DNA of 64,000 nt from Alphaproteobacteria bacterium (lineage in GTDB: Bacteria > Pseudomonadota > Alphaproteobacteria > Rhizobiales > Xanthobacteraceae). A model generated the notes under the pieces. It was not told the DNA's origin. It worked only from the letters and a program-made list of their open reading frames with translations, and ran no database searches. Positions within the stretch are counted from its first letter, which is position 1, and each line of letters begins with the position of its first letter. Below are positions 1 through 64,000 of the stretch, one piece after another. Location: contig JBBCGH010000001.1 of the NCBI GenBank assembly GCA_037200445.1, forward strand, positions 806,001 to 870,000, written 5' to 3'. Made by a program: the position numbers and the translations under genes.

Positions 1-29
1 TCATCGCGCGCGGACTGGGCCTGCGCTGA
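1..29 (+). CDS. 3' end of an upstream gene (partial)
   Basis: Eight sense codons (ending GLGLR) run into a TGA at 27-29, immediately followed by the ATG of the next gene at 30. The abutting junction suggests one operon. Because the next gene encodes only the CoA-binding half of an ADP-forming acyl-CoA synthetase, the natural partner upstream would be the ATP-grasp half. That is inference from context; too little sequence is present to identify it. Confidence 0.35.
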
Positions 30-1451
30 ATGCCCGACATCGCAAAGCTGCTGTGGCCGAAGTCGGTCGCGATCATCGGCGCGTCGTCGGATACACGCGG
101 CCTGCGCGGCCGCATCGTGCAGATCATGCGCAGCCATCCGTATCAGGGCGGGGTCTATCCGGTGAGCCGCAGCGAAACCGAAGTGCAGGGGCTCAAGGCC
201 TACAAGTCGGTCGCGGAGCTGCCGCCGACCGACTTGGCCGCGATGATCATCCCGGCGCGGTTCGTGCCTCAGGAACTGGAGAATTGCGGCAGGGCCGGCA
301 TCAAGGCGGCGATCATCCTTTCGTCCGGCTTCGCCGAGGAGAAGGGCGAGGCCGGGCCCGCGCTGCAGAGGGAAGTACAGGCAATCGCGCAGAAATACGA
401 CATGGCGGTGAGCGGGCCGAACGGCGAGGGCTTCGCCAACACGGCGGCCTCGCTCTGTCCGACGTTCAGTCCCGCGATGGACGCGGGCGATGTGCCGTTG
501 CTGCCGCGCGCCGATCGCACGCGCGGCCAGATCGCGGTGATCTCGCAGAGCGGCGGCATGGGGTTCGCGTTCTTCGATCACGGGCGGCCGAAGGAATTGT
601 CGTTTCGCTATATCATCACCACCGGCAACGAGGCCTGTCTTACGGCGAGCGACTTTGCCGAGTTCGTCGTCGACGAGGGCAAGACCGCCGCGGTGCTGAT
701 GCTCATTGAAGACATCAAGAGCATCGCGACCTTCGAGCGCGCCGCCGCGAAGGCGCTGCGCGCCGGGGTGCCGCTGATCGTCAGCCGGCTTGGCGCTTCG
801 GAGGCCGGCGGGCGCGCGATTGCGGCGCACACGGCGGCGAAGGGCAACGACGCCGAATATCGCGCGCTGTTTGCGAAATATGGGGTGATCGAGAGCAATG
901 ATCTCGACGAGATGGTCGATATCGCAGCGGCCTTCGTCGGAATGGGCAACCGGTTGCCCGCGAGCAATCGCGTCGCGATTGCGTCGTCGTCCGGCGGTGG
1001 GGGCGCCTGGGTGGCGGATGCCTGCGCGCTCGCAGGTCTGGAGATGCCGATCCTCGACGACGCGGTGCGCGCCAGGATCGACGCCTACCTGCCGCCGTAC
1101 GGCTGCTCGCAGAACCCGGTCGATGTCACCGCGCAGGCCATCCATGAGCGCGGCTATGCGGAGTTCGCGCGCCTTGCCGCCGAGTCGCCCAACGTCGATG
1201 GCGTGATCCTTGTCGTGACAGGCCGCCATCCGCGCTTTCTCTTGGAGGACCGCGAGCACTTGATCGCGCTCGGCCGCGACTCGAAAAAGCCCGTGCTGCT
1301 CTGGAGCTATACGCGGCCGGCCGCGGTCTGCGTCGATCTGTTGAGCGAGGCGGGCTTGCCGCTGTTCACCAATGTGCACAATTGCGCCCGCGCGATGCGC
1401 GTGATGGCGGACTATCGTGTGGCGCGCGAAAATTTCAGAAAGGGTAGATGA
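30..1451 (+). CDS. CoA-binding protein, ADP-forming acyl-CoA synthetase alpha-subunit-like
   Basis: A 473-residue protein with the layout of the alpha part of NDP-forming acyl-CoA synthetases. It has an N-terminal CoA-binding Rossmann domain (VAIIGASSDT near residue 13), a flavodoxin-like ligase domain with ISQSGGMG near 171, and a second ligase domain. His267 in AAHTAAKG sits where the family's phosphohistidine loop (normally SHTGALAG) lies, so phosphoryl transfer is plausible, although the loop is divergent. No ATP-grasp domain is fused, so a separate beta subunit is expected, perhaps the gene cut off at position 1. The stop overlaps the crotonase start (ATGA at 1448-1451), implying translational coupling. 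The acyl substrate is unknown. Confidence 0.8.
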   Translation: MPDIAKLLWPKSVAIIGASSDTRGLRGRIVQIMRSHPYQGGVYPVSRSETEVQGLKAYKSVAELPPTDLAAMIIPARFVPQELENCGRAGIKAAIILSSGFAEEKGEAGPALQREVQAIAQKYDMAVSGPNGEGFANTAASLCPTFSPAMDAGDVPLLPRADRTRGQIAVISQSGGMGFAFFDHGRPKELSFRYIITTGNEACLTASDFAEFVVDEGKTAAVLMLIEDIKSIATFERAAAKALRAGVPLIVSRLGASEAGGRAIAAHTAAKGNDAEYRALFAKYGVIESNDLDEMVDIAAAFVGMGNRLPASNRVAIASSSGGGGAWVADACALAGLEMPILDDAVRARIDAYLPPYGCSQNPVDVTAQAIHERGYAEFARLAAESPNVDGVILVVTGRHPRFLLEDREHLIALGRDSKKPVLLWSYTRPAAVCVDLLSEAGLPLFTNVHNCARAMRVMADYRVARENFRKGR

Positions 1452-2245
1452 TGGCGAACTATCCGGACATCGGCCTGGAGCTTTCCGGCCACGTGGCGAC
1501 GATCGAGATCCAGCGTCCGCCGAACAATTTCTTCGATGTGGTGCTGATCAACTCGATCGCGGACGCGCTGCACGACCTGGACAAGAACGACCAGTGCCGC
1601 GCGGTGGTGCTTGCCGCGCAGGGTAAGGCGTTCTGCGCGGGCGCGAATTTCGGCGACGGGTCGTCGCTGAACAGGGAAGGGCAGCGGCCGGGCGAGGCGA
1701 TGACCCCGATCGGCCACATCTACATCCAGGCGGTGCGGCTGTTCCGCTCCAAGAAGCCGATCGTCGGCGCGATCCATGGCGCGGCGGTCGGCGGCGGGCT
1801 CGGGCTCTCGATGGTGGCAGATTTCCGCGTCGCCTGCCCGGAGACGCGCTTTGTCGGAAACTTCACGCGGCTCGGCTTTCACCCGGGCTTCGGCCTGACA
1901 CACACCTTGCCGGCCGTGATCGGCCAGCAGAACGCCGCGATGATGTTCTACACCAGCCGCCGCGTGACCGGCGAGGAGGCCTATCGGATGGGCCTTGCCG
2001 ACGTGCTGGTGCCGCAAGATCAGGTGCGAGCCGCTGCACAAAAGCTTGCTGCAGAGATTGCCGAGAACGCGCCGCTCGGCGTCACCGAGACGCGCGCCAC
2101 GATGCGCGCCGGTCTCGCCGATCGCGTCATGAAGGCGACCGAGCACGAGCTCGAGATCCAGACGCGGCTGCGTGCCACGGAAGACTTCAAGGAAGGCGTG
2201 AAGGCGATGGCCGAGCGCCGCGTGCCGGATTTCAAGGGGCGTTAG
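1448..2245 (+). CDS. Enoyl-CoA hydratase/isomerase (crotonase) family protein
   Basis: A 265-residue crotonase-fold protein, the usual length for the family. The oxyanion-hole segments are clear: AFCAGANFG near 61-69 and GAAVGGGLGLS near 111-121. The segment that normally carries the first catalytic glutamate (PEI in classical hydratases) reads NFTRLGFHPG near 138-147. The reaction may therefore not be simple enoyl-CoA hydration; isomerase, decarboxylase or hydrolase activities occur in the superfamily. It is coupled to the CoA-ligase-like gene (overlapping ATGATG starts), which suggests the pair activates and processes one acyl-CoA. Its stop overlaps the convergent GMC gene. Confidence 0.85.
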   Translation: MMANYPDIGLELSGHVATIEIQRPPNNFFDVVLINSIADALHDLDKNDQCRAVVLAAQGKAFCAGANFGDGSSLNREGQRPGEAMTPIGHIYIQAVRLFRSKKPIVGAIHGAAVGGGLGLSMVADFRVACPETRFVGNFTRLGFHPGFGLTHTLPAVIGQQNAAMMFYTSRRVTGEEAYRMGLADVLVPQDQVRAAAQKLAAEIAENAPLGVTETRATMRAGLADRVMKATEHELEIQTRLRATEDFKEGVKAMAERRVPDFKGR

Positions 2246-3945
2246 GCCGCCGCTTCCTGCTTGATCAAGTCCGCCATGCGCTCCGCCACCATGATGGTGG
2301 AGATGTTGGTGTTGGCGCAGGGGATCGACGGCATCACCGAGGCATCGCAGACCCGCAAGCCGCCGACGCCACGCACGCGCCCGTTCGGTGCCGTGACCGC
2401 GAGCGGATCGTCCTCGCGCCCCATGCGGCAGGTCCCGACCGGATGCCACACGCCCGCGACTGACTTCTGCAGATAGGCATCGAGCGTATCGTCGTCGGCC
2501 AGCACATCGGCGAGCGTCACGCCGCTCGTCACCAGTGAGTCGATCAGCCAGGAGCGCAGCATCGGCAGTGCGCCGAGTATGCCGGCGAGCACGCTCATCT
2601 GCATGGCGTTGCGAACACCTGGCACCGACACGCCGCGCACGCGATCCGAATAATTGGTGGGGAAGATCTTGCTGCGGATGCCGTCGAGCTCCGGCGAGGC
2701 CGCGATCTCGGCGACGAAGCGGAATGCGTTGCGCATGCGCCCGAGGTCGCGCCGGTCGGACAGCATGCGGAAATCGACCAGCGGCTCGTCGCGCGGGTCG
2801 GCTGAGCGCAGCGCGACGTAACCTTGTGAATAGGCCTTGTTGACGAAGAAATAGAGCGAGCCGACGCGCCGCCCGAGTGCGTGCCAGCCCGAGCGCGCCA
2901 GCACTGCGAGGCACATGTCGCCGGAGGGGACGCCGGGAAGGCGGGAGGAAAAGCGCACCTGCGCCTGGGTGTGATGGCGATCGAGATTGTGCAGGCGGCC
3001 GTCGCGATGCAGATAGCACGACACACTGACCGACGGGTGTTCGATCAGGTTGCGCCCGACGCCGGGCAACGGCGTGACCACGCCGACGCCATGCTTGGCG
3101 AGTTCGTCCGGCGCGCCGACGCCGGAACGCATCAGGACGGCGGGTGAGTGGATCGCGCCGCAGGTGAGGATCAACTCCCGACCCTGCACGATCTCGGTCT
3201 TGCGCGGCGAAGAGATCTCCGCGCCGGTCGCACGCGCGCCCGTAAACAGAATGCGACGGACGTAGGTTTCGGTGCGGATGGTGAGGTTCTTGCGCGCGCG
3301 TACCGCCGGCGTGAGGTACGCCATCGCGCATGAGACGCGCCGGTCGTTCTCGTCGATCGAGGTGGGCACCGGCATCACGCCGTCTTCCCACTTGCCGTTC
3401 TGGTCCGGCACGATCGGCAGGCCGCGCTTGCCGAGCACGTCCGCGACGATCTTCACAAAGCCGGCCCAGTCCTCTGTTGGATAGCGGCGGATGGTGATCG
3501 GGCCGTCCTTGCCGTGATACTCGCCGGAGAAATTCAGGTCGCGTTCGAGCTTGCGGAAATAGGGAAGCACCGCGGCGAAATTCCAGCCCGTCGCGCCGAG
3601 TTCCTCCCAGCCGTCGTAGTCGGTCGGCGCGCCGCGGTTGGCGATCAGCCCGTTGATACTCGATCCGCCGCCGAGAATGCGCGCCTGCTCGTAACGCGCG
3701 CGCCTGCGGCCCTCCGGATCGTTGGTCGACGCGTTGCCGAGCAGCACGGTGAGGCTCGGCCAGGTGAAATCCGGATTGAAGTAGGCGCGGCCTGGATAAC
3801 TCGCCAGCACGTCGGCCGGTGCGGTCTCCGCCGTGACGTCCGCGCCGGCTTCGATGAGCAGCACGGTCGCGCGCGGATTTTCCGACAGCCGCGCGGCGAG
3901 CACGCAGCCCGAAGACCCGCCGCCGAGGATCACATAGTCGTACAT
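2242..3945 (-). CDS. GMC family FAD-dependent oxidoreductase (choline dehydrogenase-like)
   Basis: A 567-residue glucose-methanol-choline oxidoreductase. The N-terminus has the dinucleotide motif ILGGGSSGCVLAARL with the acidic end of strand beta2 (IEAGAD). The first GMC signature lies near residues 80-100 (RILGGGSSING). The C-terminus has WHPVGTCRMG carrying the catalytic His and ANTNIST with the second active-site residue. Length and domain order match bacterial alcohol/choline dehydrogenase homologues that pass electrons from an alcohol to a quinone or oxygen. It stands alone, convergent with the crotonase gene (4-base stop overlap). The alcohol substrate cannot be told from sequence. Confidence 0.9.
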   Translation of the reverse strand: MYDYVILGGGSSGCVLAARLSENPRATVLLIEAGADVTAETAPADVLASYPGRAYFNPDFTWPSLTVLLGNASTNDPEGRRRARYEQARILGGGSSINGLIANRGAPTDYDGWEELGATGWNFAAVLPYFRKLERDLNFSGEYHGKDGPITIRRYPTEDWAGFVKIVADVLGKRGLPIVPDQNGKWEDGVMPVPTSIDENDRRVSCAMAYLTPAVRARKNLTIRTETYVRRILFTGARATGAEISSPRKTEIVQGRELILTCGAIHSPAVLMRSGVGAPDELAKHGVGVVTPLPGVGRNLIEHPSVSVSCYLHRDGRLHNLDRHHTQAQVRFSSRLPGVPSGDMCLAVLARSGWHALGRRVGSLYFFVNKAYSQGYVALRSADPRDEPLVDFRMLSDRRDLGRMRNAFRFVAEIAASPELDGIRSKIFPTNYSDRVRGVSVPGVRNAMQMSVLAGILGALPMLRSWLIDSLVTSGVTLADVLADDDTLDAYLQKSVAGVWHPVGTCRMGREDDPLAVTAPNGRVRGVGGLRVCDASVMPSIPCANTNISTIMVAERMADLIKQEAAA

Positions 3946-4022
3946 GCTCCCACTCGCTTTGGCGCATTGTCACGGCCGCGCCCATGCGCAAAGCTGGCGG
4001 ACCACGTCGCGAACATCAATCC

Positions 4023-5129
4023 ATGAAAATCACCGCTGCCGAGTCGATTCTCCTCACCGTTCCATACCGCACCAGCGGCGGGCTGCAATCGATCGCAGGC
4101 CGGCCGGCCGCGGGGTTGAATATTCTGCTGCTGCGGTTGGAGACAGACGACGGCGTGACCGGCTGGGGCGAGGCCTTCGGCCATGGCGTGTCACCCGCCA
4201 CCAGGACCGCGTTCGACACGCTGGTGGCGCCGATGCTGATCGGGCGCGATCCGTCGAACATTGATGCGCTGATGCACGACCTGCAGCAGACGCTCCATCT
4301 GTTCGGGCGCAGCGGGCCGGTGATGTACGCGCTCTCCGGCGTCGATATCGCGCTGTGGGACATCGCCGGGAAGGCCGCGAGCAAACCGCTCTACCAACTG
4401 TTCGGCGGGACGGCACGCGCGATGCCCGCCTATGCGAGCCTGCTGCGCTGCTCGGGACCGCATGCGGTGGCGCGAAGCTGCGAGGATGCGCTCGCGCAGG
4501 GCTATCGGCTGATCAAGCTGCATGAGATCACCGTGCCCGCGGTGCAAGCAGCGCGCGGCGCAGTGGGCCCCGGGGTGCCCTTGATGGTCGATACCAACTG
4601 CCCCTGGAGCATCGATGAGGCGCTTGCGATGGCGGAGAAGCTGCGGCCCTTCGACATGCACTGGCTGGAAGAGCCGGTGTGGCCGCCGGAGGATCACGCG
4701 GGACTCGCCAAGGTGCGCGCCGCCGGCACGGTGATCGCGGCGGGGGAGAATGCGGCGGGGTTGATCGAGTTTCGCCGCGCATTCGAGCTCGGATCGCTTG
4801 ACATCGCGCAGCCGAGCGTCACCAAGATCGGCGGCATTTCGGAGACGCGCTGCATCATTGCGCTCGCGAATGAGTTCGGCGTGCGCGTTGTGCCGCACTG
4901 TCCTTACTTCGGTCCAGGCTTCATCGCGAGCCTGCACCTGACCGCAGCGCTGCCTGCCGATACGCCGGTCGAGCGTCTGTTCGTCGATCTGGAGGCGAGC
5001 CCGATGGGCGACTGGGTCGATGCGAAGAACGGCGCGATGCGCGTGCCGCAAGGTTCCGGTCTCGGTGCCGATCCCGATCCGGCGCTGATCGCGCGCTATC
5101 GCACGCATGCTCCGAACATTGTCAGGTGA
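4023..5129 (+). CDS. Mandelate racemase/muconate lactonizing enzyme family protein
   Basis: An enolase-superfamily enzyme of about 368 residues. The ATG at 4023 (MKITAAESI) is chosen over one at 3984 because family members begin with this beta strand. Metal ligands are visible as Asp in MVDTN, Glu in WLEEPVW and Glu in AAGEN, and the C-terminal active-site His is in VVPHCPYFGPG. Two positions depart from mandelate racemase: the KxK pair on the second strand reads KLH, and the Asp that usually partners the His (PDxxKIGG) is Ser in QPSVTKIGG. A proton-abstraction reaction such as acid-sugar dehydration or cycloisomerisation is expected, with altered acid/base chemistry. It probably forms an operon with the SnoaL-like gene three bases downstream. 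Confidence 0.85.
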   Translation: MKITAAESILLTVPYRTSGGLQSIAGRPAAGLNILLLRLETDDGVTGWGEAFGHGVSPATRTAFDTLVAPMLIGRDPSNIDALMHDLQQTLHLFGRSGPVMYALSGVDIALWDIAGKAASKPLYQLFGGTARAMPAYASLLRCSGPHAVARSCEDALAQGYRLIKLHEITVPAVQAARGAVGPGVPLMVDTNCPWSIDEALAMAEKLRPFDMHWLEEPVWPPEDHAGLAKVRAAGTVIAAGENAAGLIEFRRAFELGSLDIAQPSVTKIGGISETRCIIALANEFGVRVVPHCPYFGPGFIASLHLTAALPADTPVERLFVDLEASPMGDWVDAKNGAMRVPQGSGLGADPDPALIARYRTHAPNIVR

Positions 5130-5132
5130 AGC

Positions 5133-5561
5133 ATGTCCGCCGTTCTCGAAGCCAAGGACGAGATCCGCGAGCTGATGGCGACCTATGCGATGGCGATGGA
5201 CGCCTGCCGCTTCGCCGACGTCGGCGCCTGTTTCGCGCCGGACGCCGAGTGGATCACCAGCTACGGCGCCGCGTGCGGTCCGGCCGAGATCGCGAAGTTC
5301 ATCGCCGGGATTGTGCCGGTGAAAGGCGAAGGGCCGCAGCGCAAGCATTACATTACAAATATCATCATCAAGGTCGACGGCGATACGGCGAGCGCCGTGT
5401 CGGACTATCTGGTGGTGCGCGAGTCCGAGAACGGCCTGCTGCCGGTAATGGGCGGCACCTACCGCGACAAATTCGTGAAGACGCAGGCCGGCTGGCGCTT
5501 CGCGCGCAAAGAGCTCGAGCATCACATCTGGGGCGACATGGCGCTCAAGAACGGGCGCTAG
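5133..5561 (+). CDS. SnoaL-like / NTF2-fold protein
   Basis: A 142-residue protein with the nuclear-transport-factor-2 fold typical of SnoaL_4 proteins: an N-terminal helix (AKDEIRELMATYAMAMDACRFADVGACFAPDAEW), then strands ending in RFARKELEHHIWGD. In this family the cone-shaped pocket holds small polyketide, steroid or aromatic substrates, and members act as isomerases, hydratases or dehydratases. It begins three bases after the enolase-superfamily gene, suggesting a shared pathway. No catalytic residues can be assigned confidently. Confidence 0.75.
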   Translation: MSAVLEAKDEIRELMATYAMAMDACRFADVGACFAPDAEWITSYGAACGPAEIAKFIAGIVPVKGEGPQRKHYITNIIIKVDGDTASAVSDYLVVRESENGLLPVMGGTYRDKFVKTQAGWRFARKELEHHIWGDMALKNGR

Positions 5562-5567
5562 TCTCCT

Positions 5568-5628
5568 CCTCATCCTGAGGAGCGTGCGGAGCGAGGCCCT
5601 CGCTTCGCTCGGGCACCTCAGGATGAGG
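5568..5628. repeat. Palindromic repeat, family B (short copy)
   Basis: An inverted repeat with terminal arms CCTCATCCTGAGG (5568-5580) and CCTCAGGATGAGG (5616-5628), and a second inner inverted repeat around GAGGCCCTC. Longer relatives with the same arms lie at 12972, 16851 and 23886. This copy supplies the last codons and the TGA of the downstream minus-strand dehydrogenase gene, so it is partly coding. Confidence 0.85.
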
Positions 5629-6511
5629 TTTTGGTTTGCCGCGCGGAGTGCACAAGCTGCTCGTAGACGCCATAGAGGCGCGTGAAGTCCTGGGCGGCCA
5701 TACCCTTGTCGATTGCCTTCGCAAGTAGCTCTGCGGTCAGCGCCGTGTAGGCATTCGCCTCACCGAACGTGTTGGCGAAGTCGTCGGCCATCGCGAGATC
5801 CTTGGCGAGGTTCGCGACCGTGGAGCGGCCGTCGAACTTGCCCGACAGGACGTGGTTGGGAAAACGCTGCTCCGAAATGTAGCTGCGCGCATTGCCGGCA
5901 TTGAACACCTTGATGGCGGTTTCGAGCGGAATGCCGGCGCGCTCGGCGAGCCGCCCCGCTTCGGCCACCACCATGAAATTGGTGTGGCAAACCATGTTGT
6001 GGAGGAGCTTGATGGTGTGCCCGGCGCCGCTCGGTCCGACGTGCGTGACCGTGCCGGCGATCGCATCGAACACCGGCCGGCAAGCCGCGACCGCCTTGTC
6101 GGCGCCGCCGACCATCAGCGCCATCTTGCCCGTGTCCGCACCGATCGCCCCTCCCGACATCCCGCAGTCGATATAGGCGCGTCCGGTCGCCTGAACCTTC
6201 GCGGCGTTTGCCTTGGTCTTCACGGGATCCGACGTGGTGAGGTCGATCAGGGTCTCCCCGTCGTGGGGGCGTGCGAGGATTGCGGGCAGCATCTCGGCGA
6301 TCTGTGCCGTGCTGGGCACGACGAACAGGATGAAGCTCAGCTGCCCGAACTGGCTCGGCGGCACAAGCGCCACGTCGGACGTAAGGTGTGCGTTCGTCCG
6401 CGCCGCTTCCGCGATATCCCAGGCGGCTGCCAGCCTTTCGGCGCGGTCGAGATTGCGCGCAATGCCGCGGCCCATGTTGCCGAGGCCGATGACGGCGGTG
6501 TCGCGGCTCAT
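5618..6511 (-). CDS. NAD(P)-dependent 3-hydroxyisobutyrate dehydrogenase-like protein
   Basis: A 297-residue beta-hydroxyacid dehydrogenase. It has the N-terminal dinucleotide site VIGLGNMGRGIA near residue 7, the substrate-binding loop DCGMSGGAIGADTGK near 120, and the catalytic lysine in GHTIKLLHNM near 173. The start ATG overlaps the stop of the TRAP permease gene (ATGA at 6508-6511), so it is the last gene of the TRAP operon and probably oxidises the imported hydroxyacid or a derivative. Its final residues and stop lie inside the family-B repeat, so the native C-terminus may have been replaced by repeat sequence. Confidence 0.88.
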   Translation of the reverse strand: MSRDTAVIGLGNMGRGIARNLDRAERLAAAWDIAEAARTNAHLTSDVALVPPSQFGQLSFILFVVPSTAQIAEMLPAILARPHDGETLIDLTTSDPVKTKANAAKVQATGRAYIDCGMSGGAIGADTGKMALMVGGADKAVAACRPVFDAIAGTVTHVGPSGAGHTIKLLHNMVCHTNFMVVAEAGRLAERAGIPLETAIKVFNAGNARSYISEQRFPNHVLSGKFDGRSTVANLAKDLAMADDFANTFGEANAYTALTAELLAKAIDKGMAAQDFTRLYGVYEQLVHSARQTKTSS

Positions 6512-7812
6512 TTCCCGCTCAACTGCTGCGGCAGCCACAGCGCCAATTCGGGCCAGAAGATCACCATTGCCAGCACCACGAACATGATCAGGTGGAACGG
6601 GATGGTGCCGTACACCACTTCGGACAGCTTGCCGTCCCAGATGCTCTGGATCACGAACAGGTTGATGCCGATCGGCGGCGAGATCTGCCCGAGCTCGACG
6701 AACAGCACCAGCACCACGCCGAACATGATCGGATCGATGCCGTAGGAATGCAGCACCGGAAAGATCAGCGGCACCGTGATCACGATCATGCCGAGGCTTT
6801 CGATCAGGCAGCCGAGCACCGTGTAGAGGATGAACAGCGCGAGGAAGAACTCGAGGCGATTGAGTTTCAGTCCGACGACGAATTCGGTGACCTTCTCGCC
6901 CACGCCCGCAAAAGAGATCGCGTAAGAGAAGATGTAGGCGGTCAGAATGATCAGCAGGATGTTGCCGGAGAACTTGATGGTGTTGTGCATCGCCTCGACG
7001 AAGACGCGTGGCGTGAGATTGCCGAAGGTCGCGCCGAGCACGATCGCGAGCAGGCAGCCGATGGTCGCACCTTCGGTCGTGGTGACGAGCCCGGCGTAGA
7101 TGCCGCCGAGTGTGCCGGTGATCAGCAGCGCGAACGGCGCGACGTCGAAAAGTGCACGAAAGAGTTCCGCGATAGATCGCGGCCCGCGTTCCTTCGGCGC
7201 GACTTCGGGCTTCACGGTTGCGTGCACCCCGATGTAAAGCATGAAGAAGGCCGTCATGATCAGCCCGGGGATCACGCCCGCCATGAAAAGCTTCGGCACG
7301 GATGTCTCGGTAAAGCTGCCATAGACGATCATGCCGAAGCTCGGCGGCAGCAGGATGCCGAGTGTGCCGCCCGCCGCGAGCGAGCCGGCCGACATGCGCC
7401 GGTCGTAGTTGCGCGACACGAGCTGCGGGAGCGCGACCCCGCCGATCGAGGCGGCGGTGGCGATGCTCGAGCCCGAGACCGACGCGAAGATCGCGCAGCC
7501 CGCGATGTTGGTCTGCAGCAGCCCGCCGGGCAGCGGCGCCACCAGCTTGGAGAGCCCGTTGTAGATGCGGCTCGACAGTCCGCTGATGCGCAGGATCTCG
7601 GCCATGAACATGAACAGCGGCACGCAGGTGAGCACGAACGAATTCATGCTGCCCCAGCTCATCAGGCCGAGACCCGAGAGCGCGGGCATCCCGCCTTGCA
7701 TGAGGAGATAGATGACGGCCGGCACCGCGATCGCAAACGGAACCGCCATGCCTGCGGTGAGCAGGACCAGGAACAGCACCATCGCGATGACGAACTGGAC
7801 CTCGACGCCCAT
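6508..7812 (-). CDS. TRAP transporter large permease subunit (DctM-like)
   Basis: A highly hydrophobic protein of 434 residues with the approximately 12 to 13 membrane segments and family motifs of DctM: GSMNSFVLTCVPLFMFMAE near 50, GCAIFASVSGSSIATAASIG near 98, and ILLPPSFGMIVYG. The ATG at 7812 is chosen because it overlaps the DctQ stop. It is the ion-coupled transport channel of a tripartite TRAP system, acting with the DctQ and DctP genes upstream. Substrates of the family are typically carboxylates; the specific one is not evident. Confidence 0.93.
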   Translation of the reverse strand: MGVEVQFVIAMVLFLVLLTAGMAVPFAIAVPAVIYLLMQGGMPALSGLGLMSWGSMNSFVLTCVPLFMFMAEILRISGLSSRIYNGLSKLVAPLPGGLLQTNIAGCAIFASVSGSSIATAASIGGVALPQLVSRNYDRRMSAGSLAAGGTLGILLPPSFGMIVYGSFTETSVPKLFMAGVIPGLIMTAFFMLYIGVHATVKPEVAPKERGPRSIAELFRALFDVAPFALLITGTLGGIYAGLVTTTEGATIGCLLAIVLGATFGNLTPRVFVEAMHNTIKFSGNILLIILTAYIFSYAISFAGVGEKVTEFVVGLKLNRLEFFLALFILYTVLGCLIESLGMIVITVPLIFPVLHSYGIDPIMFGVVLVLFVELGQISPPIGINLFVIQSIWDGKLSEVVYGTIPFHLIMFVVLAMVIFWPELALWLPQQLSGK

Positions 7813-8357
7813 CAGGCGCTCCCGGCGCTGCGCAAGCGGCGGATGTGCAGCATGATCGTTCGCACGACCGCGAGGCACAGCGCCGCCGTGCCGATCGCCA
7901 TGACGAGGCGCGGTATCCAGAGCGGCGTCTCCAGCATCGTCGGTGCGCGCTCGCCAAAGCGATAGGACGACAACTCGAGCCGCACGTAATGCCAGAAGAG
8001 CAGCACGGCGAAGGCGAGTGTGAGGATGTCAAAGAAAAGTCCCGAAATCGCGCGCCACCGCGGCGAGAGCCGCGCCTGGATCAATTCGACATGGTGGAAG
8101 CTATCGTTGACCTGACACACCGAGAGCGACAGGAACGTGATCGCGGCCAGCATATAGCCGCCAATCTCGTCGGAGACCTCGAAGGAGAAGTTCAAGAGCC
8201 AGCGCGTGAAGATGTCGGTGCCGATCACCACCAGCATCACGATCAGCGCGGCTTCGCAGGCGAGCTTGCAGGCCTTCTCGATCGGGCCCTCGGGCACGAT
8301 GCTCTTGTGCAGCACCAGCGGTTGCCCGCTGGCGCCCGTTTCGGCCTCGGATTGCAT
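7812..8357 (-). CDS. TRAP transporter small permease subunit (DctQ-like)
   Basis: A 181-residue inner-membrane protein with four predicted transmembrane helices (about residues 32-55, 65-85, 105-125 and 148-170) and the DctQ-type segment FTRWLLNFSFEVSDEIGGYML. It is the small membrane subunit that couples DctM to the receptor. It lies two bases downstream of the DctP stop and overlaps the DctM start, in the canonical P-Q-M order. Confidence 0.92.
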   Translation of the reverse strand: MQSEAETGASGQPLVLHKSIVPEGPIEKACKLACEAALIVMLVVIGTDIFTRWLLNFSFEVSDEIGGYMLAAITFLSLSVCQVNDSFHHVELIQARLSPRWRAISGLFFDILTLAFAVLLFWHYVRLELSSYRFGERAPTMLETPLWIPRLVMAIGTAALCLAVVRTIMLHIRRLRSAGSA

Positions 8358-8359
8358 CG

Positions 8360-9328
8360 TTAGCGGTTCAGCGCAGCGCGCACCTTGCCGAGCGCTTCGA
8401 CCACCATCGGCCCGCGCGACTTCGCCCAGTCGTCCCAGTAAGGCTTCATGGTGTCGGCGACCTTCGCGGCGTCTTCGGTCGACGCGGTCGTCATGGTGTA
8501 GCCAGCATCAGTGAGGGTCTTCACCGACGCAGCCTCTTCGGTCTGCATGGTGTCCTGGTTCCACTTGGCGGCATCCTTGGCGGCCTTGCGCAGCTTCGCC
8601 TGCAAATCAGGAGAGAGCTTGTTGAAGGCCTCGGCGTTGGCGAGGATGTAGGAGTTGTTCCAATTGACCGGGATCAGGTAGCCGAACTTCAACAGGTCCT
8701 TCCACAGCACCGCGCCGACACCGGCGGTGAAGATGCCGTCGACGACGCCGCGATCGAGCGCGGAGGGGACTTCCGGTGCCGAGATCGTCACCGAGGTGCC
8801 GCCGAAGCGGCGCACCATCTCGCCCTGCTCGGGCTGCGCGACGCGCAGCTTCATGCCTTTGAAGTCGTCGAGCGAGGTGAGCTTCTTGCGGCCCCACACG
8901 ACCTGCAGCGGGTACGTATAGTCGGCGAGCATCACGATGCCTTTCTCGGCGAAGGCCTTCTCCAGATAGGGCCGCAGCACCTCGGCGGTCTTGTTGAATT
9001 CGTCGAGCGAGCGCACGAGCCCCGGCAGGCGCGGGATGCCGGCGACCGGGATGTTGCCGGAGTTGAACAGGTCGTCGACAAGCTGCACAACGCCCTCGGC
9101 GACCGCCGGCGTGATGTTGTTCGGTGCGATCTGCAGCGTGCCCGACAGGTGCAGGCGCGCTTTCAATTCGCCGTTGGTCGATTTTTCGATCTCCTCGCTC
9201 AGCATCTTGGCGCCGCGCGAGGTGGCGAACAGCGGTGCGGACTGGTGGTGGTAGAAGTTCCAGTCGACCGCGAGCGCGGGCGTGGCGATCAGCGACGCGG
9301 CGAGCGCGGTGATGAGTTTCATGCGCAT
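8360..9328 (-). CDS. TRAP transporter substrate-binding protein (DctP-like)
   Basis: A 322-residue periplasmic receptor with a Sec signal peptide (MRMKLITALAASLIATPALA) cleaved near residue 20. Family motifs include LDDFKGMKLRV near 153 and the conserved Arg region around QPEQGEMVRRFGG that binds the substrate carboxylate, followed by PSALDRGVVDGIF. A strong ribosome site (GGGAGGAAA) lies just before the ATG at 9328. It is the first gene of the dctPQM-HIBADH operon and sets its specificity, which is probably a carboxylate. Confidence 0.93.
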   Translation of the reverse strand: MRMKLITALAASLIATPALAVDWNFYHHQSAPLFATSRGAKMLSEEIEKSTNGELKARLHLSGTLQIAPNNITPAVAEGVVQLVDDLFNSGNIPVAGIPRLPGLVRSLDEFNKTAEVLRPYLEKAFAEKGIVMLADYTYPLQVVWGRKKLTSLDDFKGMKLRVAQPEQGEMVRRFGGTSVTISAPEVPSALDRGVVDGIFTAGVGAVLWKDLLKFGYLIPVNWNNSYILANAEAFNKLSPDLQAKLRKAAKDAAKWNQDTMQTEEAASVKTLTDAGYTMTTASTEDAAKVADTMKPYWDDWAKSRGPMVVEALGKVRAALNR

Positions 9329-9351
9329 GACTTTCCTCCCGTGATTTTTCT

Positions 9352-10515
9352 TTAGAACAGCCTCGATGACGCGAGCTTTGCGCCTTGCGCCATTGACTGG
9401 AATTTCGCCCAGACGACATCCTCGGCGACGCGGCCGCGCCCGGCGATCGTCTCGAACCCGCAGTCCGAGCCTGCCATCACGCGGTGCGGATCGGCGATCA
9501 CCTCTGCGACGTTCTCCAATCGCTCTGCGATCACCTCGGGGTGCTCGACGAAGTTCGTCGTCGAATCGATCACGCCCGCGACGATGATCTGGTCCTTGCC
9601 GATCAGGTCTTTCAGGTAGCGGTATTCATGGGCGTGGCGCGGGTTCGCGAACGGCAGCACGAAACCGCCGACCTTGGCGCGCTTGAGGAACGGGATGATC
9701 ACCGGCAGCTCGACATCGAGATCGTGCGGCCCCTCGTAGTTGCCCCAGCACACATGCAGCCGCACCTTCTCGGGCGGGATGTCGTGGATTGCGGCGTTGA
9801 TGGCGTCGATCACGCGATTGCCAAACGCGATGAAATCTTCGAGCGGGCGGTCCGCGAAGGTGTTGTGCTTCTCGCGCGCCAGATCCGGGCAATCGAGCTG
9901 CAGCAGGAAGCCGGCATCGACGATCGCCTTGTACTCGTTGCGCAAGGCGCTGCCGAGCGCCTTGAGGAATTCTTCGTCGGTCTTGTAGTGCTCGTTGAGC
10001 ACGATCGCCGACACCATGCCGGGCGAGGGCGCGGTCAGGAACGGTTCGACGAAGGGATTGCCGGCCGCATCGAGGGCGCCGCGAAAGTCCGCGCACTCGG
10101 CCTTTACCTCGCTGGCATCGGGATAGCCGATCGCGCCGATCGCCTTCGGCAGGCCGCGGATGTCGTCGACCGACTCCTGGCGCAGCGACGCCTCGTAGGA
10201 TTCCTTCTTGAAGATCGGATAGCGCTCGATGTCGGCGCGCTGCTTGCGCTGCCACGAGCCGCCAAGCCCGCTTAGGCGGTCGCGGATGTAGAAGATGAAC
10301 GAGTCGCGCTGTTGCTCGCCGTTGTTGCCGATGTCGATGCCGGCCTCGACCTGCTTCGCGACAATTGCGCTCATCGCGGCTTTACCGGCGGCCGCAAGCT
10401 CACTGCCATCGACCGGCTCACCGCGCGCGCGTTTGGCGTAAAGCCTCGTCAGCTCCAGCGGGCGCGGCAGGCTGCCGGTGTGCGTGGTGAGAATCCGCTT
10501 CTCGCTTTGCCGCAT
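9352..10515 (-). CDS. MetE C-terminal-domain-like zinc enzyme (cobalamin-independent methionine synthase II family), copy 1
   Basis: A 387-residue TIM-barrel protein corresponding only to the catalytic C-terminal half of MetE. It begins TTHTGSLPRP and carries the zinc-site signature HVCWGNYEG near 257-265, a Glu-containing strand after ANPRHAHEY, and Cys in GSDCGFET near 345-352, as in zinc thiol-alkyl transferases. The N-terminal half of true MetE is absent, so the family also includes epoxyalkane:coenzyme M transferase-like enzymes. It lies between a TRAP operon and a dehydrogenase/hydrolase pair, so a catabolic transfer or lyase reaction is more likely than methionine synthesis. A paralogue lies at 36297-37445. 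Confidence 0.85.
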   Translation of the reverse strand: MRQSEKRILTTHTGSLPRPLELTRLYAKRARGEPVDGSELAAAGKAAMSAIVAKQVEAGIDIGNNGEQQRDSFIFYIRDRLSGLGGSWQRKQRADIERYPIFKKESYEASLRQESVDDIRGLPKAIGAIGYPDASEVKAECADFRGALDAAGNPFVEPFLTAPSPGMVSAIVLNEHYKTDEEFLKALGSALRNEYKAIVDAGFLLQLDCPDLAREKHNTFADRPLEDFIAFGNRVIDAINAAIHDIPPEKVRLHVCWGNYEGPHDLDVELPVIIPFLKRAKVGGFVLPFANPRHAHEYRYLKDLIGKDQIIVAGVIDSTTNFVEHPEVIAERLENVAEVIADPHRVMAGSDCGFETIAGRGRVAEDVVWAKFQSMAQGAKLASSRLF

Positions 10516-10602
10516 GTCCCCCCGAGCCCGGCTGGTTTTGTCTCAGCATCGGGCAAGGGGCGTCCGAGTCAAGGCGGATTGCCGCAGCCCACCTCTGCCC
10601 AC

Positions 10603-11475
10603 TCAACGCTTGCGCCGTCTGATCTCCTCGATCACCGCGGAATTGTCGCGCTCGCCTTCGCCGCGCTGCACGCAGGCTTCGAGCACCGCGGCGTTGAGCG
10701 CCGCCAGCGGCATCGCCTGCCCGCGCGCTGTGGCCTGATCGAGGATGAGCCGGAAGTCCTTCAGCGACTGGTGGATGAAACCCTGCGGCGAATATTCGCC
10801 GCTCACCATCTTTGGGCCCTTGATGTCCATCACCTGGCTGTAGGCGGCCGACTGGCGCGCGACGTCGAGGAACGCTCCAGCATCAAGCCCGAGCCGCTCG
10901 GCGAACACAAGGCCCTCGGCGAGCACGAGGCGGTTGAGTCCCAGCATGTGGTTGATCGCGAGCTTGGCGCGTCCGCCGTTGCCCGCGCCACCCATGTAGA
11001 ACCACTTCGGATAGAGCGCATCGAGAATATCGGCGACCGAGTCGACGACGTCGCGTTCGCCGCCGATCAGGCCGACGCCGTCGCCGTTGCGCACCTGTCC
11101 GCTCGAGCCGGAGACCGGCGTTTCGATCATGGCGAGCTGCGGCGCGAGGTGTGCGATCAACGCCGCGATACGGTCCGGGTCGCAGGTCGAGGCGACAAGC
11201 ACGGTCTTGGCCGCGCCCGGCGTGACCGCGGGCAGGATCGCGTTTGTGACCACATCCTCCACCTGATTGGTGTCGAATACCGCGAGCAGCACGACATCGC
11301 AGCGCGCGACCTCGTCGAGTGTCGCCGCGCCGCCGCCGGCCTTGGCGAACGCCGCGATCTTCGCCGGGTCGATGTCGTAGCCCTTCGGATCGAAGCCCGC
11401 GCCGATCAGCCGGTGCGCCAGCGCCGAGCCAAGCAGCCCGAGACCCGCGACGCCGATCGTGCACGCCGTGGTCAT
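10603..11475 (-). CDS. NAD(P)-binding beta-hydroxyacid dehydrogenase-like protein
   Basis: A 290-residue protein of the 6-phosphogluconate/3-hydroxyisobutyrate dehydrogenase superfamily. It has the N-terminal site VAGLGLLGSALA near 9, the loop ETPVSGSSGQVRNG near 117, and the catalytic lysine in GGRAKLAINHMLG near 170. The helical C-terminal domain is complete. The start overlaps the stop of the alpha/beta hydrolase gene (11472-11475), indicating a coupled hydrolase-dehydrogenase pair: ester or lactone opening followed by oxidation is one reading. Substrate unknown. Confidence 0.85.
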   Translation of the reverse strand: MTTACTIGVAGLGLLGSALAHRLIGAGFDPKGYDIDPAKIAAFAKAGGGAATLDEVARCDVVLLAVFDTNQVEDVVTNAILPAVTPGAAKTVLVASTCDPDRIAALIAHLAPQLAMIETPVSGSSGQVRNGDGVGLIGGERDVVDSVADILDALYPKWFYMGGAGNGGRAKLAINHMLGLNRLVLAEGLVFAERLGLDAGAFLDVARQSAAYSQVMDIKGPKMVSGEYSPQGFIHQSLKDFRLILDQATARGQAMPLAALNAAVLEACVQRGEGERDNSAVIEEIRRRKR

Positions 11476-12176
11476 TTGCTCGCGATCTCGTTCAGAATCG
11501 CGAGCAGCGCCGAGGGATTGGTGATGTGCGGATTGTGGCTGGAGTCGATTTCATAGGTACGCCAGCCCTCGCGCTTCGCGCGCTCGTAGAATTTGCGGAA
11601 GTTGTCGCCGATGCCGGCCTTCTTCGCGTAGATGTAGGTGCGCGGCGCCGATGGCTCGGCTGACAGCGTGAGCTTGGTCGAGAAGGCTTTCACCGGCTGT
11701 GGCAGGCGCCGCGGCCCGGCCCACGCCTGGTCTTCGGGCGCCGTATCCGACGGCATCGGGTTCGACGGAATGCCGAAGCCGCTCGCGCTTGCCGTTGCGC
11801 CCGCCTGCATCTTCGCGGCGATATCCGGCGGCACGAGATCGAACACAGCCTGCCCGTTCACGGGAGCGAATGCATCGAGATAGATGAGCTTTGCAATGCG
11901 GTCGCGCGCGCGATCCGCAACGCCGGTCGCCACCATGCCGCCGTAGGAATGGCCGATCAGGTAGACGTCGTGCAGATCTTCGGTCTCCAGCACCGCCACG
12001 ATGTCCTGGATGTGGGTGTCGAGGCTGACGTCGGCGTGGCCGAGGTGCGCGCGTTCGCCGAGCCCCGTGTAGGTCGGCGTCCAGAGCTCGTGCCCCGCCG
12101 CCCGCATCAGCGGGCGCATCTTCTTCCATGCCCAGCCCGCCGACCAGGCGCCGTGCGCCACCACGAATGTTGCCAT
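11472..12176 (-). CDS. Alpha/beta hydrolase
   Basis: About 234 residues from the ATG at 12176; a TTG four codons upstream is a less likely start. The fold begins TFVVAHGAWSAGWAWKK, and the nucleophile elbow is GHSYGG (Ser near 75). The acid lies in the C-terminal half and the catalytic His in SSHNPHITNP near 219. Sequence character matches the salicylate-esterase/MekA-like or hydroxynitrile-lyase-like group of small esterases. It is translationally coupled to the downstream dehydrogenase. Cytosolic, with no signal peptide. Confidence 0.87.
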   Translation of the reverse strand: MATFVVAHGAWSAGWAWKKMRPLMRAAGHELWTPTYTGLGERAHLGHADVSLDTHIQDIVAVLETEDLHDVYLIGHSYGGMVATGVADRARDRIAKLIYLDAFAPVNGQAVFDLVPPDIAAKMQAGATASASGFGIPSNPMPSDTAPEDQAWAGPRRLPQPVKAFSTKLTLSAEPSAPRTYIYAKKAGIGDNFRKFYERAKREGWRTYEIDSSHNPHITNPSALLAILNEIASK

Positions 12177-12326
12177 GCCTGCCCCCAATTCCGCGTCTCA
12201 GCCAGATATACCGTCCGTCGGCAATCGGCAAAACCGGTGGTGCACGGGTTAACGCTGCCCGAAGAATGCCAACGATGCCTCCAACGGCTGCTGGCAATTC
12301 GCCGTGGCCGGGCGCATAGGTGAGCC

Positions 12327-12530
12327 ATGCTGAAAGATTTCGACCCGACCGACTATTCGGTCGTCGTCAAGAGTCGAGCGCCGCTGCCAAAGCCGTGGCG
12401 TTGGGAAATATATTGCGCCGGCAAGCGCCAGCCGATCCAGCGCTCCGATGTTCTGTTTGAGTCGCGCGAAAGGGCGAGCGCCACCGGCAAGGAAGCGCTG
12501 GCGCAGCTCCTGGAGAAGCTGAGTTCCTGA
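12327..12530 (+). CDS. Small conserved-looking hypothetical protein (67 aa)
   Basis: A 67-residue soluble protein rich in charged residues (starts MLKDFDPTDYSVVVKSR, ends EALAQLLEKLSS). A short ribosome site (AGGTGAG) precedes the ATG. It sits in the gap between divergent and convergent genes, with a C-terminal amphipathic helix. I do not recognise a family. The open frame, ribosome site and non-overlap with other genes support it as real. Confidence 0.6.
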   Translation: MLKDFDPTDYSVVVKSRAPLPKPWRWEIYCAGKRQPIQRSDVLFESRERASATGKEALAQLLEKLSS

Positions 12531-12534
12531 ACCG

Positions 12535-12951
12535 CTACGCCGTCCCCTCCGGCGCCTGATGCACCTCGATGACATTGCCGTCGGGATCGTAGAAGAAGAT
12601 CTGGTGCCAGCCGCTCATCGCCCAGCCGCCGTAATCGGAATACTTGATGCCCTTCTCGTCGAGCCGCTTCTTGAACGCCGCGATATCGTCGGTGCGGAAC
12701 GCGATGTGGCCGCGATCAACCGGGTTGACCACCTGACCCGTGCGGAAGCCGGTGCCCATGTCCTTCTCGGCGATGTGGAACTGCGTGGTGCCGTCGGTGA
12801 CGAACGCGACATCGCCCGCGTAGCCCTGTGTCTTGATGCGGCTCTTCGCGAGCGTCGGCTCGACAGCCATGTCGAGCACGCCGCGATAGAACTCGTCCAT
12901 CGCCTCGACGTTCTTGGTTGTGAGATTGAGGTGGTGGAGTTTGAGTTTCAT
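12535..12951 (-). CDS. VOC family (glyoxalase/dioxygenase-fold) protein
   Basis: A 138-residue vicinal-oxygen-chelate protein starting MKLKLHHLNLTTKNV at 12951. The open frame continues upstream into a palindromic repeat, so the longer form is not used. Metal ligand candidates are His6/His7 in the first module, His in RGHIAFRTDDI and Glu in NVIEVHQAPEG at the end. That is the paired beta-alpha-beta-beta-beta layout of glyoxalase I and extradiol-like single-domain proteins. Function unassigned; possible lactoylglutathione lyase-like or aromatic-ring-modifying role. Confidence 0.82.
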   Translation of the reverse strand: MKLKLHHLNLTTKNVEAMDEFYRGVLDMAVEPTLAKSRIKTQGYAGDVAFVTDGTTQFHIAEKDMGTGFRTGQVVNPVDRGHIAFRTDDIAAFKKRLDEKGIKYSDYGGWAMSGWHQIFFYDPDGNVIEVHQAPEGTA

Positions 12952-12971
12952 GGACGCTTCCCTTTTCTTCT

Positions 12972-13080
12972 CCTCATCCTGAGGAGCAGCCGAAGGCCGC
13001 GTCTCGAAGGATGGCCACAGACACAGAGCTTGCCGCCATCCTTCGAGATGCCATGCTTCGCACGGCCCCTCAGGATGAGG
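12972..13080. repeat. Palindromic repeat, family B
   Basis: Terminal arms CCTCATCCTGAGG (12972-12984) and CCTCAGGATGAGG (13068-13080). An inner inverted repeat is built on TCTCGAAGGATGGC and CCATCCTTCGAGA. It is the long form of the family seen at 5568, and sits between the VOC gene start and the stop of the upstream gene. Confidence 0.88.
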
Positions 13081-13087
13081 GCTGTGA

Positions 13088-13993
13088 CTAAGATAATCCG
13101 CGCGTCGAATCGTCGAACAACTCATCCACTTCTAACGCCCGCGGAATGATCTTCTGCTCCGTCGCATACTGAATGATCAGCTCCAGCGGGCGCCGTAGCG
13201 CCTCGATGCCGAAGAGATGAAAGTCGATGCCGTCGGCGGGCGGCGGCGCGGCGGCCTTGCTCGCCTTCAGCATGCGGAAGATTTCGGCGACGACGTCCGG
13301 CCGCTGATCGGCAAGGTCCTTGTCGACGCAGAAGAAGTGATTGACCGGCACCGTGCCGTATTTCTTGTGCCAGGCGAGCGCGGCCTCGCGGGCGTTCGGA
13401 ATGAGATGCGCGACGCGCGGCTCGTTCGGCATGTCGGCGCCGAGGATCGCGGCATCGAGCTCGGCGTCGAGCAGCATCTGGTCGACCTTGTTGGACCCCG
13501 GTGGGGTGCGCTCGACATTCGGCGGCTCGACGAACTCGGCGAGATGGCCGTCGTCGTTGCACACCCAGGTCACCTTGTTCAGGTCGACGCCGTATTCGTG
13601 CTGGAGAATGCCGCGCAGCCAGATGCCGGTCGTCTGCGTATAGGAGCGGATGCCGATGCGGCGCCCCGCGATGTCGCCTGGCGCGAGCGGTCCGCGCGCG
13701 ATGCAGCGCAACGCGTGATTATGCTGGAAGCGGCCCATCACGACGGCGGGCAACAGCGTGACCGGCTTGCCGTACACCTTCGCCTGCAGGAACGTCGCGA
13801 TCGCAAGCTCGCTCGCGTCGAAGGCCCGCTCGCGCACCATCGGCTTGAAGCCCTGGAATGCGACCTTCGGCCCGCAGAAGTCGAGGCGCACCAGATCGGA
13901 GGCGATCGCGCCCGATTTGAGCGCCTTCGTCACCGCATAGTCGGCGAGATTGGCGCGCAGCGAGACCGGGCCGGACTTCGGATAGTCCGGCAT
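13088..13993 (-). CDS. Periplasmic-binding-fold protein, 4,5-dihydroxyphthalate decarboxylase-like, cytosolic
   Basis: A 301-residue type-2 periplasmic-binding-protein fold with no signal peptide (starts MPDYPKSGPVSLRANLADYAVTKAL), so probably intracellular. Features of the 4,5-dihydroxyphthalate decarboxylase/ABC-receptor hybrid family include an early Tyr-rich strand, the segment ELAIATFLQAKVYGKPVTLLPAVV, and the hinge GRRIGIRSYTQTTGIWLRGIL. It lies one base downstream of the HpcH/HpaI aldolase gene and near ligJ. A 4,5-dihydroxyphthalate decarboxylase would feed protocatechuate to the 4,5-cleavage route in which LigJ acts. That link is inference; the enzyme activity is not proven by motifs. 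Confidence 0.7.
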   Translation of the reverse strand: MPDYPKSGPVSLRANLADYAVTKALKSGAIASDLVRLDFCGPKVAFQGFKPMVRERAFDASELAIATFLQAKVYGKPVTLLPAVVMGRFQHNHALRCIARGPLAPGDIAGRRIGIRSYTQTTGIWLRGILQHEYGVDLNKVTWVCNDDGHLAEFVEPPNVERTPPGSNKVDQMLLDAELDAAILGADMPNEPRVAHLIPNAREAALAWHKKYGTVPVNHFFCVDKDLADQRPDVVAEIFRMLKASKAAAPPPADGIDFHLFGIEALRRPLELIIQYATEQKIIPRALEVDELFDDSTRGLS

Positions 13994-13994
13994 T

Positions 13995-14855
13995 CTATTT
14001 CATCCCCGCGGCGGCGCGTGCTTTGTCGAGATGACCGTAGGAGCGGGTCGGCGCGCACATCAGGAAGCGGTAGCCTTCGGAGAGGATGCGCTCGCAGTTG
14101 CCGGCCTCGACATGCGGATGCCCGACGATGACATTGTGCTTCGTGCAGGTGTCGACCACGCGCTTCATCTGCTCGAGCAGCTTCGGATTTTCATATTGCC
14201 GCGGAATGCCGAGCTCCTGTCCGAGATCGCCCTCGCCGATCAGGATCGCGCCGATACCTTTCACCTCCTTGAGCATCGCGTCGAGGTTCTCGACGCCGCG
14301 CATGTCCTCGATTTGCAGGATACAGAAGATCTCGCCGTTCGGATCGAGCGGCCACGCGTCGGCCTTCTTGTAATACTCCTGCTGCGTCAGCCCCCAGTAG
14401 CGTACCGCGCCGCCCGGCCCGTCGCCGCGGATGCCGGCCGGCTCGAAGTTCGGAGCGGACTCGAGCCGCGGATAGCGGCACGCCGCGACCGCGTTGTAGG
14501 CCTCTTCCACCGTGGAGATGTGCGGAAACACGATCCCATAACAACCAAGATCGAGCGCCTGCTTCGCCTGCCACTGGGCCTTCTCGACGCCGTTCACCGG
14601 GATGCGCACCATCGGCGTCACGGCCGGCGCGATGTTGCCCGCCTTCACGATCTGCCCGCGGTTGAGCAGATATTGCAGGCAATCGCGCAACGCTTTGCCG
14701 TCCCAGGGATTGTGCTCCATCTCGAACACAACGCCGTCGAACTTGGTCGTCTGGATCGCGAACGCGGAGTCCACTTCGGCAGGCTGGAAACACGTGAACG
14801 CCGGCTGCCCCGCTTCGAGCGCGCGGATCACACGATTCAGACGCAGGTCAGCCAT
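13995..14855 (-). CDS. HpcH/HpaI family aldolase
   Basis: A 286-residue class II pyruvate-type aldolase. Landmarks are the active-site Arg in PMVRIPVNG near 82-90, FPHIST near 110, the metal-ligand Glu in ILQIEDMRGVEN near 178, and the Asp in GEGDLGQELG near 202. Such enzymes cleave 4-hydroxy-2-ketoacids to pyruvate (or oxaloacetate) plus an aldehyde or ketoacid, using a divalent metal. A good ribosome site (AAGGGGA) precedes the ATG. Divergent to ligJ; given that neighbour it could perform the 4-carboxy-4-hydroxy-2-oxoadipate cleavage normally done by LigK, although LigK belongs to a different family. Confidence 0.85.
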   Translation of the reverse strand: MADLRLNRVIRALEAGQPAFTCFQPAEVDSAFAIQTTKFDGVVFEMEHNPWDGKALRDCLQYLLNRGQIVKAGNIAPAVTPMVRIPVNGVEKAQWQAKQALDLGCYGIVFPHISTVEEAYNAVAACRYPRLESAPNFEPAGIRGDGPGGAVRYWGLTQQEYYKKADAWPLDPNGEIFCILQIEDMRGVENLDAMLKEVKGIGAILIGEGDLGQELGIPRQYENPKLLEQMKRVVDTCTKHNVIVGHPHVEAGNCERILSEGYRFLMCAPTRSYGHLDKARAAAGMK

Positions 14856-14935
14856 TCATGTCCCCTTGCATTGCGATTTGCGTTTGAGGATCGTATCAGA
14901 ATGGCATTCAGCCTCACAATCACCGGCGAGCCCAC

Positions 14936-15949
14936 ATGATCATCGATTGCCACGGCCACTACACGACCGAGCCGAAGGACCTGCACCGCTTCCGGAAAGA
15001 CCAGACCGAGGCCGTGAAGAACAAGTCCGCGATGCCGCCGCGCGCCGGCCTGAAAATGTCGGATGATGAGATCCGCGAGAGCCTGGAGAGTAACCAGATC
15101 CGCCTGCAGAAGGAGCGCGGCACGGATGTGACGATCTTCTCGCCGCGTGCCTCCGGCATGGGCCACCACATCGGCGACGAGGCCGTCTCGATCGAGTGGA
15201 CGCAGATCTGCAACGACCTGATCCACCGCTGCGTCTCGCTGTTCCCGAAGAATTTCATCGGCGTGTGCCAGCTGCCGCAGTCGCTCAACGTGCCGCCGAA
15301 GAATTCCGCGAAGGAACTGGAACGCTGCGTCAACGAGCTTGGGTTCGTGGGTTGCAATCTCAATCCCGATCCGTCCGGCGGTTATTTCAATTCGCCGCCG
15401 CTGACCGACAAATGGTGGTATCCGCTCTACGAGAAGATGGTCGAGCTCGACGTGCCCGGCATGGTGCACGTCTCGGGCTGCGCCAACCCGGCGATGCACA
15501 CCACGGGCTCGTACTATCTCAACGCCGACACCATGGCGTTCATGCAGTTCGTCCTCTCCGACCTGTTCAAGGATTTCCCCAAGCTGCGGCTGATCATCCC
15601 GCATGGCGGCGGTGCGATCCCGTTCCACTGGGGCCGCTTCCGCGGGCTTGCCTTGAATAACGGCAAGCCGGAGCTGACCGAGATCATGGCGAACAACATC
15701 TTCTTCGACACCTGCGTCTATCATCAGCCGGGCATCGATCTGTTGTTCAAGGTCGTGCCGGCCGACAACATTCTGTTCGCCAGCGAGATGGTCGGTGCGG
15801 TGCGCGGCAACGACCCGAGGACCGGCTTCGGCTTCGACGACACCAAGCGCTATGTCGAAGGGACGAGCCTGTCGGCCGCCGATAAGGCGAAGGTGTTCGA
15901 AGGCAACGCGCGAAAAGTCTATCCGCGGATCAACAAGAAGCTCGCCTGA
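14936..15949 (+). CDS. ligJ: 4-oxalomesaconate hydratase LigJ (amidohydrolase superfamily)
   Basis: A 337-residue amidohydrolase-fold protein closely resembling Sphingobium LigJ. Zinc-site residues appear at the positions I recall for LigJ: His6 and His8 (DCHGHY), His178 (MVHVSG), His223 (IPHGGG) and Glu284 (FASEMVGA). Glu284 replaces the Asp of related decarboxylases and is diagnostic of the hydratase. Other conserved blocks include SPRASGMGHHIGDE near 69 and FDTCVYHQPGIDLL near 257. The enzyme hydrates 4-oxalomesaconate to 4-carboxy-4-hydroxy-2-oxoadipate in the protocatechuate 4,5-cleavage pathway. Neighbouring aldolase and dihydroxyphthalate-decarboxylase-like genes fit, but LigAB, LigC and LigI are not in this window. 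Confidence 0.9.
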   Translation: MIIDCHGHYTTEPKDLHRFRKDQTEAVKNKSAMPPRAGLKMSDDEIRESLESNQIRLQKERGTDVTIFSPRASGMGHHIGDEAVSIEWTQICNDLIHRCVSLFPKNFIGVCQLPQSLNVPPKNSAKELERCVNELGFVGCNLNPDPSGGYFNSPPLTDKWWYPLYEKMVELDVPGMVHVSGCANPAMHTTGSYYLNADTMAFMQFVLSDLFKDFPKLRLIIPHGGGAIPFHWGRFRGLALNNGKPELTEIMANNIFFDTCVYHQPGIDLLFKVVPADNILFASEMVGAVRGNDPRTGFGFDDTKRYVEGTSLSAADKAKVFEGNARKVYPRINKKLA

Positions 15950-15980
15950 TCGACAACGCGCCGGGGAGGGGCGACACGAC

Positions 15981-16829
15981 ATGGCACCTTCCGACGCGCG
16001 GCGGATGCTCCACCAGCGATTTGGTGCGAGCGACGAGCATCTTGATATTCCGGCCGACGCGCCACCGCCACATACGCAACTTGCAGCGCGCGGTGTGGTG
16101 CGCGCGTTCACGCCGGAGCTAGTGCCCTATGAACTGCTGCATCGGCTCTGCGCACTCGCGCTGTGCTCTCCCACCAAAAGCGACCTGCAGCAGCGCGATA
16201 TCGTCATCGTGGACGATGCTGCGCTGCGGCAGCGCATCCTGTCGCCGCTCACCGAGGGTCCGACCGGGCAGGCGTGGCTCAACGATGTGCCGGTGCTGCT
16301 CGTTTTCTGCGGCAACAACCGCCGTCAGCGCTTCTGGCACGACTGGCGCGGCAAGCCGTTCGCGAATGACCACCTCGATGCATTCTTCAACGCGGCCGTC
16401 GATGCGGGGATTGCGCTGAGCGCCTTCGTGCTCGCCGCGGAGGCGCAAGGGCTCGGCACATGCCCGATCAGCGTGATCCGCAATCGCGCGGCCGAAGTCT
16501 CGGCGCTGCTCTCCCTGCCGCAACATGTGTTTCCGGTCGCGGGGCTCGGCGTCGGATGGCCGGCGCGTGCGCCGCGTCAGAGCATGCGGCTGCCGCTCGA
16601 GGTGACGGTGCATCGCAACGGCTATCGCGAGGAGGGCCTGCGCGACGCGATCGAGGACTACGATCGCCGCCGCGAGGCTGCGCAGCCCTACCGCGAGCAG
16701 CGCTACGTGGAGATGTTCGGCAAGGCCGAGCCGTACGGCTGGTCCGAGGACAAGGCGCGGCAATACGCGATGCGGGAGCGCGCCGACTTTGGCGCGTACG
16801 TCCGCGCGCGGGGGTTCAAGCTGGATTGA
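15981..16829 (+). CDS. Nitroreductase family flavoprotein
   Basis: About 282 residues from the ATG at 15981, preceded by GGGGAGGGG; the frame is open upstream, inside ligJ. The FMN-binding fold shows at RGVVRAFTPELVPYELLHRLCALALCSPTKSD near 36-67 and in the hydrophobic core segment AVDAGIALSAFVLAAEAQGLGTCPI near 135-160. The C-terminal tail is charged. Members reduce nitro, quinone or unsaturated carbonyl compounds with NAD(P)H. It follows ligJ after a short gap and probably shares its transcript. Substrate unknown. Confidence 0.85.
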   Translation: MAPSDARRMLHQRFGASDEHLDIPADAPPPHTQLAARGVVRAFTPELVPYELLHRLCALALCSPTKSDLQQRDIVIVDDAALRQRILSPLTEGPTGQAWLNDVPVLLVFCGNNRRQRFWHDWRGKPFANDHLDAFFNAAVDAGIALSAFVLAAEAQGLGTCPISVIRNRAAEVSALLSLPQHVFPVAGLGVGWPARAPRQSMRLPLEVTVHRNGYREEGLRDAIEDYDRRREAAQPYREQRYVEMFGKAEPYGWSEDKARQYAMRERADFGAYVRARGFKLD

Positions 16830-16850
16830 GGACCGTGCCGCCGCACCAAA

Positions 16851-16960
16851 CCTCATCCTGAGGAGCCGAGCGTAGCGAGGCGTCTCGAAGGATGGCAACG
16901 AACTCCGGAGCGTGCGGCCATGGTTCGAGACGCCGCCTTCGGGGGCTCCTCACCATGAGG
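16851..16960. repeat. Palindromic repeat, family B
   Basis: Arms CCTCATCCTGAGGAGC at the left and GGCTCCTCACCATGAGG at the right end (16944-16960), an imperfect version of the family-B terminus. The inner pair is GGCGTCTCGAAGGATGG and CCATGGTTCGAGACGCC. It lies between convergent genes, where it may also serve as a bidirectional transcription-end hairpin. Confidence 0.85.
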
Positions 16961-16968
16961 GCGAAGTT

Positions 16969-17934
16969 TTAATCGACCTGCGCGCCGGAGAACTTCACCG
17001 CCTTCGCCCATTTCTCGGTTTCGTCGGCGAGGAATTTCCCGAATTCGCTCGGCGTCATGATCAATGGCGCCGAGCCAAGCTCCGCGAAGCGCGCCGTGAT
17101 CTTCGGCTCGGCAAGGACGGCATTGGTCTCGCGGTTGAGCTTCTCGATGATGTCCCGCGGCGTGCCTTTGGGCACGCCGATGCCCCACCAGGTACCGGTC
17201 TCGTAGCCCGGCACGGTCTCGGCGAGCGTCGGCACATCGGGCAGGGTCTCAAGCCGCTCGCGTGACGTCACTGCGAGCGGCCGTAGCGCGCCGGACTGAA
17301 GGTGCGGAATCGACGACAGCACGTTGTCGAACATCACCTGTACCTGTCCGCTGATCATGTCGGTCAGCGCGAGCGCCGAGCCACGATACGGCACATGCTG
17401 CATCTTCACGCCGGTCATGGCCATGAACAGCTCGCCGGAGAGATGGATGGTCGTGCCGTTGCCGGCCGAGGCGAAGTGCACCTTGCCGGGATTGGCCTTG
17501 GCGTAGGCGATGAATTCGGCGACGGTCTTCGCAGGCACCGAGGGGTTGACCTCCATGACGTTCGGCCCGTTCGCGAGGCCGGCGACCGGCACGATCTCTT
17601 CGAGAAAGTTGTAGGGAAGCTTGCGGTAGAGCGTCGCGTTGATGGCGTGCGGCGGCGAGACCAGCAGCAGCGTGTAGCCGTCGGGCGGCGAGGTGATGAC
17701 CGCCTGCGTCGCGATGTTGCTGCCCGCGCCCGGGCGGTTCTCCACGATGAATTGCTGGCCGAGCCGCTCCGACAGCGACTGTGCGATGATGCGCGCCACG
17801 ATGTCGGTCGGGCCGCCGGCCGGAAAGCCGACGATCACGCGCACCGCGCGGGTCGGGTAGTCGTTCGCGTGCGATGGCGCGATTGCGCCCAGAAGAGAAA
17901 CAGCGAAGACGAGAATGCGGATGATGTGCATCAT
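16969..17934 (-). CDS. Bug-family (tripartite tricarboxylate transporter-type) substrate-binding protein
   Basis: A 321-residue receptor with a Sec signal peptide (MMHIIRILVFAVSLLGAIAPSHA). The Bug signature is complete: YPTRAVRVIVGFPAGGPTDIVAR near 26, VENRPGAGSNIA near 63, PPDGYTLL near 82 and HVPYRGSALAL near 180. Bug proteins bind carboxylated or aromatic-acid ligands in the periplasm; the TctA/TctB membrane partners are not encoded nearby. It forms an operon with the next Bug gene and a TIM-barrel isomerase upstream (stop-to-start gap of 8 bases). Confidence 0.93.
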   Translation of the reverse strand: MMHIIRILVFAVSLLGAIAPSHANDYPTRAVRVIVGFPAGGPTDIVARIIAQSLSERLGQQFIVENRPGAGSNIATQAVITSPPDGYTLLLVSPPHAINATLYRKLPYNFLEEIVPVAGLANGPNVMEVNPSVPAKTVAEFIAYAKANPGKVHFASAGNGTTIHLSGELFMAMTGVKMQHVPYRGSALALTDMISGQVQVMFDNVLSSIPHLQSGALRPLAVTSRERLETLPDVPTLAETVPGYETGTWWGIGVPKGTPRDIIEKLNRETNAVLAEPKITARFAELGSAPLIMTPSEFGKFLADETEKWAKAVKFSGAQVD

Positions 17935-17942
17935 GCTTGCCT

Positions 17943-18917
17943 CTAATCCCCGCGTATGCCGGCGGCCTTCACGGCCTTGCCCCAGCGCTCCACTTCCGAG
18001 ACAAGAAACGCTCCGTATTCCTGCGGTGTGAAGACGAGTGGCCTTGCCTCGAGCTGCGCGAAGCGTGACGCAAGCTCAGGGTCGGCGAGCCCCGCGTTGA
18101 TCGCGGCGTTGAACGTGGCGATCACGTCGGCGGGCGTGCCCTTCGGCGCCGCAAAGCCGTACCAGCCGTCCGCCTCGTAGCCCGGCAGCGTCTCGGAGAT
18201 CGCCGGAATGTCAGGCAAGGTCGCAAGCCGCCTGGCCGACGTGACACCGAGCGCCCGCAAGCTCCCGGATTGCGCATGCGGACGCCCGGAGGCGATGTCG
18301 GCGAAGATGAGCTGGATATTGCCGCTGATAAGGTCGGCATAGGCGGCGGCATTGCCGCGATAGGGCACGTGCACCAGGTCCGTGCCGGTCATCGACTTGA
18401 ACAACTCGACGGCCAGCTGATTCGACGAGCCGACGCCGCCGGAGGCGAAATTGATCCTGCCCGGATTGGCCTTGGCGTAGGCGATGAACTCAGGGATGCT
18501 CTTTGCCGGCACGCCCGGATTGAGCAGCATCATGTAGGTGAAGCTCGCAAGCCCCGCGACCGGCTCCATGTCGCGCATGAAGCTGGTCGTGAGCTTTGGC
18601 AGGAACGTCATGTTGATGGCGTTGGCCGTCGTGGTGACGAGGAACGTATAGCCGTCCGCCGGCTGGCCCATGACGTATTCGGTCGCGATGTTGCCGGTCG
18701 CGCCGGGCTTGTTCTCGACCACGAACTGCTGGCCGAGCCTGGTCGAGAGATATTGCGCCATGTGACGCGCCAGGATGTCGGTCGGCCCGCCGGGCGCGAA
18801 GCCGACGATCAGCCGGACCGGCCGGGTGGGCCAGCCGGCGGCGTTGGCCGCCGCGCAGAACACCGCGAGAAACGCGGCGGCAGTGGCGGCAAACGCAAGA
18901 AGTCTGCGCATGATCAT
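17943..18917 (-). CDS. Bug-family substrate-binding protein
   Basis: A 324-residue Bug receptor, paralogous to the adjacent gene. The signal peptide ends near residue 26 (AVFCAAANA). Motifs are WPTRPVRLIVGFAPGGPTDILAR, VENKPGATGNIA, PADGYTFL and HVPYRGNAAAYADLI. Its start overlaps the stop of the sugar-phosphate isomerase-like gene by four bases. Tandem Bug genes are common in Burkholderiales and Hyphomicrobiales and allow uptake of several related acids through one membrane complex, which must be encoded elsewhere. Confidence 0.93.
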   Translation of the reverse strand: MIMRRLLAFAATAAAFLAVFCAAANAAGWPTRPVRLIVGFAPGGPTDILARHMAQYLSTRLGQQFVVENKPGATGNIATEYVMGQPADGYTFLVTTTANAINMTFLPKLTTSFMRDMEPVAGLASFTYMMLLNPGVPAKSIPEFIAYAKANPGRINFASGGVGSSNQLAVELFKSMTGTDLVHVPYRGNAAAYADLISGNIQLIFADIASGRPHAQSGSLRALGVTSARRLATLPDIPAISETLPGYEADGWYGFAAPKGTPADVIATFNAAINAGLADPELASRFAQLEARPLVFTPQEYGAFLVSEVERWGKAVKAAGIRGD

Positions 18918-19708
18918 TGCCCGAGATAGCGGCGAACGGAATTGAGCGTCATCTTCGCCCAGTCGCGTGCGCTCGTTCCGCCCGGCGCCAGCGAATGCGG
19001 CAGCTCGACGCTCAGCGGAACGTCCTTCGGCAGTGCGGCGAGAATTTCGCGCAGCGGCAGCGTGCCTTCGCCCGGCATCTTGCGCTGACCCATCCCCAGC
19101 TTGCCGAACAGCGCCGGGTTCGGCTCGCCCGGCTCGAGCACGCCGTCGGATATCTGCGCGTAGGGGAAGTACTTCGCGGGCAGCGCCTTCACGTCGGCCG
19201 GCGTGCCGCCGGAGCGCGCGAGATGCAGCGGGTCGATGCAGATCACGGCCTCGCGCTTGGCCTCCTCGATCAGCCGCACGGTCTGCGGCAAGGTTGCGAG
19301 CGGGCGGATCACGGCGAACTCGAGCGAGCAGATGAGCCCGTATTGCTTGGCGAGATCGCAGGTCTTGACGAAATTGTCGCGCTGGCGCGACCAGTCGGTG
19401 TCGGCGCCCATCACGGTTGCGTATTTCGCGCCGAACGAGGCGCCAAGCTCCATGGCGGGCGCGAACGCCGCAACATCCGTCGCGGGCTCGAGATAGAAGC
19501 TGTAGAGGTCGAACACCGGAAGGCCCGCAAGGCGCGCGCGCATCTCAGCGGTGAGCGCCGCGTCTCCGACGACCGGATGAAAGGGCAGTCCGGGCGAACG
19601 GTGCACGCGCAGCCCGATGCCGTCGTATCCGGCGTGAATCGTCGCATCGATGTAGTCGAGCGGCGGCGTGTCCTGCAGCGACGTCGGCGCGATGAAGAGC
19701 GTATGCAA
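18914..19708 (-). CDS. Sugar phosphate isomerase/epimerase-like TIM-barrel protein
   Basis: A 264-residue xylose-isomerase-like TIM barrel (AP_endonuc_2 type). Metal-ligand candidates are Glu in ICSLEFAV near 139, Asp/His in VICIDPLHLARSGG near 168, and Glu in PLSVELPHS near 241. The start is a TTG at 19706-19708, supported by a ribosome site (GGGGGAAA) six bases upstream; no in-frame ATG fits. First gene of a three-gene operon with two Bug receptors. It may act on the imported hydroxyacid or a ring-cleavage product, or, as in dehydroshikimate dehydratase, feed protocatechuate. The exact reaction is unresolved. Confidence 0.8.
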   Translation of the reverse strand: MHTLFIAPTSLQDTPPLDYIDATIHAGYDGIGLRVHRSPGLPFHPVVGDAALTAEMRARLAGLPVFDLYSFYLEPATDVAAFAPAMELGASFGAKYATVMGADTDWSRQRDNFVKTCDLAKQYGLICSLEFAVIRPLATLPQTVRLIEEAKREAVICIDPLHLARSGGTPADVKALPAKYFPYAQISDGVLEPGEPNPALFGKLGMGQRKMPGEGTLPLREILAALPKDVPLSVELPHSLAPGGTSARDWAKMTLNSVRRYLGQ

Positions 19709-19808
19709 CGTTTCCCCCGTCGCCGCTCATATGAGCCCTGCGGCGTTGGCCCGTTGTAGACCGAAACGCAAAGGCGCACACTACGCGCGAGAGCGAAGAG
19801 GGTCATGC

Positions 19809-20816
19809 ATGAGCGTGCAGGCTTTGGGCTACATCGGTCTCCGCGCCAAGGATCTGGGCGACTGGGCCACGTTCGGCTCGAATTTCCTTGGGCTTCAGCG
19901 CATCGACAAGACGCGCGCCTCGATGGCGTTCCGGATGGATGATCGCAAGCAGCGCGTCATCATCGATGCCGACGGCGGGCAGGGCATCGGCTATTTCGGC
20001 TGGGAAGTCGCAGATGCGACCGCCATGGAGGCGCTCGCCGCGAAGCTCGAAGTTGCGGGCGTGAACGTCGCGCGCGGTTCGCGTGCGCTCGCCGACGAGC
20101 GGCACGTGAAGGACCTGATCGTGTTTGCGGACCCCACGGGCACGCGCATCGAGGCGTTTCACGGCCCCGAAGTTGCGGCGACGCCGTTCAAAGCCGGCCG
20201 CAACATCTCGGGCTTCCGCACCGGGCCGCTCGGCATGGGGCACGTGGTGCTGCACTGCGAGGACATCGAGCAGATGACCGCCTTCTATGAAGGCCTGCTC
20301 GGTTTTCGCCTCAGCGATTACTTCCTGCGGCCCTACCCGGCGCGCTTCTTCCACTGCAATCCGCGCCACCATTCGCTTGCGCTGACCGCCACGGGCAAGA
20401 ACGCGCCGCATCACCTGATGGTCGAGCTCTATTCACTCGACGACGTGGGGCAGGGCTACGACATCGCGCAGGGCAACGAGGGGCAGGTCGCGGTCACGAT
20501 GGGCCGCCACTCGGGCGACTACATGACGTCGTTCTATTCATGGAATCCGTCCGGCTTCATGACCGAATACGGCTGGGGCGGACAGGTGGTGGACGACGCG
20601 ACCTGGAAGCCGTTCGAGCGGCCCTACGGCCCGAGCATCTGGGGCCACGACCGTGCATGGCTCTCGGAAGAGAAGCGCATCGAGGCGCGCGAGATGCGCA
20701 TGAAGGCCGCGCAAGACGGTTTGCGCCAGCCCGTGCAGGTGATCGAGGGCAACCACAATCTGATGCCCGGTACGTGCCCCTGGTGGGACGGAATGAAGCA
20801 GCAGAAGGCGGGCTGA
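19809..20816 (+). CDS. BphC-type extradiol ring-cleavage dioxygenase
   Basis: A 335-residue two-module type I extradiol dioxygenase beginning MSVQALGYIGLRAKDL; the ATG at 19809 was chosen by homology. The C-terminal module has the iron triad His145 (GHVVLHCED), His202 (APHHLMVE) and Glu253 (TEYGWGG), with second-sphere His187/188 (NPRHHSL) and His234 (MGRHSGD). All match the BphC layout, so it should be active in meta-cleavage of a catechol or biphenyl-diol type compound using Fe(II) and O2. It is divergent from the isomerase/Bug operon. With the ligJ region nearby it points to aromatic degradation; its ring substrate is unknown. Confidence 0.9.
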   Translation: MSVQALGYIGLRAKDLGDWATFGSNFLGLQRIDKTRASMAFRMDDRKQRVIIDADGGQGIGYFGWEVADATAMEALAAKLEVAGVNVARGSRALADERHVKDLIVFADPTGTRIEAFHGPEVAATPFKAGRNISGFRTGPLGMGHVVLHCEDIEQMTAFYEGLLGFRLSDYFLRPYPARFFHCNPRHHSLALTATGKNAPHHLMVELYSLDDVGQGYDIAQGNEGQVAVTMGRHSGDYMTSFYSWNPSGFMTEYGWGGQVVDDATWKPFERPYGPSIWGHDRAWLSEEKRIEAREMRMKAAQDGLRQPVQVIEGNHNLMPGTCPWWDGMKQQKAG

Positions 20817-20846
20817 GCCCGACGCGATCGCGGCGCTCGTTGCTGC

Positions 20847-20976
20847 GCCCTCTCCCCTTGTGGGAGAGGGCTACCCGGACTCTCAACGCAGAATTTCGGG
20901 TGAGGGGTCAGTAACCCCTCACCCGACTGAGTACGTTGAGACTCCTGCGACGCCCTCTCCCACAAGGGGAGAGGGC
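20847..20976. repeat. Palindromic repeat, family A
   Basis: A 130-base palindrome. Outer arms contain CCCTCTCCCCTTGTGGGAG (left) and CTCCCACAAGGGGAGAGGG (right); inner arms are GGGTGAGGGGT and ACCCCTCACCC. Relatives lie at 44255-44382 (diverged) and, remarkably, inside dnaE2 at 47133-47270. Confidence 0.9.
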
Positions 20977-21002
20977 AAAGCGGCTGGCGCCTTCGATACG
21001 AT

Positions 21003-21185
21003 CTACTGCGCAAACAATTGCGGCCAGAGCTCTGGCGCGCTCGCCACCAGCATCGCGATGGTCAGCGCGAGCATCGCAAAGCCGTTGGCCAGTACCTGCA
21101 TCTCGCCGGCCCGCGCGGCCTCACCCCGGAGGGCGAGCGCCGCGCGGTCGCTGCCGCCAGTGTTATTGTTGTTGTTGGGCGACAT
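21003..21185 (-). CDS. Small membrane protein (60 aa), hypothetical
   Basis: A 60-residue protein with a low-complexity N-terminus (MSPNNNNNTGG), a charged stretch and one hydrophobic helix at about residues 33-51 (ANGFAMLALTIAMLVASA). An AGGGACA ribosome-site-like sequence precedes the ATG. It directly follows the 47-residue ORF at 21197-21340 on the same strand, so the two probably form a small operon. No family recognised; a single-pass membrane peptide is the only supportable description. Confidence 0.5.
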   Translation of the reverse strand: MSPNNNNNTGGSDRAALALRGEAARAGEMQVLANGFAMLALTIAMLVASAPELWPQLFAQ

Positions 21186-21196
21186 ACTTGCTGTCC

Positions 21197-21340
21197 CTAG
21201 TTCGGTACGACGACGGTCAGATACGGCGCCGTGGCCTTCTCGGCCGGGCCGCGCAGCTCGGGCGCCCCATTCGGAACCGCGGCTGCGACAATTGCGACAA
21301 GGCCGAACCCCGCGGCTGCGTTGACAATGATATTGCGCAT
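21197..21340 (-). CDS. Tiny exported-like peptide (47 aa), hypothetical
   Basis: A 47-codon ORF beginning MRNIIVNAAAGFGLVAIVAAA, a basic N-terminus followed by an alanine-rich hydrophobic stretch resembling a signal peptide or membrane anchor. A short proline-containing tail ends in LTVVVPN and TAG. GAGGAG lies nine bases before the ATG, a better ribosome site than many neighbours have. It is upstream of, and close to, the 60-residue membrane protein gene. Function unknown. Confidence 0.5.
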   Translation of the reverse strand: MRNIIVNAAAGFGLVAIVAAAVPNGAPELRGPAEKATAPYLTVVVPN

Positions 21341-21465
21341 CGGATTAGGCTCCTCACATCACAACCTCCCCGCTGATCTACGAAATGAAACTTTCCGCGC
21401 CTATCGCCGGAGTTTTCCTCTTCTTTCCGCGATGCTCGGGACGCGCTTAAGGGCGCCGCAGGTCA

Positions 21466-22893
21466 ATGATGGACGACAAGAAACGGATCACGACCGGGAT
21501 CAGGGATTATCTGGCGCGCCAGCGCATCTCGCGCGAGCAGTTCGCCCATCAGACCAAGCTCGGAAAATCGACGGTCGACAAGCTGCTGACCGGACTGTTT
21601 TCCGAGCGCACGCTGGTGATTGTCGAGAGCCACACGGGGCTGAAACTGCGCGAACGGCCCGACGCCACGGCCGCTGCGCCCGGCGGCATCGATGCGCCGC
21701 CCGTGCCCGACAGGCCCTCGATCGCGGTGCTGCCGTTCAGCTACGTCGGCGGCAACCCCGAGCAGGATTACCTCGCCGACGGGATCACCGAGGACATCAT
21801 CACGGCGCTTGCGCGGCTGCGCTGGCTGTTCGTCATCGCGCGCAATTCGAGCTTCGTCTACAAGGGCCGCGCCGTCGACGTGCGGCAGGTCTCGCGCGAG
21901 CTTGGCGTGCGCTACGTGCTCGAGGGCAGCGTGCGCACCGCGGGCGAGCGGATCCGCATCACCAGCCAGCTGATCGAGGCTGAGACCGGCAAGCACATCT
22001 GGGCCGAGAGGTACGATCGCGAGCTGCGCGACGTGTTCGCCGTGCTGGACGAGATCACCGAGCAGGTGGTGGCCGCGGTCGAGCCGCATCTCTACGCCGA
22101 GGAGGGCTTCCGTGCCGGCGGCAAACAGCCCGACAGCATCGATGCCTGGGGGCTGGTCGTCCGCGCGCTGAGCCTCACCAGCAAGATCGACCGCCCGCAG
22201 AACGAGGAGGCGCAGAGCCTGCTGCGCCGCGCGATCGGCATGGACCGCGGTTATGCGCGCGCGCACGCGCTGCTCAGTTGGGCGCTGTGGTGGGCGGCCT
22301 ATTGCTACTGGCTGCCCGACCGGGCGGCCGGCTATCGCGAGTCCGCGGCGGAAGCGGAGTATGCGGTCTCGCTCGATCCGAACGATCCGTGGGCGCGCAT
22401 GACCCACGGCCTTTCGCTGAGCCAGGCGGCGCAGCATGAGCGCGCGCTGGCCGAGCTGCGCGCCGCGCTTCAACTCAACCCGAGCTTTGCACTCGGCCAC
22501 ATGGTGTTCGGCTGGGCGCTGTGCCGGGCGGGCGAATTCGAGGACGCCGTCAAGGAAACCGCTCGCGCGCTGCGCATGAGCCCGGTCGACAGCTTCTCGG
22601 GTTTCTACACCTCGATCCACGGGCTGGCGCTGCTCTCGGCGTACCGTTTCGAGGAAGCGCTGCCGCATCTGCGCGCCTCGGTCGCGGCGCTCGCAAATTT
22701 CCCCGGCCACTACAACACGCTGATCAGCTGCTGCGGCCATCTCGGGCTGATCAAGGAAGCGCAGGACTTCATCGCCATCCGCGAGCACATGGGACCTCCG
22801 CTTCGGCTGCTGGGCATGCACATCAACGATAGGTTTGCGAACAGACAGCTTTTGCTGGATGGTCTGCGCAAGGCTGGTGTGCCGGTCGAGTAA
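21466..22893 (+). CDS. HTH-TolB-like-TPR protein (signal-responsive regulator-like)
   Basis: A 475-residue soluble protein. Residues about 1-50 form an XRE-like helix-turn-helix (ISREQFAHQTKLGKSTVDKLLTG). Residues about 80-210 are a TolB/FlgO-like domain of the kind found in adenylate-cyclase and CadC-type regulators (SIAVLPFSYVGGNPEQDYLADGITEDIITALARL). Residues about 225-460 are TPR-like helical repeats. The guanylate-cyclase or winged-helix domain commonly fused to this TolB-TPR module is replaced by the XRE-like head. It may regulate the divergent small-protein genes or downstream genes; no target is evident. Confidence 0.75.
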   Translation: MMDDKKRITTGIRDYLARQRISREQFAHQTKLGKSTVDKLLTGLFSERTLVIVESHTGLKLRERPDATAAAPGGIDAPPVPDRPSIAVLPFSYVGGNPEQDYLADGITEDIITALARLRWLFVIARNSSFVYKGRAVDVRQVSRELGVRYVLEGSVRTAGERIRITSQLIEAETGKHIWAERYDRELRDVFAVLDEITEQVVAAVEPHLYAEEGFRAGGKQPDSIDAWGLVVRALSLTSKIDRPQNEEAQSLLRRAIGMDRGYARAHALLSWALWWAAYCYWLPDRAAGYRESAAEAEYAVSLDPNDPWARMTHGLSLSQAAQHERALAELRAALQLNPSFALGHMVFGWALCRAGEFEDAVKETARALRMSPVDSFSGFYTSIHGLALLSAYRFEEALPHLRASVAALANFPGHYNTLISCCGHLGLIKEAQDFIAIREHMGPPLRLLGMHINDRFANRQLLLDGLRKAGVPVE

Positions 22894-22918
22894 CAGCCGA
22901 AAGAATGGAGTGAAGCCG

Positions 22919-23881
22919 ATGAAAGCCGGAGTTTCGTCGCCCGATGGGCTGGTGTTGAGCGACATTGCGCAGCCGGTGCCGAAGCCGAATGAGGTGCTGA
23001 CGCGGGTGAAGGCCTGCGGACTCAACCGCGCGGACCTTTCTGCCGCCAAGGCGTCGTTCGGCCACGGCGTGATGGGCGCGGCGCTTGGCCTCGAATGGGC
23101 GGGTGAGGTCGCGGCCGTCGGCGCAGACGTGAAAGACTTCAAGGTCGGCGACCGCGTCGTCGCTTCAGGCTCGGGCGGCTATGCGGATTACGCGGTTTCC
23201 GATCATGGCCGCACGATTGCGCTGCCGGCGGGCTTCTCGTTCGAGCAGGCGGCGGTCCTGCCCGTCGCGCTGCACACCTTGCACAACGCGCTGATCACGC
23301 AGGGGCGGCTGAAAGCCGGCGAGAGCGTGCTCATTCAAGGTGCAAGCTCCGGCGTCGGGTTGATGGGCCTGCAGATCGCCAGGATGAAGGGCGCAAAGCC
23401 CGTGATGGGCTCGGCCACCAACGATGCACGCCGCGCGCGGCTCAAGGAGTTCGGCGCCGATCTTGCGATCGATACGCGCGACGAGAAATGGCCCGATCAG
23501 GTGCTGGAAGCGACCGGCGGCAAAGGTGTGAACCTGACCGTCGACATGGTGTCCGGCCCGCTGGTGAACGGGATCATGAAGGCGACCGCCGTGCTTGGGC
23601 GCATCGTGAATGTCGGGCGGCTCGGCGGCGTGACGGCCGAGTTCAATTTCGACCTGCACGCCATGAAGCGCATCGACTACATCGGCGTCACGTTCCGCAC
23701 GCGCTCACTCGAGGAAATCCGCGAGATCGTGCGGCTGATGAAGGCTGACCTGTGGGATGCGGTCACCGCCGGCAAGTTGCGCCTGCCTGTCGACCGCACT
23801 TTCCCGCTCGATCAGTGCGTCGCCGCGCACGCCCACATGAAGGCGAACCAGCATTTCGGGAAGATCGCGCTGGTGATGTGA
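22919..23881 (+). CDS. Zinc-type/quinone oxidoreductase-like MDR protein
   Basis: A 320-residue medium-chain dehydrogenase/reductase starting MKAGVSSPDG at 22919, with GGAG upstream. The catalytic GroES-like domain has the NRAD motif (CGLNRADL near 35), which is typical of quinone oxidoreductases lacking catalytic zinc. The NADPH site is IQGASSGVGLMGLQIA near 138. Structural-zinc cysteines are absent. Family members reduce quinones or enones with NADPH. It follows the TPR gene by 25 bases and may share its promoter. Confidence 0.88.
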   Translation: MKAGVSSPDGLVLSDIAQPVPKPNEVLTRVKACGLNRADLSAAKASFGHGVMGAALGLEWAGEVAAVGADVKDFKVGDRVVASGSGGYADYAVSDHGRTIALPAGFSFEQAAVLPVALHTLHNALITQGRLKAGESVLIQGASSGVGLMGLQIARMKGAKPVMGSATNDARRARLKEFGADLAIDTRDEKWPDQVLEATGGKGVNLTVDMVSGPLVNGIMKATAVLGRIVNVGRLGGVTAEFNFDLHAMKRIDYIGVTFRTRSLEEIREIVRLMKADLWDAVTAGKLRLPVDRTFPLDQCVAAHAHMKANQHFGKIALVM

Positions 23882-23885
23882 GGAA

Positions 23886-23989
23886 CCTCATCCTGAGGAG
23901 CCCGCCGGCGGCGGGCGTCTCGAAGAATGGCCGCCCGCTGCGGGCCATGGTTCGAGACGCGCAGCTTTGCTGCGCTCCTCACCATGAGG
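23886..23989. repeat. Palindromic repeat, family B
   Basis: Left arm CCTCATCCTGAGGAGC, right arm GCTCCTCACCATGAGG. The inner arms GGCGTCTCGAAGAATGG and CCATGGTTCGAGACGC form a second stem. It begins five bases after the MDR stop codon, so it probably also forms the transcript's 3' hairpin. Confidence 0.87.
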
Positions 23990-24068
23990 GACTCCGTTGG
24001 GCCGGCCCCGAACCCCCGCCGCGACAATCGGCCCCGCGAAACATTGCACTTTGGTAATGTGCCGGTCC

Positions 24069-24082
24069 GGCACTTTCTGTGC
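24069..24082 (+). promoter_or_regulatory. Candidate sigma-54-type -24/-12 element
   Basis: GGCAC-N5-GTGC with the GG (24069-24070) and GC (24081-24082) dinucleotides separated by exactly ten bases, as in sigma-54 promoters (consensus TGGCAC-N5-TTGC). It lies 58 bases upstream of the ABC permease start. Two consensus bases are missing, so this is a weak candidate. Confidence 0.28.
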
Positions 24083-24101
24083 TAGGCAAGTTCCAACAAG
24101 A

Positions 24102-24121
24102 GCCGCGCACGGAAGCGCGGC
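24102..24121 (+). other. 5'-leader hairpin of the ABC operon
   Basis: A perfect seven-base-pair stem GCCGCGC/GCGCGGC with a six-base loop, 18 bases before the GTG start at 24140. It leaves the ribosome site (GAGGGGAG) exposed. It could stabilise the message; no regulatory role is shown. Confidence 0.4.
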
Positions 24122-24139
24122 CGTCACGAGGGGAGACGC

Positions 24140-25897
24140 GTGACCGCGGAAACTGCCGCCCTGGTCGCACCGCGCGAAACCGCCCGGCGCATTCCGCTCG
24201 GCTGGCTCTGGTCGGCTGCGCTCCTGGTCCTGCTCACATTCCTCGTCATCTATCCGGTGTCGATGCTGCTCTTAGGCGCGCTGACCAACACCAATCCGGT
24301 GGTGGATGGCTTCGGCGTCCTCGATATCTCGCTCTCCAACTTCATCACCGTTCTGGGCAATCCCAACGTCCACTTCGCGCTCGCGAATTCGCTGATCGCC
24401 TGCGGCGGCGGCACGGCGCTCGCCGTCATCATCGGGCTGACCTTCTCGTGGGTGGTGGTGCGGACCGACACGCCGTGCAAGCGCTTTATCGCCGCGGCGA
24501 GCATGATCCCGCTGTTCGTGCCGCCGCTGGTCGCCGCGGTGGCGTGGTCGATCCTCGCCTCGCCCAAGACGGGCCTGCTCAACACCATCATCAAGTGGGC
24601 CGGCATCGACTTCCATTTCAACGCCTACTCGATGGAAGGGATGATCGCGATCTTCGGCATCTATTACGCGCCCTACGTCTACATGTTCACCGCCTCGGCG
24701 CTGCGCAACATGGACCCGGCGCTGGAAGAGGCCGCCGAAGTGTCGGGTGCGAGCGCGGTGCGCATCCTGTTCACCGTCACGTTCCCGCTGATCGCGCCGG
24801 CGATCCTCTCCGGCATGCTGCTGTCGTTCATCGTGATGCTCGGCATCTACGGCATTCCGGCGGTGCTCGGCGCCCCGTCCGACATTCCGGTGCTCACGAC
24901 CTACATCTTCAAGCTCACCAACTGGTCGCCGCCGCTGTATTCGACCGCGGCCTCGGTCGCGATCATCCTCATGATCGTGACGGGCTTCCTCGTGTTCCTG
25001 CAGCAGAAGGTGGTCAGCGGGCGCAGCTACATCACGGTCGCCGGCAAGGCTTTCCGCCCCGGCGTAATGAAGCTCGGGGCGTGGCGCTATTTCACCTTCG
25101 CGCTCGCCGTCATCTACCTGGTCGTCGTCGTGGTGCTGCCGACGCTGGCACTGATCGTCGCGGGCTTCCGCAAGTTCCTGTTCATCCGCGATGTCCACGC
25201 CCTGTTCGACCTCAACGCTTATTCGCTCATCCATTTCCAGCGGCTGTTCGAGAACCCGCTGGCGATGCGCTCGATCTGGAACACGATGGAGGTCGGGCTG
25301 ATCACGGCGCTCTTCGGCGGGGTGCTCGCCTTCTCGATCGGCTACACGGTGAACCGCACACAGGCGACCGGGCGGCGCGCGATCGATGTCATCTCCACGC
25401 TGCCGATCGCGATCCCGGGCCTGGTCATCGGCGTCGCGTATCTGTGGGCCTGGATCGGGCTGCCGGGCGGGCTCTACGGCACCATCTGGATCCTGGCACT
25501 CGCCTTCATCGCGCGCTTCATGCCCGACACCATCAAGGCAATGTCTACCTCGCTCTTGCAAATCCACAAGGAGCTGGAGGAGGCGGCCTGGATCTGCGGC
25601 AAGGGGCTGATCGGCACGATCCGCACCATCGTGCTGCCGCTCGCGCGCCCGGGTGTGATCGCCGGCATGACGTTGCTGTTCATTCTGGCGATCCGCGAGC
25701 TCGGCTCGTCGCTATTCCTCTACACGTCGAACACGATGGTGATGGCAGTGCTGCTGCTCGACTACTACGAGGGTGGCAATGTCGGCATCACCTCGGCGTT
25801 CAGCCTGGTCCAGACCGCGCTGCTCGCGGTGCTGATCGGCATCGCACATTTCCTCTCTCGCGGTGGGGCGAGCGCGCGGGTTGGCGGAACAAGCTAG
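24140..25897 (+). CDS. Iron-type ABC transporter permease, fused two-domain (FbpB/ThiP-like)
   Basis: A 585-residue inner-membrane protein with two copies of the ABC permease fold, about 12 transmembrane helices. The first EAA loop is near residues 193-215 (ALEEAAEVSGASAVRILFTVTFPLIAPAIL) and the second near 475-500 (ELEEAAWICGKGLIGTIRTIVLPLARPGVI). GTG start at 24140 with a strong ribosome site. It is the channel for the ATPase at 29344 and three receptors between them. The family carries ferric iron, thiamine, 2-aminoethylphosphonate, polyamine-like or small organic solutes. Confidence 0.92.
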   Translation: MTAETAALVAPRETARRIPLGWLWSAALLVLLTFLVIYPVSMLLLGALTNTNPVVDGFGVLDISLSNFITVLGNPNVHFALANSLIACGGGTALAVIIGLTFSWVVVRTDTPCKRFIAAASMIPLFVPPLVAAVAWSILASPKTGLLNTIIKWAGIDFHFNAYSMEGMIAIFGIYYAPYVYMFTASALRNMDPALEEAAEVSGASAVRILFTVTFPLIAPAILSGMLLSFIVMLGIYGIPAVLGAPSDIPVLTTYIFKLTNWSPPLYSTAASVAIILMIVTGFLVFLQQKVVSGRSYITVAGKAFRPGVMKLGAWRYFTFALAVIYLVVVVVLPTLALIVAGFRKFLFIRDVHALFDLNAYSLIHFQRLFENPLAMRSIWNTMEVGLITALFGGVLAFSIGYTVNRTQATGRRAIDVISTLPIAIPGLVIGVAYLWAWIGLPGGLYGTIWILALAFIARFMPDTIKAMSTSLLQIHKELEEAAWICGKGLIGTIRTIVLPLARPGVIAGMTLLFILAIRELGSSLFLYTSNTMVMAVLLLDYYEGGNVGITSAFSLVQTALLAVLIGIAHFLSRGGASARVGGTS

Positions 25898-25945
25898 TGC
25901 ATGATCCCGAAAAGTGGACACCGGTTTTCGGATAAGATCATGCAC
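25897..25945. repeat. Palindromic repeat, family D
   Basis: Arms GTGCATGATC (25897-25906) and GATCATGCAC (25936-25945) around a core in which AAAAGTGG and CCGGTTTTC are recognisable. It starts on the last base of the permease stop codon and ends 34 bases before the next start, within one operon. Relatives lie at 60807-60855 and 63810-63853. Confidence 0.85.
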
Positions 25946-25979
25946 AAGAACGACCAAGAACAAGAGGGAGAGACGCCTA

Positions 25980-27020
25980 ATGACCAATCGCATCACGCGC
26001 CGGCAATTCACCACCGGCGCCGTCGCCACAGCAGCCGCCTCGATCGGCCTGACGAGAGCCGAGGCGCAGAACTTCGGCGGCAACGAGCTGATCGAGGCCG
26101 CCAAGAAGGAAGGCAGGATCGTCTACTACACGGCCGATTTCACCGAGCCGGAGCAGGTCATCATCAAGGAATTCAACAAGCGCTTTCCGTTCGTGAAGGT
26201 CGAGATGGTGCGCGCACCGGGCGGCCAGCTCATCACCCGCATCAAGACCGAGGCGGCGGCCGGCAAGCTGCTGGCCGACGTGGTCAATCACTCCGACCGC
26301 GGCCTGATGCTCGGCATCAAGGATGTGTTTCAGGACTACGCGCCGCCGAATGCGAAGGACTATCGCGACGACGTGCAGGTCGCCCCGCAGCTCTGGCCCA
26401 AGACCACGCTCGGCTGGTCGATCGCTTACAATACCGAGCTGGAGAAGAACCCGCCCAGGACCTGGATGGATCTGTGCAAGCCCGAATACGGGCCGAAGAA
26501 GATCGGTCAGGTGGTTGCGCCGTCCGGCGGCACCACCTGGACCCGCATCATGTTCGAGCGCCAGGTGCTGGGCGAAGACTACTGGAAGAAGCAGGCCGCA
26601 ACGCAGCCGATCCTCTATCCGTCCGGCGCTCCGACGTCCGACGCGATGGTGCGCGGCGAATGCTCGATCGCGGTGCTGCTCTACAACATCGCCTACATCA
26701 AGAAGAAGGATGGCGCTCCGGTGGACATTATCTTCCCGTCCGACGGTGTGCCGCTCAACTACTACGCGGCGGGGGTCACAAAGGCGTCGGCCAATCCGAA
26801 CGCCGCGAAGCTCTTCCTCAACTGGAACATGTCGGACGAGGGCCAGGCCTTCCACATCAAGGAACTCGGCTATCTGACGGCGCTGAAGAACCCGCCGTTC
26901 AATCCGCCCGGCTACGATCCGAAGGTCGTCAAGCCGTGGTCGCCGAAGTTCGAGGAGTACGTCAAGCTGCGCGATCAGTGGATCGAGGAGTGGAATAAGA
27001 CCTATGGGTACCGCCAGTAA
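25980..27020 (+). CDS. ABC transporter substrate-binding protein (iron/spermidine-type), tandem copy 1
   Basis: A 346-residue receptor with a Tat-like signal (MTNRITRRQFTTGAVATAAA) cleaved near residue 29 (RAEA). Extracellular solute-binding family 1 fold: IEAAKKEGRIVYYTADF, FNKRFPFVKVEMVRAPGG and KKIGQVVAPSGGTTW. The open frame extends upstream into the family-D repeat; the ATG at 25980 after GAGGGAGAG is preferred. Its sequence is very similar to the next two receptors throughout, including the C-terminal EEWNKTYGYRQ. Its 3' end overlaps the next gene by 17 bases. Confidence 0.92.
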   Translation: MTNRITRRQFTTGAVATAAASIGLTRAEAQNFGGNELIEAAKKEGRIVYYTADFTEPEQVIIKEFNKRFPFVKVEMVRAPGGQLITRIKTEAAAGKLLADVVNHSDRGLMLGIKDVFQDYAPPNAKDYRDDVQVAPQLWPKTTLGWSIAYNTELEKNPPRTWMDLCKPEYGPKKIGQVVAPSGGTTWTRIMFERQVLGEDYWKKQAATQPILYPSGAPTSDAMVRGECSIAVLLYNIAYIKKKDGAPVDIIFPSDGVPLNYYAAGVTKASANPNAAKLFLNWNMSDEGQAFHIKELGYLTALKNPPFNPPGYDPKVVKPWSPKFEEYVKLRDQWIEEWNKTYGYRQ

Positions 27021-28023
27021 ACTAACCCTCGCCGTTCTCTCGCTCGCCACGCTGGCCGCTCCCGCGGCCGCGCAGTTCGGCCCGCCCGAACTGATCGAGG
27101 CGGCGCGCCGGGAGGGCAAGCTCGTGTTTTACTCGGCGCAGGTCGCCGAGAGCGAGTTGCCGGTCATCAACGCGTTCAACAAGCGCTTCCCGTTCATCAA
27201 GGTCGAGTTCCTGCGCGCCCCAGGCAATCAGCTCATCCAGCGCGTCAAGACCGAAGCGGCGGCCGGAAAGTTGCTCGCCGACGTGATCGATCACTCCGAT
27301 CGCTCGTTGATGCTGGAAATCGAGAACCTGTTCCAGGATTACAAACCCCCGAACGCGGACGATTACATTCCGGAAACGCGCGTCTCCGACAAGCTGTGGC
27401 CGCGCTCTACCTCGGTGTGGGCGATCGCCTACAATTCCGAACTGGTGAAGAATCCGCCCAAGACCTGGATGGATCTCACCAAGCCCGAATACGGCAACAA
27501 GCAGATCGGTCAGGTGGTCGCCCCTTCGGGCGGAACGACCTGGACCCGCGCGATGTTCGAGCGCCAGGTCGTCGATCCCGATTATTGGAAGAAACAGGCT
27601 GCAACCACGCCGCTCCTGTTTCCGTCCAATGCGCCGACATCGGATGCGCTGGTGCGCGGCGAGGTCGTGATTGCGCCGCTTCTCTACAACGCGATCTTCC
27701 CAAAGCTGCGTGACGGTGCGCCGGTGAAAGTGTTCTTTGCGCCGGAAGGTGCGCCGATCACGCCGTTCTCGGCCGGCATCACGAAAACCGCCGCCAACCC
27801 CAACGCCGCGAAGCTTTTCCTGAATTGGTGCATGTCCGAGGAAGGACAGGCGATGATGATCCGCGAGCTCGGATACCTGACCTCGCTCAAGAAGGCGCCG
27901 CTTTATCCGGAGGGCTTCGATCCCGCCAAGGTGAAGGTTTGGATTCCGAACTACGAGCAGTTCGTGAAGCTGCAGCGCGAATGGCTCGAGGAGTGGAACA
28001 AGACTTACGGCTACCGGCAATGA
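27004..28023 (+). CDS. ABC transporter substrate-binding protein, tandem copy 2
   Basis: A 339-residue paralogue of the flanking receptors, but with a Sec-type signal peptide (MGTASKLTLAVLSLATLAAPAAA) instead of the twin-arginine leader of copies 1 and 3. The mature part keeps the shared blocks FNKRFPFIKVEFLRAPGNQ, KPEYGNKQIGQVVAPSGGTTW and the ending EEWNKTYGYRQ. The start codon lies inside the 3' end of copy 1, so translation is coupled. The change of export route between near-identical receptors is unusual. Confidence 0.92.
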   Translation: MGTASKLTLAVLSLATLAAPAAAQFGPPELIEAARREGKLVFYSAQVAESELPVINAFNKRFPFIKVEFLRAPGNQLIQRVKTEAAAGKLLADVIDHSDRSLMLEIENLFQDYKPPNADDYIPETRVSDKLWPRSTSVWAIAYNSELVKNPPKTWMDLTKPEYGNKQIGQVVAPSGGTTWTRAMFERQVVDPDYWKKQAATTPLLFPSNAPTSDALVRGEVVIAPLLYNAIFPKLRDGAPVKVFFAPEGAPITPFSAGITKTAANPNAAKLFLNWCMSEEGQAMMIRELGYLTSLKKAPLYPEGFDPAKVKVWIPNYEQFVKLQREWLEEWNKTYGYRQ

Positions 28024-28026
28024 CGT

Positions 28027-28151
28027 GTGTCCCGGGCGCGGCGCAGCACGAAGTGATGCGATGCAGACCCGGGGCCGCCAAAGGTAACGGAGTTTCTGGC
28101 GGTCCCGCATCTGCGGTGCACCGCTGGCGCGCTGCACCGCGTGCGGGACAC
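28027..28151. repeat. Palindromic repeat, family C
   Basis: Arms GTGTCCCGGGCGC (left) and GCGTGCGGGACAC (right), with internal inverted segments around GCATCTGCGGTGCACCGC. It lies between receptor copies 2 and 3 of one operon. A sister copy begins just after copy 3, so the third receptor is bracketed by family-C repeats. Confidence 0.87.
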
Positions 28152-28162
28152 AGGATAGGCAG

Positions 28163-29206
28163 ATGACGAGAAAGGGACTAACGCGGCGCAAGCTGCTCGC
28201 GGGTGCGGCCGGCATCGGCAGCTTGGCGATCGTCGGGCGGACGCTCGCCGCCACGCCCTACAAGCCGTCCGACAGCCTCATCGATGCGGCGAAGAAGGAA
28301 GGCAAGTTCCTCCTCTACACGGCGACCTTCACCGAAGTGGAGCAGGAGGCCATCAACGAATTCCGCAAGAAGTTTCCGTTCGTCCGTATCGAGATGATCC
28401 GCGCACCGGGTGGGCAACTGATCCAGCGCGTGAAAACCGAAGCGGCGGCCGGCAAGCTCGCCGCCGATCTCGTGCTGCACTCCGACCGCGGGCTGATGAG
28501 GGCGATGGAGAACCTGTTCGCGGACTACGAGCCGCCGAACGCCAAGGACTATCTGCCGGAGTCGCTCGTCTCGCCGAAGCTGTGGCCGAACATCACGGTC
28601 GGCTGGTGCATCGCCTATCACACCGAGCTCGTCAAAAATCCCCCGAAGACCTGGATGGACTTGACCAAGCCCGAATACGGCGATGGCCAGATCGCACAGG
28701 TGATCGCGCAGTCCGGCGGCACGACCTGGACCCGCATCATGTTCGAGCGGCAGAAGCTCGGTGAGGACTATTGGCAAAGGCAGGCCGCGACCAAGCCGAA
28801 GCTCTATCCCTCCGGCGCGCCGCTCTCCGACGCACTGGTGCGCGGCGAGGTCTCGATCGCGCCGCTCGTCTACAGCATCATCTATCCCAAGGAGCGCGAC
28901 GGCGCGCCGGTGAAGACCTTCTTCCCCCCCGAAGGCGTGCCGATCGTGCCCTACGGCTCGGGGATTCCGAAGACCGCCCAAAATCCGAACGCGGCGCGGC
29001 TCTATCTCGAATGGCAGCTCTCCGAGGAAGGACAGATTTTCGGCATCAAGCAGCATGGCAATCTCACCTCACTGAAGGTGCCGCCGCTGCTGCCGGCCGG
29101 CATGACCAGGGAGACCAAGGCCTGGGTGCCGAAGTTCGAGGAATTCGAGGCGCTCTACGGCAAGTGGATCGAGGAGTGGAACAAGGTCTACGGGTACAGG
29201 CAGTGA
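28163..29206 (+). CDS. ABC transporter substrate-binding protein, tandem copy 3
   Basis: A 347-residue receptor with a Tat-like leader (MTRKGLTRRKLLAGAAGIGS). Shared blocks are IDAAKKEGKFLLYTATF, FRKKFPFVRIEMIRAPGG, AQVIAQSGGTTWTRIMFERQ and the C-terminal EEWNKVYGYRQ. It is flanked on both sides by family-C palindromes within 12 bases, unlike copies 1 and 2, so its expression or origin may be repeat-related. Three closely related receptors for one channel suggest uptake of a set of similar ligands. Confidence 0.92.
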   Translation: MTRKGLTRRKLLAGAAGIGSLAIVGRTLAATPYKPSDSLIDAAKKEGKFLLYTATFTEVEQEAINEFRKKFPFVRIEMIRAPGGQLIQRVKTEAAAGKLAADLVLHSDRGLMRAMENLFADYEPPNAKDYLPESLVSPKLWPNITVGWCIAYHTELVKNPPKTWMDLTKPEYGDGQIAQVIAQSGGTTWTRIMFERQKLGEDYWQRQAATKPKLYPSGAPLSDALVRGEVSIAPLVYSIIYPKERDGAPVKTFFPPEGVPIVPYGSGIPKTAQNPNAARLYLEWQLSEEGQIFGIKQHGNLTSLKVPPLLPAGMTRETKAWVPKFEEFEALYGKWIEEWNKVYGYRQ

Positions 29207-29208
29207 CC

Positions 29209-29332
29209 TGTCCCGGGCGCGGCGCCGCATGAAATGATGCGACGCAGACCCGGGATCGCCGCAAACGCCGGAGTGCGTAACGATCCCGCATCTGCGATGT
29301 ACCGCTCAGGCGCTGCATCGCGTGCGGGACAC
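29209..29332. repeat. Palindromic repeat, family C
   Basis: Left arm CTGTCCCGGGCGCGGCG and right arm CGCGTGCGGGACAC, with an internal GACCCGGGATC and GATCCCGC pair. It begins two bases after the third receptor's stop and ends 11 bases before the ATPase start, placed to form an intra-operon RNA hairpin. Confidence 0.87.
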
Positions 29333-29343
29333 GAGGAGTGTGA

Positions 29344-30435
29344 ATGTCCGCCGAACTGATCGTCTCGCACCTGCGTAAGCAGTTTCTCGTCGGCCGCCCC
29401 GCGGTCGATGACGTGAGCTTCCGCATCGCGGCGGGCGAGATCGTGGTACTGCTCGGCCCTTCGGGCTGCGGCAAGACCACGACACTGCGCTGCATCGCAG
29501 GGCTGGAGCAGCCGACCGGCGGCACCATCTCGATCGGCGGCGACGAGGTGGCGGCGCCGGAGCGCGGCGTGCATGTCCCGCCGCGCCTGCGCAACATCGG
29601 GATGGTGTTCCAGTCCTACGCGGTGTGGCCGCACATGACGGTGCGCCAGAACGTCAATTACCCGCTGCGCCATCGCAAGGTTCCGCGCGAAAAAGCCGAT
29701 CAGAAGGTCGACGAAGTGCTTGGCCTTGTGGGCCTCACCGAATACTCCGAGCGTCCGGTCACGCAGTTGTCCGGCGGGCAGATGCAGCGCGTCGCGCTGG
29801 CGCGCGCGCTGGTCTACGAGCCGCGCATCCTGCTGCTCGATGAGCCGCTATCGAACCTCGACGCCAAGCTGCGCCTGCGCCTGCGCGACGAGTTGCGCCG
29901 CATCATCAAGAAGGCGAAGGTGACCGCGCTCTACGTGACGCACGACCAGAGCGAGGCGGTGGTGCTCGGCGATCGCATCGGCGTGATGGAGAACGGCAAG
30001 CTGATGCAGATGAGCGCGCCGGTCGAGCTCTACAACAAGCCCGAGAACCTGTTCGTCGCGAACTTCACCGGCGTGTCCAACCTGATCAAAGGCGAGATCG
30101 GCGGCGCGCCGGGTGTGGTGAAGCTTGCGACCGGCGACCTGTTGCGCGTCGCGCTCGGCACGCCGGGAAAATCGGGCGATGCCGTGCTGATCGCGGTGCG
30201 CCCGGAAAACATTTTGCTGCGGGTGAGCGGCGAGGGCACCGACGCGATCAACAGTTTCCCGGCGCGCGTGATCGAGAACCATTTCCACGGCACGCAGACG
30301 ACCTATGCGCTCGATGCGCTCGGCCATCGCATCGAGGCGGTCGAGCTCGGCACCGTGCCGCGGTTTTCCGCGCAGGATGCAATCCGTATCGTGATCCCGC
30401 CGGATCAGTCGTGGGTGTTTCCGCAGAACACCTGA
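29344..30435 (+). CDS. ABC transporter ATP-binding protein (FbpC/PotA-like)
   Basis: A 363-residue ATPase. Walker A is GPSGCGKT (38-45), Q-loop Q90, signature LSGGQ (142-146), Walker B ILLLDE (162-167), D-loop NLD (171-173) and switch His200. A C-terminal TOBE/OB domain follows from about 240 (VRPENILLRV), as in iron, maltose and polyamine importers. GAGGAG lies eight bases before the ATG. Last gene of the operon permease, three receptors, ATPase. It energises the two-domain permease at 24140. Confidence 0.94.
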   Translation: MSAELIVSHLRKQFLVGRPAVDDVSFRIAAGEIVVLLGPSGCGKTTTLRCIAGLEQPTGGTISIGGDEVAAPERGVHVPPRLRNIGMVFQSYAVWPHMTVRQNVNYPLRHRKVPREKADQKVDEVLGLVGLTEYSERPVTQLSGGQMQRVALARALVYEPRILLLDEPLSNLDAKLRLRLRDELRRIIKKAKVTALYVTHDQSEAVVLGDRIGVMENGKLMQMSAPVELYNKPENLFVANFTGVSNLIKGEIGGAPGVVKLATGDLLRVALGTPGKSGDAVLIAVRPENILLRVSGEGTDAINSFPARVIENHFHGTQTTYALDALGHRIEAVELGTVPRFSAQDAIRIVIPPDQSWVFPQNT

Positions 30436-30437
30436 GT

Positions 30438-30556
30438 GTCATCCCGGGCGACGGCGCACGCGCCGGAGACCCGGGATCCAGTAAATACCCATCGGCGAAT
30501 ATCGCACCGCCTGCGTCTACTGGATCCCGGCTCTCGCTTCGCTCGGCTGGGATGAC
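30438..30556. repeat. Palindromic repeat, family E
   Basis: Left arm GTCATCCCGGGC and right arm GGCTGGGATGAC. Inner arms GACCCGGGATCCAGTA and TACTGGATCCCGG form a strong central stem. It sits between the convergent ATPase and Bug genes, and the uncorrected Bug reading frame runs into it. Partial relatives are at 57846 and 59322. Confidence 0.87.
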
Positions 30557-31527
30557 GACGGCGATATCACTCCGTCTTGATGCCCGCATCGCGGATGATC
30601 CGCTCGTATTTCGCGGACCTCCGCGTCGATGAACGCCGCGAACTCCGCCGGCGTCGAGCCGATCGTCTCGAAGCCGAGCACGCCGAGCCGTTCCTTCACG
30701 TCGCCCTGCGCCAGCGCCTTTACGACTTCGCCGTGAAGCTTCGCGGTGATGTCCGCGGGCAAGCCTTTCGGTCCCCACAGCCCGTACCAGGAGACGAACT
30801 CGAAGCCGGTCATGCCGGATTCGGCGATGGTCGGAATGTTCGGCGCGGCAGCGACGCGCTTGCCGCTCGTCACCGCGAGCGCCTTGATTTTGCCGGCTGC
30901 CGCGAGCGGCAGCGACGACGCCATCGGGTCGGCGATCAATTGAATCTGTCCGCCCATGATATCGTTGAGCATCGGGCCGGCGCCCTTGTAGGCGATCACC
31001 AGCGTGTCGACCTTGGCGTCGCGCTTGAGCAGTTCGACCGCGAGATGCCCGGCCGAGCCGAAGCTCGATGTCGCGAAGGTGAACTTGTCCGGCGTCTGGC
31101 GCACCAGCTCGAAGAATTCCTTCAGGTTGCTCGCCGGCACGTTCGGCGCGGTCGAGACGATGAGCGGGCCGGCGGCAAGGAGCGACACAGGCGCGAAGTC
31201 CTTCACGGCGTCGTAGGGAATCTTGCTGTTGAGGAACGGCGTGATGATGTGGATCGAGGCGGTGAGCATCAGCGTGTAGCCGTCAGGCGCGGCTTTTGCG
31301 ACCGTATTGGCGCCGACGGCACCGCCCGCACCGCCGGCACGGTTCTCCACGATGAAGTTCGCGCCCATGCTCTCGTTGAGCTTCTGAACGATCAGCCGCG
31401 CCACGACATCGACCGAGCCGCCGGCCGGGTACGGCACGATCACGCTCACGGTGCGGCTCGGGTAGGGCTGCGCGAGCGCGGGGGCGGCAAGCGCGAGAAA
31501 CACAAGGGCGATCAGCAGGCGTTTCAT
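30517..31527 (-). CDS. Bug-family substrate-binding protein with an apparent 3' frameshift
   Basis: A receptor of 336 residues from the ATG at 31527. It has a signal peptide (MKRLLIALVFLALAAPALA) and Bug motifs YPSRTVSVIVPYPAGGSVDVVAR, VENRAGGAGGA and PDGYTLML. After FIDAEVR the frame departs from the family. An extra base near 30612 would, if removed, give KYERIIRDAGIKTE and a TGA at 30567-30569, the expected Bug ending. As read, the protein carries an unrelated tail ending inside the family-E repeat at 30517. This is either a real late frameshift or a sequencing indel; most of the protein is intact. Its start overlaps the SDR stop. Confidence 0.85.
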   Translation of the reverse strand: MKRLLIALVFLALAAPALAQPYPSRTVSVIVPYPAGGSVDVVARLIVQKLNESMGANFIVENRAGGAGGAVGANTVAKAAPDGYTLMLTASIHIITPFLNSKIPYDAVKDFAPVSLLAAGPLIVSTAPNVPASNLKEFFELVRQTPDKFTFATSSFGSAGHLAVELLKRDAKVDTLVIAYKGAGPMLNDIMGGQIQLIADPMASSLPLAAAGKIKALAVTSGKRVAAAPNIPTIAESGMTGFEFVSWYGLWGPKGLPADITAKLHGEVVKALAQGDVKERLGVLGFETIGSTPAEFAAFIDAEVREIRADHPRCGHQDGVISPSSSQPSEARAGIQ

Positions 31528-32303
31528 CAGTATGTCCCCGGATAGCTGCCGCCGTCGATCAGCAGGTTCTGTCCCGTGATGAAGCCGGCCTGCGCGGAGC
31601 AGAGAAACGCGCAATAGGCACCGAACTCCTCCGCGCGTCCGTAACGCCGCGCCGGGTTGCCGGCGGCGCGCTCGTTCCAGATTTGCCCAAAGGCCTTGCC
31701 GGTCTGCCGCACCAGCACATCGATGTGGTGTTTCTGCGCGTCAGTGTCGAAGATGCCCGGCAGGATGTTGTTGATCGTCACATTGTGGACGATTGTCTGG
31801 CGCGACAGGCCGGCGACGAAGCCGATCAGGCCGGAGCGGGCGCCGTTCGAGAGCGCGTTCTCGTGTTGCGCGATCTTGGCGCTGCGCGACGAGATGTTGA
31901 CGATGCGGCCGAACTTGCGCGCCATCATCCCGTCGACGGTCGCGCGCATCATCTCGATCGGCGCGAGCATCATGGCGTCGAGCGCGGCCAGCCAGTCGGC
32001 GCGCGTGTAGTGGCGAAAATCACCGGGCAGCGAACCGTCGGCGCTGTTGATCAGGATGTCGGGCTCGGGACATGCGGCGAGTGCCGCATTGCGGCCTTCC
32101 GCGGTCGTCACGTCGCCGACGACGGTGGTGACTTCGACGCCGAGCGCACGGATTTCGCCAGCGGTGCGTTCGAGCGTTGCCCGCGTGCGCGCGAGGATCG
32201 TGATGTCGACGCCGTCGCGCGCCAGCGCAATCGCGGCAGCCTTGCCGAGTCCACGGCTGGCGCCGCTCAGCAATGCCTTGCGGCCGCGGATGCCGAGGTC
32301 CAT
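31527..32303 (-). CDS. Atypical short-chain dehydrogenase/reductase
   Basis: A 258-residue Rossmann-fold SDR starting at the ATG at 32303. The cofactor site is SGASRGLGKAAAIAL near 13. The usual NNAG motif reads NSADGS near 85, and the catalytic serine region is NISSRSAK. The YxxxK catalytic motif is missing: its place reads ALSNGARSGLIGF. This divergent SDR subgroup occurs in rhizobial genomes, but its chemistry is unclear to me. The stop overlaps the Bug gene start, so a receptor and dehydrogenase are co-translated. C-terminus ITGQNLLIDGGSYPGTY is normal. Confidence 0.82.
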   Translation of the reverse strand: MDLGIRGRKALLSGASRGLGKAAAIALARDGVDITILARTRATLERTAGEIRALGVEVTTVVGDVTTAEGRNAALAACPEPDILINSADGSLPGDFRHYTRADWLAALDAMMLAPIEMMRATVDGMMARKFGRIVNISSRSAKIAQHENALSNGARSGLIGFVAGLSRQTIVHNVTINNILPGIFDTDAQKHHIDVLVRQTGKAFGQIWNERAAGNPARRYGRAEEFGAYCAFLCSAQAGFITGQNLLIDGGSYPGTY

Positions 32304-32435
32304 GAGGTTCCCTATCACGCGCGTGCCTCGCTGCGAAGTTGGGACGCGGCCCAGCGCGCGAGGGTGCGTCCTATGCTGTTGCCAGCGGCGGCGAACCGTG
32401 GTGGCCTCGGTGCCAAAGCAAATGAGGAGACGCCG

Positions 32436-33419
32436 ATGACCGGTAACCACATCGCAGCCGCGCTCGTGTTCGCCCTGCTGCCGCTTGGCGCGAGCGCCGA
32501 GGAGATCGTGGTGAGCAACTACGGCGTCACCACCAACGGCATGCCGTATGCGGTCGCGATGGCGAAGGGCTTCTTCAAGAGCCAAGGCGCCGACGTGACC
32601 GGCATCCTCTCTTCAGACGGCGGCGGCACCACGGTGCGCACCATGCTCGGCGGCAATCTCTCCTATGGCGAGATCAACCCGACCGCGACCGTGATCGCGA
32701 TCCAGCAGGGCGCAGACCTCAAGATCGTCAGTGACAATGTGCAGACGGTCGCGGAATTCATCTGGGCGGTGAAACCGGATTCGCCGATCAAGACCGCCGC
32801 GGATCTCAAGGGCAAGAAGATCGGCTACACCAATCCGCGCTCGACCAGCCAGGCGCTGGCGATCCTGGTGCTCGAGAAAGCCGGGCTGAAGCCGAATGAT
32901 GCCGAACTGGTGAAGACCGGCGGGTTCGGCGAGGGCATCGTGGCGCTCGATCTCGGCGCGGTCGACATCACCCCGGTCCCCGAGCCGCTCTGGTCGCAGC
33001 ATCAGGGCAAGTATCGCGCGGTGGTGCGGGCGAGCGAGTTGCTCCCGCCGCTCGACAACGTGGTGGGCGTGACGACCGGCAAGGCCGCGAAGGAACGCGG
33101 CGATTTCATCCGCGCGGTGATCCGGGCGCGCCGCCAGGCGGTCGACTACATGTACGCCAACCCGGACGAATCGGCGGAAATCATCGCCAAAGCCTACAAT
33201 CTGACGCCGGACGTCGCGAAGAGTGCGGTGAAGAACCTGCTCGGCAGCCACGAGAAGTCCGGCGTCAAGTACTGGAGCGGCGGCGAGATCAATCTCAAGG
33301 CCATGAACGAGATGATGCGCGCGCAGAAAATCGTCGGCGCGCTGAAGGACGATCCGGACTGGAGCAAGATCATCGACGAGAGCTTCCTGCCGGACGATCT
33401 GAAAAAGAAAACCAATTAG
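32436..33419 (+). CDS. NitT/TauT-type ABC transporter substrate-binding protein
   Basis: A 327-residue receptor with a Sec signal (MTGNHIAAALVFALLPLGASA) and NMT1/SsuA-type blocks: YGVTTNGMPYAVAMAKGFFKSQGADV near 28, DLKGKKIGYTNPRSTSQALA near 119 and DITPVPEPLW near 176. GAGGAGA lies six bases before the ATG. First gene of an operon with two permeases, and no ATPase follows. Ligands of the family include taurine, sulfonates, nitrate, pyrimidine precursors and aromatic acids; this one is unassigned. Confidence 0.9.
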   Translation: MTGNHIAAALVFALLPLGASAEEIVVSNYGVTTNGMPYAVAMAKGFFKSQGADVTGILSSDGGGTTVRTMLGGNLSYGEINPTATVIAIQQGADLKIVSDNVQTVAEFIWAVKPDSPIKTAADLKGKKIGYTNPRSTSQALAILVLEKAGLKPNDAELVKTGGFGEGIVALDLGAVDITPVPEPLWSQHQGKYRAVVRASELLPPLDNVVGVTTGKAAKERGDFIRAVIRARRQAVDYMYANPDESAEIIAKAYNLTPDVAKSAVKNLLGSHEKSGVKYWSGGEINLKAMNEMMRAQKIVGALKDDPDWSKIIDESFLPDDLKKKTN

Positions 33420-33422
33420 GCA

Positions 33423-34181
33423 ATGACCGGCTTGTTGACGGCGGGCCGCGTGCGCTTCTCGCTCGCGCTTGCGCTGGTGTTGCTCCTCGAGGCGCTCTGC
33501 CGCTTCGGCGTGATCGATCGCTTCGCCATGATCCCGCCGAGCGAAATCCTGTGGCATCTCGGCCGGATTCTCGCCGGCGGCACGATGTGGCCCGCCATCG
33601 CCAAGACGCTGACCAATGTGGCGATCGCCTGCGTGTCGGCGATCGTTGCCGGCATCATCCTCGGCACGCTGATCCATCGCTGGCGCGCGTTGCGCGAAAC
33701 GCTCGACCCACTGTTCGCCGCCTATTACGCGATCCCGGTCTATGCGTTCTATCCGCTGTTCATCGTGATCTTCGGGCTGGGCGACATGCCGCAGGTACTG
33801 ATCGGCTTCATGCTCGGGCTGGTTGCCGTGATCGTGAACACGCTCAACGGCCTCGACCGGGTGCCGCGCGCGCTGGTGAAGACCGCGCGCATCCACCGCC
33901 TCGGGCCGGTCGCGACCGCGCTGCAAATCTCGCTGCCGTTCGCGGCGCCGTACATCTTCACCGGCGTGAAGCTCGCGGTCGCCTATTCGTTCATCGGCGT
34001 GATCGGCGCGGAGCTGATCATGTCGCGCACAGGGCTCGGCTATGAGATCGGCTTTGCCTACAACAATTTCGACAATGCCGTGATGTACCCGCTGATCGTG
34101 CTGGTGCTGGCGATCGCCGCCACGGTGAACACGCTCTTCTTCCTGTGGGAGAAGCGGCTGCTCGCGAGGCGGCGCCGATGA
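33423..34181 (+). CDS. NitT/TauT-type ABC transporter permease (1)
   Basis: A 252-residue inner-membrane permease of the TauC/SsuC family, about six transmembrane helices. The EAA-like cytoplasmic loop is near residues 140-165 (VPRALVKTARIHRLGPVATALQISLPFAAPYI). It starts three bases after the receptor stop and overlaps the second permease gene by four bases, implying a heterodimeric channel. Confidence 0.9.
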   Translation: MTGLLTAGRVRFSLALALVLLLEALCRFGVIDRFAMIPPSEILWHLGRILAGGTMWPAIAKTLTNVAIACVSAIVAGIILGTLIHRWRALRETLDPLFAAYYAIPVYAFYPLFIVIFGLGDMPQVLIGFMLGLVAVIVNTLNGLDRVPRALVKTARIHRLGPVATALQISLPFAAPYIFTGVKLAVAYSFIGVIGAELIMSRTGLGYEIGFAYNNFDNAVMYPLIVLVLAIAATVNTLFFLWEKRLLARRRR

Positions 34182-34921
34182 GAGCGCTGCGCGCCGCGAT
34201 CCTGATCGCCTGCATCCTGGCCGGATGGCAGCTGTTGTTCTGGTGGGCCGGATCGAGCGCGCTGACCTCACCGCTCGATACGATCAGCTATACGCTTCAG
34301 CTTCTCGGCACGCCCTCGTTCTATCCGCACCTTGCCGAGACCGGACAAGCCTTCGCGGCGGCGCTCGCCATCGCGATCTCGTGCGGCATCCTGATCGGCT
34401 TCTCGCTCGGCCTTTATCGCTTCGCCGGGGAGGTGGGCGAGCCGGTGCTGGTTGCGCTCTACTCGATTCCGAAGATCACGCTCTATCCGATCGTGCTGCT
34501 TGCCTTCGGCATCGGCATGCCGGCCAAGATCGCATTCGGGGCGATCCACGGCATCGTGCCGGTCGCGATCTTCGCGCTTGGCGCGGTGCGCAGCCTCAAC
34601 CCTGTCTATGCCAAGGCGGCGCGCGTGATGCGCATGCCGCCCGCGCAGATCGCAAGCCACGTGCTGCTGCCCGCCGCGATCCCGGAAATCTTCACCGGCA
34701 TCCGCATCGGTTTCTCGCTCACGCTGATCGGCACGCTCTTGGGCGAGATGTTCGCCTCGCAGCGCGGACTCGGTTACCTGTTGATCCAGGCCATCGGATT
34801 GCACAATGTGCGTGTCATCATGGCGCTGACGTTGCTGCTCGTCGTGATCGCCGTGACGGCGAGCGCGCTGCTGCTGGCGGTGGACCGGAGACTGAGGGGG
34901 AGGGCGGCAGGCACCACCTAG
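34178..34921 (+). CDS. NitT/TauT-type ABC transporter permease (2)
   Basis: About 247 residues from the ATG at 34178, which overlaps the stop of the first permease gene. Six transmembrane helices and the EAA loop (NPVYAKAARVMRMPPAQIASHVLLPAAIPEI) place it in the same family. It should pair with permease 1. The next gene is convergent, so the operon ends here without an ATP-binding subunit. A shared or distant ATPase must be used if the system works. Confidence 0.9.
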   Translation: MRALRAAILIACILAGWQLLFWWAGSSALTSPLDTISYTLQLLGTPSFYPHLAETGQAFAAALAIAISCGILIGFSLGLYRFAGEVGEPVLVALYSIPKITLYPIVLLAFGIGMPAKIAFGAIHGIVPVAIFALGAVRSLNPVYAKAARVMRMPPAQIASHVLLPAAIPEIFTGIRIGFSLTLIGTLLGEMFASQRGLGYLLIQAIGLHNVRVIMALTLLLVVIAVTASALLLAVDRRLRGRAAGTT

Positions 34922-36225
34922 TCTGTCCGCTCCACATTATCCCTCACCCGCTGCCGCAGCGCCGCCGCATCGATCTGATGCACGCTCCCCGATCCGGCGA
35001 GATCGAGCGCATGCGCAGCAGCCGCGCCCATCGCGATGCACGGGCCCATCACGCGCACGCTCGAAAGCGCCGCCACATCGCCGTCGATGTTCCGCCCCGC
35101 CGCGACCATGTTGTCGCACTCTCCCGACACGAGGCTGCCGAACGGCACGGTATGCAGGTGGTCATCCGGAAACGCCTCCCACACATGCCCCTGCGGCGTA
35201 TCGTGCAATTCGATCGGCCAGCCGGTGCGCGCGACCGCGTCCGGGAATTTGCGGCCCGCCCGCACGTCCTCGACGGTCAATTGCTGGCGCCCGACGATCC
35301 AGCGCGTCTGGCGCACGCCGAGCATGCCGTAGGTGCGCACCCGCGCCTTGCCGAAGGCAGCCGGGTATTCGCCGCGCAGGAACGCGACCGCGCGGTCCGC
35401 CTGCACCTTGCCGTCGAGCGACGCCCGCGTTGCTTCGATTGCATCGAGCGGCGTTTCGACATGTGTCATGTTGACCAGCGCCACGCTCTTGCCCGGAAAC
35501 ACGAAGGCAAAGCCGCTCTCGCGCGTCAGCCCGTAATCCTTCGCCTTCTGTTTCAGCCGCGCCGCCACATCCGGCCGCTCCGGCGTGTTGGTTTCGTCGA
35601 TGCCCTCGATGACGCACATCTGCGTGCCGTAGATCGGGCCTTCGGCCGACTCGCGGCAGGCAAGCCCCGCGTTCCAGGCGAGCGCCGCATCGCCGGTTGC
35701 ATCGACGAAGCCGGTCGCCGCCACGGTGACATCGCCATGGCGCGTCGCAAGCTCGATTGCGCGGATGCGCCGCCCGTCGCGATTGACCGCTCGCATTACC
35801 GCGCCGAGCAGCACCGTGATGCCGGATTGCCGCACTGCTTCCTCGATCCAGCGCGCGAGCGCGCCCTCGTCGTACTGCACCACGATCGTGTTCGACGGCC
35901 CGCCATGCCGGTAGTGCAGCGCGCCCTGCGCGCCGAGGTCGTGCAGGATGCCGTCCGCGATGCCGTGCACGGTCTGGTAGCCGCTGTGTCCGTTCGAAAA
36001 GAACCCGCAGAACGTCCCGATCACGGCGTTGACGGCCTGCCCACCGAGCGCGTGCAGCCCATCGACCAGCACGACCTTGCGCCCGAGCCGTGCCGCCTCC
36101 AGCGTCGCCGAAATTCCCGCGCTGCCGGCGCCTACGACGCAGATATCCGCGCTGACCTGCCGCGCCGCGGTGCCTTCGCGACGCACGATCCGTGTTGCGG
36201 TCTTGATCGAAGTGGGCGAAGCCAT
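34918..36225 (-). CDS. FAD-dependent oxidoreductase (GidA/FAD_oxidored type)
   Basis: A 435-residue flavoprotein from the ATG at 36225, preceded by AAAAGGACAGG. The FAD site is VVGAGSAGISATLEAARLGRKVVLVDG near 27-53, followed by LGGQAVNAVIGTFCGF. Mid-protein FVDATGDAALAWNAG and C-terminal MVAAGRNIDGDVAALSSVRVMGPCIAMGAAAAHA complete the FAD_oxidored pattern. Some family members fuse to or work with iron-sulfur partners; none is seen here. It overlaps the convergent permease gene by four bases. It may oxidise an imported substrate; identity unknown. Confidence 0.86.
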   Translation of the reverse strand: MASPTSIKTATRIVRREGTAARQVSADICVVGAGSAGISATLEAARLGRKVVLVDGLHALGGQAVNAVIGTFCGFFSNGHSGYQTVHGIADGILHDLGAQGALHYRHGGPSNTIVVQYDEGALARWIEEAVRQSGITVLLGAVMRAVNRDGRRIRAIELATRHGDVTVAATGFVDATGDAALAWNAGLACRESAEGPIYGTQMCVIEGIDETNTPERPDVAARLKQKAKDYGLTRESGFAFVFPGKSVALVNMTHVETPLDAIEATRASLDGKVQADRAVAFLRGEYPAAFGKARVRTYGMLGVRQTRWIVGRQQLTVEDVRAGRKFPDAVARTGWPIELHDTPQGHVWEAFPDDHLHTVPFGSLVSGECDNMVAAGRNIDGDVAALSSVRVMGPCIAMGAAAAHALDLAGSGSVHQIDAAALRQRVRDNVERTD

Positions 36226-36296
36226 CGCACCTGTCCTTTTCTCGAGCCGTTTTGTAACCTCTCGCGAACAGCCGGGAAACCGGCGCGGGAGGACGC

Positions 36297-37445
36297 ATGG
36301 CGCCGCGCTCAACGGATCGCTTTCTGACCACACATACCGGCAGCCTGCCGCGTCCCGACGACCTCATCCAGATGATGTACGCCAAGGAAAGCGGCGTGCC
36401 GGTCGATGGCGCGGCGCTCGGCGCTCGCGTGCGCAGTGCCGTGGCCGAGGTCGCGAGGAAACAAGCGGAAGCCGGTATCGATATCATCAACGACGGCGAA
36501 ATGTCGAAGCCGAGCTACGCGACCTACGTGAAGGACCGCCTCGCGGGTTTTGGCGGCACCGGCAACACCTTCGTGTATCAGGATCTGGCGGATTTCCCGA
36601 AGCTGCAGCAGAAGGTGTTCGGCGATCCTGGCCGCTCGCGGCGCAAGACGCCGGCCTGCAACGCGCCGATCGGCGTGCGGGAGAAAGAAGCCGCACAGAC
36701 CGACGTCGACAACCTGAAGGCCGCGCTGGGAGGCGTGAAGGCTGCGGGCGGCTTCATGAGCGCAGCGTCGCCGGGCGTGATCTCGGTGTTCTTTCGCAAC
36801 GATCACTACCCGAACGAAGAAGCCTACTTGGAGGCGATCGCCGAGGCGATGCGGCCCGAATACGAGGCGGTCGCCAAAGCCGGTTTCGTGCTGCAGATCG
36901 ATTGTCCCGATTTGGCGATGGGCAAGCACATCAAGTACTACAACGTCGATCTCGCGGCGTTCCGCAAGGCGGTCGCGCTCAACATCGAGGCGCTGAACCA
37001 CGCGACCGCGAACATTCCAGCCGAGCAGTTGCGCATCCATGTGTGCTGGGGCAATTACGAAGGCCCGCATCATTACGACGTGCCGCTCGCCGACATGATC
37101 GATTTGGTATTCCGGGTGCGCGCGACCTACATCTCGTTCGAAGCCGCGAACCCGCGCCACGCGCACGAGTGGACGGTGTTCGAGAAGGTGAAGCTGCCCG
37201 ACGGCAAGGTGCTGATCCCTGGCGTGATCGAGTCGAAGGCGAACTTCATCGAACATCCCGAGCTGATCGCGCAGCGGATCGGGCGCTATGCCAAGCTCGT
37301 CGGGCGCGAAAACGTGATGGCGGGCAGCGATTGCGGCTACGGTACCTGGGTCGGGCAGGCGGCGGTCGATCCCGATGTGGTGTGGGCAAAGTTCGCGGCG
37401 CTCGCGGAGGGTGCGCGGATCGCGTCGAAAGAGTTCTGGAAGTAA
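36297..37445 (+). CDS. MetE C-terminal-domain-like zinc enzyme, copy 2
   Basis: A 382-residue paralogue of the protein at 9352-10515, again only the MetE catalytic half. Blocks are LTTHTGSLPRPDDL, GIDIINDGEMSKPSYATYVKDRL near 61, the zinc signature HVCWGNYEGPHHYD near 247, ANPRHAHEW, and Cys in AGSDCGYGT near 340. GGGAGGAC precedes the ATG. It is followed by a beta-hydroxyacid dehydrogenase gene, the same pairing as in copy 1. The family includes methyltransferases and epoxide/thiol transferases; a catabolic role is inferred from neighbours. Confidence 0.86.
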   Translation: MAPRSTDRFLTTHTGSLPRPDDLIQMMYAKESGVPVDGAALGARVRSAVAEVARKQAEAGIDIINDGEMSKPSYATYVKDRLAGFGGTGNTFVYQDLADFPKLQQKVFGDPGRSRRKTPACNAPIGVREKEAAQTDVDNLKAALGGVKAAGGFMSAASPGVISVFFRNDHYPNEEAYLEAIAEAMRPEYEAVAKAGFVLQIDCPDLAMGKHIKYYNVDLAAFRKAVALNIEALNHATANIPAEQLRIHVCWGNYEGPHHYDVPLADMIDLVFRVRATYISFEAANPRHAHEWTVFEKVKLPDGKVLIPGVIESKANFIEHPELIAQRIGRYAKLVGRENVMAGSDCGYGTWVGQAAVDPDVVWAKFAALAEGARIASKEFWK

Positions 37446-37447
37446 CC

Positions 37448-38329
37448 ATGCAAGTCGGCTTCATCGGCCTCGGCGCCATGGGCGCGCTGATCGTGCCGCG
37501 CCTGATGGCGGCGGGACACAGCGTGACCGGCTGGAACCGCTCGCGCGAGAAGGCGAAGGATCTGGTCGCTTCCGGCATGGCGTGGGCGAACACGCCGCGC
37601 GAAGTCGCGGCGCAGAGCGAGATCGTGTTCTCGATCGTGACCGACGGCGCGGCGGTGCGCGCGGTCGCGCTGGGCGAGGATGGCGTTCTCGCAGGCCTCG
37701 ACGCGGGCGGCATCTATGCCGACATGAGCACCATCGCGCCGGATGTGAGCCGCGCGATCGCGGCTGAGTTCGCCAAGGCGGGGCGCCACATGCTGGACTC
37801 GCCGCTCTCCGGCAGCCCCGTGACCGTCAAGGCCGGCAATGCCTCGGTGATGGTCGGCGGCGATGCGGCCGCGTTCGAGCGCGCCAAGCCCGTGATGCTT
37901 GCGATCGGCCCGAAGGTCATGCACATCGGCGCGAACGGCCTCGCCTGCCAGATGAAGATCGCCGTGAACCTGCTGCTGATGGTCGAGGTGATCTGCTTCG
38001 GCGAGGCGGTGGCGCTTGCCGAGAAGGGCGGCGTCGCACGCGATGTCGCGGTCGATGCGATCCTGAAAAGTGTCGCGGCATCGCCCGTGCTCGGTTATCG
38101 CGGGCCGTTCATTCTGGAAGGCCAGATGCCGGACGTGCCCCTCGCCGATGTCACGCTGCAGCAGAAGGACATGCTGCTCGCGCTCGAGCTCGGCCGCAAA
38201 CTCGGTAGCCCGGTCCCGCTCGCGGCTGCCGCCAACGAGATGATGAATGCCTGCCGCGGGCTTGGGATCGATCACAAGGATTTCGTCGCCGCGCACGAAG
38301 CCTACCGGCGGCTCGGAGGACAGTCATGA
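37448..38329 (+). CDS. Beta-hydroxyacid dehydrogenase (3-hydroxyisobutyrate dehydrogenase-like)
   Basis: A 293-residue NAD(P)-dependent enzyme with GFIGLGAMGALIVPRL at residue 4, the substrate loop DSPLSGSPVTVKAG near 117, and catalytic Lys in ACQMKIAVNLLLM near 172. It lies two bases after the MetE-like gene and overlaps the cupin gene by four bases, the tight packing of one operon. The third such dehydrogenase in the window, each beside a different transporter or enzyme set. Confidence 0.9.
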   Translation: MQVGFIGLGAMGALIVPRLMAAGHSVTGWNRSREKAKDLVASGMAWANTPREVAAQSEIVFSIVTDGAAVRAVALGEDGVLAGLDAGGIYADMSTIAPDVSRAIAAEFAKAGRHMLDSPLSGSPVTVKAGNASVMVGGDAAAFERAKPVMLAIGPKVMHIGANGLACQMKIAVNLLLMVEVICFGEAVALAEKGGVARDVAVDAILKSVAASPVLGYRGPFILEGQMPDVPLADVTLQQKDMLLALELGRKLGSPVPLAAAANEMMNACRGLGIDHKDFVAAHEAYRRLGGQS

Positions 38330-38814
38330 CATCGAAAATGGAAATGTTCGGCGCCGCGCTCGGCAAGGCGGTGAAGAACACGATGGCGACGCTCAATGAG
38401 GACAAGCCGCCCGCGAAAATGTACCGCACCAACCTCAAGGACGTGCCGAAGGTCGAGGGCCTGCCGCGCGACGACGGCTGGGTCGACATGCAGGTGCAGT
38501 TCCTGATCGACAAGAAAACCGCCGGTGCCGACCACGTGGTCGGCTGGACCGTGCTCAAGCCCGGCGCGCGGCACGAGAACCACCGCCATCACAACTGCGA
38601 TGAGTTCTTCATCGTGCTCAAGGGGCACGGCCACATCTACACCGACGAGGGGCAGAAGCCCTCGGGCGAGGGCGACGTGATCTATTCGCCGCGCGGCTGC
38701 TGGCACGGCTTCAACAACACATCCGGAGAGGATGTGGTCCTGGTGTGGGGCTGGATGGGCGCGGGCTCGATCGAGGCCTCGGGCTATGAGGTCGATCCGG
38801 AGGGGCACAAGTGA
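38326..38814 (+). CDS. Cupin-domain protein
   Basis: A 162-residue single-cupin protein. Motif 1 is GARHENHRHHNCDEFFIVLKGHG near 85-107 and motif 2 is DVIYSPRGCWHGFNN near 122-136, giving His/His/Glu/His metal ligands. Coupled by overlaps to the dehydrogenase before it and the hydratase-like gene after it. Small cupins in catabolic operons act as ring-cleavage dioxygenases, isomerases or decarboxylases; which applies here is not evident. Confidence 0.85.
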   Translation: MTSKMEMFGAALGKAVKNTMATLNEDKPPAKMYRTNLKDVPKVEGLPRDDGWVDMQVQFLIDKKTAGADHVVGWTVLKPGARHENHRHHNCDEFFIVLKGHGHIYTDEGQKPSGEGDVIYSPRGCWHGFNNTSGEDVVLVWGWMGAGSIEASGYEVDPEGHK

Positions 38815-39518
38815 CCGACGCATGGGACGATCCGCGCATCGCGCGCGGCATGGAAAAGCAGCTCGGCGAGCGCCGCGCGCGTATCGCGGCGGGCGAGAAG
38901 CCGCTCGGCTGGAAAGTCGGCCTCGGTGCGCCGCCCGCGATGGAGCGGCTGAAGATCAGGGCGCCGCTGGTCGGCTACATGATGCAGAAATCGCTGCTGC
39001 CGAACCGCGTCACGGTGCCGGTCGGGAGCTGGCACAAGCTCGTCGCCGAGCCTGAGGTCGCGGTCACCATGGGTAAGGACCTGGCCAGCGGCGCGGATCG
39101 CGCCACCGCCGCGGCGGCCATCGCGGCGCTCGGGCCCGCGATCGAGCTCGCCGATCTCAATCCGCCGCCGGACGATGTCGAGGTGACGCTTTCCGGAAAC
39201 ATCTTCCATCGTCACGTGATCCTCGGACCATCGGACGCCTCACGCGCCGGCGCCAAGCTCGACGGCCTCGTCGGCCACGTGTTCCGCCGCGGTACGCTCG
39301 CGGCGAAGCAGGACAAGATCGAATCCCTGATCGGCGAGATGATCGGGATCGTCCAGCACGTGGCGGGCACGCTCGCGGCCTATGGCGAGAAGCTTTCCGC
39401 CGGCGACGTGATCATCACCGGCTCGATCGTGCCGCCACCGTTCATCGAGCCGGACGAGACCGAATTCGCCTATCGGCTGGAGCCGGTCGGGGAGCTAGCG
39501 GTGAGGTTCTCGCGCTGA
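38811..39518 (+). CDS. 2-keto-4-pentenoate hydratase-like (FAH superfamily) protein
   Basis: A 235-residue member of the MhpD/HpaH group, GTG start at 38811 overlapping the cupin stop. Conserved features are LGWKVGLG near 32, the metal/acid segment AEPEVAVTMGKDL near 79, ALGPAIELADL near 105, and GDVIITGSIVPPPFIEPDE near 200. Such hydratases add water to 2-hydroxypenta-2,4-dienoate made after meta-cleavage, or decarboxylate 4-oxalocrotonate. With the cupin and dehydrogenase it suggests processing of an unsaturated ketoacid. Confidence 0.85.
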   Translation: MTDAWDDPRIARGMEKQLGERRARIAAGEKPLGWKVGLGAPPAMERLKIRAPLVGYMMQKSLLPNRVTVPVGSWHKLVAEPEVAVTMGKDLASGADRATAAAAIAALGPAIELADLNPPPDDVEVTLSGNIFHRHVILGPSDASRAGAKLDGLVGHVFRRGTLAAKQDKIESLIGEMIGIVQHVAGTLAAYGEKLSAGDVIITGSIVPPPFIEPDETEFAYRLEPVGELAVRFSR

Positions 39519-39524
39519 GCCCTC

Positions 39525-39543
39525 CGCGGATTAACGATCCGCG
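39525..39543. promoter_or_regulatory. Inverted repeat downstream of the hydratase gene
   Basis: CGCGGAT-TAACG-ATCCGCG, a perfect seven-base inverted repeat with a five-base centre, six bases after the hydratase stop and about 100 bases before the receptor gene. It could be a terminator stem (no U run) or an operator for the transporter operon. Confidence 0.35.
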
Positions 39544-39645
39544 CAAATTGCCGCAGTGGGGTGCCGCCCAACCTCGTTAGGATTCGACCCGCGCGGCGTT
39601 CGTGGCTAGGATTGGGACAAGAAAAGCCAAAACCCTGGAGGGCCC

Positions 39646-40827
39646 ATGCGAAAGGCATTGATTGGATTGTGCGGCGCTGTTGCGGCGTTGTTCGCCGTCT
39701 TCCCGGCGAGCGCCCAGCAAACCGTGAAGGTCGGCATCATCCTGCCCTATTCGGGGCAGTTCGCGGACGCCGCGACGCAGATGGACAACGCCATCAAGCT
39801 GTACGTGAAACAGCATGGCGACACGGTCGCGGGCAAGAAGCTCGAGTTCATCCGCAAGGACACCGGCGGCATCGCGCCGGATGTGGCCAAGCGCCTCGCG
39901 CAGGAACTGGTCGTGCGCGACAAGGTCGACATCCTCGCGGGCTTCCTGCTGACGCCGAATGCGCTCGCCGGCGGCGACATCTCGGCGGAAGCCAAGAAGT
40001 TCATGGTCGTGATGAATGCCGCGACCTCGATCATCACCACGAAGTCGCCCTACATGGTGCGCACCTCGCTCACCACGCCGCAGGTCAACGCCGCGCTCGG
40101 CGAGTGGGCCTACAAGAACGGCATCCGCAAAACCTACACGATGGCTTCCGACTACGGCCCCGGCCTCGATGCCGAAGGCGCGTACAGCGGCGCCTTCAAG
40201 GCGGCGGGCGGCGAGATCATCGGCACCGTGAAGATGGCCGTGGCGAATCCGGATTTCTCGGCTTACGTGCAGCGGGCCAAGGACCTGAACCCGGAATCGA
40301 TCTACATCTTCGTGCCCGGCGGCGCGCAGCCGCCCGCGCTCGGCAAGGCGATGGCGGAACGCGGCATCGATCCGCACAAGATCAAGGTGCTGGGCCAGGG
40401 CGAGATCACCGACGACCAGGCGCTCAAGAGCATGGGCGACCAGGCGCTCGGGATCATCACGGCGTTCCACTATGACCCGAACCACCAGTCGGCGATGAAC
40501 AAGAAGTTCGTCGCGGACTACAACGCCGACTACAAGCGCAACCCGGACTTCTTCTCGATCGGCGGCTGGGACGGCATGCATGCCATCTACGAGAGCCTGA
40601 AGAAGACCAATGGCGACACCGACGGCGAGAAGCTGATCGGCGCCGTGAAGGGAATGGCCTGGGAGAGCCCGCGCGGGCCGATCTCGATCGACCCCGAGAC
40701 GCGCGACATCATCCAGACGGTCTACATCCGCCGCGTCGAGAAGGTGGACGGCAAGATCGTCAATGTCGAGTTCGACAAGGTCGAGAAGGTCAAGGACCCG
40801 GTCAAGGCCAAGATGAAGACGAACTGA
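39646..40827 (+). CDS. Branched-chain-type ABC transporter substrate-binding protein (LivK-like)
   Basis: A 393-residue periplasmic type I receptor with a Sec signal (MRKALIGLCGAVAALFAVFPASA). Typical blocks are VKVGIILPYSGQFADAATQ near 28, ADILAGFLLTPNALA-like hinge residues near 100, and DGMHAIYESLKKTNGDTDGEKL near 306. CTGGAG precedes the ATG. First gene of a complete receptor, two permeases, two ATPases operon. In this family ligands extend from amino acids to aromatic acids; the upstream catabolic genes favour the latter. Confidence 0.92.
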   Translation: MRKALIGLCGAVAALFAVFPASAQQTVKVGIILPYSGQFADAATQMDNAIKLYVKQHGDTVAGKKLEFIRKDTGGIAPDVAKRLAQELVVRDKVDILAGFLLTPNALAGGDISAEAKKFMVVMNAATSIITTKSPYMVRTSLTTPQVNAALGEWAYKNGIRKTYTMASDYGPGLDAEGAYSGAFKAAGGEIIGTVKMAVANPDFSAYVQRAKDLNPESIYIFVPGGAQPPALGKAMAERGIDPHKIKVLGQGEITDDQALKSMGDQALGIITAFHYDPNHQSAMNKKFVADYNADYKRNPDFFSIGGWDGMHAIYESLKKTNGDTDGEKLIGAVKGMAWESPRGPISIDPETRDIIQTVYIRRVEKVDGKIVNVEFDKVEKVKDPVKAKMKTN

Positions 40828-40859
40828 CGCAGTCATTCGCAACAGGCTTTCAGTGAAAT

Positions 40860-40894
40860 GCGCATGGCCGATCCGAACAGGGTTGGCCATGCGC
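40860..40894 (+). other. Intra-operon hairpin between receptor and permease genes
   Basis: A perfect ten-base stem GCGCATGGCC (40860-40869) and GGCCATGCGC (40885-40894) with a 15-base loop. No U run follows, so it is more likely an mRNA-stabilising or attenuating hairpin that lets the receptor be made in excess over membrane subunits. Confidence 0.55.
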
Positions 40895-40913
40895 GCTTTC
40901 GCGGCTCCGTGAC

Positions 40914-41777
40914 ATGATCGGCTCCCTGTTTGGCGTCCTGTTCGACGGCTTCGCCTACGGGATGCTGCTGTTCCTTCTGTCGGTCGGGCTCTCCGTCACG
41001 CTCGGCATGATGAACTTCGTCAACCTGGCGCATTGCGCGTTCGCGATGCTCGGCGGCTACGTGACCGCGACGTTGATGAACCGTTTCGGCTGGCCGTTTC
41101 TCGCGACGCTGCCGCTCGCGTTCCTCGTCGCGGCGCTGGTCAGCGTCGTGTTCGAGCGCGTGCTCTACCGCAGGCTCTACCGCGCGAGCGACCTCGACCA
41201 GGTGTTGCTCACCATCGGTATCGCGTTCGTCTCGGTCGCGGTTGCGGCCTACATGTTCGGAACGAGCCAGCAGCCGGTGCGGATGCCGGACTACCTGCGC
41301 GGTTCGGTTTCGTTCCTGGGGTTCACTTTCGCGAGCTACCGGCTGTTCCTGATCGGTATCTCGCTCGTCATCACGCTGTCGCTCGTCGCCGCGCTCGAAT
41401 ACACCCGCTTCGGCGCACAGGTGCGTGCCGCGGTCGATAACCAGCGCATGGCGCGCGGGCTCGGCATCAATGTGGATGGTGTGTTCGCGCTCACCTTCGC
41501 GCTCGGCTCCGGGCTTGCCGGCCTCGGCGGCGGCCTCGCGATCGAGATCGTCGGGCTCGACCCGACATTCGCCTTCACCTATCTGATCTATGTGCTGATC
41601 GTCGTTTCCGTCGGCGGGCTGGGTTCGATCGCCGGATCGTTCGCGGCCGCGGCGCTGATCGGCATCAGCGATATCGCCGGCAAGTATTATTTTCCGGAGC
41701 TCGGCGCGTTCCTCATCTATCTGGTCATGGTCGCGCTCTTGATGTGGCGGCCGGCCGGATTGTTCGGGAGGCGGTGA
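40914..41777 (+). CDS. Branched-chain-type ABC transporter permease (LivH-like)
   Basis: A 287-residue inner-membrane permease, about eight transmembrane helices, with family blocks LSVGLSVTLGMMNFVNLAHCAF near 21, EYTRFGAQVRAAVDNQRMARGLGINV near 162, and VVSVGGLGSIAGSFAAAALIG near 227. Its stop overlaps the LivM-like start (ATGA-type junction at 41775-41779). Confidence 0.93.
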   Translation: MIGSLFGVLFDGFAYGMLLFLLSVGLSVTLGMMNFVNLAHCAFAMLGGYVTATLMNRFGWPFLATLPLAFLVAALVSVVFERVLYRRLYRASDLDQVLLTIGIAFVSVAVAAYMFGTSQQPVRMPDYLRGSVSFLGFTFASYRLFLIGISLVITLSLVAALEYTRFGAQVRAAVDNQRMARGLGINVDGVFALTFALGSGLAGLGGGLAIEIVGLDPTFAFTYLIYVLIVVSVGGLGSIAGSFAAAALIGISDIAGKYYFPELGAFLIYLVMVALLMWRPAGLFGRR

Positions 41778-42784
41778 TGTCAGTCACCGGCACCACGCTC
41801 ACGCCGCGCGCCTACCTGCAGCGCCAGTCGCGCTGGCAGCCGGTCGAGATCGTGTTCTGGCTCGCAACCCTGCTGCCGTTCTGGCTGACGCCCGACTATC
41901 TCGTGCTGGCGAGCCAGATCGCCATCACGGCGCTGTTCGCGCTCTCGCTCGACTTGATCCTCGGCTATGCGGGCATCGTGTCGCTCGGGCATGCGGCGTT
42001 CTTCGGGCTCGGCGCCTACACGGCGGGGCTGTTCTCGAAGTTCGTCTGGGGCGAGCCGATCAGCGGGCTCCTCGCCGGCGCGCTCGTTGCCGGCATCGTC
42101 GGCTATGCGGCGAGCTTCATCATCGCGCGCTTTCGTCATCTCGCGCTGATCATGATCACGCTCGGCATGGGCCTGCTGCTGACCGAGCTCGCCAACTCCA
42201 TGCACTGGCTCACCGGCGGCAACGACGGCCTGCAGGGCGTGAAGATGTGGCCGATCTTCAACACCTTCCGCTTCGACCTGTTCGGCAAGACCGCCTATGC
42301 GTATTCGCTGATCGTGCTGTTTCTCGTCTTTCTGGTGGCACGGCGTATCATCAATTCGCCGTTCGGCCTCTCGCTGCGCGGCATCCGCGAGAATCCGCTG
42401 CGCATGCCGGCGCTCGGCGCACCAAGCCGCGCGCACCTGCGCAAGATCTACACCATCTCGGCCGTGATGGCCGGCATCGCGGGCGCACTGCTGGCGCAGA
42501 CGACCGAGACCGTTTCGCTCGAAGTGCTCGGCTTCCAGCGCTCCGCCGACGTGCTGGTGATCCTGATCCTCGGCGGCGCGGGCCGGCTCTACGGCGGGCT
42601 GGTCGGCGCGATCATCTTCCTGGTGGCGCGCGACCAGTTCTCCGGCAACACGCCGCAGTTCTGGTACTTCTGGATCGGCATGCTGCTCATACTCGTGGTG
42701 ATGTTCCTGCCGAATGGAATTCTGGGTGGGCTCGCGAAGCTCACCGCGACTTGGCGAGGACGTTTCTGGCGAGGCAAGTCGTGA
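41777..42784 (+). CDS. Branched-chain-type ABC transporter permease (LivM-like)
   Basis: A 335-residue membrane protein, about nine to ten helices, starting at the ATG at 41777. Blocks are LSLDLILGYAGIVSLGHAAFFGLGAY near 57, SLRGIRENPLRMPALG near 204 and LILGGAGRLYGGLVGA near 263. It pairs with the LivH-like protein to form the channel and overlaps the next ATPase gene by four bases. Confidence 0.93.
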   Translation: MSVTGTTLTPRAYLQRQSRWQPVEIVFWLATLLPFWLTPDYLVLASQIAITALFALSLDLILGYAGIVSLGHAAFFGLGAYTAGLFSKFVWGEPISGLLAGALVAGIVGYAASFIIARFRHLALIMITLGMGLLLTELANSMHWLTGGNDGLQGVKMWPIFNTFRFDLFGKTAYAYSLIVLFLVFLVARRIINSPFGLSLRGIRENPLRMPALGAPSRAHLRKIYTISAVMAGIAGALLAQTTETVSLEVLGFQRSADVLVILILGGAGRLYGGLVGAIIFLVARDQFSGNTPQFWYFWIGMLLILVVMFLPNGILGGLAKLTATWRGRFWRGKS

Positions 42785-43545
42785 GCGGGGCGCTCTCCAC
42801 GCGCGGACTCGACAAGAGCTTCGGCTCGCTGGTGGTTGCGCGCGGCATCGAGTTCTCGCTGCCGCAGGGCGCGCGCCACGCGTTGATCGGCCCGAACGGC
42901 GCCGGCAAGACCACGCTGATCAACCTGATGACCGGCATGCTGCGGCCGGACGCGGGCGAAATCCTGCTCGGCGACGAGCCGATCACGTCGTTGGCGCCGG
43001 ACAAGCGCGTCGCGCGCGGGCTGGTGCGCACGTTCCAGATCAACACGTTGTTTCCCAACCTCAATGCGCTGGAGGCGGTGACGCTCGCGGTGTGCGAGCG
43101 GGAGGGCGTGGCGAAGAGCTTCTGGCGGCGGGTCGTGAGCTATCCGCAAGCGGTGGATGAGGCGCACGCGATCCTCTCCTCGCTGATGCTCGGCGGCGAC
43201 TGCTACCGGCCGACCCGCGAACTGCCCTACGGCCGCCAGCGCCTCCTCGAGATCGCGCTGGCGCTTGCCACCAGGCCGAAGGTGCTGCTGCTCGACGAGC
43301 CGGCCGCCGGGGTACCGCGCGACGAAAGCGCCGAACTGTTCGAGGTGATCGCCAACCTCTCGCGCGACATCACGGTGCTGTTCATCGAGCACGACATGAA
43401 CTTCGTGTTCCGCTTTGCGAGCCGCATCATCGTGATGGTCGGCGGGCGCATCCTGCTCGAAGGGACGCCCGACGAAGTCTCGGCCGACCCGCGCGTGCGC
43501 GAGGTCTATCTCGGCAAATCTGGTCATAGGGCAGGCCATGGCTGA
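42781..43545 (+). CDS. Branched-chain-type ABC transporter ATPase (LivG-like)
   Basis: A 254-residue ATPase with a GTG start at 42781 overlapping the LivM-like stop. Walker A is GPNGAGKTT (37-45). The signature is degenerate, LPYGRQR, as commonly in LivG. Walker B is VLLLDEPAAGV and the switch region VLFIEHDMNFVF. The LivG-type C-terminus (GTPDEVSADPRVREVYLG) is present. It overlaps the LivF-like gene by eight bases. Confidence 0.93.
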   Translation: MSGALSTRGLDKSFGSLVVARGIEFSLPQGARHALIGPNGAGKTTLINLMTGMLRPDAGEILLGDEPITSLAPDKRVARGLVRTFQINTLFPNLNALEAVTLAVCEREGVAKSFWRRVVSYPQAVDEAHAILSSLMLGGDCYRPTRELPYGRQRLLEIALALATRPKVLLLDEPAAGVPRDESAELFEVIANLSRDITVLFIEHDMNFVFRFASRIIVMVGGRILLEGTPDEVSADPRVREVYLGKSGHRAGHG

Positions 43546-44251
43546 GCCGCTGCTCGCGTTGCGCGACGTGCGTGCCGGCTACGGCGACGCGGTGGTGCTC
43601 GACGGCATCTCGCTCGAAGTGCCGGAGAACGGCAGCCTCGCGGTGCTCGGCCGCAACGGCGTCGGCAAGTCGACGCTCTTGCTCACCATCATGGGTCACA
43701 CCCAGGTGGCGCGCGGCGCAGTGCGCTGGCGCGGCGCGGATGTGACCCGCGCACCCATGCACCGCCGGGCGCGCCTCGGGCTCGGCTGGGTCGCGCAGGA
43801 GCGCGAGATTTTCCCCTCGCTCAGCGTGGAGGAGAACCTGACCGTGGCGTCCCGCCCCGGACGCTGGGATCTGCCGGCCGTCTACGGGGTGTTTCCCCGG
43901 CTTGCCGAACGGCGCGGCAACATGGGCAACCAGCTTTCCGGCGGCGAGCAGCAGATGCTCGCGATCGCGCGCGCGCTGATGACCAATCCCGCGCTGCTGC
44001 TGCTCGACGAGCCGCTGGAAGGTTTGGCGCCGATCATTGTCGAGGAATTGACCGCCGCGCTCTCGCGCATGATCGCGCAGGAGGGCACGGCCGTGATCCT
44101 GGTCGAGCAGCACGCCGAGACGGTGCTGACGCTGACGCAGGATGCCGTCGTGATGGAACGCGGCGCGATCGTGCACCGCGCGCCGTCGCGCGAGCTGCTC
44201 AACGATGCCGCGACGCTGGAGCGGCTGATCGGGTTGAAGATCGAGGGGTGA
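43538..44251 (+). CDS. Branched-chain-type ABC transporter ATPase (LivF-like)
   Basis: A 237-residue ATPase, the usual LivF length. Walker A is GRNGVGKS (38-45), signature LSGGEQQ near 134, Walker B LLLLDEPLEGLAP and H-loop VILVEQHAE. Final gene of the five-gene transporter operon; a family-A repeat begins four bases after the stop and probably marks the transcript end. Confidence 0.93.
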   Translation: MAEPLLALRDVRAGYGDAVVLDGISLEVPENGSLAVLGRNGVGKSTLLLTIMGHTQVARGAVRWRGADVTRAPMHRRARLGLGWVAQEREIFPSLSVEENLTVASRPGRWDLPAVYGVFPRLAERRGNMGNQLSGGEQQMLAIARALMTNPALLLLDEPLEGLAPIIVEELTAALSRMIAQEGTAVILVEQHAETVLTLTQDAVVMERGAIVHRAPSRELLNDAATLERLIGLKIEG

Positions 44252-44254
44252 ATT

Positions 44255-44382
44255 ACCTCTCCCCGCTTGCGGGGAGAGGTCGGATCGCGAAGCGATCCGG
44301 GTGAGGGGAATCCGAATTGGCAATAGCCCCTCACCCGCCTCGCATTCGCTCGGCACCCTCTCCCCGCTTCGCGGGGCGAGGG
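44255..44382. repeat. Palindromic repeat, family A (variant)
   Basis: Outer arms ACCTCTCCCCGCTTGCGGGG and CTCTCCCCGCTTCGCGGGG-type sequences, inner arms GGGTGAGGGG and CCCCTCACCC. Each outer arm is itself a hairpin. It lies between convergent genes. Confidence 0.85.
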
Positions 44383-44389
44383 AAAGAAA

Positions 44390-45271
44390 CTACACCGCCA
44401 GCCGCACCACCGCGCTCTCGTAACTCTTCGCGCCGAGATCGTTGCCCTCGAAGATGCCGCGCTCGCGGATCCAGTCGCGCGATTCCTCGAAGATGTCCTG
44501 CGAGTAGGGCTCGAACACGATGCGCTCGCCCGGGCCCCAGCGGCGCGTGTCCATCCTGGCGTGATAGCGCTTGGGGAACTCGTTTTTGTAGAAGTGCGTG
44601 TAGAGCTCCGGCCGCAGGTCGAGATCGCGCTGCGCGCGCTTCAGCGCACGGAAGAACTTGCGCACGTCCTCGGGGTCGGGCTCGCCGGTAATCATTGTCG
44701 CCATCATGAAGGTGCAGTCGATGATCTTGCGGAAGCCGAGCTGCTCGGCGAAGTAATACGGCCCCGAGAACAGCGTGCAGGCCGGGATCTTCCCTTCGAA
44801 CAACAGGTCCATGCGGGCGAACAGCATGCCCTCCTTGTAGGAGAGGTTGATCTGATCGAGCGGCATGTACTGCTCGAGCGCCTGGATGGTCGCGTAGTGG
44901 CTGCCCGACTGGTAGCCGACCGAGATCGGCATGCCGGCGAGCTGTTCGGGCGAAGTGATCTTCGAATCCTTCGGCACGAACACGCCACAGGGCGAAACCG
45001 AATAGGCATCGCCATAGAGCTTGCCGTGGCCCTTGGCGGCCGCGACGTTCACGGTCCAGTGGCAGGCGCAGGAAATGTCCGAGGTGCGGCCCTTCTCGAA
45101 CGACTGCATGGCGCCCACCTTGTCGCCCTGCGCATGCGCCTTGCCGTCGCTCGACTGCACGGTCTCCTGGAAGTCGTAGTCGAGGCCTTCGTCGGTGAAA
45201 TAGCCCTTCTGCTCGGCGATCCACTCGTGCAGCCGGAAGTGCGGCTGGATCAGGAATTTGTGCTCGGTCAT
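44390..45271 (-). CDS. Signal-less NMT1/SsuA-like periplasmic-binding-fold protein
   Basis: A 293-residue protein beginning MTEHKFLIQPHFRLHEWIAEQKGYF at 45271, with GAGGAG upstream; the open frame extends much further but without codon support. The type-2 binding-protein fold is visible (KGYFTDEGLDYDF near 22 and ITSPEQLAGMPISVGYQSGSHYATIQALEQY near 100), but there is no signal peptide or lipobox. It probably acts in the cytosol, as an enzyme (4,5-dihydroxyphthalate decarboxylase or THI5-like proteins share the fold) or a ligand sensor. It lies 26 bases downstream of a GntR regulator and no transporter genes adjoin. Confidence 0.75.
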   Translation of the reverse strand: MTEHKFLIQPHFRLHEWIAEQKGYFTDEGLDYDFQETVQSSDGKAHAQGDKVGAMQSFEKGRTSDISCACHWTVNVAAAKGHGKLYGDAYSVSPCGVFVPKDSKITSPEQLAGMPISVGYQSGSHYATIQALEQYMPLDQINLSYKEGMLFARMDLLFEGKIPACTLFSGPYYFAEQLGFRKIIDCTFMMATMITGEPDPEDVRKFFRALKRAQRDLDLRPELYTHFYKNEFPKRYHARMDTRRWGPGERIVFEPYSQDIFEESRDWIRERGIFEGNDLGAKSYESAVVRLAV

Positions 45272-45297
45272 GGCGTTTCTCCTCGTCGGTTTATTGT

Positions 45298-46068
45298 CTA
45301 GCAGCAATGATCGGTGTCGTGCGCGTGCTCGGCGACGCGCCGCGCGCGGATCATTTTCACGTGGTCGTCCATCAGCTTTCGTGCGCCGGCGGCATCGCGC
45401 ATCTCGATGAGGCTGGCGAGCTCGCGGTGCACATCGAGCACGCGGCGCGCGACCTCCGGCGTCAGCGTGCGGTTCTCCGCAGGCCACGAGACGTGCTGCA
45501 GCGAGAGGAGCTGCGTCACCAGCACGCGATTGTGCGAGGCCTCGGCGACCGCAAGATGGAAGTCGCGGCAGGAGCGGGTGTAGGCCGCAGCGTCGCCGAT
45601 GATCGCTTCGGCCTCCGCGAGCAGGCGGTTGAGCTTGGCGTGATCGGCCGCCGTCGCGTGCTCCGCCGCAAGCTCGGCGGCGAGCGTCTCGATCGCGCGC
45701 TGCACGTCCATGATCTCGGCGATGGAGACGCCGGTGAGGTCGAGCTGCACCGCAAGCGCCTCGGCGAACAGGCGCGGATTGCCGCGCGAGACGCGCGCGC
45801 CGCCGCCCTTGCCCATCCTGATGTCCACGATGCCGAGCGCCTGCAGGGTGCGCAGCGCATCGCGCGCCACGATGCGGCTCACGCCGAAGCGCGCCGCAAG
45901 ATCCTTCTCGGTGCCGAGAAAATCGCCGGGCTTGAGCTTCTTCGCGAACAGCGCATCGCGCACGTTGCTGACGATCTGCCCGGAGAGCGACGCCGAGTGC
46001 CCGCCGATGAAGATCGACGTGGGTGCTTCACGTTGCGAATTGGCAATTGCCGGGTGGACTGAGGACAT
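45298..46068 (-). CDS. GntR/FadR-family transcriptional regulator
   Basis: A 256-residue regulator. An N-terminal winged helix spans about residues 30-95 (GTEKDLAARFGVSRIVARDALRTLQALGIVDIRMGKGGGARV). The C-terminal FCD-type helical ligand domain carries His/Asp metal-ligand positions (DFHLAVAEASHN near 169 and the His in LDVHRELASLI near 212). FCD regulators respond to organic acids. It is co-transcribed with the binding-fold gene, which is a plausible target or sensor partner. Confidence 0.9.
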   Translation of the reverse strand: MSSVHPAIANSQREAPTSIFIGGHSASLSGQIVSNVRDALFAKKLKPGDFLGTEKDLAARFGVSRIVARDALRTLQALGIVDIRMGKGGGARVSRGNPRLFAEALAVQLDLTGVSIAEIMDVQRAIETLAAELAAEHATAADHAKLNRLLAEAEAIIGDAAAYTRSCRDFHLAVAEASHNRVLVTQLLSLQHVSWPAENRTLTPEVARRVLDVHRELASLIEMRDAAGARKLMDDHVKMIRARRVAEHAHDTDHCC

Positions 46069-46090
46069 TGGCTGTCCAGTTGATCGATAG

Positions 46091-46107
46091 TAAAGATGAT
46101 ATCTTAT
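46091..46107. promoter_or_regulatory. AT-rich inverted repeat upstream of the GntR gene (candidate operator/-10 region)
   Basis: AAGAT-GAT-ATCTT (46093-46105), within an unusually AT-rich stretch 23-37 bases upstream of the regulator start. Position and symmetry suit an autoregulatory operator or promoter element. It does not match the classical FadR TGGTNNNACCA core. Confidence 0.35.
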
Positions 46108-46177
46108 AGAAAGAGAGTGTCAACTATCCCGTAATTCATTGGACTCTTTGAAGTTTCCGAAGGGCGTGAACGCTCCC

Positions 46178-49100
46178 TCAATGGAAATTCCGCCCCTTCG
46201 GCATCACCTGGGCGATCTCGGCGGCCGGCGCGAAGTGGCCCGGCTCCTCCTTGAGGAGCGTCACAAGGGCATCCCCGGCGCGCGGGTGACGATGCCGCTC
46301 GATGATCGGGCGCCGCGTCTGATCGGCATGCGCGGGGATATCGACGCAGCCGTGCTCGTCCGATAGACCGCGCAGCAGCGGCGTCAGATCCTCGATGTGA
46401 TCCAGCACCACATGGATCACGCCCGAGGCGCTTTGCAGGGGGCCCGTGACGGCGACAAGGCGCGCGCCGATCACGACCGGGCGATACGTCTCGAACGCGC
46501 GCGCCCACACGATCGTGTTGGCGATGCCGGTCTCGTCCTCCAGCGTCATGAAGATCACGCCCTTGGCGGTGCCGGGCCGCTGGCGCACCAGCACCAGCCC
46601 TGCGACGGTCACACGCTCGCCGTTGCGGATGCCCGGCAGCAGTTCGTGGCGCAGGATGCCGCGGCGGTCGAGCTCGCCACGCAGGAACGAGACCGGGTGC
46701 GCCTTGAGCGAGAGATGCAGGTGGCGATAGTCCTCGACCACCTGCTCGCCTACCGGCATCGGCGGCAGATCGACGTCCGGCTCGAGCTCGCCCATCGCGA
46801 CGCAGCGGAACAGCGGCAGGTCGTCCTTGTCGCCGGTGCGCTGCAGCGCGCGCACCGCCCAGAGCGCATCGCGGCGCGAGAGGCCGAGCGAGCCGAACGC
46901 GTCCGCGTTGGCGAGCCGCTCCAGCACGGTGGGCGGCAGCCGCGTGCGCAGCCACAGATCGCGCACCGAGTCGAAGCCGCGCCCGCGCACCGATTCGATG
47001 CGCAGCGCGTGGTCTTCCGAGAGGCCGCTGATCTGGCGGAAGCCGAGCCGCATCGCATGCGCCGTTCGGATGTCGGATTGCATGGAGACATGGCGGGGGT
47101 GGATCTGTCCACCAGCGGCGCGGGTAGCATTTGTGCCCTCTCCCCTTGTGGGAGAGGGCATCGCCGATGAGTCAACAAATGCAGTCGGGTGAGGGGTTAC
47201 GGCTTTACCCCTCACCCATTCTTCGTCGTTGAACTTCCGAGTTGCCCTCTCCCACAAGGGGAGAGGGCACAAAAACTCCAGCGTGCAATCCCAGTCGGAA
47301 AAATTCACATCGACCGGACGCACCGTAACGCCGTGCTCGCGTGCGTCGCGCACGATCTGCGCCGGCGCGTAGAAGCCCATCGGCTGGCTGTTCAAGAGCG
47401 CGGCCGCGAAAACGTCGGGGTAGTAGCACTTCATCCAGCACGAGACGTAGACGAGGTTCGCGAAGCTCGCCGCATGGCTCTCCGGGAAGCCGTATTCGCC
47501 GAAGCCGCGGATCTGGTTGAAGCAGCTCTCGACGAATTCGCGCGCGTAGCCGCGCGCCGTCATGCGCTCGATGAACTGGTCCTTGAAATTCTGGATCGTC
47601 CCCATGCGCCGGAAGGTCGCCATGGCGCGGCGCAGTCCGTTCGCCTCGTCCGGCGTGAACTCGGCCGCCACCATGGCGATGCGCATCGCCTGTTCCTGAA
47701 ACAGCGGAATACCGAGCGTCTTGTGCAGGATGCTGCGCAATTCGTCTTTTTTGTCAGGATAAAGAGATGGAAACGGGTAGGGCGGCTCCACCCTGGTTTC
47801 GCGGAATTTTTCACGCCGCTGCAGATAGGGATGCACCATCTTTCCCTGGATCGGCCCCGGCCGCACGATCGCGACCTCGATGACGAGGTCATAGAATTTC
47901 TCAGGACGCAGGCGCGGCAGCATCGACATCTGCGCGCGGCTCTCGATCTGGAAGGTACCGAGCGTATCGGCGCGCTGGATCATGCGGTAGACCGGCTTGC
48001 GCTCGGCTTCGTCTTCCTGATCGTGTCCCGGCCTGATGTATTCGCGCCGCAGGATCGCCGCGATCGTTTCAGGCAAACGGTAGTGACCTTTGAGAAGATC
48101 GAAGCCGCGCCGGATGCATGACAGCATCCCGAGCCCGAGCACGTCGACCTTCAACAGCCGCAGCGTGTCGAGATCGTCCTTGTCCCATTCGATCGCGGTG
48201 CGATCGTCCATCGCGGCATTCTCGACCGGCACGACTTCGTCGATGCGCGAGCGCGTGATGAGAAAACCGCCGACGTGCTGCGAGAGGTGGCGCGGCGTAT
48301 CGATCAGCTCTTCGGCAAGCTGCATGACGCGGTTGAGCCGCGGATCGTCGGGATCGAGCCCGACGCGGCGCGCTTCCTGTTCCTTCACGCCAGACTGCGA
48401 CCAGCCCCATAGCATCCCGGCAAGCGCGCCGACCGTATCGTCGGAAAGGCCGAACGCCTTGCCGACCTCGCGGATCGCGCTGCGCCCGCGATAGCAGATG
48501 ACGGTCGCCGCAAGGTTCGCATGATGGCGGCCGTATTTGTTATAGATGTGCTGGATCACCTCCTCGCGCCGCTCGTGCTCGAAGTCGACATCGATGTCGG
48601 GAGGTTCTCTGCGCTCCTCGGCGACGAAGCGCTCGAACAGAAGGTCGACTTTCTCGGGATCGACCTCGGTGATCTCGAGGCAGTAACAAATGACCGAGTT
48701 CGCCGCCGAACCGCGGCCCTGGCACAGGATGCCTTTGGAGCGCGCGAAGCGGACGATGTCGTGAACGGTCAGGAAGTAGGGCGCATAGCCAAGGTCGGAT
48801 GTGACCCTTAACTCCTTGTCGAGTGCCGCACGAACGTCCTTCCTGGCCCCGTTCGGATAACGCTTCCGGTACCCATCCTCCACAAGCGCCACGAGCGCAT
48901 CCTGCGGCCGTGCAAAGCCCACACGGTTTTCGTCGGGGTATTCGGTCTTCTTGAGTTCCCCGAGCGAGAAATTGCAGCGATCGAGAAAACGCAGCGTGCG
49001 GTCGATCGCGTCCGGTGCGCGGCGGAACAGCCGCGCCATCTCCTGGGGCGATTTCAGGTGCCGCTCGGCATTCGCTTCGAGCAGGCGGCCGGCGTTATCG

Positions 49101-49834
49101 ATGGTGACGTGCTCGCGGATGCAGGTCATGACGTCCTGCAAGGGCCGCCGCTCGGGCGCGTGATAGAGCACGTCGTTCACGGCGATGAGCGGGACGCCGG
49201 TGCTTTCGGAGATTGTCGCGAGCCGTCGCAGCCGGCGGCTGTCGTCGCCGCGATAGAGCATGCTGGCGGCGAGCCAGACGGACTGTCGGTTGGCTGTCCT
49301 TAAACGCCCCAAAAGCTCAACGAACGCACCGGCCTTGATCCGTACCGGCGGCATCACAATCAAATTGAGTCCTGCAACATGCTCCAGCAGATCCTCGAAA
49401 AACAGAATGCACTCGGCTTTCTCAGCCCGGCTTTTGCCGACGGTGAGCAGGCGCGTCAGGCGTCCCCAGGCGGTGCGGTTCTGCGGATAGGCGAGGATGT
49501 CCGGTGTGCCGTCCGCAAAGCAGAGCCGCGCGCCGGCAATCAGTTTCAGCTCCGGGACGCTGCTGCCGCATTCCGAATTCCGCTTGCGAATTTCTTCATT
49601 CAAGTCTTCCGCCTCGCCGTAGGCGCGTACGACTCCCGCGACGCTGTTGCGGTCCGCGATCCCGATGCCGGCAAGACCGAGAAGAACAGCCTGCCTGACC
49701 AGCTCCCTTGCGTGAGAGGCGCCGCGCAAGAAAGAAAAGTTGCTCGAAACGGCAAGCTCCGCATAGGCGGGCACCGGGGTGTCCGGCCGTTCGCGCGCCG
49801 CGTGCTCGGCGGAAAACGCGACGATATTGCTCAT
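46178..49834 (-). CDS. dnaE2: Error-prone DNA polymerase III alpha subunit DnaE2 (ImuC), with an in-frame repeat insertion
   Basis: A 1218-residue C-family polymerase. The PHP domain begins near residue 24 (YAELAVSSNFSFLRGASHARELV), and the polymerase core includes the PDIDVDFEHERR acidic motif and GRGSAANSVICYCL. The HhH/OB C-terminal part ends GRNFH. It performs translesion synthesis with ImuA and ImuB. Codons for about residues 856-900 are a family-A palindromic repeat (47133-47270, 138 bases, divisible by three). It encodes CPLPLWERATRKF and further residues between the native segments DWDCTLE and IHPRHVSM. The frame stays open, so the protein is about 46 residues longer than expected in the linker after the polymerase core. 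The start overlaps the imuB stop. Confidence 0.93.
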   Translation of the reverse strand: MSNIVAFSAEHAARERPDTPVPAYAELAVSSNFSFLRGASHARELVRQAVLLGLAGIGIADRNSVAGVVRAYGEAEDLNEEIRKRNSECGSSVPELKLIAGARLCFADGTPDILAYPQNRTAWGRLTRLLTVGKSRAEKAECILFFEDLLEHVAGLNLIVMPPVRIKAGAFVELLGRLRTANRQSVWLAASMLYRGDDSRRLRRLATISESTGVPLIAVNDVLYHAPERRPLQDVMTCIREHVTIDNAGRLLEANAERHLKSPQEMARLFRRAPDAIDRTLRFLDRCNFSLGELKKTEYPDENRVGFARPQDALVALVEDGYRKRYPNGARKDVRAALDKELRVTSDLGYAPYFLTVHDIVRFARSKGILCQGRGSAANSVICYCLEITEVDPEKVDLLFERFVAEERREPPDIDVDFEHERREEVIQHIYNKYGRHHANLAATVICYRGRSAIREVGKAFGLSDDTVGALAGMLWGWSQSGVKEQEARRVGLDPDDPRLNRVMQLAEELIDTPRHLSQHVGGFLITRSRIDEVVPVENAAMDDRTAIEWDKDDLDTLRLLKVDVLGLGMLSCIRRGFDLLKGHYRLPETIAAILRREYIRPGHDQEDEAERKPVYRMIQRADTLGTFQIESRAQMSMLPRLRPEKFYDLVIEVAIVRPGPIQGKMVHPYLQRREKFRETRVEPPYPFPSLYPDKKDELRSILHKTLGIPLFQEQAMRIAMVAAEFTPDEANGLRRAMATFRRMGTIQNFKDQFIERMTARGYAREFVESCFNQIRGFGEYGFPESHAASFANLVYVSCWMKCYYPDVFAAALLNSQPMGFYAPAQIVRDAREHGVTVRPVDVNFSDWDCTLEFLCPLPLWERATRKFNDEEWVRGKAVTPHPTAFVDSSAMPSPTRGEGTNATRAAGGQIHPRHVSMQSDIRTAHAMRLGFRQISGLSEDHALRIESVRGRGFDSVRDLWLRTRLPPTVLERLANADAFGSLGLSRRDALWAVRALQRTGDKDDLPLFRCVAMGELEPDVDLPPMPVGEQVVEDYRHLHLSLKAHPVSFLRGELDRRGILRHELLPGIRNGERVTVAGLVLVRQRPGTAKGVIFMTLEDETGIANTIVWARAFETYRPVVIGARLVAVTGPLQSASGVIHVVLDHIEDLTPLLRGLSDEHGCVDIPAHADQTRRPIIERHRHPRAGDALVTLLKEEPGHFAPAAEIAQVMPKGRNFH
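47133..47270. repeat. Palindromic repeat, family A, inside dnaE2
   Basis: Outer arms GTGCCCTCTCCCCTTGTGGG and the exact reverse complement at the right end (CCCACAAGGGGAGAGGGCAC), inner arms GGGTGAGGGGT and ACCCCTCACCC, as in the intergenic copy at 20847. Length 138 bases, a multiple of three, and stop-free in the dnaE2 frame. Confidence 0.93.
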
Positions 49835-51489
49835 GCGAACACGCCATGCAGGAACCAGCGCGTCGGTTTCTGCTGATCGTGTTCTTGTTCTTCACCTTTT
49901 TTCTTTGGTTTTGGCCACGCGCGAAACAGCCATACGCGCAGCCCTTCGCGGCTCTCGACCCGGAAGTAATCGCGCATGAGCGCGTTGCCGGCCTCGTCGC
50001 GCCACCATTCCATCGCGATGCGCTCCGGCCCTTCGACATGCGCCACTTCGTGCAGCACATGGCGCCAGCGAAACCGCACCGGCGGCCCGTCCGGCACCTC
50101 GGCGATGGCGTCCACCGGCTCGGGCCGCGCGAGCAGGCGGATGGGGCGGGTGGGGGCGAGGGAGTCTTGCTCTGCGTGTCCCGGACGCGGTGCAGCGTGA
50201 AACGGTGCACCGCTGATCCGGGACCCCGGTTCATGAAAGCCACCGGGATCCCGGGTCTGCAACGCACCACTGCGTGCTGCGCTGCGCCCGGGAAACGCGG
50301 CTGATGCAGCCCCCACCGCCATCACGGCAAACTCAGGAATGTGCGTGTCCTGCGCGACAAAGCGCGTGACGCGGCGCAGGCCGAAGCGTGCGCCGAGCCG
50401 GTCGATCAGATGCGCAAGCTCCGCCGCATGGTCGGGCTGGGCGAGGCCGGTCTGGGCCGGCTCGCTGCGCTCGGTGACCAGTGCGGCGAGGCGCAGCATG
50501 TCGTAGCCAAAGCCCGGATCGATCTCGTCTCCGATGACGCCGAGCCGGTCGGCGAACAGATGGCGGATGCGCGCCGGTTCGCGCAGCGGCTCGGCGGTGC
50601 CGGCCTCGACGCGAAAGACTTTGCCGTCGGTGCGGAACAGCGCGGCCTGCAACAGCCGCGCGCCTTCGCCGCGCCGCTCCAGCAGCGCGGAAAGTTTTCC
50701 CGCAAGCTTCTCGATGGTGCCGAGTACGTCGCGTTCGAGTGCGATGGGCTCGGCGAAGCGCTGCTCGGCGATCGCCGCGGGGATCGGCAGCCGCGGCGCG
50801 ATCGGTTCGTCCTCGCGGCCGAGCGCCTGGTCGAGGCGGCGCACGAACTGCGCGCCGAAGCGCGCCGCGAGCGGTGCGCGAGGGCGGTCGAGCACGTCGG
50901 CGATGCGCTTCAGGCCGACCTGGGAGAGTGCCTCGATGGTTTCGCCGGAAAGGCGGAGCGCCGCGAGGGGGAGGGGGGCGATTGCATTACGTTCTTCGCC
51001 GGACAGAACAGTCGCCTTATCCGAAAATCGCGCCACCCCCCACGCACATCCGACCGTATCGGCAATCGCGCTGCGCGCCTGAATGCCTTGGGCAGCAAGC
51101 CGCCGCACCAGATCAGCGGCAAGCGCCGCCTCGCCGCCGAACAGATGCGCGCAGCCGGAAATATCGAGCGTCAGCCCGTCGGGCGGATCGAGCCCGGCCA
51201 GCGGCGTATAGCGGTCGCACCACTCGGCGATCGCTTCGAGCAGCGCGAAATCTGCCGGCTCGTCTGCGTCCGCCACGTTGAGCTTCGGATACATCGCACG
51301 CGCATCCGCAAGCGGCATGCCCACGCGCAGGCCGCGCGACGCCGCGGCGTCGTTGACGGCGGAGAGCCGCAACGCGCTCTTCACGGGGCTGGCTACGACC
51401 AGCGCGTCAGGCGGATAATGCTTCGCGATCCGGTCCGTCGAGAGAAGCCGCAGCCACACCGACAGATAGCGCCGAGAAGATGCGCTCAT
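49831..51489 (-). CDS. imuB: Y-family polymerase-like mutasome protein ImuB, with an in-frame repeat insertion
   Basis: A 552-residue ImuB. The N-terminal Y-family region (RRYLSVWLRLLSTDRIA, LRVGMPLADARAMYPKL, LTLDISGCAHLFGGE) lacks the paired catalytic acids of active Y polymerases, as is normal for ImuB. The C-terminus ends RWFLHGVFA, typical of the family. Codons for about residues 398-438 derive from a family-C palindrome (50176-50297), giving a Gly/Ser/Pro/Arg-rich stretch between the native segments HIPEFAVMAV and PIRLLARPEPVDAIAEVPDGPP. ImuB bridges the beta clamp, ImuA and DnaE2. It overlaps imuA by 83 bases and dnaE2 by four. Confidence 0.92.
   Translation of the reverse strand: MSASSRRYLSVWLRLLSTDRIAKHYPPDALVVASPVKSALRLSAVNDAAASRGLRVGMPLADARAMYPKLNVADADEPADFALLEAIAEWCDRYTPLAGLDPPDGLTLDISGCAHLFGGEAALAADLVRRLAAQGIQARSAIADTVGCAWGVARFSDKATVLSGEERNAIAPLPLAALRLSGETIEALSQVGLKRIADVLDRPRAPLAARFGAQFVRRLDQALGREDEPIAPRLPIPAAIAEQRFAEPIALERDVLGTIEKLAGKLSALLERRGEGARLLQAALFRTDGKVFRVEAGTAEPLREPARIRHLFADRLGVIGDEIDPGFGYDMLRLAALVTERSEPAQTGLAQPDHAAELAHLIDRLGARFGLRRVTRFVAQDTHIPEFAVMAVGAASAAFPGRSAARSGALQTRDPGGFHEPGSRISGAPFHAAPRPGHAEQDSLAPTRPIRLLARPEPVDAIAEVPDGPPVRFRWRHVLHEVAHVEGPERIAMEWWRDEAGNALMRDYFRVESREGLRVWLFRAWPKPKKKGEEQEHDQQKPTRWFLHGVFA
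50176..50297. repeat. Palindromic repeat, family C, inside imuB
   Basis: Left arm GTGTCCCGGACGCGG and right arm GCGCCCGGGAAACG, an imperfect match, with an inner GACCCCGG and CCGGGATCCCGGGTC region. It is the same family as the copies at 28027, 29209 and 56385, which are all intergenic. In imuB it is read in frame with no stop. Confidence 0.88.
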
Positions 51490-52159
51490 GATGATCCCAA
51501 GTGAGTGTCCAGGCGCCGCAGGGCCCGCGGCGGTTGCGCGTCAGCGAGAGGTGGAAAGCCGTAGGCCCGAGCCCGCCGAACTCATCCGGTACGCTTCGGG
51601 CAGGCGCGACCTGCCAGCGCGTGAAGGCCGCGCTTGGCGCATCGCTCAGTTTGTGGCGCAGCAACAGCCCGAGCGCGCCGCCCTCGCGCGCCGCAAGGCC
51701 GAGCCGGCGCGTCGCCGTGAGATCGGCTTCGCCGTTTGCTTCCGCCACGACGGCCGAGAGCGCGCGGCACTTGAGCGCCTCTTCGGCGGCGAACAGCGCA
51801 TCGACCGGCCGCGCCACGCGCACGACCAGCAGCCGCTCGGTGGGAAGGCCGATTTGATCGAGACCGGGGCCGTAGAGCGCGCCGGTTTCCAGCATGCCGA
51901 AATCCGTCGCGATCCAGAGCGTCTGCTTGGCTTGCTCGGATGCGAGCGCCGCCAGCGTGAGCGCAAACCCCGCCGCCGCGCCGAGGTGCAGCGAGGTGGC
52001 ACTCAGCTCATGCAGAGCGGCGCGCGAGAAGCCGCCGCCGAGCGCCGCATCGATCTCGGCAACGCCAAGCTCGAGCGGGCGCACCTCCTCGGGCAGCGCT
52101 TCGCTTTTGGCGATGGCGCGCCGCAGACGCGAAAGCTGCTCCATGTCGGCAGGGAGCAT
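51407..52159 (-). CDS. imuA: SOS mutasome protein ImuA
   Basis: A 250-residue RecA-like protein. The first strand block is LELGVAEIDAALGGGFSRAALHELSA near 28-53, followed by a hydrophobic core (TLWIATDFGMLETGALYGPGLDQIGL) and a C-terminal part ending in low-complexity residues. ImuA lacks a classical Walker A lysine motif, as seen here. It is the first gene of imuA-imuB-dnaE2, preceded by a LexA box. ATG at 52159; an internal ATG at 52144 is an alternative. Confidence 0.88.
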   Translation of the reverse strand: MLPADMEQLSRLRRAIAKSEALPEEVRPLELGVAEIDAALGGGFSRAALHELSATSLHLGAAAGFALTLAALASEQAKQTLWIATDFGMLETGALYGPGLDQIGLPTERLLVVRVARPVDALFAAEEALKCRALSAVVAEANGEADLTATRRLGLAAREGGALGLLLRHKLSDAPSAAFTRWQVAPARSVPDEFGGLGPTAFHLSLTRNRRGPCGAWTLTWDHHERIFSALSVGVAAASLDGPDREALSA

Positions 52160-52172
52160 GGCGGGATCCGTT

Positions 52173-52187
52173 GTTCATGATTTGTTC
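52173..52187. promoter_or_regulatory. LexA (SOS) box of the imuA-imuB-dnaE2 operon
   Basis: GTTC (52173-52176), seven bases, GTTC (52184-52187): an exact match to the alphaproteobacterial direct-repeat LexA site GTTC-N7-GTTC, 14 bases upstream of the imuA start. LexA bound here would block the promoter until DNA damage. Confidence 0.88.
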
Positions 52188-52338
52188 TATGATTCCGCCA
52201 AGCCGGCGGGGAGTCAAGCAGCTTGCTAAGCTATTGAATCTTATCGGAATTGGCAGGCGGCTGGGTGGTGCATCATTTTGAATGTGGCAAACGCAGTTCG
52301 TCCTTGCAGTTCGCCCCGCAAATCAGCACCTTCGCTGC

Positions 52339-52584
52339 ATGCCTCGTGGTCCCAAAGGTGAGCGCCGCCCCGCCGACGTGATCGGCGCGGCCGTCATGGT
52401 CGCGAGGATCGCGACAGGCGAAGTCGAGGACACGAAGCGCGAGAAGAATGCGCACGCCGCTGCCCTCGGTAAGCTTGGCGGGGCGAAGGGCGGTGCGGCG
52501 CGGGCCGCTAAGTTGGACCCCAAGAAGCGCAAGCAGATTGCCGCCAAGGCGGCAAAGGCCCGCTGGTCAAGCAAGGGCGGCTAA
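52339..52584 (+). CDS. Small basic Gly/Ala/Lys-rich protein (81 aa), hypothetical
   Basis: An 81-residue protein starting MPRGPKGERRPADVIG at 52339. The C-terminal half (LGKLGGAKGGAARAAKLDP and KQIAAKAAKARW) is a basic, helix-forming, nucleic-acid-binding-like segment found in small rhizobial proteins of unknown role. DNA or RNA binding is likely from composition only. It overlaps the convergent gene by four bases. First gene of the island-like stretch after the mutasome. Confidence 0.65.
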   Translation: MPRGPKGERRPADVIGAAVMVARIATGEVEDTKREKNAHAAALGKLGGAKGGAARAAKLDPKKRKQIAAKAAKARWSSKGG

Positions 52585-53330
52585 GCGCGCTCCTGTTGGT
52601 TGCTCGCATCCTGTTCCTCGAAATCGCGGTCAGGTCGGTACTTCCAGCCGTTCCGAGTGACCTTGTCCGACTCGAAACAAGAGAACTTCGAAAGGAACGA
52701 CGCGAAGTTCTGCCGTTCGTTCTGACCGCCGATTGGCACGCCCGTTTCCTTTACCCGGTCAAACAGTTCCCCGAACTTCATTGGTTCGGTCTTACCCCGC
52801 AGAATCCGCCTAATCGTTTCGAACAACTGCTGTTTTTCAGGGGAGCGCCTGCGGCCAACACCCGGCTCCGACCGCTGCGCCGTGGATTGTTCATGAACGG
52901 CAGGGGCCCGCAAATGAGCAATGTCCGTGGCGCTCGGGGGCCACGGCACCCCCCTGATCCACCATCCTACATCCTTGATGAATTGCAGTTTTTTATGCGT
53001 GGACATGGCCGACGCCAGCAGAGATGACGGAAGCTTTCCTTCCAATTCCATCCCGCGATCAACGGTGATGATCTTGAAAAGGTCGCCAATCGCCATTGGG
53101 TGCCCAGCGGCACGGATTATGGCCTCAGCCTCGCTTGCAGCGCGCGAGTAGGACTTCCGATTGATGCTGTCGAGGACGGGCGGCGGCTCGGAGGGCGAAG
53201 GGACCACCAGTAGATCGTACTTTGCGACAATGCGTTCCAGGTCCCTCATGTCGCGCTCAATTTCCTGTGCCTTTTCAAGGGCACGGCGATATTCAGCCTC
53301 CATGATTTCGCGCGGCGTGGGCATGGTCAT
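52581..53330 (-). CDS. Hypothetical protein with two winged-helix (HARE-HTH-like) segments
   Basis: A 249-residue protein. Residues about 8-40 form a coiled coil (EAEYRRALEKAQEIERDMRDLERIV). Two similar helical modules follow. The first is at about 65-125 (AEAIIRAAGHPMAIGDLFKIIT to KDVGWWIRGV), the second at about 165-232 (LFETIRRILRGKTEPMKFGELFDRV to VTRNGWKYRP). Both have the pattern of HARE-HTH winged helices ending in a W-containing wing. The family is linked to modified-DNA recognition and restriction systems, so a defence or chromatin-like role is possible but not shown. No partner nuclease or methylase is nearby. Confidence 0.6.
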   Translation of the reverse strand: MTMPTPREIMEAEYRRALEKAQEIERDMRDLERIVAKYDLLVVPSPSEPPPVLDSINRKSYSRAASEAEAIIRAAGHPMAIGDLFKIITVDRGMELEGKLPSSLLASAMSTHKKLQFIKDVGWWIRGVPWPPSATDIAHLRAPAVHEQSTAQRSEPGVGRRRSPEKQQLFETIRRILRGKTEPMKFGELFDRVKETGVPIGGQNERQNFASFLSKFSCFESDKVTRNGWKYRPDRDFEEQDASNQQERA

Positions 53331-53589
53331 GTCTTAATAGCCGAGATTCCCACTTGTGACCAATAAAACCTTCTTCCTTCCCGAGGCGTGATGCGGTAGG
53401 GTTAAGACGGTCCCGAATCTCGAAATGAAAACCGGGCCACTGGGGCCCGGTTAGGTCTCAACTAAGTGTGGAAGCCGCTGCAGGGCGGCTCGAAAGGCAG
53501 GTGGTACATGAGCAGCTAATGATGCCGCTCACCCTTCTACCGGGCTGGCCGCTCGATCTTCACTCGGGCGGTCAGTTCGGCTTGATGTC
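53331..53589. other. Intergenic stretch with a strong hairpin
   Basis: Contains a stem AACCGGGCC (53430-53438) and GGCCCGGTT (53444-53452) with a five-base loop and no U run. It could end transcripts from either side. Nothing else is recognisable before the tRNA-like gene at 53590. Confidence 0.5.
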
Positions 53590-53665
53590 CCCCACGTAGC
53601 TCAGCGGATAGAGCACTTGGTTGCTAGCCGAGAGGTCGCCGGTCCGAATCCGGCCGTGGGGGCCA
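53590..53665 (+). tRNA. Class-I tRNA with GCU (serine) anticodon and arginine-like body, CCA encoded
   Basis: A complete cloverleaf. The acceptor stem is CCCCACG/CGTGGGG (seven pairs), the D stem GCTC/GAGC, the anticodon stem CTTGG/CCGAG with loop TTGCTAG (anticodon GCT at 53623-53625), a five-base variable loop AGGTC, the T stem GCCGG/CCGGC, discriminator G and CCA (53663-53665). GCU decodes Ser AGU/AGC, yet bacterial serine tRNAs have a long variable arm, which is absent. The D arm (TAGCTCAGCGGATAGAGCA) resembles arginine tRNAs and holds A20; C35, U36 and G73 also fit ArgRS recognition. The T loop reads TCCGAAT, with C at the normally invariant position 55. It may be a misreading, decayed or specialised tRNA. 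Confidence 0.75.
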
Positions 53666-53677
53666 TCATCGAATCGT

Positions 53678-53693
53678 GGAGCCATCAGGCTCC
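53678..53693 (+). terminator. Hairpin just after the tRNA
   Basis: GGAGCC-ATCA-GGCTCC, a perfect six-pair stem with a four-base loop, 12 bases past the CCA, followed by CTATATATA. A plausible but weak transcription end. Confidence 0.45.
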
Positions 53694-53785
53694 CTATATA
53701 TAACTGATTGAATCGACTGTCAAATTTTAGCTGAGGGAGTCTTTTTTCCTGATAAATCAATAATATCCACAAACTGAAACTATGC

Positions 53786-53813
53786 TTGACCGTGTAAGCA
53801 AGTAATGTATAAT
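53786..53813 (+). promoter_or_regulatory. Near-consensus sigma-70 promoter giving a leaderless transcript
   Basis: TTGACC (53786-53791), 16 bases, TATAAT (53808-53813). Transcription would begin about seven bases later, at or next to the A of the transposase ATG at 53820, so no ribosome site would be transcribed. No Shine-Dalgarno sequence precedes the gene except the GGGGG within the initiation region. Confidence 0.65.
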
Positions 53814-53819
53814 GGGGGC

Positions 53820-54731
53820 ATGAACAAGCTCCCCGTCGAAACCCGCGTCCAAATCCTCTCCATGCTCTGCGAGGGATCGTCCATGCGCTCAATCTCCCGC
53901 GTGTGCGATGTCTCGTTCAACACCGTCGCTAAGCTGCTCGTTGACGCGGGCAAGGTCTGCTCTGATTTTCACGATGAACGTGTCCGTAAGGTCAAAGCTC
54001 GGAACGTCGCTTGCGACGAAATCTGGAGCTTCAACTATTGCAAGGGGCGCAATGTTAAGAAGGCGAGCAGCGCGCCGGAAGGCGCGGGCGACGTGTGGAC
54101 GTGGACTGCAATCGACTCCGACACGAAGCTCATGATCTCGTGGCTAGTGGGGAGCCGCAATAGCCATGCCGCTAATCACTTCCTCCGCGATCTCCGCTCG
54201 CGCGTTGCTGGTGAACCACAAATTACGACCGACGGGCACAAGCCATACATTCAGGCTGTTGCCGCCGCGTTTGGGCCGGATGTTGACTACGCGATGTTGG
54301 TCAAGATTTTCGGCCCCGAGACAGCAGTCGGTCCCGAGAAGCGTTACAGCCCGCCCGTGTGCATCGGCGCTGAGGCTAGTGTGGTCTCCGGCTATCCCGA
54401 TCTTTCGCGCGTGAATACTTCGTTCGCCGAAAGGCAAAATTTAACGATGCGAATGTCCATGCGAAGATTCACGAGATTGACAAATGCTTTTTCGAAAAAG
54501 TTCGAAAACCATTGCCATGCGCTTGCACTCTACTTCGTTTGGTACAATTGGATTCGCACGCACAAAACGCTTCGCATGACGCCTGCGATGGCAGCTGGTT
54601 TGACCGACAAGCTGATGGACTGGTCGGACATCGTGTTGCTGATGGACGTGAGCGAGCGCGAAGCTGTCCTTGACAAGCGCGGCATGGTGCTGCGTAGCGG
54701 GCGCGATCCGTTCGATCGGATCAGTCTGTAA
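53820..54731 (+). CDS. IS1-like DDE transposase
   Basis: A 303-residue transposase beginning MNKLPVETRVQILSMLCEG. An N-terminal helix-turn-helix (SMRSISRVCDVSFNTVAKLL) is followed by a DDE core with Asp in ACDEIWSF near 67, Asp in TTDGHKPY near 137 and Glu in SFAERQNLTMRMSMRRFTRL near 203. This matches the single-ORF IS1-like proteins common in alphaproteobacteria. I see no clear terminal inverted repeats or target duplication, so it may be a domesticated or decayed copy. A near-consensus promoter lies immediately upstream. Base composition is lower in GC than the catabolic genes. Confidence 0.85.
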   Translation: MNKLPVETRVQILSMLCEGSSMRSISRVCDVSFNTVAKLLVDAGKVCSDFHDERVRKVKARNVACDEIWSFNYCKGRNVKKASSAPEGAGDVWTWTAIDSDTKLMISWLVGSRNSHAANHFLRDLRSRVAGEPQITTDGHKPYIQAVAAAFGPDVDYAMLVKIFGPETAVGPEKRYSPPVCIGAEASVVSGYPDLSRVNTSFAERQNLTMRMSMRRFTRLTNAFSKKFENHCHALALYFVWYNWIRTHKTLRMTPAMAAGLTDKLMDWSDIVLLMDVSEREAVLDKRGMVLRSGRDPFDRISL

Positions 54732-54732
54732 A

Positions 54733-55659
54733 TTATTCAGCGTGCGTTATATCGAGCAAGTGTAGCGCAGCGGGATGATATGATCCATCAGCGCGCTTTC
54801 GAAGAACCAGCATGGCATCGCCGCGCACTATCGACTTCATGTAGACCTGCTCTGGCTTGATTGGTGGCTCCAATTCGATGCGAATGCGCTTAGGGGCTAT
54901 CTCCCTAACAACGCCGGCCCATCCCTGCTTGGCACGATCTACGTCTTGAGCATGAAGCTCGATGGTTACATCTCGGACCATACGAGAAATCTCGGGAGCA
55001 TCAGCCCCTTCGATTTCGGCTTCGTTAGGTATCTCTGAAATCGTGTCCGCATCGATGTTGGTATTCCCGATCACCACAGGGGCGTTATGGTCACGCTTGC
55101 TTGGTCTAAAAAAATCAATTGCGGCACGAGTCAGAACGCGCAATCTGCTCTTGCCGTACTGTTTCTCTAAAATCTTTTTGATGCGCTCTTCCGAGACACC
55201 GCATTCACCGGACAGTTCGCGTGCGACAGAGTCGAGTTGCTGCCTAATGCGTTGAGAGTAGGCCTTCTTACTCACCTGGTTGCGGATTGCCTCGGCCCCG
55301 TACAGCAACAAGATCACAAAAGCCAAGCTCAGAAGACTGTTGTAGGCCTCGGGAACGGGCGCGCCGTAGAACTGCTCCGCTAGCTTTGACATGGCCTTGT
55401 CCAAATCTTTCTGGTGCAAGGCGTAGATCGCCACAATAAGCGACTGAACGAAGGGGCTTTCCTGCGACAGGTTGCGAACTGAAATGCCAACACGTTCGAT
55501 TGTGAGGCCCGGAACGCAGCTTTCGAGAAGCGGAGCGGTCTCCCGCAATAGCTGCTCTGTGGCAAGCAGCGCGGACACCACATCCGCGACGGGAACGGGC
55601 TGCTCGACGTAATACACAACCCGATGTGGGACAATGATCTCAGGCACGCTATCCCCCAC
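54733..55659 (-). CDS. Hypothetical protein with one membrane-like segment
   Basis: A 308-residue protein with a GTG start at 55659. The N-terminal half is acidic and helical. A hydrophobic stretch near residues 108-122 (YNSLLSLAFVILLLYGAEAI) could anchor it, followed by a basic/coiled segment (KKAYSQRIRQQLDSVARELSGECGVSEERIKKIL) and a beta-rich C-terminal part (RIRIELEPPIKPEQVYMKSIVRGDAMLVL). I recognise no family. It is convergent with the transposase gene, two bases away, and codon use looks like the island rather than the catabolic genes. Confidence 0.65.
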   Translation of the reverse strand: MGDSVPEIIVPHRVVYYVEQPVPVADVVSALLATEQLLRETAPLLESCVPGLTIERVGISVRNLSQESPFVQSLIVAIYALHQKDLDKAMSKLAEQFYGAPVPEAYNSLLSLAFVILLLYGAEAIRNQVSKKAYSQRIRQQLDSVARELSGECGVSEERIKKILEKQYGKSRLRVLTRAAIDFFRPSKRDHNAPVVIGNTNIDADTISEIPNEAEIEGADAPEISRMVRDVTIELHAQDVDRAKQGWAGVVREIAPKRIRIELEPPIKPEQVYMKSIVRGDAMLVLRKRADGSYHPAALHLLDITHAE

Positions 55660-55964
55660 GCCTCCCTACTGGGGGGTAGGGTGGCAGAAGTACAGCCTGA
55701 GGGAAACATGCTTATGTTCCTATCAAACTGAGGCATTACCGGCGGCTGCTTCGCCGCCAGAATTCCTAAAGTGACTGCCCCGCCGATCCCGCCAATCATC
55801 GCGCCCAACGGCATGAAGGTGAGAAAGACCAGCATTCCCGCATAGCCCTCGCGATCGCTGACATTGAAGATTTTCACGCAAGCCAGGCCAACGCCGACAC
55901 CGATCGCAGCGCCAAACAGGGCACCCAGAAAGAGCCCGATGATCGCTAGGCAGCCGACCTGCAT
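55380..55964 (-). CDS. Small membrane protein, probably with a run-on C-terminus
   Basis: The first ~75 residues form a convincing membrane protein with two or three glycine-rich helices (CLAIIGLFLGALFGAAIGVGVGLACV and LVFLTFMPLGAMIGGIGGAVTLGILAA). Beyond about residue 85 the frame overlaps the next gene by 280 bases in another phase and loses protein-like character. Either the true product is short and the end has been lost, or the downstream gene starts later. Function unknown. Confidence 0.45.
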   Translation of the reverse strand: MQVGCLAIIGLFLGALFGAAIGVGVGLACVKIFNVSDREGYAGMLVFLTFMPLGAMIGGIGGAVTLGILAAKQPPVMPQFDRNISMFPSGCTSATLPPSREAWGIACLRSLSHIGLCITSSSPFPSRMWCPRCLPQSSYCGRPLRFSKAAFRASQSNVLAFQFATCRRKAPSFSRLLWRSTPCTRKIWTRPCQS

Positions 55965-55967
55965 CGC

Positions 55968-56354
55968 CTAATCCGCCCGCACCGCCGTCACCTCGACCTC
56001 GACCTTGAACTCGGGGCGCGTGAAGCCCGACACGATCACCAGCGTGGAGGCGAAGGCGTTGCCTGACACGTAACGGCCGCGCACCGCGCCATAGACCGGG
56101 AACCAGGCGCGATCGGTGACGTAAGCCGTAAAGCGCACCACGTCGGCGAAGCTCATGCCGGCCTCGGCCAGGATCGCCTTGATGTTCTCGAAGCAAAGCA
56201 CCGCCTGCGCCTCGGCATCCTCCGGCACATGATCGTCCGGCGACACGCCGAGCTGGCCCGAGGCGAACAGCATGCGCCCCGTCGGCACCTCGACGGCGTG
56301 GCTATACTGCGCGAACGGCGCGCGGATCGTGGCGGGGTTGATGGAGCGTTTCAT
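55968..56354 (-). CDS. RidA family protein
   Basis: A 128-residue YjgF/YER057c/UK114 protein beginning MKRSINPATIRAPFAQYSHAVEV. Family marks are LFASGQLGVSPDD near 28, QAVLCFENIKAILAEAGMSFADVVRFTAYVTD near 50-82, and the C-terminal strand KVEVEVTAVRAD. The Arg that binds carboxylates in imine-deaminating RidA is not conserved at the usual RCxVExEVVA motif: FKVEVEVTAV is seen. It may belong to a divergent catabolic subgroup (Rid4-7-like) acting on ring-fission imines or enamines. Confidence 0.87.
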   Translation of the reverse strand: MKRSINPATIRAPFAQYSHAVEVPTGRMLFASGQLGVSPDDHVPEDAEAQAVLCFENIKAILAEAGMSFADVVRFTAYVTDRAWFPVYGAVRGRYVSGNAFASTLVIVSGFTRPEFKVEVEVTAVRAD

Positions 56355-56384
56355 GGACGAGGTTTAGCATACACAAATGACACT

Positions 56385-56509
56385 GTGTCCCGCACGCAAT
56401 GCAGCGTGAAACGGTGCATTGCAGATGCGGGACCCCGCTTATTTCGCTAAGAATACCGGGGTCCCGGGTCTGCATCGCAGCATTGCATGCCGCGATGCGC
56501 CCGGGACAC
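56385..56509. repeat. Palindromic repeat, family C
   Basis: Left arm GTGTCCCGCACGCAATGC and right arm GATGCGCCCGGGACAC, with inner pairs GGGACCCCG and CGGGGTCCC. It fills the gap between the RidA gene start and the amidohydrolase gene and may separate their divergent promoters. Confidence 0.87.
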
Positions 56510-56524
56510 GAGCGAGAACATCCA

Positions 56525-57838
56525 ATGAGTTTCCTCACCATTCCGCCATCCCTCGCCCGCTTCCGCCTCGCCAATGCGCGCGTGCCGGTGTGTCTTCTCG
56601 CTGATGCAGCGCAGCTCAAGCCGGACGCCGACGGCCTTGCTTCCTGCGATATCGTGATCGAGAAGGAGCGCATCGCCACGATCGGTGCGCCGGCCATTAC
56701 GAACGACGGCCTTCCCAATTTCGATCTCGACCGCGGCATCGTGTTGCCGCGCCTCGTCGACGTGCACACCCACATCGACAAGGGCCAGATCTGGGGGCGA
56801 GCACAAAATCCCGACGGCACGCACATGGGCGCGCGGACGGCCGTGATGGCCGACCGCGACAAGAACTGGTCGCGCGACGATGTACAGAAGCGCATGGACT
56901 TCGCGCTGCGCTGCGCCTTCGCGCACGGCACCGGCGCGCTGCGTACCCACATTGACAGCTATCCGAAGCAGACGCCGGTTTCGTGGCCGCTGTTCGCCGA
57001 GATGCGCGAAGCATGGAAGGGACGCATCGCGTTGCAGGCGGTCGCGCTGTTTCCGATCGACTTCGCGCTGAACGACGAGGCGAATTTCCGCGTGCTGGTC
57101 GAGACCGTGGCGAAGCATGGTGGGTTGCTGGGCGGCCTCACATTTCTTGGCGAAGCGCCGAATGCGAAAACTGATGCGGCTCTCGATAAAATCTTCGAGG
57201 CCGCGAAGGTGAACGGCCTCGATCTCGATTTTCATGTGGATGAAAGCGATTCCCCGCACGCCCGAACGCTGCCGCGCATCGCAGAGGCCGCGCTGCGCCA
57301 CAAATTCAAGGGCCGCATTGTGGCAGGCCACTGCTGTTCGCTGGCGTTGGCCGACGATGCCGAGCGCGCCACGATCATCGCCAAGGTCGCGGAGGCGCGC
57401 ATCGCAGTCGTATCGCTGCCGATGTGCAACATGTACCTGCAGGACCGCACGGCCGGCCGCACGCCGCGCTGGCGCGGCGTCGCGCCGCTGCATGAACTCG
57501 ATGCCGCGGGTGTCACCGTGATGGTCGCGAGCGACAATACGCGCGATCCGTTCTATGCCTACGGCGACCTCGACATGCTGGAAGTCTATCGCGAGGCGAC
57601 GCGCATCCTGCATTTCGATCACTCGGCGCGGCCGTGGCTGAAAACGATCGCGGCGACGCCGGGCGAGGTGATGGGCCTGCCGCACGGCCGCATGGCGGTG
57701 GGCGCACCGGCGGGCCTCGTGCTCACGCGCGCGCGGACGATCAACGAGCTCTTGTCGCGCCCGCAGGCCGATCGCGTGGTGCTGTGCGCGGGGAGGCAGG
57801 TGGAGCGGGCGTTGCCGGACTATCGGGAGCTGGGTTGA
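56525..57838 (+). CDS. Cytosine deaminase-like amidohydrolase
   Basis: A 437-residue amidohydrolase starting MSFLTIPPSLARFRL at 56525. The metal and catalytic residues of the CodA subgroup are present: HTHIDKG near 81-87, His/Glu in LDFHVDESDS near 239, His in IVAGHCCSL near 269, and Asp in VASDNTRDPFYAYGDLDM near 335. The N-terminal beta-sandwich and C-terminal strands are complete. CodA-type enzymes deaminate cytosine, isoguanine or other cyclic amidines; the exact substrate is uncertain. The RidA gene diverges from it, which fits a nitrogen-releasing pathway. Confidence 0.88.
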   Translation: MSFLTIPPSLARFRLANARVPVCLLADAAQLKPDADGLASCDIVIEKERIATIGAPAITNDGLPNFDLDRGIVLPRLVDVHTHIDKGQIWGRAQNPDGTHMGARTAVMADRDKNWSRDDVQKRMDFALRCAFAHGTGALRTHIDSYPKQTPVSWPLFAEMREAWKGRIALQAVALFPIDFALNDEANFRVLVETVAKHGGLLGGLTFLGEAPNAKTDAALDKIFEAAKVNGLDLDFHVDESDSPHARTLPRIAEAALRHKFKGRIVAGHCCSLALADDAERATIIAKVAEARIAVVSLPMCNMYLQDRTAGRTPRWRGVAPLHELDAAGVTVMVASDNTRDPFYAYGDLDMLEVYREATRILHFDHSARPWLKTIAATPGEVMGLPHGRMAVGAPAGLVLTRARTINELLSRPQADRVVLCAGRQVERALPDYRELG

Positions 57839-57845
57839 ATTTCCG

Positions 57846-57930
57846 TCGTCATGCCCCGCGAAGGCGGGGCATCCAGTACTCACCGACAGAACTGCCTTTA
57901 CTGGATTGCCCGCCTACGCGGGCAATGACA
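57846..57930. repeat. Palindromic repeat, family E-like
   Basis: Outer arms CGTCATGCCCCGC and GCGGGCAATGACA (imperfect), inner arms GGCATCCAGTA and TACTGGATTGCC. It lies between convergent genes and ends eight bases before the creatininase stop. Confidence 0.8.
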
Positions 57931-57937
57931 GCGGAGC

Positions 57938-58723
57938 TTAGGCCAATCGCGAAAGCTCAAACCGCTCCACGTCGCGCAACAGCTCGATGAACCGCTCGGC
58001 CTGAAACTCCGCCCACTGCCTGCCCTTCTCGGCGGTGCCCAAAGAGGCATCGCCCGCGGCGCCGGCCGGATGGATGTCTTGCGCGATCCAGGCATGCGCA
58101 TGCAGGCCGGTCGGGCGCAGGAACTTGAACTCGTTCTCCATCCGCACCGACGACGGCACGAAGTTGGCGACCTTCTCCTTGCGCACGAGGTCGGGGCGGA
58201 AGTGCAGCATCAGCGAGGTCTCGATGTCGCCCGCATGGATGCCATGCAGCGCCTCCTGCTCCGAGAACAGGCCCTTCGGCACGCCGAAGCGCCAGCCCGT
58301 CGTCACCACCAGCATCTGGCAATTGACGCGCAGCTCGCGCGCGACGACGCGCATCGTGTCGACGTTGCCGCCGTGCGAGGTGACGATCACCATCTTGCGC
58401 AGCCCTGCGCGCGCGACGCTCTCGCCGATCTCGGTCCACACCCGCTGCGCGGTCTCGGCCGTGTAGGTGATGGTGCCGGGCGAGCGGATGTGCTCGTTCG
58501 ACTTGCCGACCGCGGAGATCGGCAGGAACAGCACCGACAAGTCCTCCGGCAGCTTTGCGATCACGGTGTCGACCAGGCTTTGCCCGATGATCGTGTCGGT
58601 CGAGACCGCAAGGTGCGGCCCATGCTGTTCGATCGCGGCGATCGGCAGCACTGCGATCGTCTTCTCGGGATCGAGCCCGGCGAAGTCTTCCGTGGTGAGC
58701 TGCATCCAGTGGACTTTGCGCAT
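57938..58723 (-). CDS. Creatininase family amidohydrolase
   Basis: A 261-residue protein with creatininase-fold metal residues: IEQHGPHLAVSTDT near 30-44 (Glu, His and Asp ligands), SHGGN near 115 and the Glu in IHAGDIETSLML near 165. It hydrolyses a cyclic amide or related C-N bond. Its start is two bases upstream of the stop of the flavodoxin-fold gene, so they form an operon. With the neighbouring deaminase-like protein it suggests degradation of a nitrogen heterocycle; this is inference. Confidence 0.88.
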   Translation of the reverse strand: MRKVHWMQLTTEDFAGLDPEKTIAVLPIAAIEQHGPHLAVSTDTIIGQSLVDTVIAKLPEDLSVLFLPISAVGKSNEHIRSPGTITYTAETAQRVWTEIGESVARAGLRKMVIVTSHGGNVDTMRVVARELRVNCQMLVVTTGWRFGVPKGLFSEQEALHGIHAGDIETSLMLHFRPDLVRKEKVANFVPSSVRMENEFKFLRPTGLHAHAWIAQDIHPAGAAGDASLGTAEKGRQWAEFQAERFIELLRDVERFELSRLA

Positions 58724-58725
58724 GG

Positions 58726-59307
58726 TCAGAACCTTAGCATCGCGGCGCGCACCTTGGCGATGAAGGCCTTGCGCGTCTCATCGGTCGCGACGTTCATGTG
58801 ATAGAGCGGGTAGTAGTCGACTTTCGCGCCCTTGGAAAAGCGCGGCATGTAGCGCGTCATGATTTTCTTCGGCGGGTTGCCGACCAGCAACGCGTTCCAC
58901 CACGGCCGGCCGTAGGTCGTGATACCGGCGATGCGCCGCAGATTTGTGAGCAACGGCACCGCCATGTTCGGGTTCGACAGGTCGAACCCGACGCCCGGCA
59001 TCAACAGCCGGTCCATCCAGCCCTTGAGCATCGCGGGCGGGCCGAACGACCAGACCGGAAACTGGCAGATCAGGGCGTCCGCCTCGCGCAGGCGCCGTAC
59101 GTAGTTGGTCACGCCGGTCTGGTTCTTCGACAGGTCGTGGTAGTCGCGCCGCTCCTTAACGCTCATCACGGGGTCGAATTTTTCTGCGTAGAGGTCGCAG
59201 AGGTCGACCGTGTGGCCCCCCTCCTTCAGCCCGGCGAGCGCCTCGGCGCGGATCGCGGCGTGGAAGCTTTCGGGGAGGGGATGGCAGTAGATGTAGTGGA
59301 TTTTCAT
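58726..59307 (-). CDS. Flavodoxin-fold NAD(P)H dehydrogenase (quinone)-like protein
   Basis: A 193-residue protein starting MKIHYIYCHPLPESFHAAI at 59307. Blocks include DLCDLYAEKFDPVMSVKERRDYHDL near 35, ADALICQFPVWSFGPPAMLKGWMDRLLMPGVGFDL near 76-110 and RIAGITTYG near 125. This is the NQO/MdaB-like FMN/FAD fold that reduces quinones or flavin partners by two electrons. It overlaps nothing but is two bases from the creatininase gene. Confidence 0.87.
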   Translation of the reverse strand: MKIHYIYCHPLPESFHAAIRAEALAGLKEGGHTVDLCDLYAEKFDPVMSVKERRDYHDLSKNQTGVTNYVRRLREADALICQFPVWSFGPPAMLKGWMDRLLMPGVGFDLSNPNMAVPLLTNLRRIAGITTYGRPWWNALLVGNPPKKIMTRYMPRFSKGAKVDYYPLYHMNVATDETRKAFIAKVRAAMLRF

Positions 59308-59321
59308 CGGCACTCCGCTGA

Positions 59322-59409
59322 GGAGACCCGGGACCCAGGCGTCAACAGACACAGCACTGGCGATATGGGTCCCGGCTCGCGCTCACTGCGTTCGCTTGGC
59401 CGGGATGAC
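59322..59409. repeat. Palindromic repeat, family E-like
   Basis: An imperfect copy with GAGACCCGGGACCCA at the left, TGGGTCCCGG in the centre and TTGGCCGGGATGAC at the right end. It lies between the two minus-strand genes of the flavin cluster. Confidence 0.75.
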
Positions 59410-59416
59410 ATCGGAG

Positions 59417-60790
59417 CTAGTTCTTCACCGGCACATAGGTCCGCATCTTGCCCGGATTGAGCAACCCGTAAGGATCGGCCTCCGCCTTCATGCCGAGCTG
59501 GTCCGCGCCGGTCGACTTGTGACGCGAGCCGTCTTCCAGCGTGTAGACGTGCGGGTTGGCGATGAACACGCCGTTCTCTTCGTGCAGCGCGATGATCTCG
59601 TTGAGCCGCTCCTCGGTGGTGTAGCGCACGATCGGCAGTGCCGAGCAGGTGATACGCCCCGCGAAGCGGATGAACTCGGTGTGCGGCAGCACCTCGCCGG
59701 GAAACATCTCCATCATCTGCTTCACCGACTCAATTACGCGGTCGTGCGGGAAGAGGCATTGCAGATAGGTGATGGAGCGATCCTGCTTCAGCCACTGCAG
59801 GGTCGTGTGGTTCCAGGTGTACTCGTAGAGCGGCTCCTTGCCGGGCGAGTCGTCATGCGGCTGCTCGCAGGTGATGGTGCCGCGCTTGCCGACGATGTCC
59901 TTGAAGCTTTCGAGCGACGGCGCGGCGATCATGCAGAACATGACGTGCTTGCCTTCCGGGCAATGCGTCTTCAGCGCCGGAAAGTGCTGCGGGATCGGCC
60001 AGATCATCGGCGTGATCAGCTTTTTCACCACGCCGTCGGCGAGCGCCACCTCATGGCCGACTTGCATGGCCTCGATGAAATCGTCGAATGCCACGATCAC
60101 GTCGATCCACGGCCACGCGGGCGCCAACGGCATCTCCAGCGCCGTGATGATGCCGGTGGTTCCGTAGGCTCGGTTCACCTTCTGCGCCGCATCGGTGCGC
60201 AGCTCGATGACGCGCGGTGTTTCTTCCACCGTGATGACGCGCGCGCAGAGGATGTTACCCGGCTCGCGCAGGCCGCCATAGTTGATCGAGCCGATCCCGC
60301 CCGAGCCGCCGCCGACGAATCCGCCGATCGTCGCCATGCGCTTGGTGGAGGGATGCATCCGGATCTCCCAGCCGTTGGGCCGGGTCGCGGCATCGAGATC
60401 GTTCATCTTGATGCCCGGCTCGCAGCGCACCAGCCCGGGCTTCTGCCACTCGATCTTGGTCATGGCGGTGAGGTCGAGCAGCACGCCGCCTTCGAGCGGC
60501 ACGGCCTGGCCGTAATTGCCGGTCGCCGCGCCGCGCGGGGTGAGCGGGATACGCAGCTTCGCGCAGGCTGCGGCCACGCGGATCACGTCCGCCTCGTTGC
60601 GCGGCGTTGCGACGATGTCGGCGGATTTCCCGTGCAGCTGCTTGTTCAGCACCGGCGAGTACCAGAAGTAATCGCGCGAGCGCAGCCGCACGCGCTGCAT
60701 GTCGGTCGTGACCGGTATGCCGCCGATCAGTTTGAGCAAACCCTCAATGTCGTAGCGTGACGTGGTCGCGGCGGCGGCGGTTGCGGGCAT
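59417..60790 (-). CDS. FAD-binding oxidase (GlcD/vanillyl-alcohol-oxidase family)
   Basis: A 457-residue flavoprotein from the ATG at 60790, with AAGGAG eight bases upstream; a GTG three codons earlier overlaps that site and is less likely. The FAD_binding_4 domain shows in ADIVATPRNEADVIRVAAACAKLRIPLTPRGAATGNYGQAVPLEGGVLLDL near 60-110 and IGGFVGGGSGGIGSINYG near 158. The C-terminus ends DPYGLLNPGKMRTY as in glycolate/lactate oxidases. It oxidises a hydroxy acid or alcohol. No iron-sulfur GlcF-like partner lies next to it. Confidence 0.88.
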   Translation of the reverse strand: MPATAAAATTSRYDIEGLLKLIGGIPVTTDMQRVRLRSRDYFWYSPVLNKQLHGKSADIVATPRNEADVIRVAAACAKLRIPLTPRGAATGNYGQAVPLEGGVLLDLTAMTKIEWQKPGLVRCEPGIKMNDLDAATRPNGWEIRMHPSTKRMATIGGFVGGGSGGIGSINYGGLREPGNILCARVITVEETPRVIELRTDAAQKVNRAYGTTGIITALEMPLAPAWPWIDVIVAFDDFIEAMQVGHEVALADGVVKKLITPMIWPIPQHFPALKTHCPEGKHVMFCMIAAPSLESFKDIVGKRGTITCEQPHDDSPGKEPLYEYTWNHTTLQWLKQDRSITYLQCLFPHDRVIESVKQMMEMFPGEVLPHTEFIRFAGRITCSALPIVRYTTEERLNEIIALHEENGVFIANPHVYTLEDGSRHKSTGADQLGMKAEADPYGLLNPGKMRTYVPVKN

Positions 60791-60806
60791 CCGGGTCACT
60801 CCTTCA

Positions 60807-60855
60807 GAGCATGATCCCGAAAAGTGGGTACCGGTTTTCGGATAAGATCATGCTC
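60807..60855. repeat. Palindromic repeat, family D
   Basis: Arms GAGCATGATC and GATCATGCTC around AAAAGTGG and CCGGTTTTCGG. The same core as at 25897, with the outermost pair changed from G-C to a different but still complementary set. Confidence 0.87.
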
Positions 60856-61121
60856 CGCTTACAGGTTCGAAACTGGCATCCGCCCGGGCGAAGCGCAATC
60901 GCGCTGCGGCGGCCTGTCCACGCAACCTCCAAGCGTGGGTATGGCTGTGGGTTACGCAGCGCGAAACCGGTCCTGCCACTTACCTGGGCAGGCCCGTGCT
61001 GTATCCTTGGGCATTGACAGGCCGTCCGGGACGTTTTCCAACGCCTCGCGCGGCGGCATATCTGTTGCTAGGGAATCCGCTGGTTTTCGCCCCTGCGGCG
61101 CATCGCGTGAAAGGATCGAGC
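60856..61121. other. Intergenic region upstream of the NitT/TauT operon
   Basis: 266 bases without a gene, promoter match or hairpin that I can support. The operon's promoter must lie here; no sigma-70 consensus stands out. Confidence 0.4.
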
Positions 61122-62141
61122 ATGAACACGAAATATCGCGTCGACCGCCGCAAGGCGCTGGGTGTGATCGGCGGCGCCGTCTCGCTGGTCGCGGTGCCGG
61201 GCGCGCGCGCCTTCGCGCAGTCGCTCGACAAGATCAGCTACCAGACCAACTGGCGCGCGCAGGCCGAGCACGGCGGCTTCTATCTGGCGCGCGAGAACGG
61301 CATCTACAAGAAGCACGGCATCGACGCCGACATCCGCATGGGCGGACCGCAGCAGAACCCCTCGCAACTTCTGCTCGGCGGACGCGTCGACACGATCATG
61401 TCGAACTCGTTCGAGGGCATCAATTACGTGAAGGAAAACCTGCCGTTCCTGGTGATCGCCTCGATCTTCCAGAAGGACCCGCAGGTCATCATCTCGCACC
61501 CCGGCGTCGGCCATGACTCATTCGAGCAACTCAAGGGCGCGCCGATCCTGATCGGGGCCGGCGGACGCACCAGCTACTGGCCGTTCCTGAAGGCGAAGTT
61601 CGGCTACACCGAGGAGCAGGCGCGGCCCTACACCTTCAACATGGCGCCGTTCCTTGCCGACAAGAACCTCTCGCAGCAGGGCTTCGTTTCGTCCGAGCCC
61701 TACGTGATCATGCAGGCGGGCGTGCAGCCGGTGGTGCACCTGATCGCGGACGCCGGCTTCGGCAACTACAACACCACGATCAACGTCTCGCAGAAGATGG
61801 CGGCCGAGAAGAAGGACGTGGTGCAGCGCTTCGTCACCGCCTCGCTGGAAGGCTGGGCCGAATACATGAAGGGCGGCCCGGCCATCGAAGCCGCCAATGC
61901 GCAGATCAAGAAAGACAATCCCGAAATGACCGACGACAAGATGGCCTATGCGCTGAAGGTGATGAACGAGCGCGGCATCGTGAAGTCGGGCGATGCGTTG
62001 AAACTCGGCATCGGCGCGATGACCGACGAGCGCTGGAAGACCTTCTACGAGCAGATGACGGCCGCCGGCGTATTCGCGCCCGGCGTCGACTACAAAAAGG
62101 CCTACAGCCTGGAATTCATCAACAAGGGCGTCGGCGCGTGA
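61122..62141 (+). CDS. NitT/TauT-type ABC transporter substrate-binding protein
   Basis: A 339-residue receptor starting MNTKYRVDRRKALGVIGG at 61122, with AAGGA upstream; the leader ends near residue 33 and has a twin-arginine-like start. NMT1-type blocks are ISYQTNWRAQAEHGGFYLARENGIYKKHGID near 38 and FVSSEPYVIMQAGVQPVVHLI near 190. Its stop overlaps the ATPase start. Aminopyrimidine, aromatic or sulfonate ligands are usual in the family. The deaminase/creatininase cluster upstream makes a nitrogen-heterocycle ligand plausible. Confidence 0.9.
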   Translation: MNTKYRVDRRKALGVIGGAVSLVAVPGARAFAQSLDKISYQTNWRAQAEHGGFYLARENGIYKKHGIDADIRMGGPQQNPSQLLLGGRVDTIMSNSFEGINYVKENLPFLVIASIFQKDPQVIISHPGVGHDSFEQLKGAPILIGAGGRTSYWPFLKAKFGYTEEQARPYTFNMAPFLADKNLSQQGFVSSEPYVIMQAGVQPVVHLIADAGFGNYNTTINVSQKMAAEKKDVVQRFVTASLEGWAEYMKGGPAIEAANAQIKKDNPEMTDDKMAYALKVMNERGIVKSGDALKLGIGAMTDERWKTFYEQMTAAGVFAPGVDYKKAYSLEFINKGVGA

Positions 62142-62929
62142 CCACGGCCGTGGGCGTGAGCGCACGCCCGCTCGTCTCGATCCGCAACGTCTCGAAGCAG
62201 TTCGCGAATGGCACGGTTGCCATTCGCGGCGTCGATCTCGACCTGCACGAGGCTGAGTTCGTCAGCCTGCTCGGGCCGTCGGGCTGCGGCAAGTCGACGC
62301 TGTTGCGCATCATTGCGGGCCTCGGCGCGCCCAGCGCCGGCACGGTGGAATGGCCGACCGCCGCGCACGATGCGGGCGGCGAGGCCCACCCGGATCTCGG
62401 CTTCGTGTTCCAGGACCCGACGCTGATGCCGTGGGCGAATGCGCTCAAGAACACAATGCTGCCGTTGACACTCGCGGGCGTCGGCAAGACCGAGGCCGAG
62501 GCGCGCTCCGCCGAGATGCTGGCGCTGGTCGGGCTGAAGGGCTTCGAAACGTCCTATCCGCGCGAGCTCTCCGGCGGCATGAAGATGCGCGTCTCGATCG
62601 CGCGCGCGCTGGTGACGCATCCCAAAATCCTGCTGATGGACGAGCCGTTCGCGGCGCTCGACGAGATCACCCGCCACAAGCTCAACGACGACCTGCTGGC
62701 GCTCTGGTGGCAGAACCGTTTCACCGCGGTGTTCGTCACGCATTCGGTGTTCGAATCGGTCTATCTGTCGCAGCGCATCGTCGTGATGGCGGCGCGGCCT
62801 GGCCGCGTCATGGCCGACCTGCGCAGCGAAGCGCCGTATCCGCGCGACGCGCTGTTCCGCACCTCGGCCGACTACGCGCACCTCTGCCGCGTCGCCTCCG
62901 GCACGCTCCGGGAGGCGATTGCCGCATGA
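62138..62929 (+). CDS. NitT/TauT-type ABC transporter ATPase (TauB/SsuB-like)
   Basis: A 263-residue ATPase, GTG start at 62138. Walker A is GPSGCGKS (46-53), Q-loop Q92, signature LSGGM (144-148), Walker B ILLMDE (164-169) and switch His202. The Q-to-M change in the signature motif is common in this family. It is coupled to the receptor and permease genes by four-base overlaps. Confidence 0.93.
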   Translation: MTTAVGVSARPLVSIRNVSKQFANGTVAIRGVDLDLHEAEFVSLLGPSGCGKSTLLRIIAGLGAPSAGTVEWPTAAHDAGGEAHPDLGFVFQDPTLMPWANALKNTMLPLTLAGVGKTEAEARSAEMLALVGLKGFETSYPRELSGGMKMRVSIARALVTHPKILLMDEPFAALDEITRHKLNDDLLALWWQNRFTAVFVTHSVFESVYLSQRIVVMAARPGRVMADLRSEAPYPRDALFRTSADYAHLCRVASGTLREAIAA

Positions 62930-63807
62930 GCGATCTGCCGCTCTCGCACGCGCTTCCCCACGACGGCACCGATGCCGAAGCGCGGCCGGTGTTTGCCGAG
63001 GAGCGGCGCATTCTCGGCGTGCGCGCGAGCTCCTGGCCCGGCATCATCGCGCCGCTGGTGATCGGGATCATCATGCTGGCCGCCTGGGAGGCGGTGGTTC
63101 GGATCAAGGGCATCCCGGTCTACATCTTGCCGGGTCCGATCGTGATCGCGCAGACGCTCTGGAACGACTGGGGCACGCTCTCGGCCTCGCTGCTCATCAC
63201 CCTGCGCATCACGTTTGCGGCGCTGATCGCCGCGATCGTCGTCGGCGTCGCGCTCGCGATCATCTTCACGCAGTCGAAGTGGCTGGAAAAATCGCTCTTC
63301 CCCTATGCGGTGATCCTGCAGGTCACGCCGGTGGTCTCGATCGCGCCGCTGATCATCATCTGGGTCGGCGACATCAACCTGTCGCTCCTGATTTGCGCCT
63401 GGATCGTGGCGTTCTTCCCGATCCTGTCGAACACGATCCTCGGGCTCAATTCCGCCGACCACAATCTGATCAACCTGTTCCAGCTCTACCGCGCGAACCG
63501 CTGGCAGACCCTGCGCTATCTGCGCCTGCCGGCGGCGCTGCCGTATTTCCTCGGCGGGCTGAAGATCTCCGGCGGCCTCGCGCTGATCGGCGCGGTGGTC
63601 GCCGAGTTCGTCGCCGGCACCGGCGGCAGCGCATCGGGGCTTGCCTACCGCATCCTCGAATCCGGCTACCGGCTGCAGATCCCGCGCATGTTCGCGGCGC
63701 TGATCATGATCTCGCTCACCGGCATCGCGATCTTTTTCCTGACCAGCTGGATCGCGCATCTCGCGCTGCGCCACTGGCACGAAAGCGCCATGCGGCGCGA
63801 GAACTAA
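62926..63807 (+). CDS. NitT/TauT-type ABC transporter permease
   Basis: A 293-residue permease starting at the ATG at 62926. It has a soluble N-terminal tail, about six helices from residue 40 on, and the EAA-type loop (LINLFQLYRANRWQTLRYLRLPAALPYFLGGLKI near 180-215). A single permease gene, so the channel is probably a homodimer, unlike the two-permease system at 33423. Confidence 0.92.
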   Translation: MSDLPLSHALPHDGTDAEARPVFAEERRILGVRASSWPGIIAPLVIGIIMLAAWEAVVRIKGIPVYILPGPIVIAQTLWNDWGTLSASLLITLRITFAALIAAIVVGVALAIIFTQSKWLEKSLFPYAVILQVTPVVSIAPLIIIWVGDINLSLLICAWIVAFFPILSNTILGLNSADHNLINLFQLYRANRWQTLRYLRLPAALPYFLGGLKISGGLALIGAVVAEFVAGTGGSASGLAYRILESGYRLQIPRMFAALIMISLTGIAIFFLTSWIAHLALRHWHESAMRREN

Positions 63808-63809
63808 AA

Positions 63810-63853
63810 GCGATGCCAGGAAAAGTGGGGACCGGTTTTCCGTCCGGCATCGC
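63810..63853. repeat. Palindromic repeat, family D (diverged stem)
   Basis: Arms GCGATGCC and GGCATCGC with the conserved core AAAAGTGG and ACCGGTTTTC. Core bases match the copies at 25897 and 60807, whereas the stem sequence is different but still fully paired. Confidence 0.82.
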
Positions 63854-63871
63854 GTCATCAAAGATCGCTCC

Positions 63872-64000
63872 ATGAGCACGATCGCGGCGACGCTGGACGC
63901 GCACCGTGCCGGTGCGTCTCCCGAAGACACCATCGCGCAATGCTACGCGCGCATCCGCCAACATAACGATCCCGCGATCTTCATCACGCTGCGTGACGAG
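63872..64000 (+). CDS. Amidase family protein, N-terminal part (runs off the window)
   Basis: The first 43 codons (MSTIAATLDAHRAGASPEDTI and the segment HNDPAIFITLRDE) resemble the N-terminus of amidase-signature enzymes, including allophanate hydrolase-like proteins. The catalytic Ser-cisSer-Lys lies beyond the window. Its position after a NitT/TauT transporter, and near deaminase and creatininase genes, fits nitrogen-compound breakdown. Confidence 0.6.
   Translation, partial: MSTIAATLDAHRAGASPEDTIAQCYARIRQHNDPAIFITLRDE

Follow-up and report, generated by a model that had tools for sequence, protein, structure and literature searches.

What does a tRNA gene do when its anticodon reads serine codons, its sequence carries the nucleotides of an arginine tRNA, and it sits next to a transposase? 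This question is raised by a gene in the 64,000-nt stretch of DNA analyzed here (the window). A preliminary description of the locus had suggested that such a tRNA, if charged with arginine, could act as a natural mistranslator, and had also offered a decoy, an integration landmark and a decayed gene as other possibilities.

Structure and identity of the tRNA gene

ARAGORN called a single tRNA in the 64-kb window, at 53590-53665 on the forward strand, and printed it as tRNA-Ser(gct), while the Rfam family RF00005 matched 53590-53662 (59.4 bits, E = 2.6e-10). Segmentation gave an acceptor stem of 7/7 pairs, a D stem of 4/4, an anticodon stem of 5/5 (one of them U-G) and a T stem of 5/5, with a 5-nt variable loop, the anticodon loop TTGCTAG, the T loop TCCGAAT, and G73 followed by an encoded CCA. 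The stems, five-base variable loop, CCA and GCT anticodon given in the preliminary description were all confirmed. The gene has the marks of a class I tRNA (compensatory changes, T33, an anticodon, D- and T-loop signatures), with the exception of position 55, where C replaces the usual T. We found no promoter-like site for the tRNA itself.

According to the available text of a review, arginine identity in bacteria resides in A20, C35, U or G at position 36 and A or G at position 73, and the variable arm is the main determinant of serine identity (PMC9976931); a genetic-code screen, in its available text, assigned arginine tRNAs by A20 together with A/G73 (PMC8629427). The window tRNA has A20, C35, U36 and G73. 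Its 5-nt variable loop stands against the class II arm of the host tRNA-Ser(GCT), which bears out the earlier remark that the long variable arm of bacterial serine tRNAs is absent. We call the tRNA arginine-type because of these four nucleotides and not because of global similarity; in overall identity to host tRNAs, Asn(GTT) leads with 74.0% and Arg(TCT) reaches 73.3%. The earlier claim of an arginine-type body therefore stood as far as the identity nucleotides go, and did not stand for overall identity.

Among the 43 distinct tRNA sequences called by ARAGORN in the host genome, the window tRNA included, we found a normal class II tRNA-Ser(GCT) with a long variable arm and a complete set of five tRNA-Arg (ACG, CCG, TCG, TCT and CCT). 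All five tRNA-Arg have A20 followed by a position 20a, a feature found elsewhere in the host only in the window tRNA; Ala and Val(CAC) were also tabulated with A20, in a GGGA run in which position 20 is read as G. Since the host has its own Ser(GCT) and all five tRNA-Arg, the window tRNA is dispensable for host decoding. One further weak tRNA-family match (33.6 bits), uncalled by ARAGORN, was seen at G000:C1:1463741-1463802.

The transposon carrying the tRNA

The tRNA gene is a passenger within a 3,477-bp IS1-family transposon spanning 52264-55740 (Table 1), whose ends were bounded with a terminal motif, GGTAGTGTCTCAGTTT, that is common to the ends of many sister copies. As expected of an IS1-family element, its transposase has homologues in the family, its ends are terminal inverted repeats, and its target duplication of 8 bp lies within the usual 8-9 bp. 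The transposase matches Pfam DDE_Tnp_IS240 above the cut-off and DDE_Tnp_IS1 just below it, and its plasmid homologues carry the annotation "IS1 family transposase." An IS1-like gene is thus present, as had been noted, and the tRNA lies not beside it but inside a transposon with repeats and duplication of its own. These ends also disfavor the suggestion of an integration landmark.

Table 1. Coordinates of the transposon, its target duplication and the features within it (window positions).
Feature	Position	Strand	Basis
Target-site duplication, left copy, 8 bp, GGCGGCTG	52256..52263	.	End analysis; perfect match to right copy
Left terminal inverted repeat, diverged, 3 mismatches to GGTAGTGTCTCAGTTT	52264..52279	+	Motif search
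Small basic ORF, MPRGPKGERRPADVIG...	52339..52584	+	Similar ORFs near left end of many sister elements
Putative coiled-coil and winged-helix protein	52581..53330	-	Sub-cut-off Pfam HARE-HTH, AlphaFold, weak PDB matches
G+C-rich hairpin of leader	53430..53452	.	Predicted
Mini-ORF ATG AGC AGC TAA after Shine-Dalgarno-like AGGCAGGTGG	53508..53519	+	By eye; function speculative
17-bp predicted hairpin immediately 5' of tRNA	53540..53580	+	Prediction
tRNA, arginine identity set, GCU anticodon, encoded CCA	53590..53665	+	ARAGORN, Rfam, segmentation, 11-tRNA alignment
Promoter-like site of transposase gene, TTGACC-16-TATAAT, 11/12 consensus	53786..53813	+	
IS1-family transposase, start 53820 inferred	53820..54731	+	Pfam, plasmid homologues
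Second passenger ORF, 308 aa, without known family	54733..55659	-	Pfam, PADLOC
Right terminal inverted repeat, 1 mismatch to GGTAGTGTCTCAGTTT	55725..55740	-	Motif search
Target-site duplication, right copy, GGCGGCTG	55741..55748	.	End analysis

The small basic ORF had no Pfam or PADLOC match, and PADLOC returned no defence-model match among four window ORFs and four relatives. A consensus MP[KR]GP[KR]GE[KR]RPADVIG... recurs in small basic ORFs near the left end of many elements. The start codon of the transposase stands six bases past the -10-like box (53786-53820), which suggests that its message is leaderless.

By eye, the insertion lies close to the 3' end of a small membrane-protein ORF, some 100 bases ahead of an ORF that we take to be ImuA-like; in an empty-site reading, also by eye (55740-55964), the membrane-protein ORF gains seven codons and then a stop. 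The ORFs at 46178-52159 are presumably an ImuA-ImuB-DnaE2-like mutagenesis cassette, a label of which the IMS domain is the only part to come from a domain search. A GTTC-N7-GTTC box lies at 52173-52187, where about 1.4 such boxes are expected by chance per window, and we assume a LexA role for it.

Related elements and conservation of the tRNA

The transposase search was positive for 46 of 199 relatives and, with the cut-off made stricter, for 48 of 397 genomes from the order; in named genome contigs it gave 10 loci. ARAGORN, run on the regions upstream of these transposases, called a window-type tRNA at four loci (L081, L084, L087 and L134), which were accordingly recovered with no demand on A20 or the anticodon; L081 had already turned up, at 85% identity, when the tRNA was used as a DNA query. 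With loci that duplicate one another counted once (for example L079/L172, L039/L081/L129/L173, L084/L123/L169 and L087/L128), 28 distinct complete elements had terminal repeats and a target duplication with at most one mismatch. Five of them, the window element and these four, carry the tRNA and have perfect 8-bp duplications; 23 do not carry it.

A pattern of A20 plus a TTGCTA loop matched 5 of 391 genomes of the family, two of them new (L170 and L171), each with its tRNA adjoining a related transposase; L170 has both terminal repeats and no target duplication, and at L171 only the left repeat was seen. The same pattern gave three matches in viral contigs (L174-L176), at none of which did we find a match to the window transposase. 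A looser pattern that did not demand A20 matched 20 viral stretches, L174-L176 included; among 289 genomes from the class it matched two, the window's own and L194. Our alignment therefore comprises 11 tRNAs: that of the window, six beside related transposases, three from viral contigs and one from another genome. Of the ten relatives, six were found by patterns requiring the GCU loop (L170, L171 and L174-L176 with A20 demanded, L194 without).

ARAGORN called a tRNA in 11 of the 20 viral stretches and none at the site in the other nine (L177, L180, L181, L183, L184, L187-L189 and L192). From the 11 we aligned only L174-L176; L179 and L185 have A20 and a TTGCTA loop and were left out for lack of a comparable neighbouring protein, and L178, L182, L186, L190, L191 and L193, which have no plain A20, were also left unaligned. 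The tRNAs of L182/L191, L190/L193 and L178 are class I GCU tRNAs without A20, possibly of other mismatched isotypes. The window transposase itself matched two viral loci; upstream of it ARAGORN found no tRNA in L197 and made an unconvincing call in L196. DNA searches with the tRNA matched seven plasmid and eight phage records, all below 90% identity, and seven of the eight phage records are annotated as tRNA-Arg at the match.

Across the 11 tRNAs, 97.8% of 231 stem cells are paired, compared with 30.7-46.4% in slid-partner controls, and 15 of the 21 stem pairs show changes on both sides. Because compensatory changes recur in the ten relatives, the cloverleaf as predicted from these sequences is not a product of chance. 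A20, T33, C35, T36 and A37 are invariant in 11/11, partly as a consequence of the search patterns, and position 73 is A or G in all. The anticodon is GCU in 10/11, counting L081 by its bulge reading, and ACU in L087. In the four relatives recovered free of any pattern, A20, C35 and U36 are kept in 4/4 and GCU in 3/4, L081 again by our reading: ARAGORN prints this tRNA (as L039) as Ala(tgc), and a GCU loop on a five-pair stem results if one base bulges out on the 5' side of the anticodon stem, as it does in the RNAfold prediction. L081, L087, L176 and L194 have imperfect anticodon stems, CCA is encoded in 3/11, and Arg is the best host isotype by plain identity for 7/11.

The free drift of anticodon and stems that would have spoken against the proposal has so far not been seen, given that the stems covary and that three of the four pattern-free relatives have GCU and one ACU. 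Because the cloverleaf and A20/C35/U36 are kept throughout and GCU in 10/11, an arginine-type tRNA reading AGC/AGU appears to be under selection. Within these limits of ascertainment, body and anticodon belong to different isotypes and are conserved together, as in dual-identity tRNAs, and there is good support for a conserved tRNA, carried by a transposon, that joins an arginine identity set to a serine anticodon. Charging by ArgRS is likely on the same sequence grounds, because the identity set is found in 11/11, Arg is the best isotype for 7/11 and the phage matches are annotated as tRNA-Arg.

The protein encoded at 52581-53330 gave a Pfam HARE-HTH match at residues 66-114 (E = 3e-4) that is below the curated cut-off. 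Its AlphaFold model has a helix at 6-37 and the H-H-H-E-E order of a winged helix at 164-231, with blocks of pLDDT 72-92, poor confidence elsewhere and a mean of 55.1. Among the weak PDB matches of this model were winged-helix domains, none with E <= 0.001, and a PDB profile search with five relatives of the protein gave no more than a pair of weak matches (E = 0.067 and 0.49). By its look, a coiled-coil/winged-helix protein occurs in 5/5 complete elements with the tRNA and in 2/23 without it (P = 0.0002), classes that were assigned by eye with the tRNAs already known. Pfam found no HTH in the linked proteins of L081, L084, L087 and L134, and the window's protein is the only one supported past the by-eye class, by HARE-HTH and AlphaFold. 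Small proteins of this look also precede the tRNA at L174, L176 and L194 (by 64, 39 and 53 bases), and at L175 by 263 bases with another tRNA between; a viral contig search with the L174 neighbour returned only its own locus. We rejected a fixed protein-tRNA pair: of 15 aligned loci of the L175 protein family, L175 itself is the only one with a tRNA a short way downstream (a sixteenth locus gave no alignment). It is possible that the 52581-53330 protein regulates the tRNA.

We also compared the passengers of the tRNA-less elements by scanning 30 proteins from 21 of the 23 against Pfam. Ten of the 21 carry domains that we group as toxin-antitoxin or defence-type: Fic in three, an IrrE-like peptidase with HTH in four (one also with HigB), HicB in one, AbiEii in one, just below the cut-off, and a CAP12-type TIR domain in one. 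Five further elements carry, respectively, an HTH with a YdaS-like match, an AAA ATPase, a serine protease, P63C and a HARE-HTH protein, and the proteins scanned from the remaining six had no Pfam match.

Possible roles and known systems

Our best reading of the whole, which we hold with slightly less than even confidence, is that the passenger encodes a selected tRNA, here called tRNA-ArgS, with arginine identity and an anticodon for AGC/AGU. Host ArgRS is predicted to charge it; when expressed, it would compete with the host tRNA-Ser(GCT) at AGC/AGU codons and insert arginine at some of them, and the coiled-coil winged-helix protein probably controls its expression. The module would then serve either as an effector, toxic or defensive, that works conditionally through a tRNA, or as a means of switching mistranslation on and off. 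Mistranslation is the most economical reading of body and anticodon taken together. A toxic or defensive role is our hypothesis, proposed because toxin-antitoxin or defence genes are frequent passengers of sister transposons, in a slot that tRNA-ArgS would occupy in this element.

Efficient reading of AGY as arginine might be visible in the element's own genes. Of the AGY codons in the transposases, 3/63 in tRNA elements and 5/383 elsewhere coincide with arginine-majority columns (P = 0.089); for serine-majority columns the counts are 16/63 and 179/383. We saw no avoidance of AGY at conserved serine columns, where 16/47 versus 144/385 serine codons are AGY (P = 0.75). Self-recoding by the element was rejected on these results, the arginine columns giving P = 0.089 and codon choice at conserved serine columns not differing. 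Because the transposase codon tests show no convincing sign of it, mistranslation, if any, is probably weak, conditional or absent under normal conditions. AGC makes up 11.1 per 1000 of the 3878 codons in eight window ORFs and is thus common enough that strong expression of the tRNA should be costly, which fits a repressed effector.

A more specific version, which we consider unlikely, is that some IS1-family transposons and viruses keep tRNA-ArgS repressed as a new kind of addiction or defence effector, with other mismatched tRNA-likes as its parallels at the same position in a second transposon group. Loss or inactivation of the linked winged-helix regulator would let arginine flood AGC/AGU codons and poison the proteome, be it the cell's own or an invading phage's.

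This second, more distant IS1-family group has other tRNA-like RNAs 143-161 bp before the transposase in seven distinct copies, with two more in viral contigs (loci noted: L103-L107, L118, L120, L198 and L199), and the window's group keeps its tRNA 121-175 bp upstream. Both observations would also suit a structural mimic, in which the tRNA shape is an RNase P/RNase Z processing or insulation device before the transposase and decoding is irrelevant. The second-group RNAs are marked by a Glu-like D arm, an anticodon loop containing TAC and, often, C55. Read by eye, the stems of their anticodon arms contain bulges and T33 is missing from some, for which reason decoding by them seems doubtful, again as a mimic would have it. 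For the window's group we judge a mimic unlikely, given that A20, T33, C35, T36 and A37 are invariant (in part through the patterns) while the stems change, and that similar tRNAs occur in three viral contigs with no transposase match at the locus. In eight aligned second-group leaders, AGCCGA-like segments are matched by complementary TCGGC-like ones. At 5/11 second-group loci (L117, L118, L126, L127 and L198, with L125 doubtful) we found a target duplication together with terminal repeats that begin with GGTACTGGCC or GGTGCTGGCC, a raw count. Two tRNA-likes upstream of transposases, both seen by eye and uncalled by ARAGORN, depart from this form: a class II (Ser/Leu-like) one with a CTTACCC loop at L119, and an irregular one with CCTTACCAA at L117, whose loop is complementary to an upstream TTGGTAAGG.

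A further possibility, which we think quite unlikely, is an antidote or decoy, with the tRNA supplying or mimicking an AGC reader once the host tRNA-Ser(GCU) has been cleaved or sequestered, possibly through a CreT-like mini-ORF in the leader. As described in the available parts of the respective papers, the six-codon toxin CreT sequesters a tRNA, and its full relief needs the overexpressed tRNA plus agmatine (PMC8501985), and phage tRNAs escape tRNA-cutting defences (PMC10264068). By a strict Shine-Dalgarno criterion, mini-ORFs are present in 10 of 20 leaders versus 2.3 expected from shuffles, the leaders not being independent, and AGC codons occur in the mini-ORFs of the window, L081 (by eye), L087 and L170. 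The window and L081 mini-ORFs, however, fail the strict criterion and are uncounted, those of L134 and L171 have no AGY codon, we found no mini-ORF in the L084 leader, and an arginine-charged tRNA would make a poor serine substitute. A codon-anticodon match between mini-ORF and tRNA was rejected as a general rule, failing for L134 and L171. Some leader mini-ORFs have repeated AGC, AGG or AGA codons.

It is decidedly unlikely that another amino acid, such as Asn or Ser, is attached, in which case the tRNA would mistranslate in another way or would be a normal serine tRNA whose body is unusual. The window copy is indeed nearest to a host tRNA-Asn, yet the long variable arm is absent, A20 marks arginine in this host, and Arg is the best host isotype for most of the aligned tRNAs. 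That the gene is a decayed, unexpressed passenger without function, as C55 and the lack of a promoter-like site found for it might indicate and as had been suggested earlier, is very unlikely in view of the compensatory changes and kept anticodon across distant elements, the presence of C55 in 5/11 of the tRNAs and the transposon's own ends.

We therefore return to tRNA-ArgS as a putative mobile mistranslator or effector. Conserved bacterial tRNAs whose body and anticodon disagree have rarely been documented. If the reading is right, codon ambiguity becomes a mobile trait, a tRNA fills a passenger slot that often holds toxins or defence genes, and annotation by anticodon (tRNA-Ser in ARAGORN) conceals such genes. 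With subscription journals mostly outside its scope, our literature search found no report of a tRNA as passenger of an insertion sequence or IS1-family element, and none of an arginine/serine mismatched tRNA on transposons or phages.

The Candida CUG tRNA is a eukaryotic decoding tRNA and is not known as a mobile passenger. It resembles tRNA-ArgS, as far as the available text of one report goes, in that codon ambiguity (Ser/Leu) is genetically encoded (PMC10365949). The phage tRNAs that evade tRNA-cutting defences, as the available text presents them, are likewise extra tRNAs on mobile elements, and differ in that body and anticodon disagree in the window tRNA (PMC10264068). The CreT minigene, in the part of the paper available, shares with the window leader a very short, Shine-Dalgarno-led ORF of repeated codons, whereas here a tRNA gene follows the mini-ORF and the codons are absent in some relatives (PMC8501985). 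Passenger-bearing IS1-family transposons have the same kind of transposase, terminal inverted repeats and 8-bp duplication, and differ in that the passenger here is a tRNA gene.

By analogy, the closest precedent is tRNA-ProX. According to the available text, its members tRNA-ProA, -ProN and -ProT of Streptomyces and Kitasatospora mistranslate and are toxic in E. coli, and the known bacterial dual-identity family is usually accompanied by its own synthetase (PMC10365949); a second report, also available in part, treats them too (PMC11415595). tRNA-ProX proper has a proline body and a neighbouring synthetase gene, ProRSx; the window tRNA differs in both, and no synthetase gene was found among the four element ORFs scanned. 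The likeness, so far as these two sources extend, is that one isotype's body is joined to another's anticodon and kept in several genomes (PMC10365949, PMC11415595). The differences are that tRNA-ProX pairs a Pro body with an Ala, Asn or Thr anticodon and the window tRNA pairs arginine identity with a serine anticodon, and that the relatives of the window tRNA are found on IS1-family transposons and also in viral contigs. The known kind to which it belongs is that of the dual-identity tRNAs, and what is new is the arginine/serine pairing and its carriage by a transposon.
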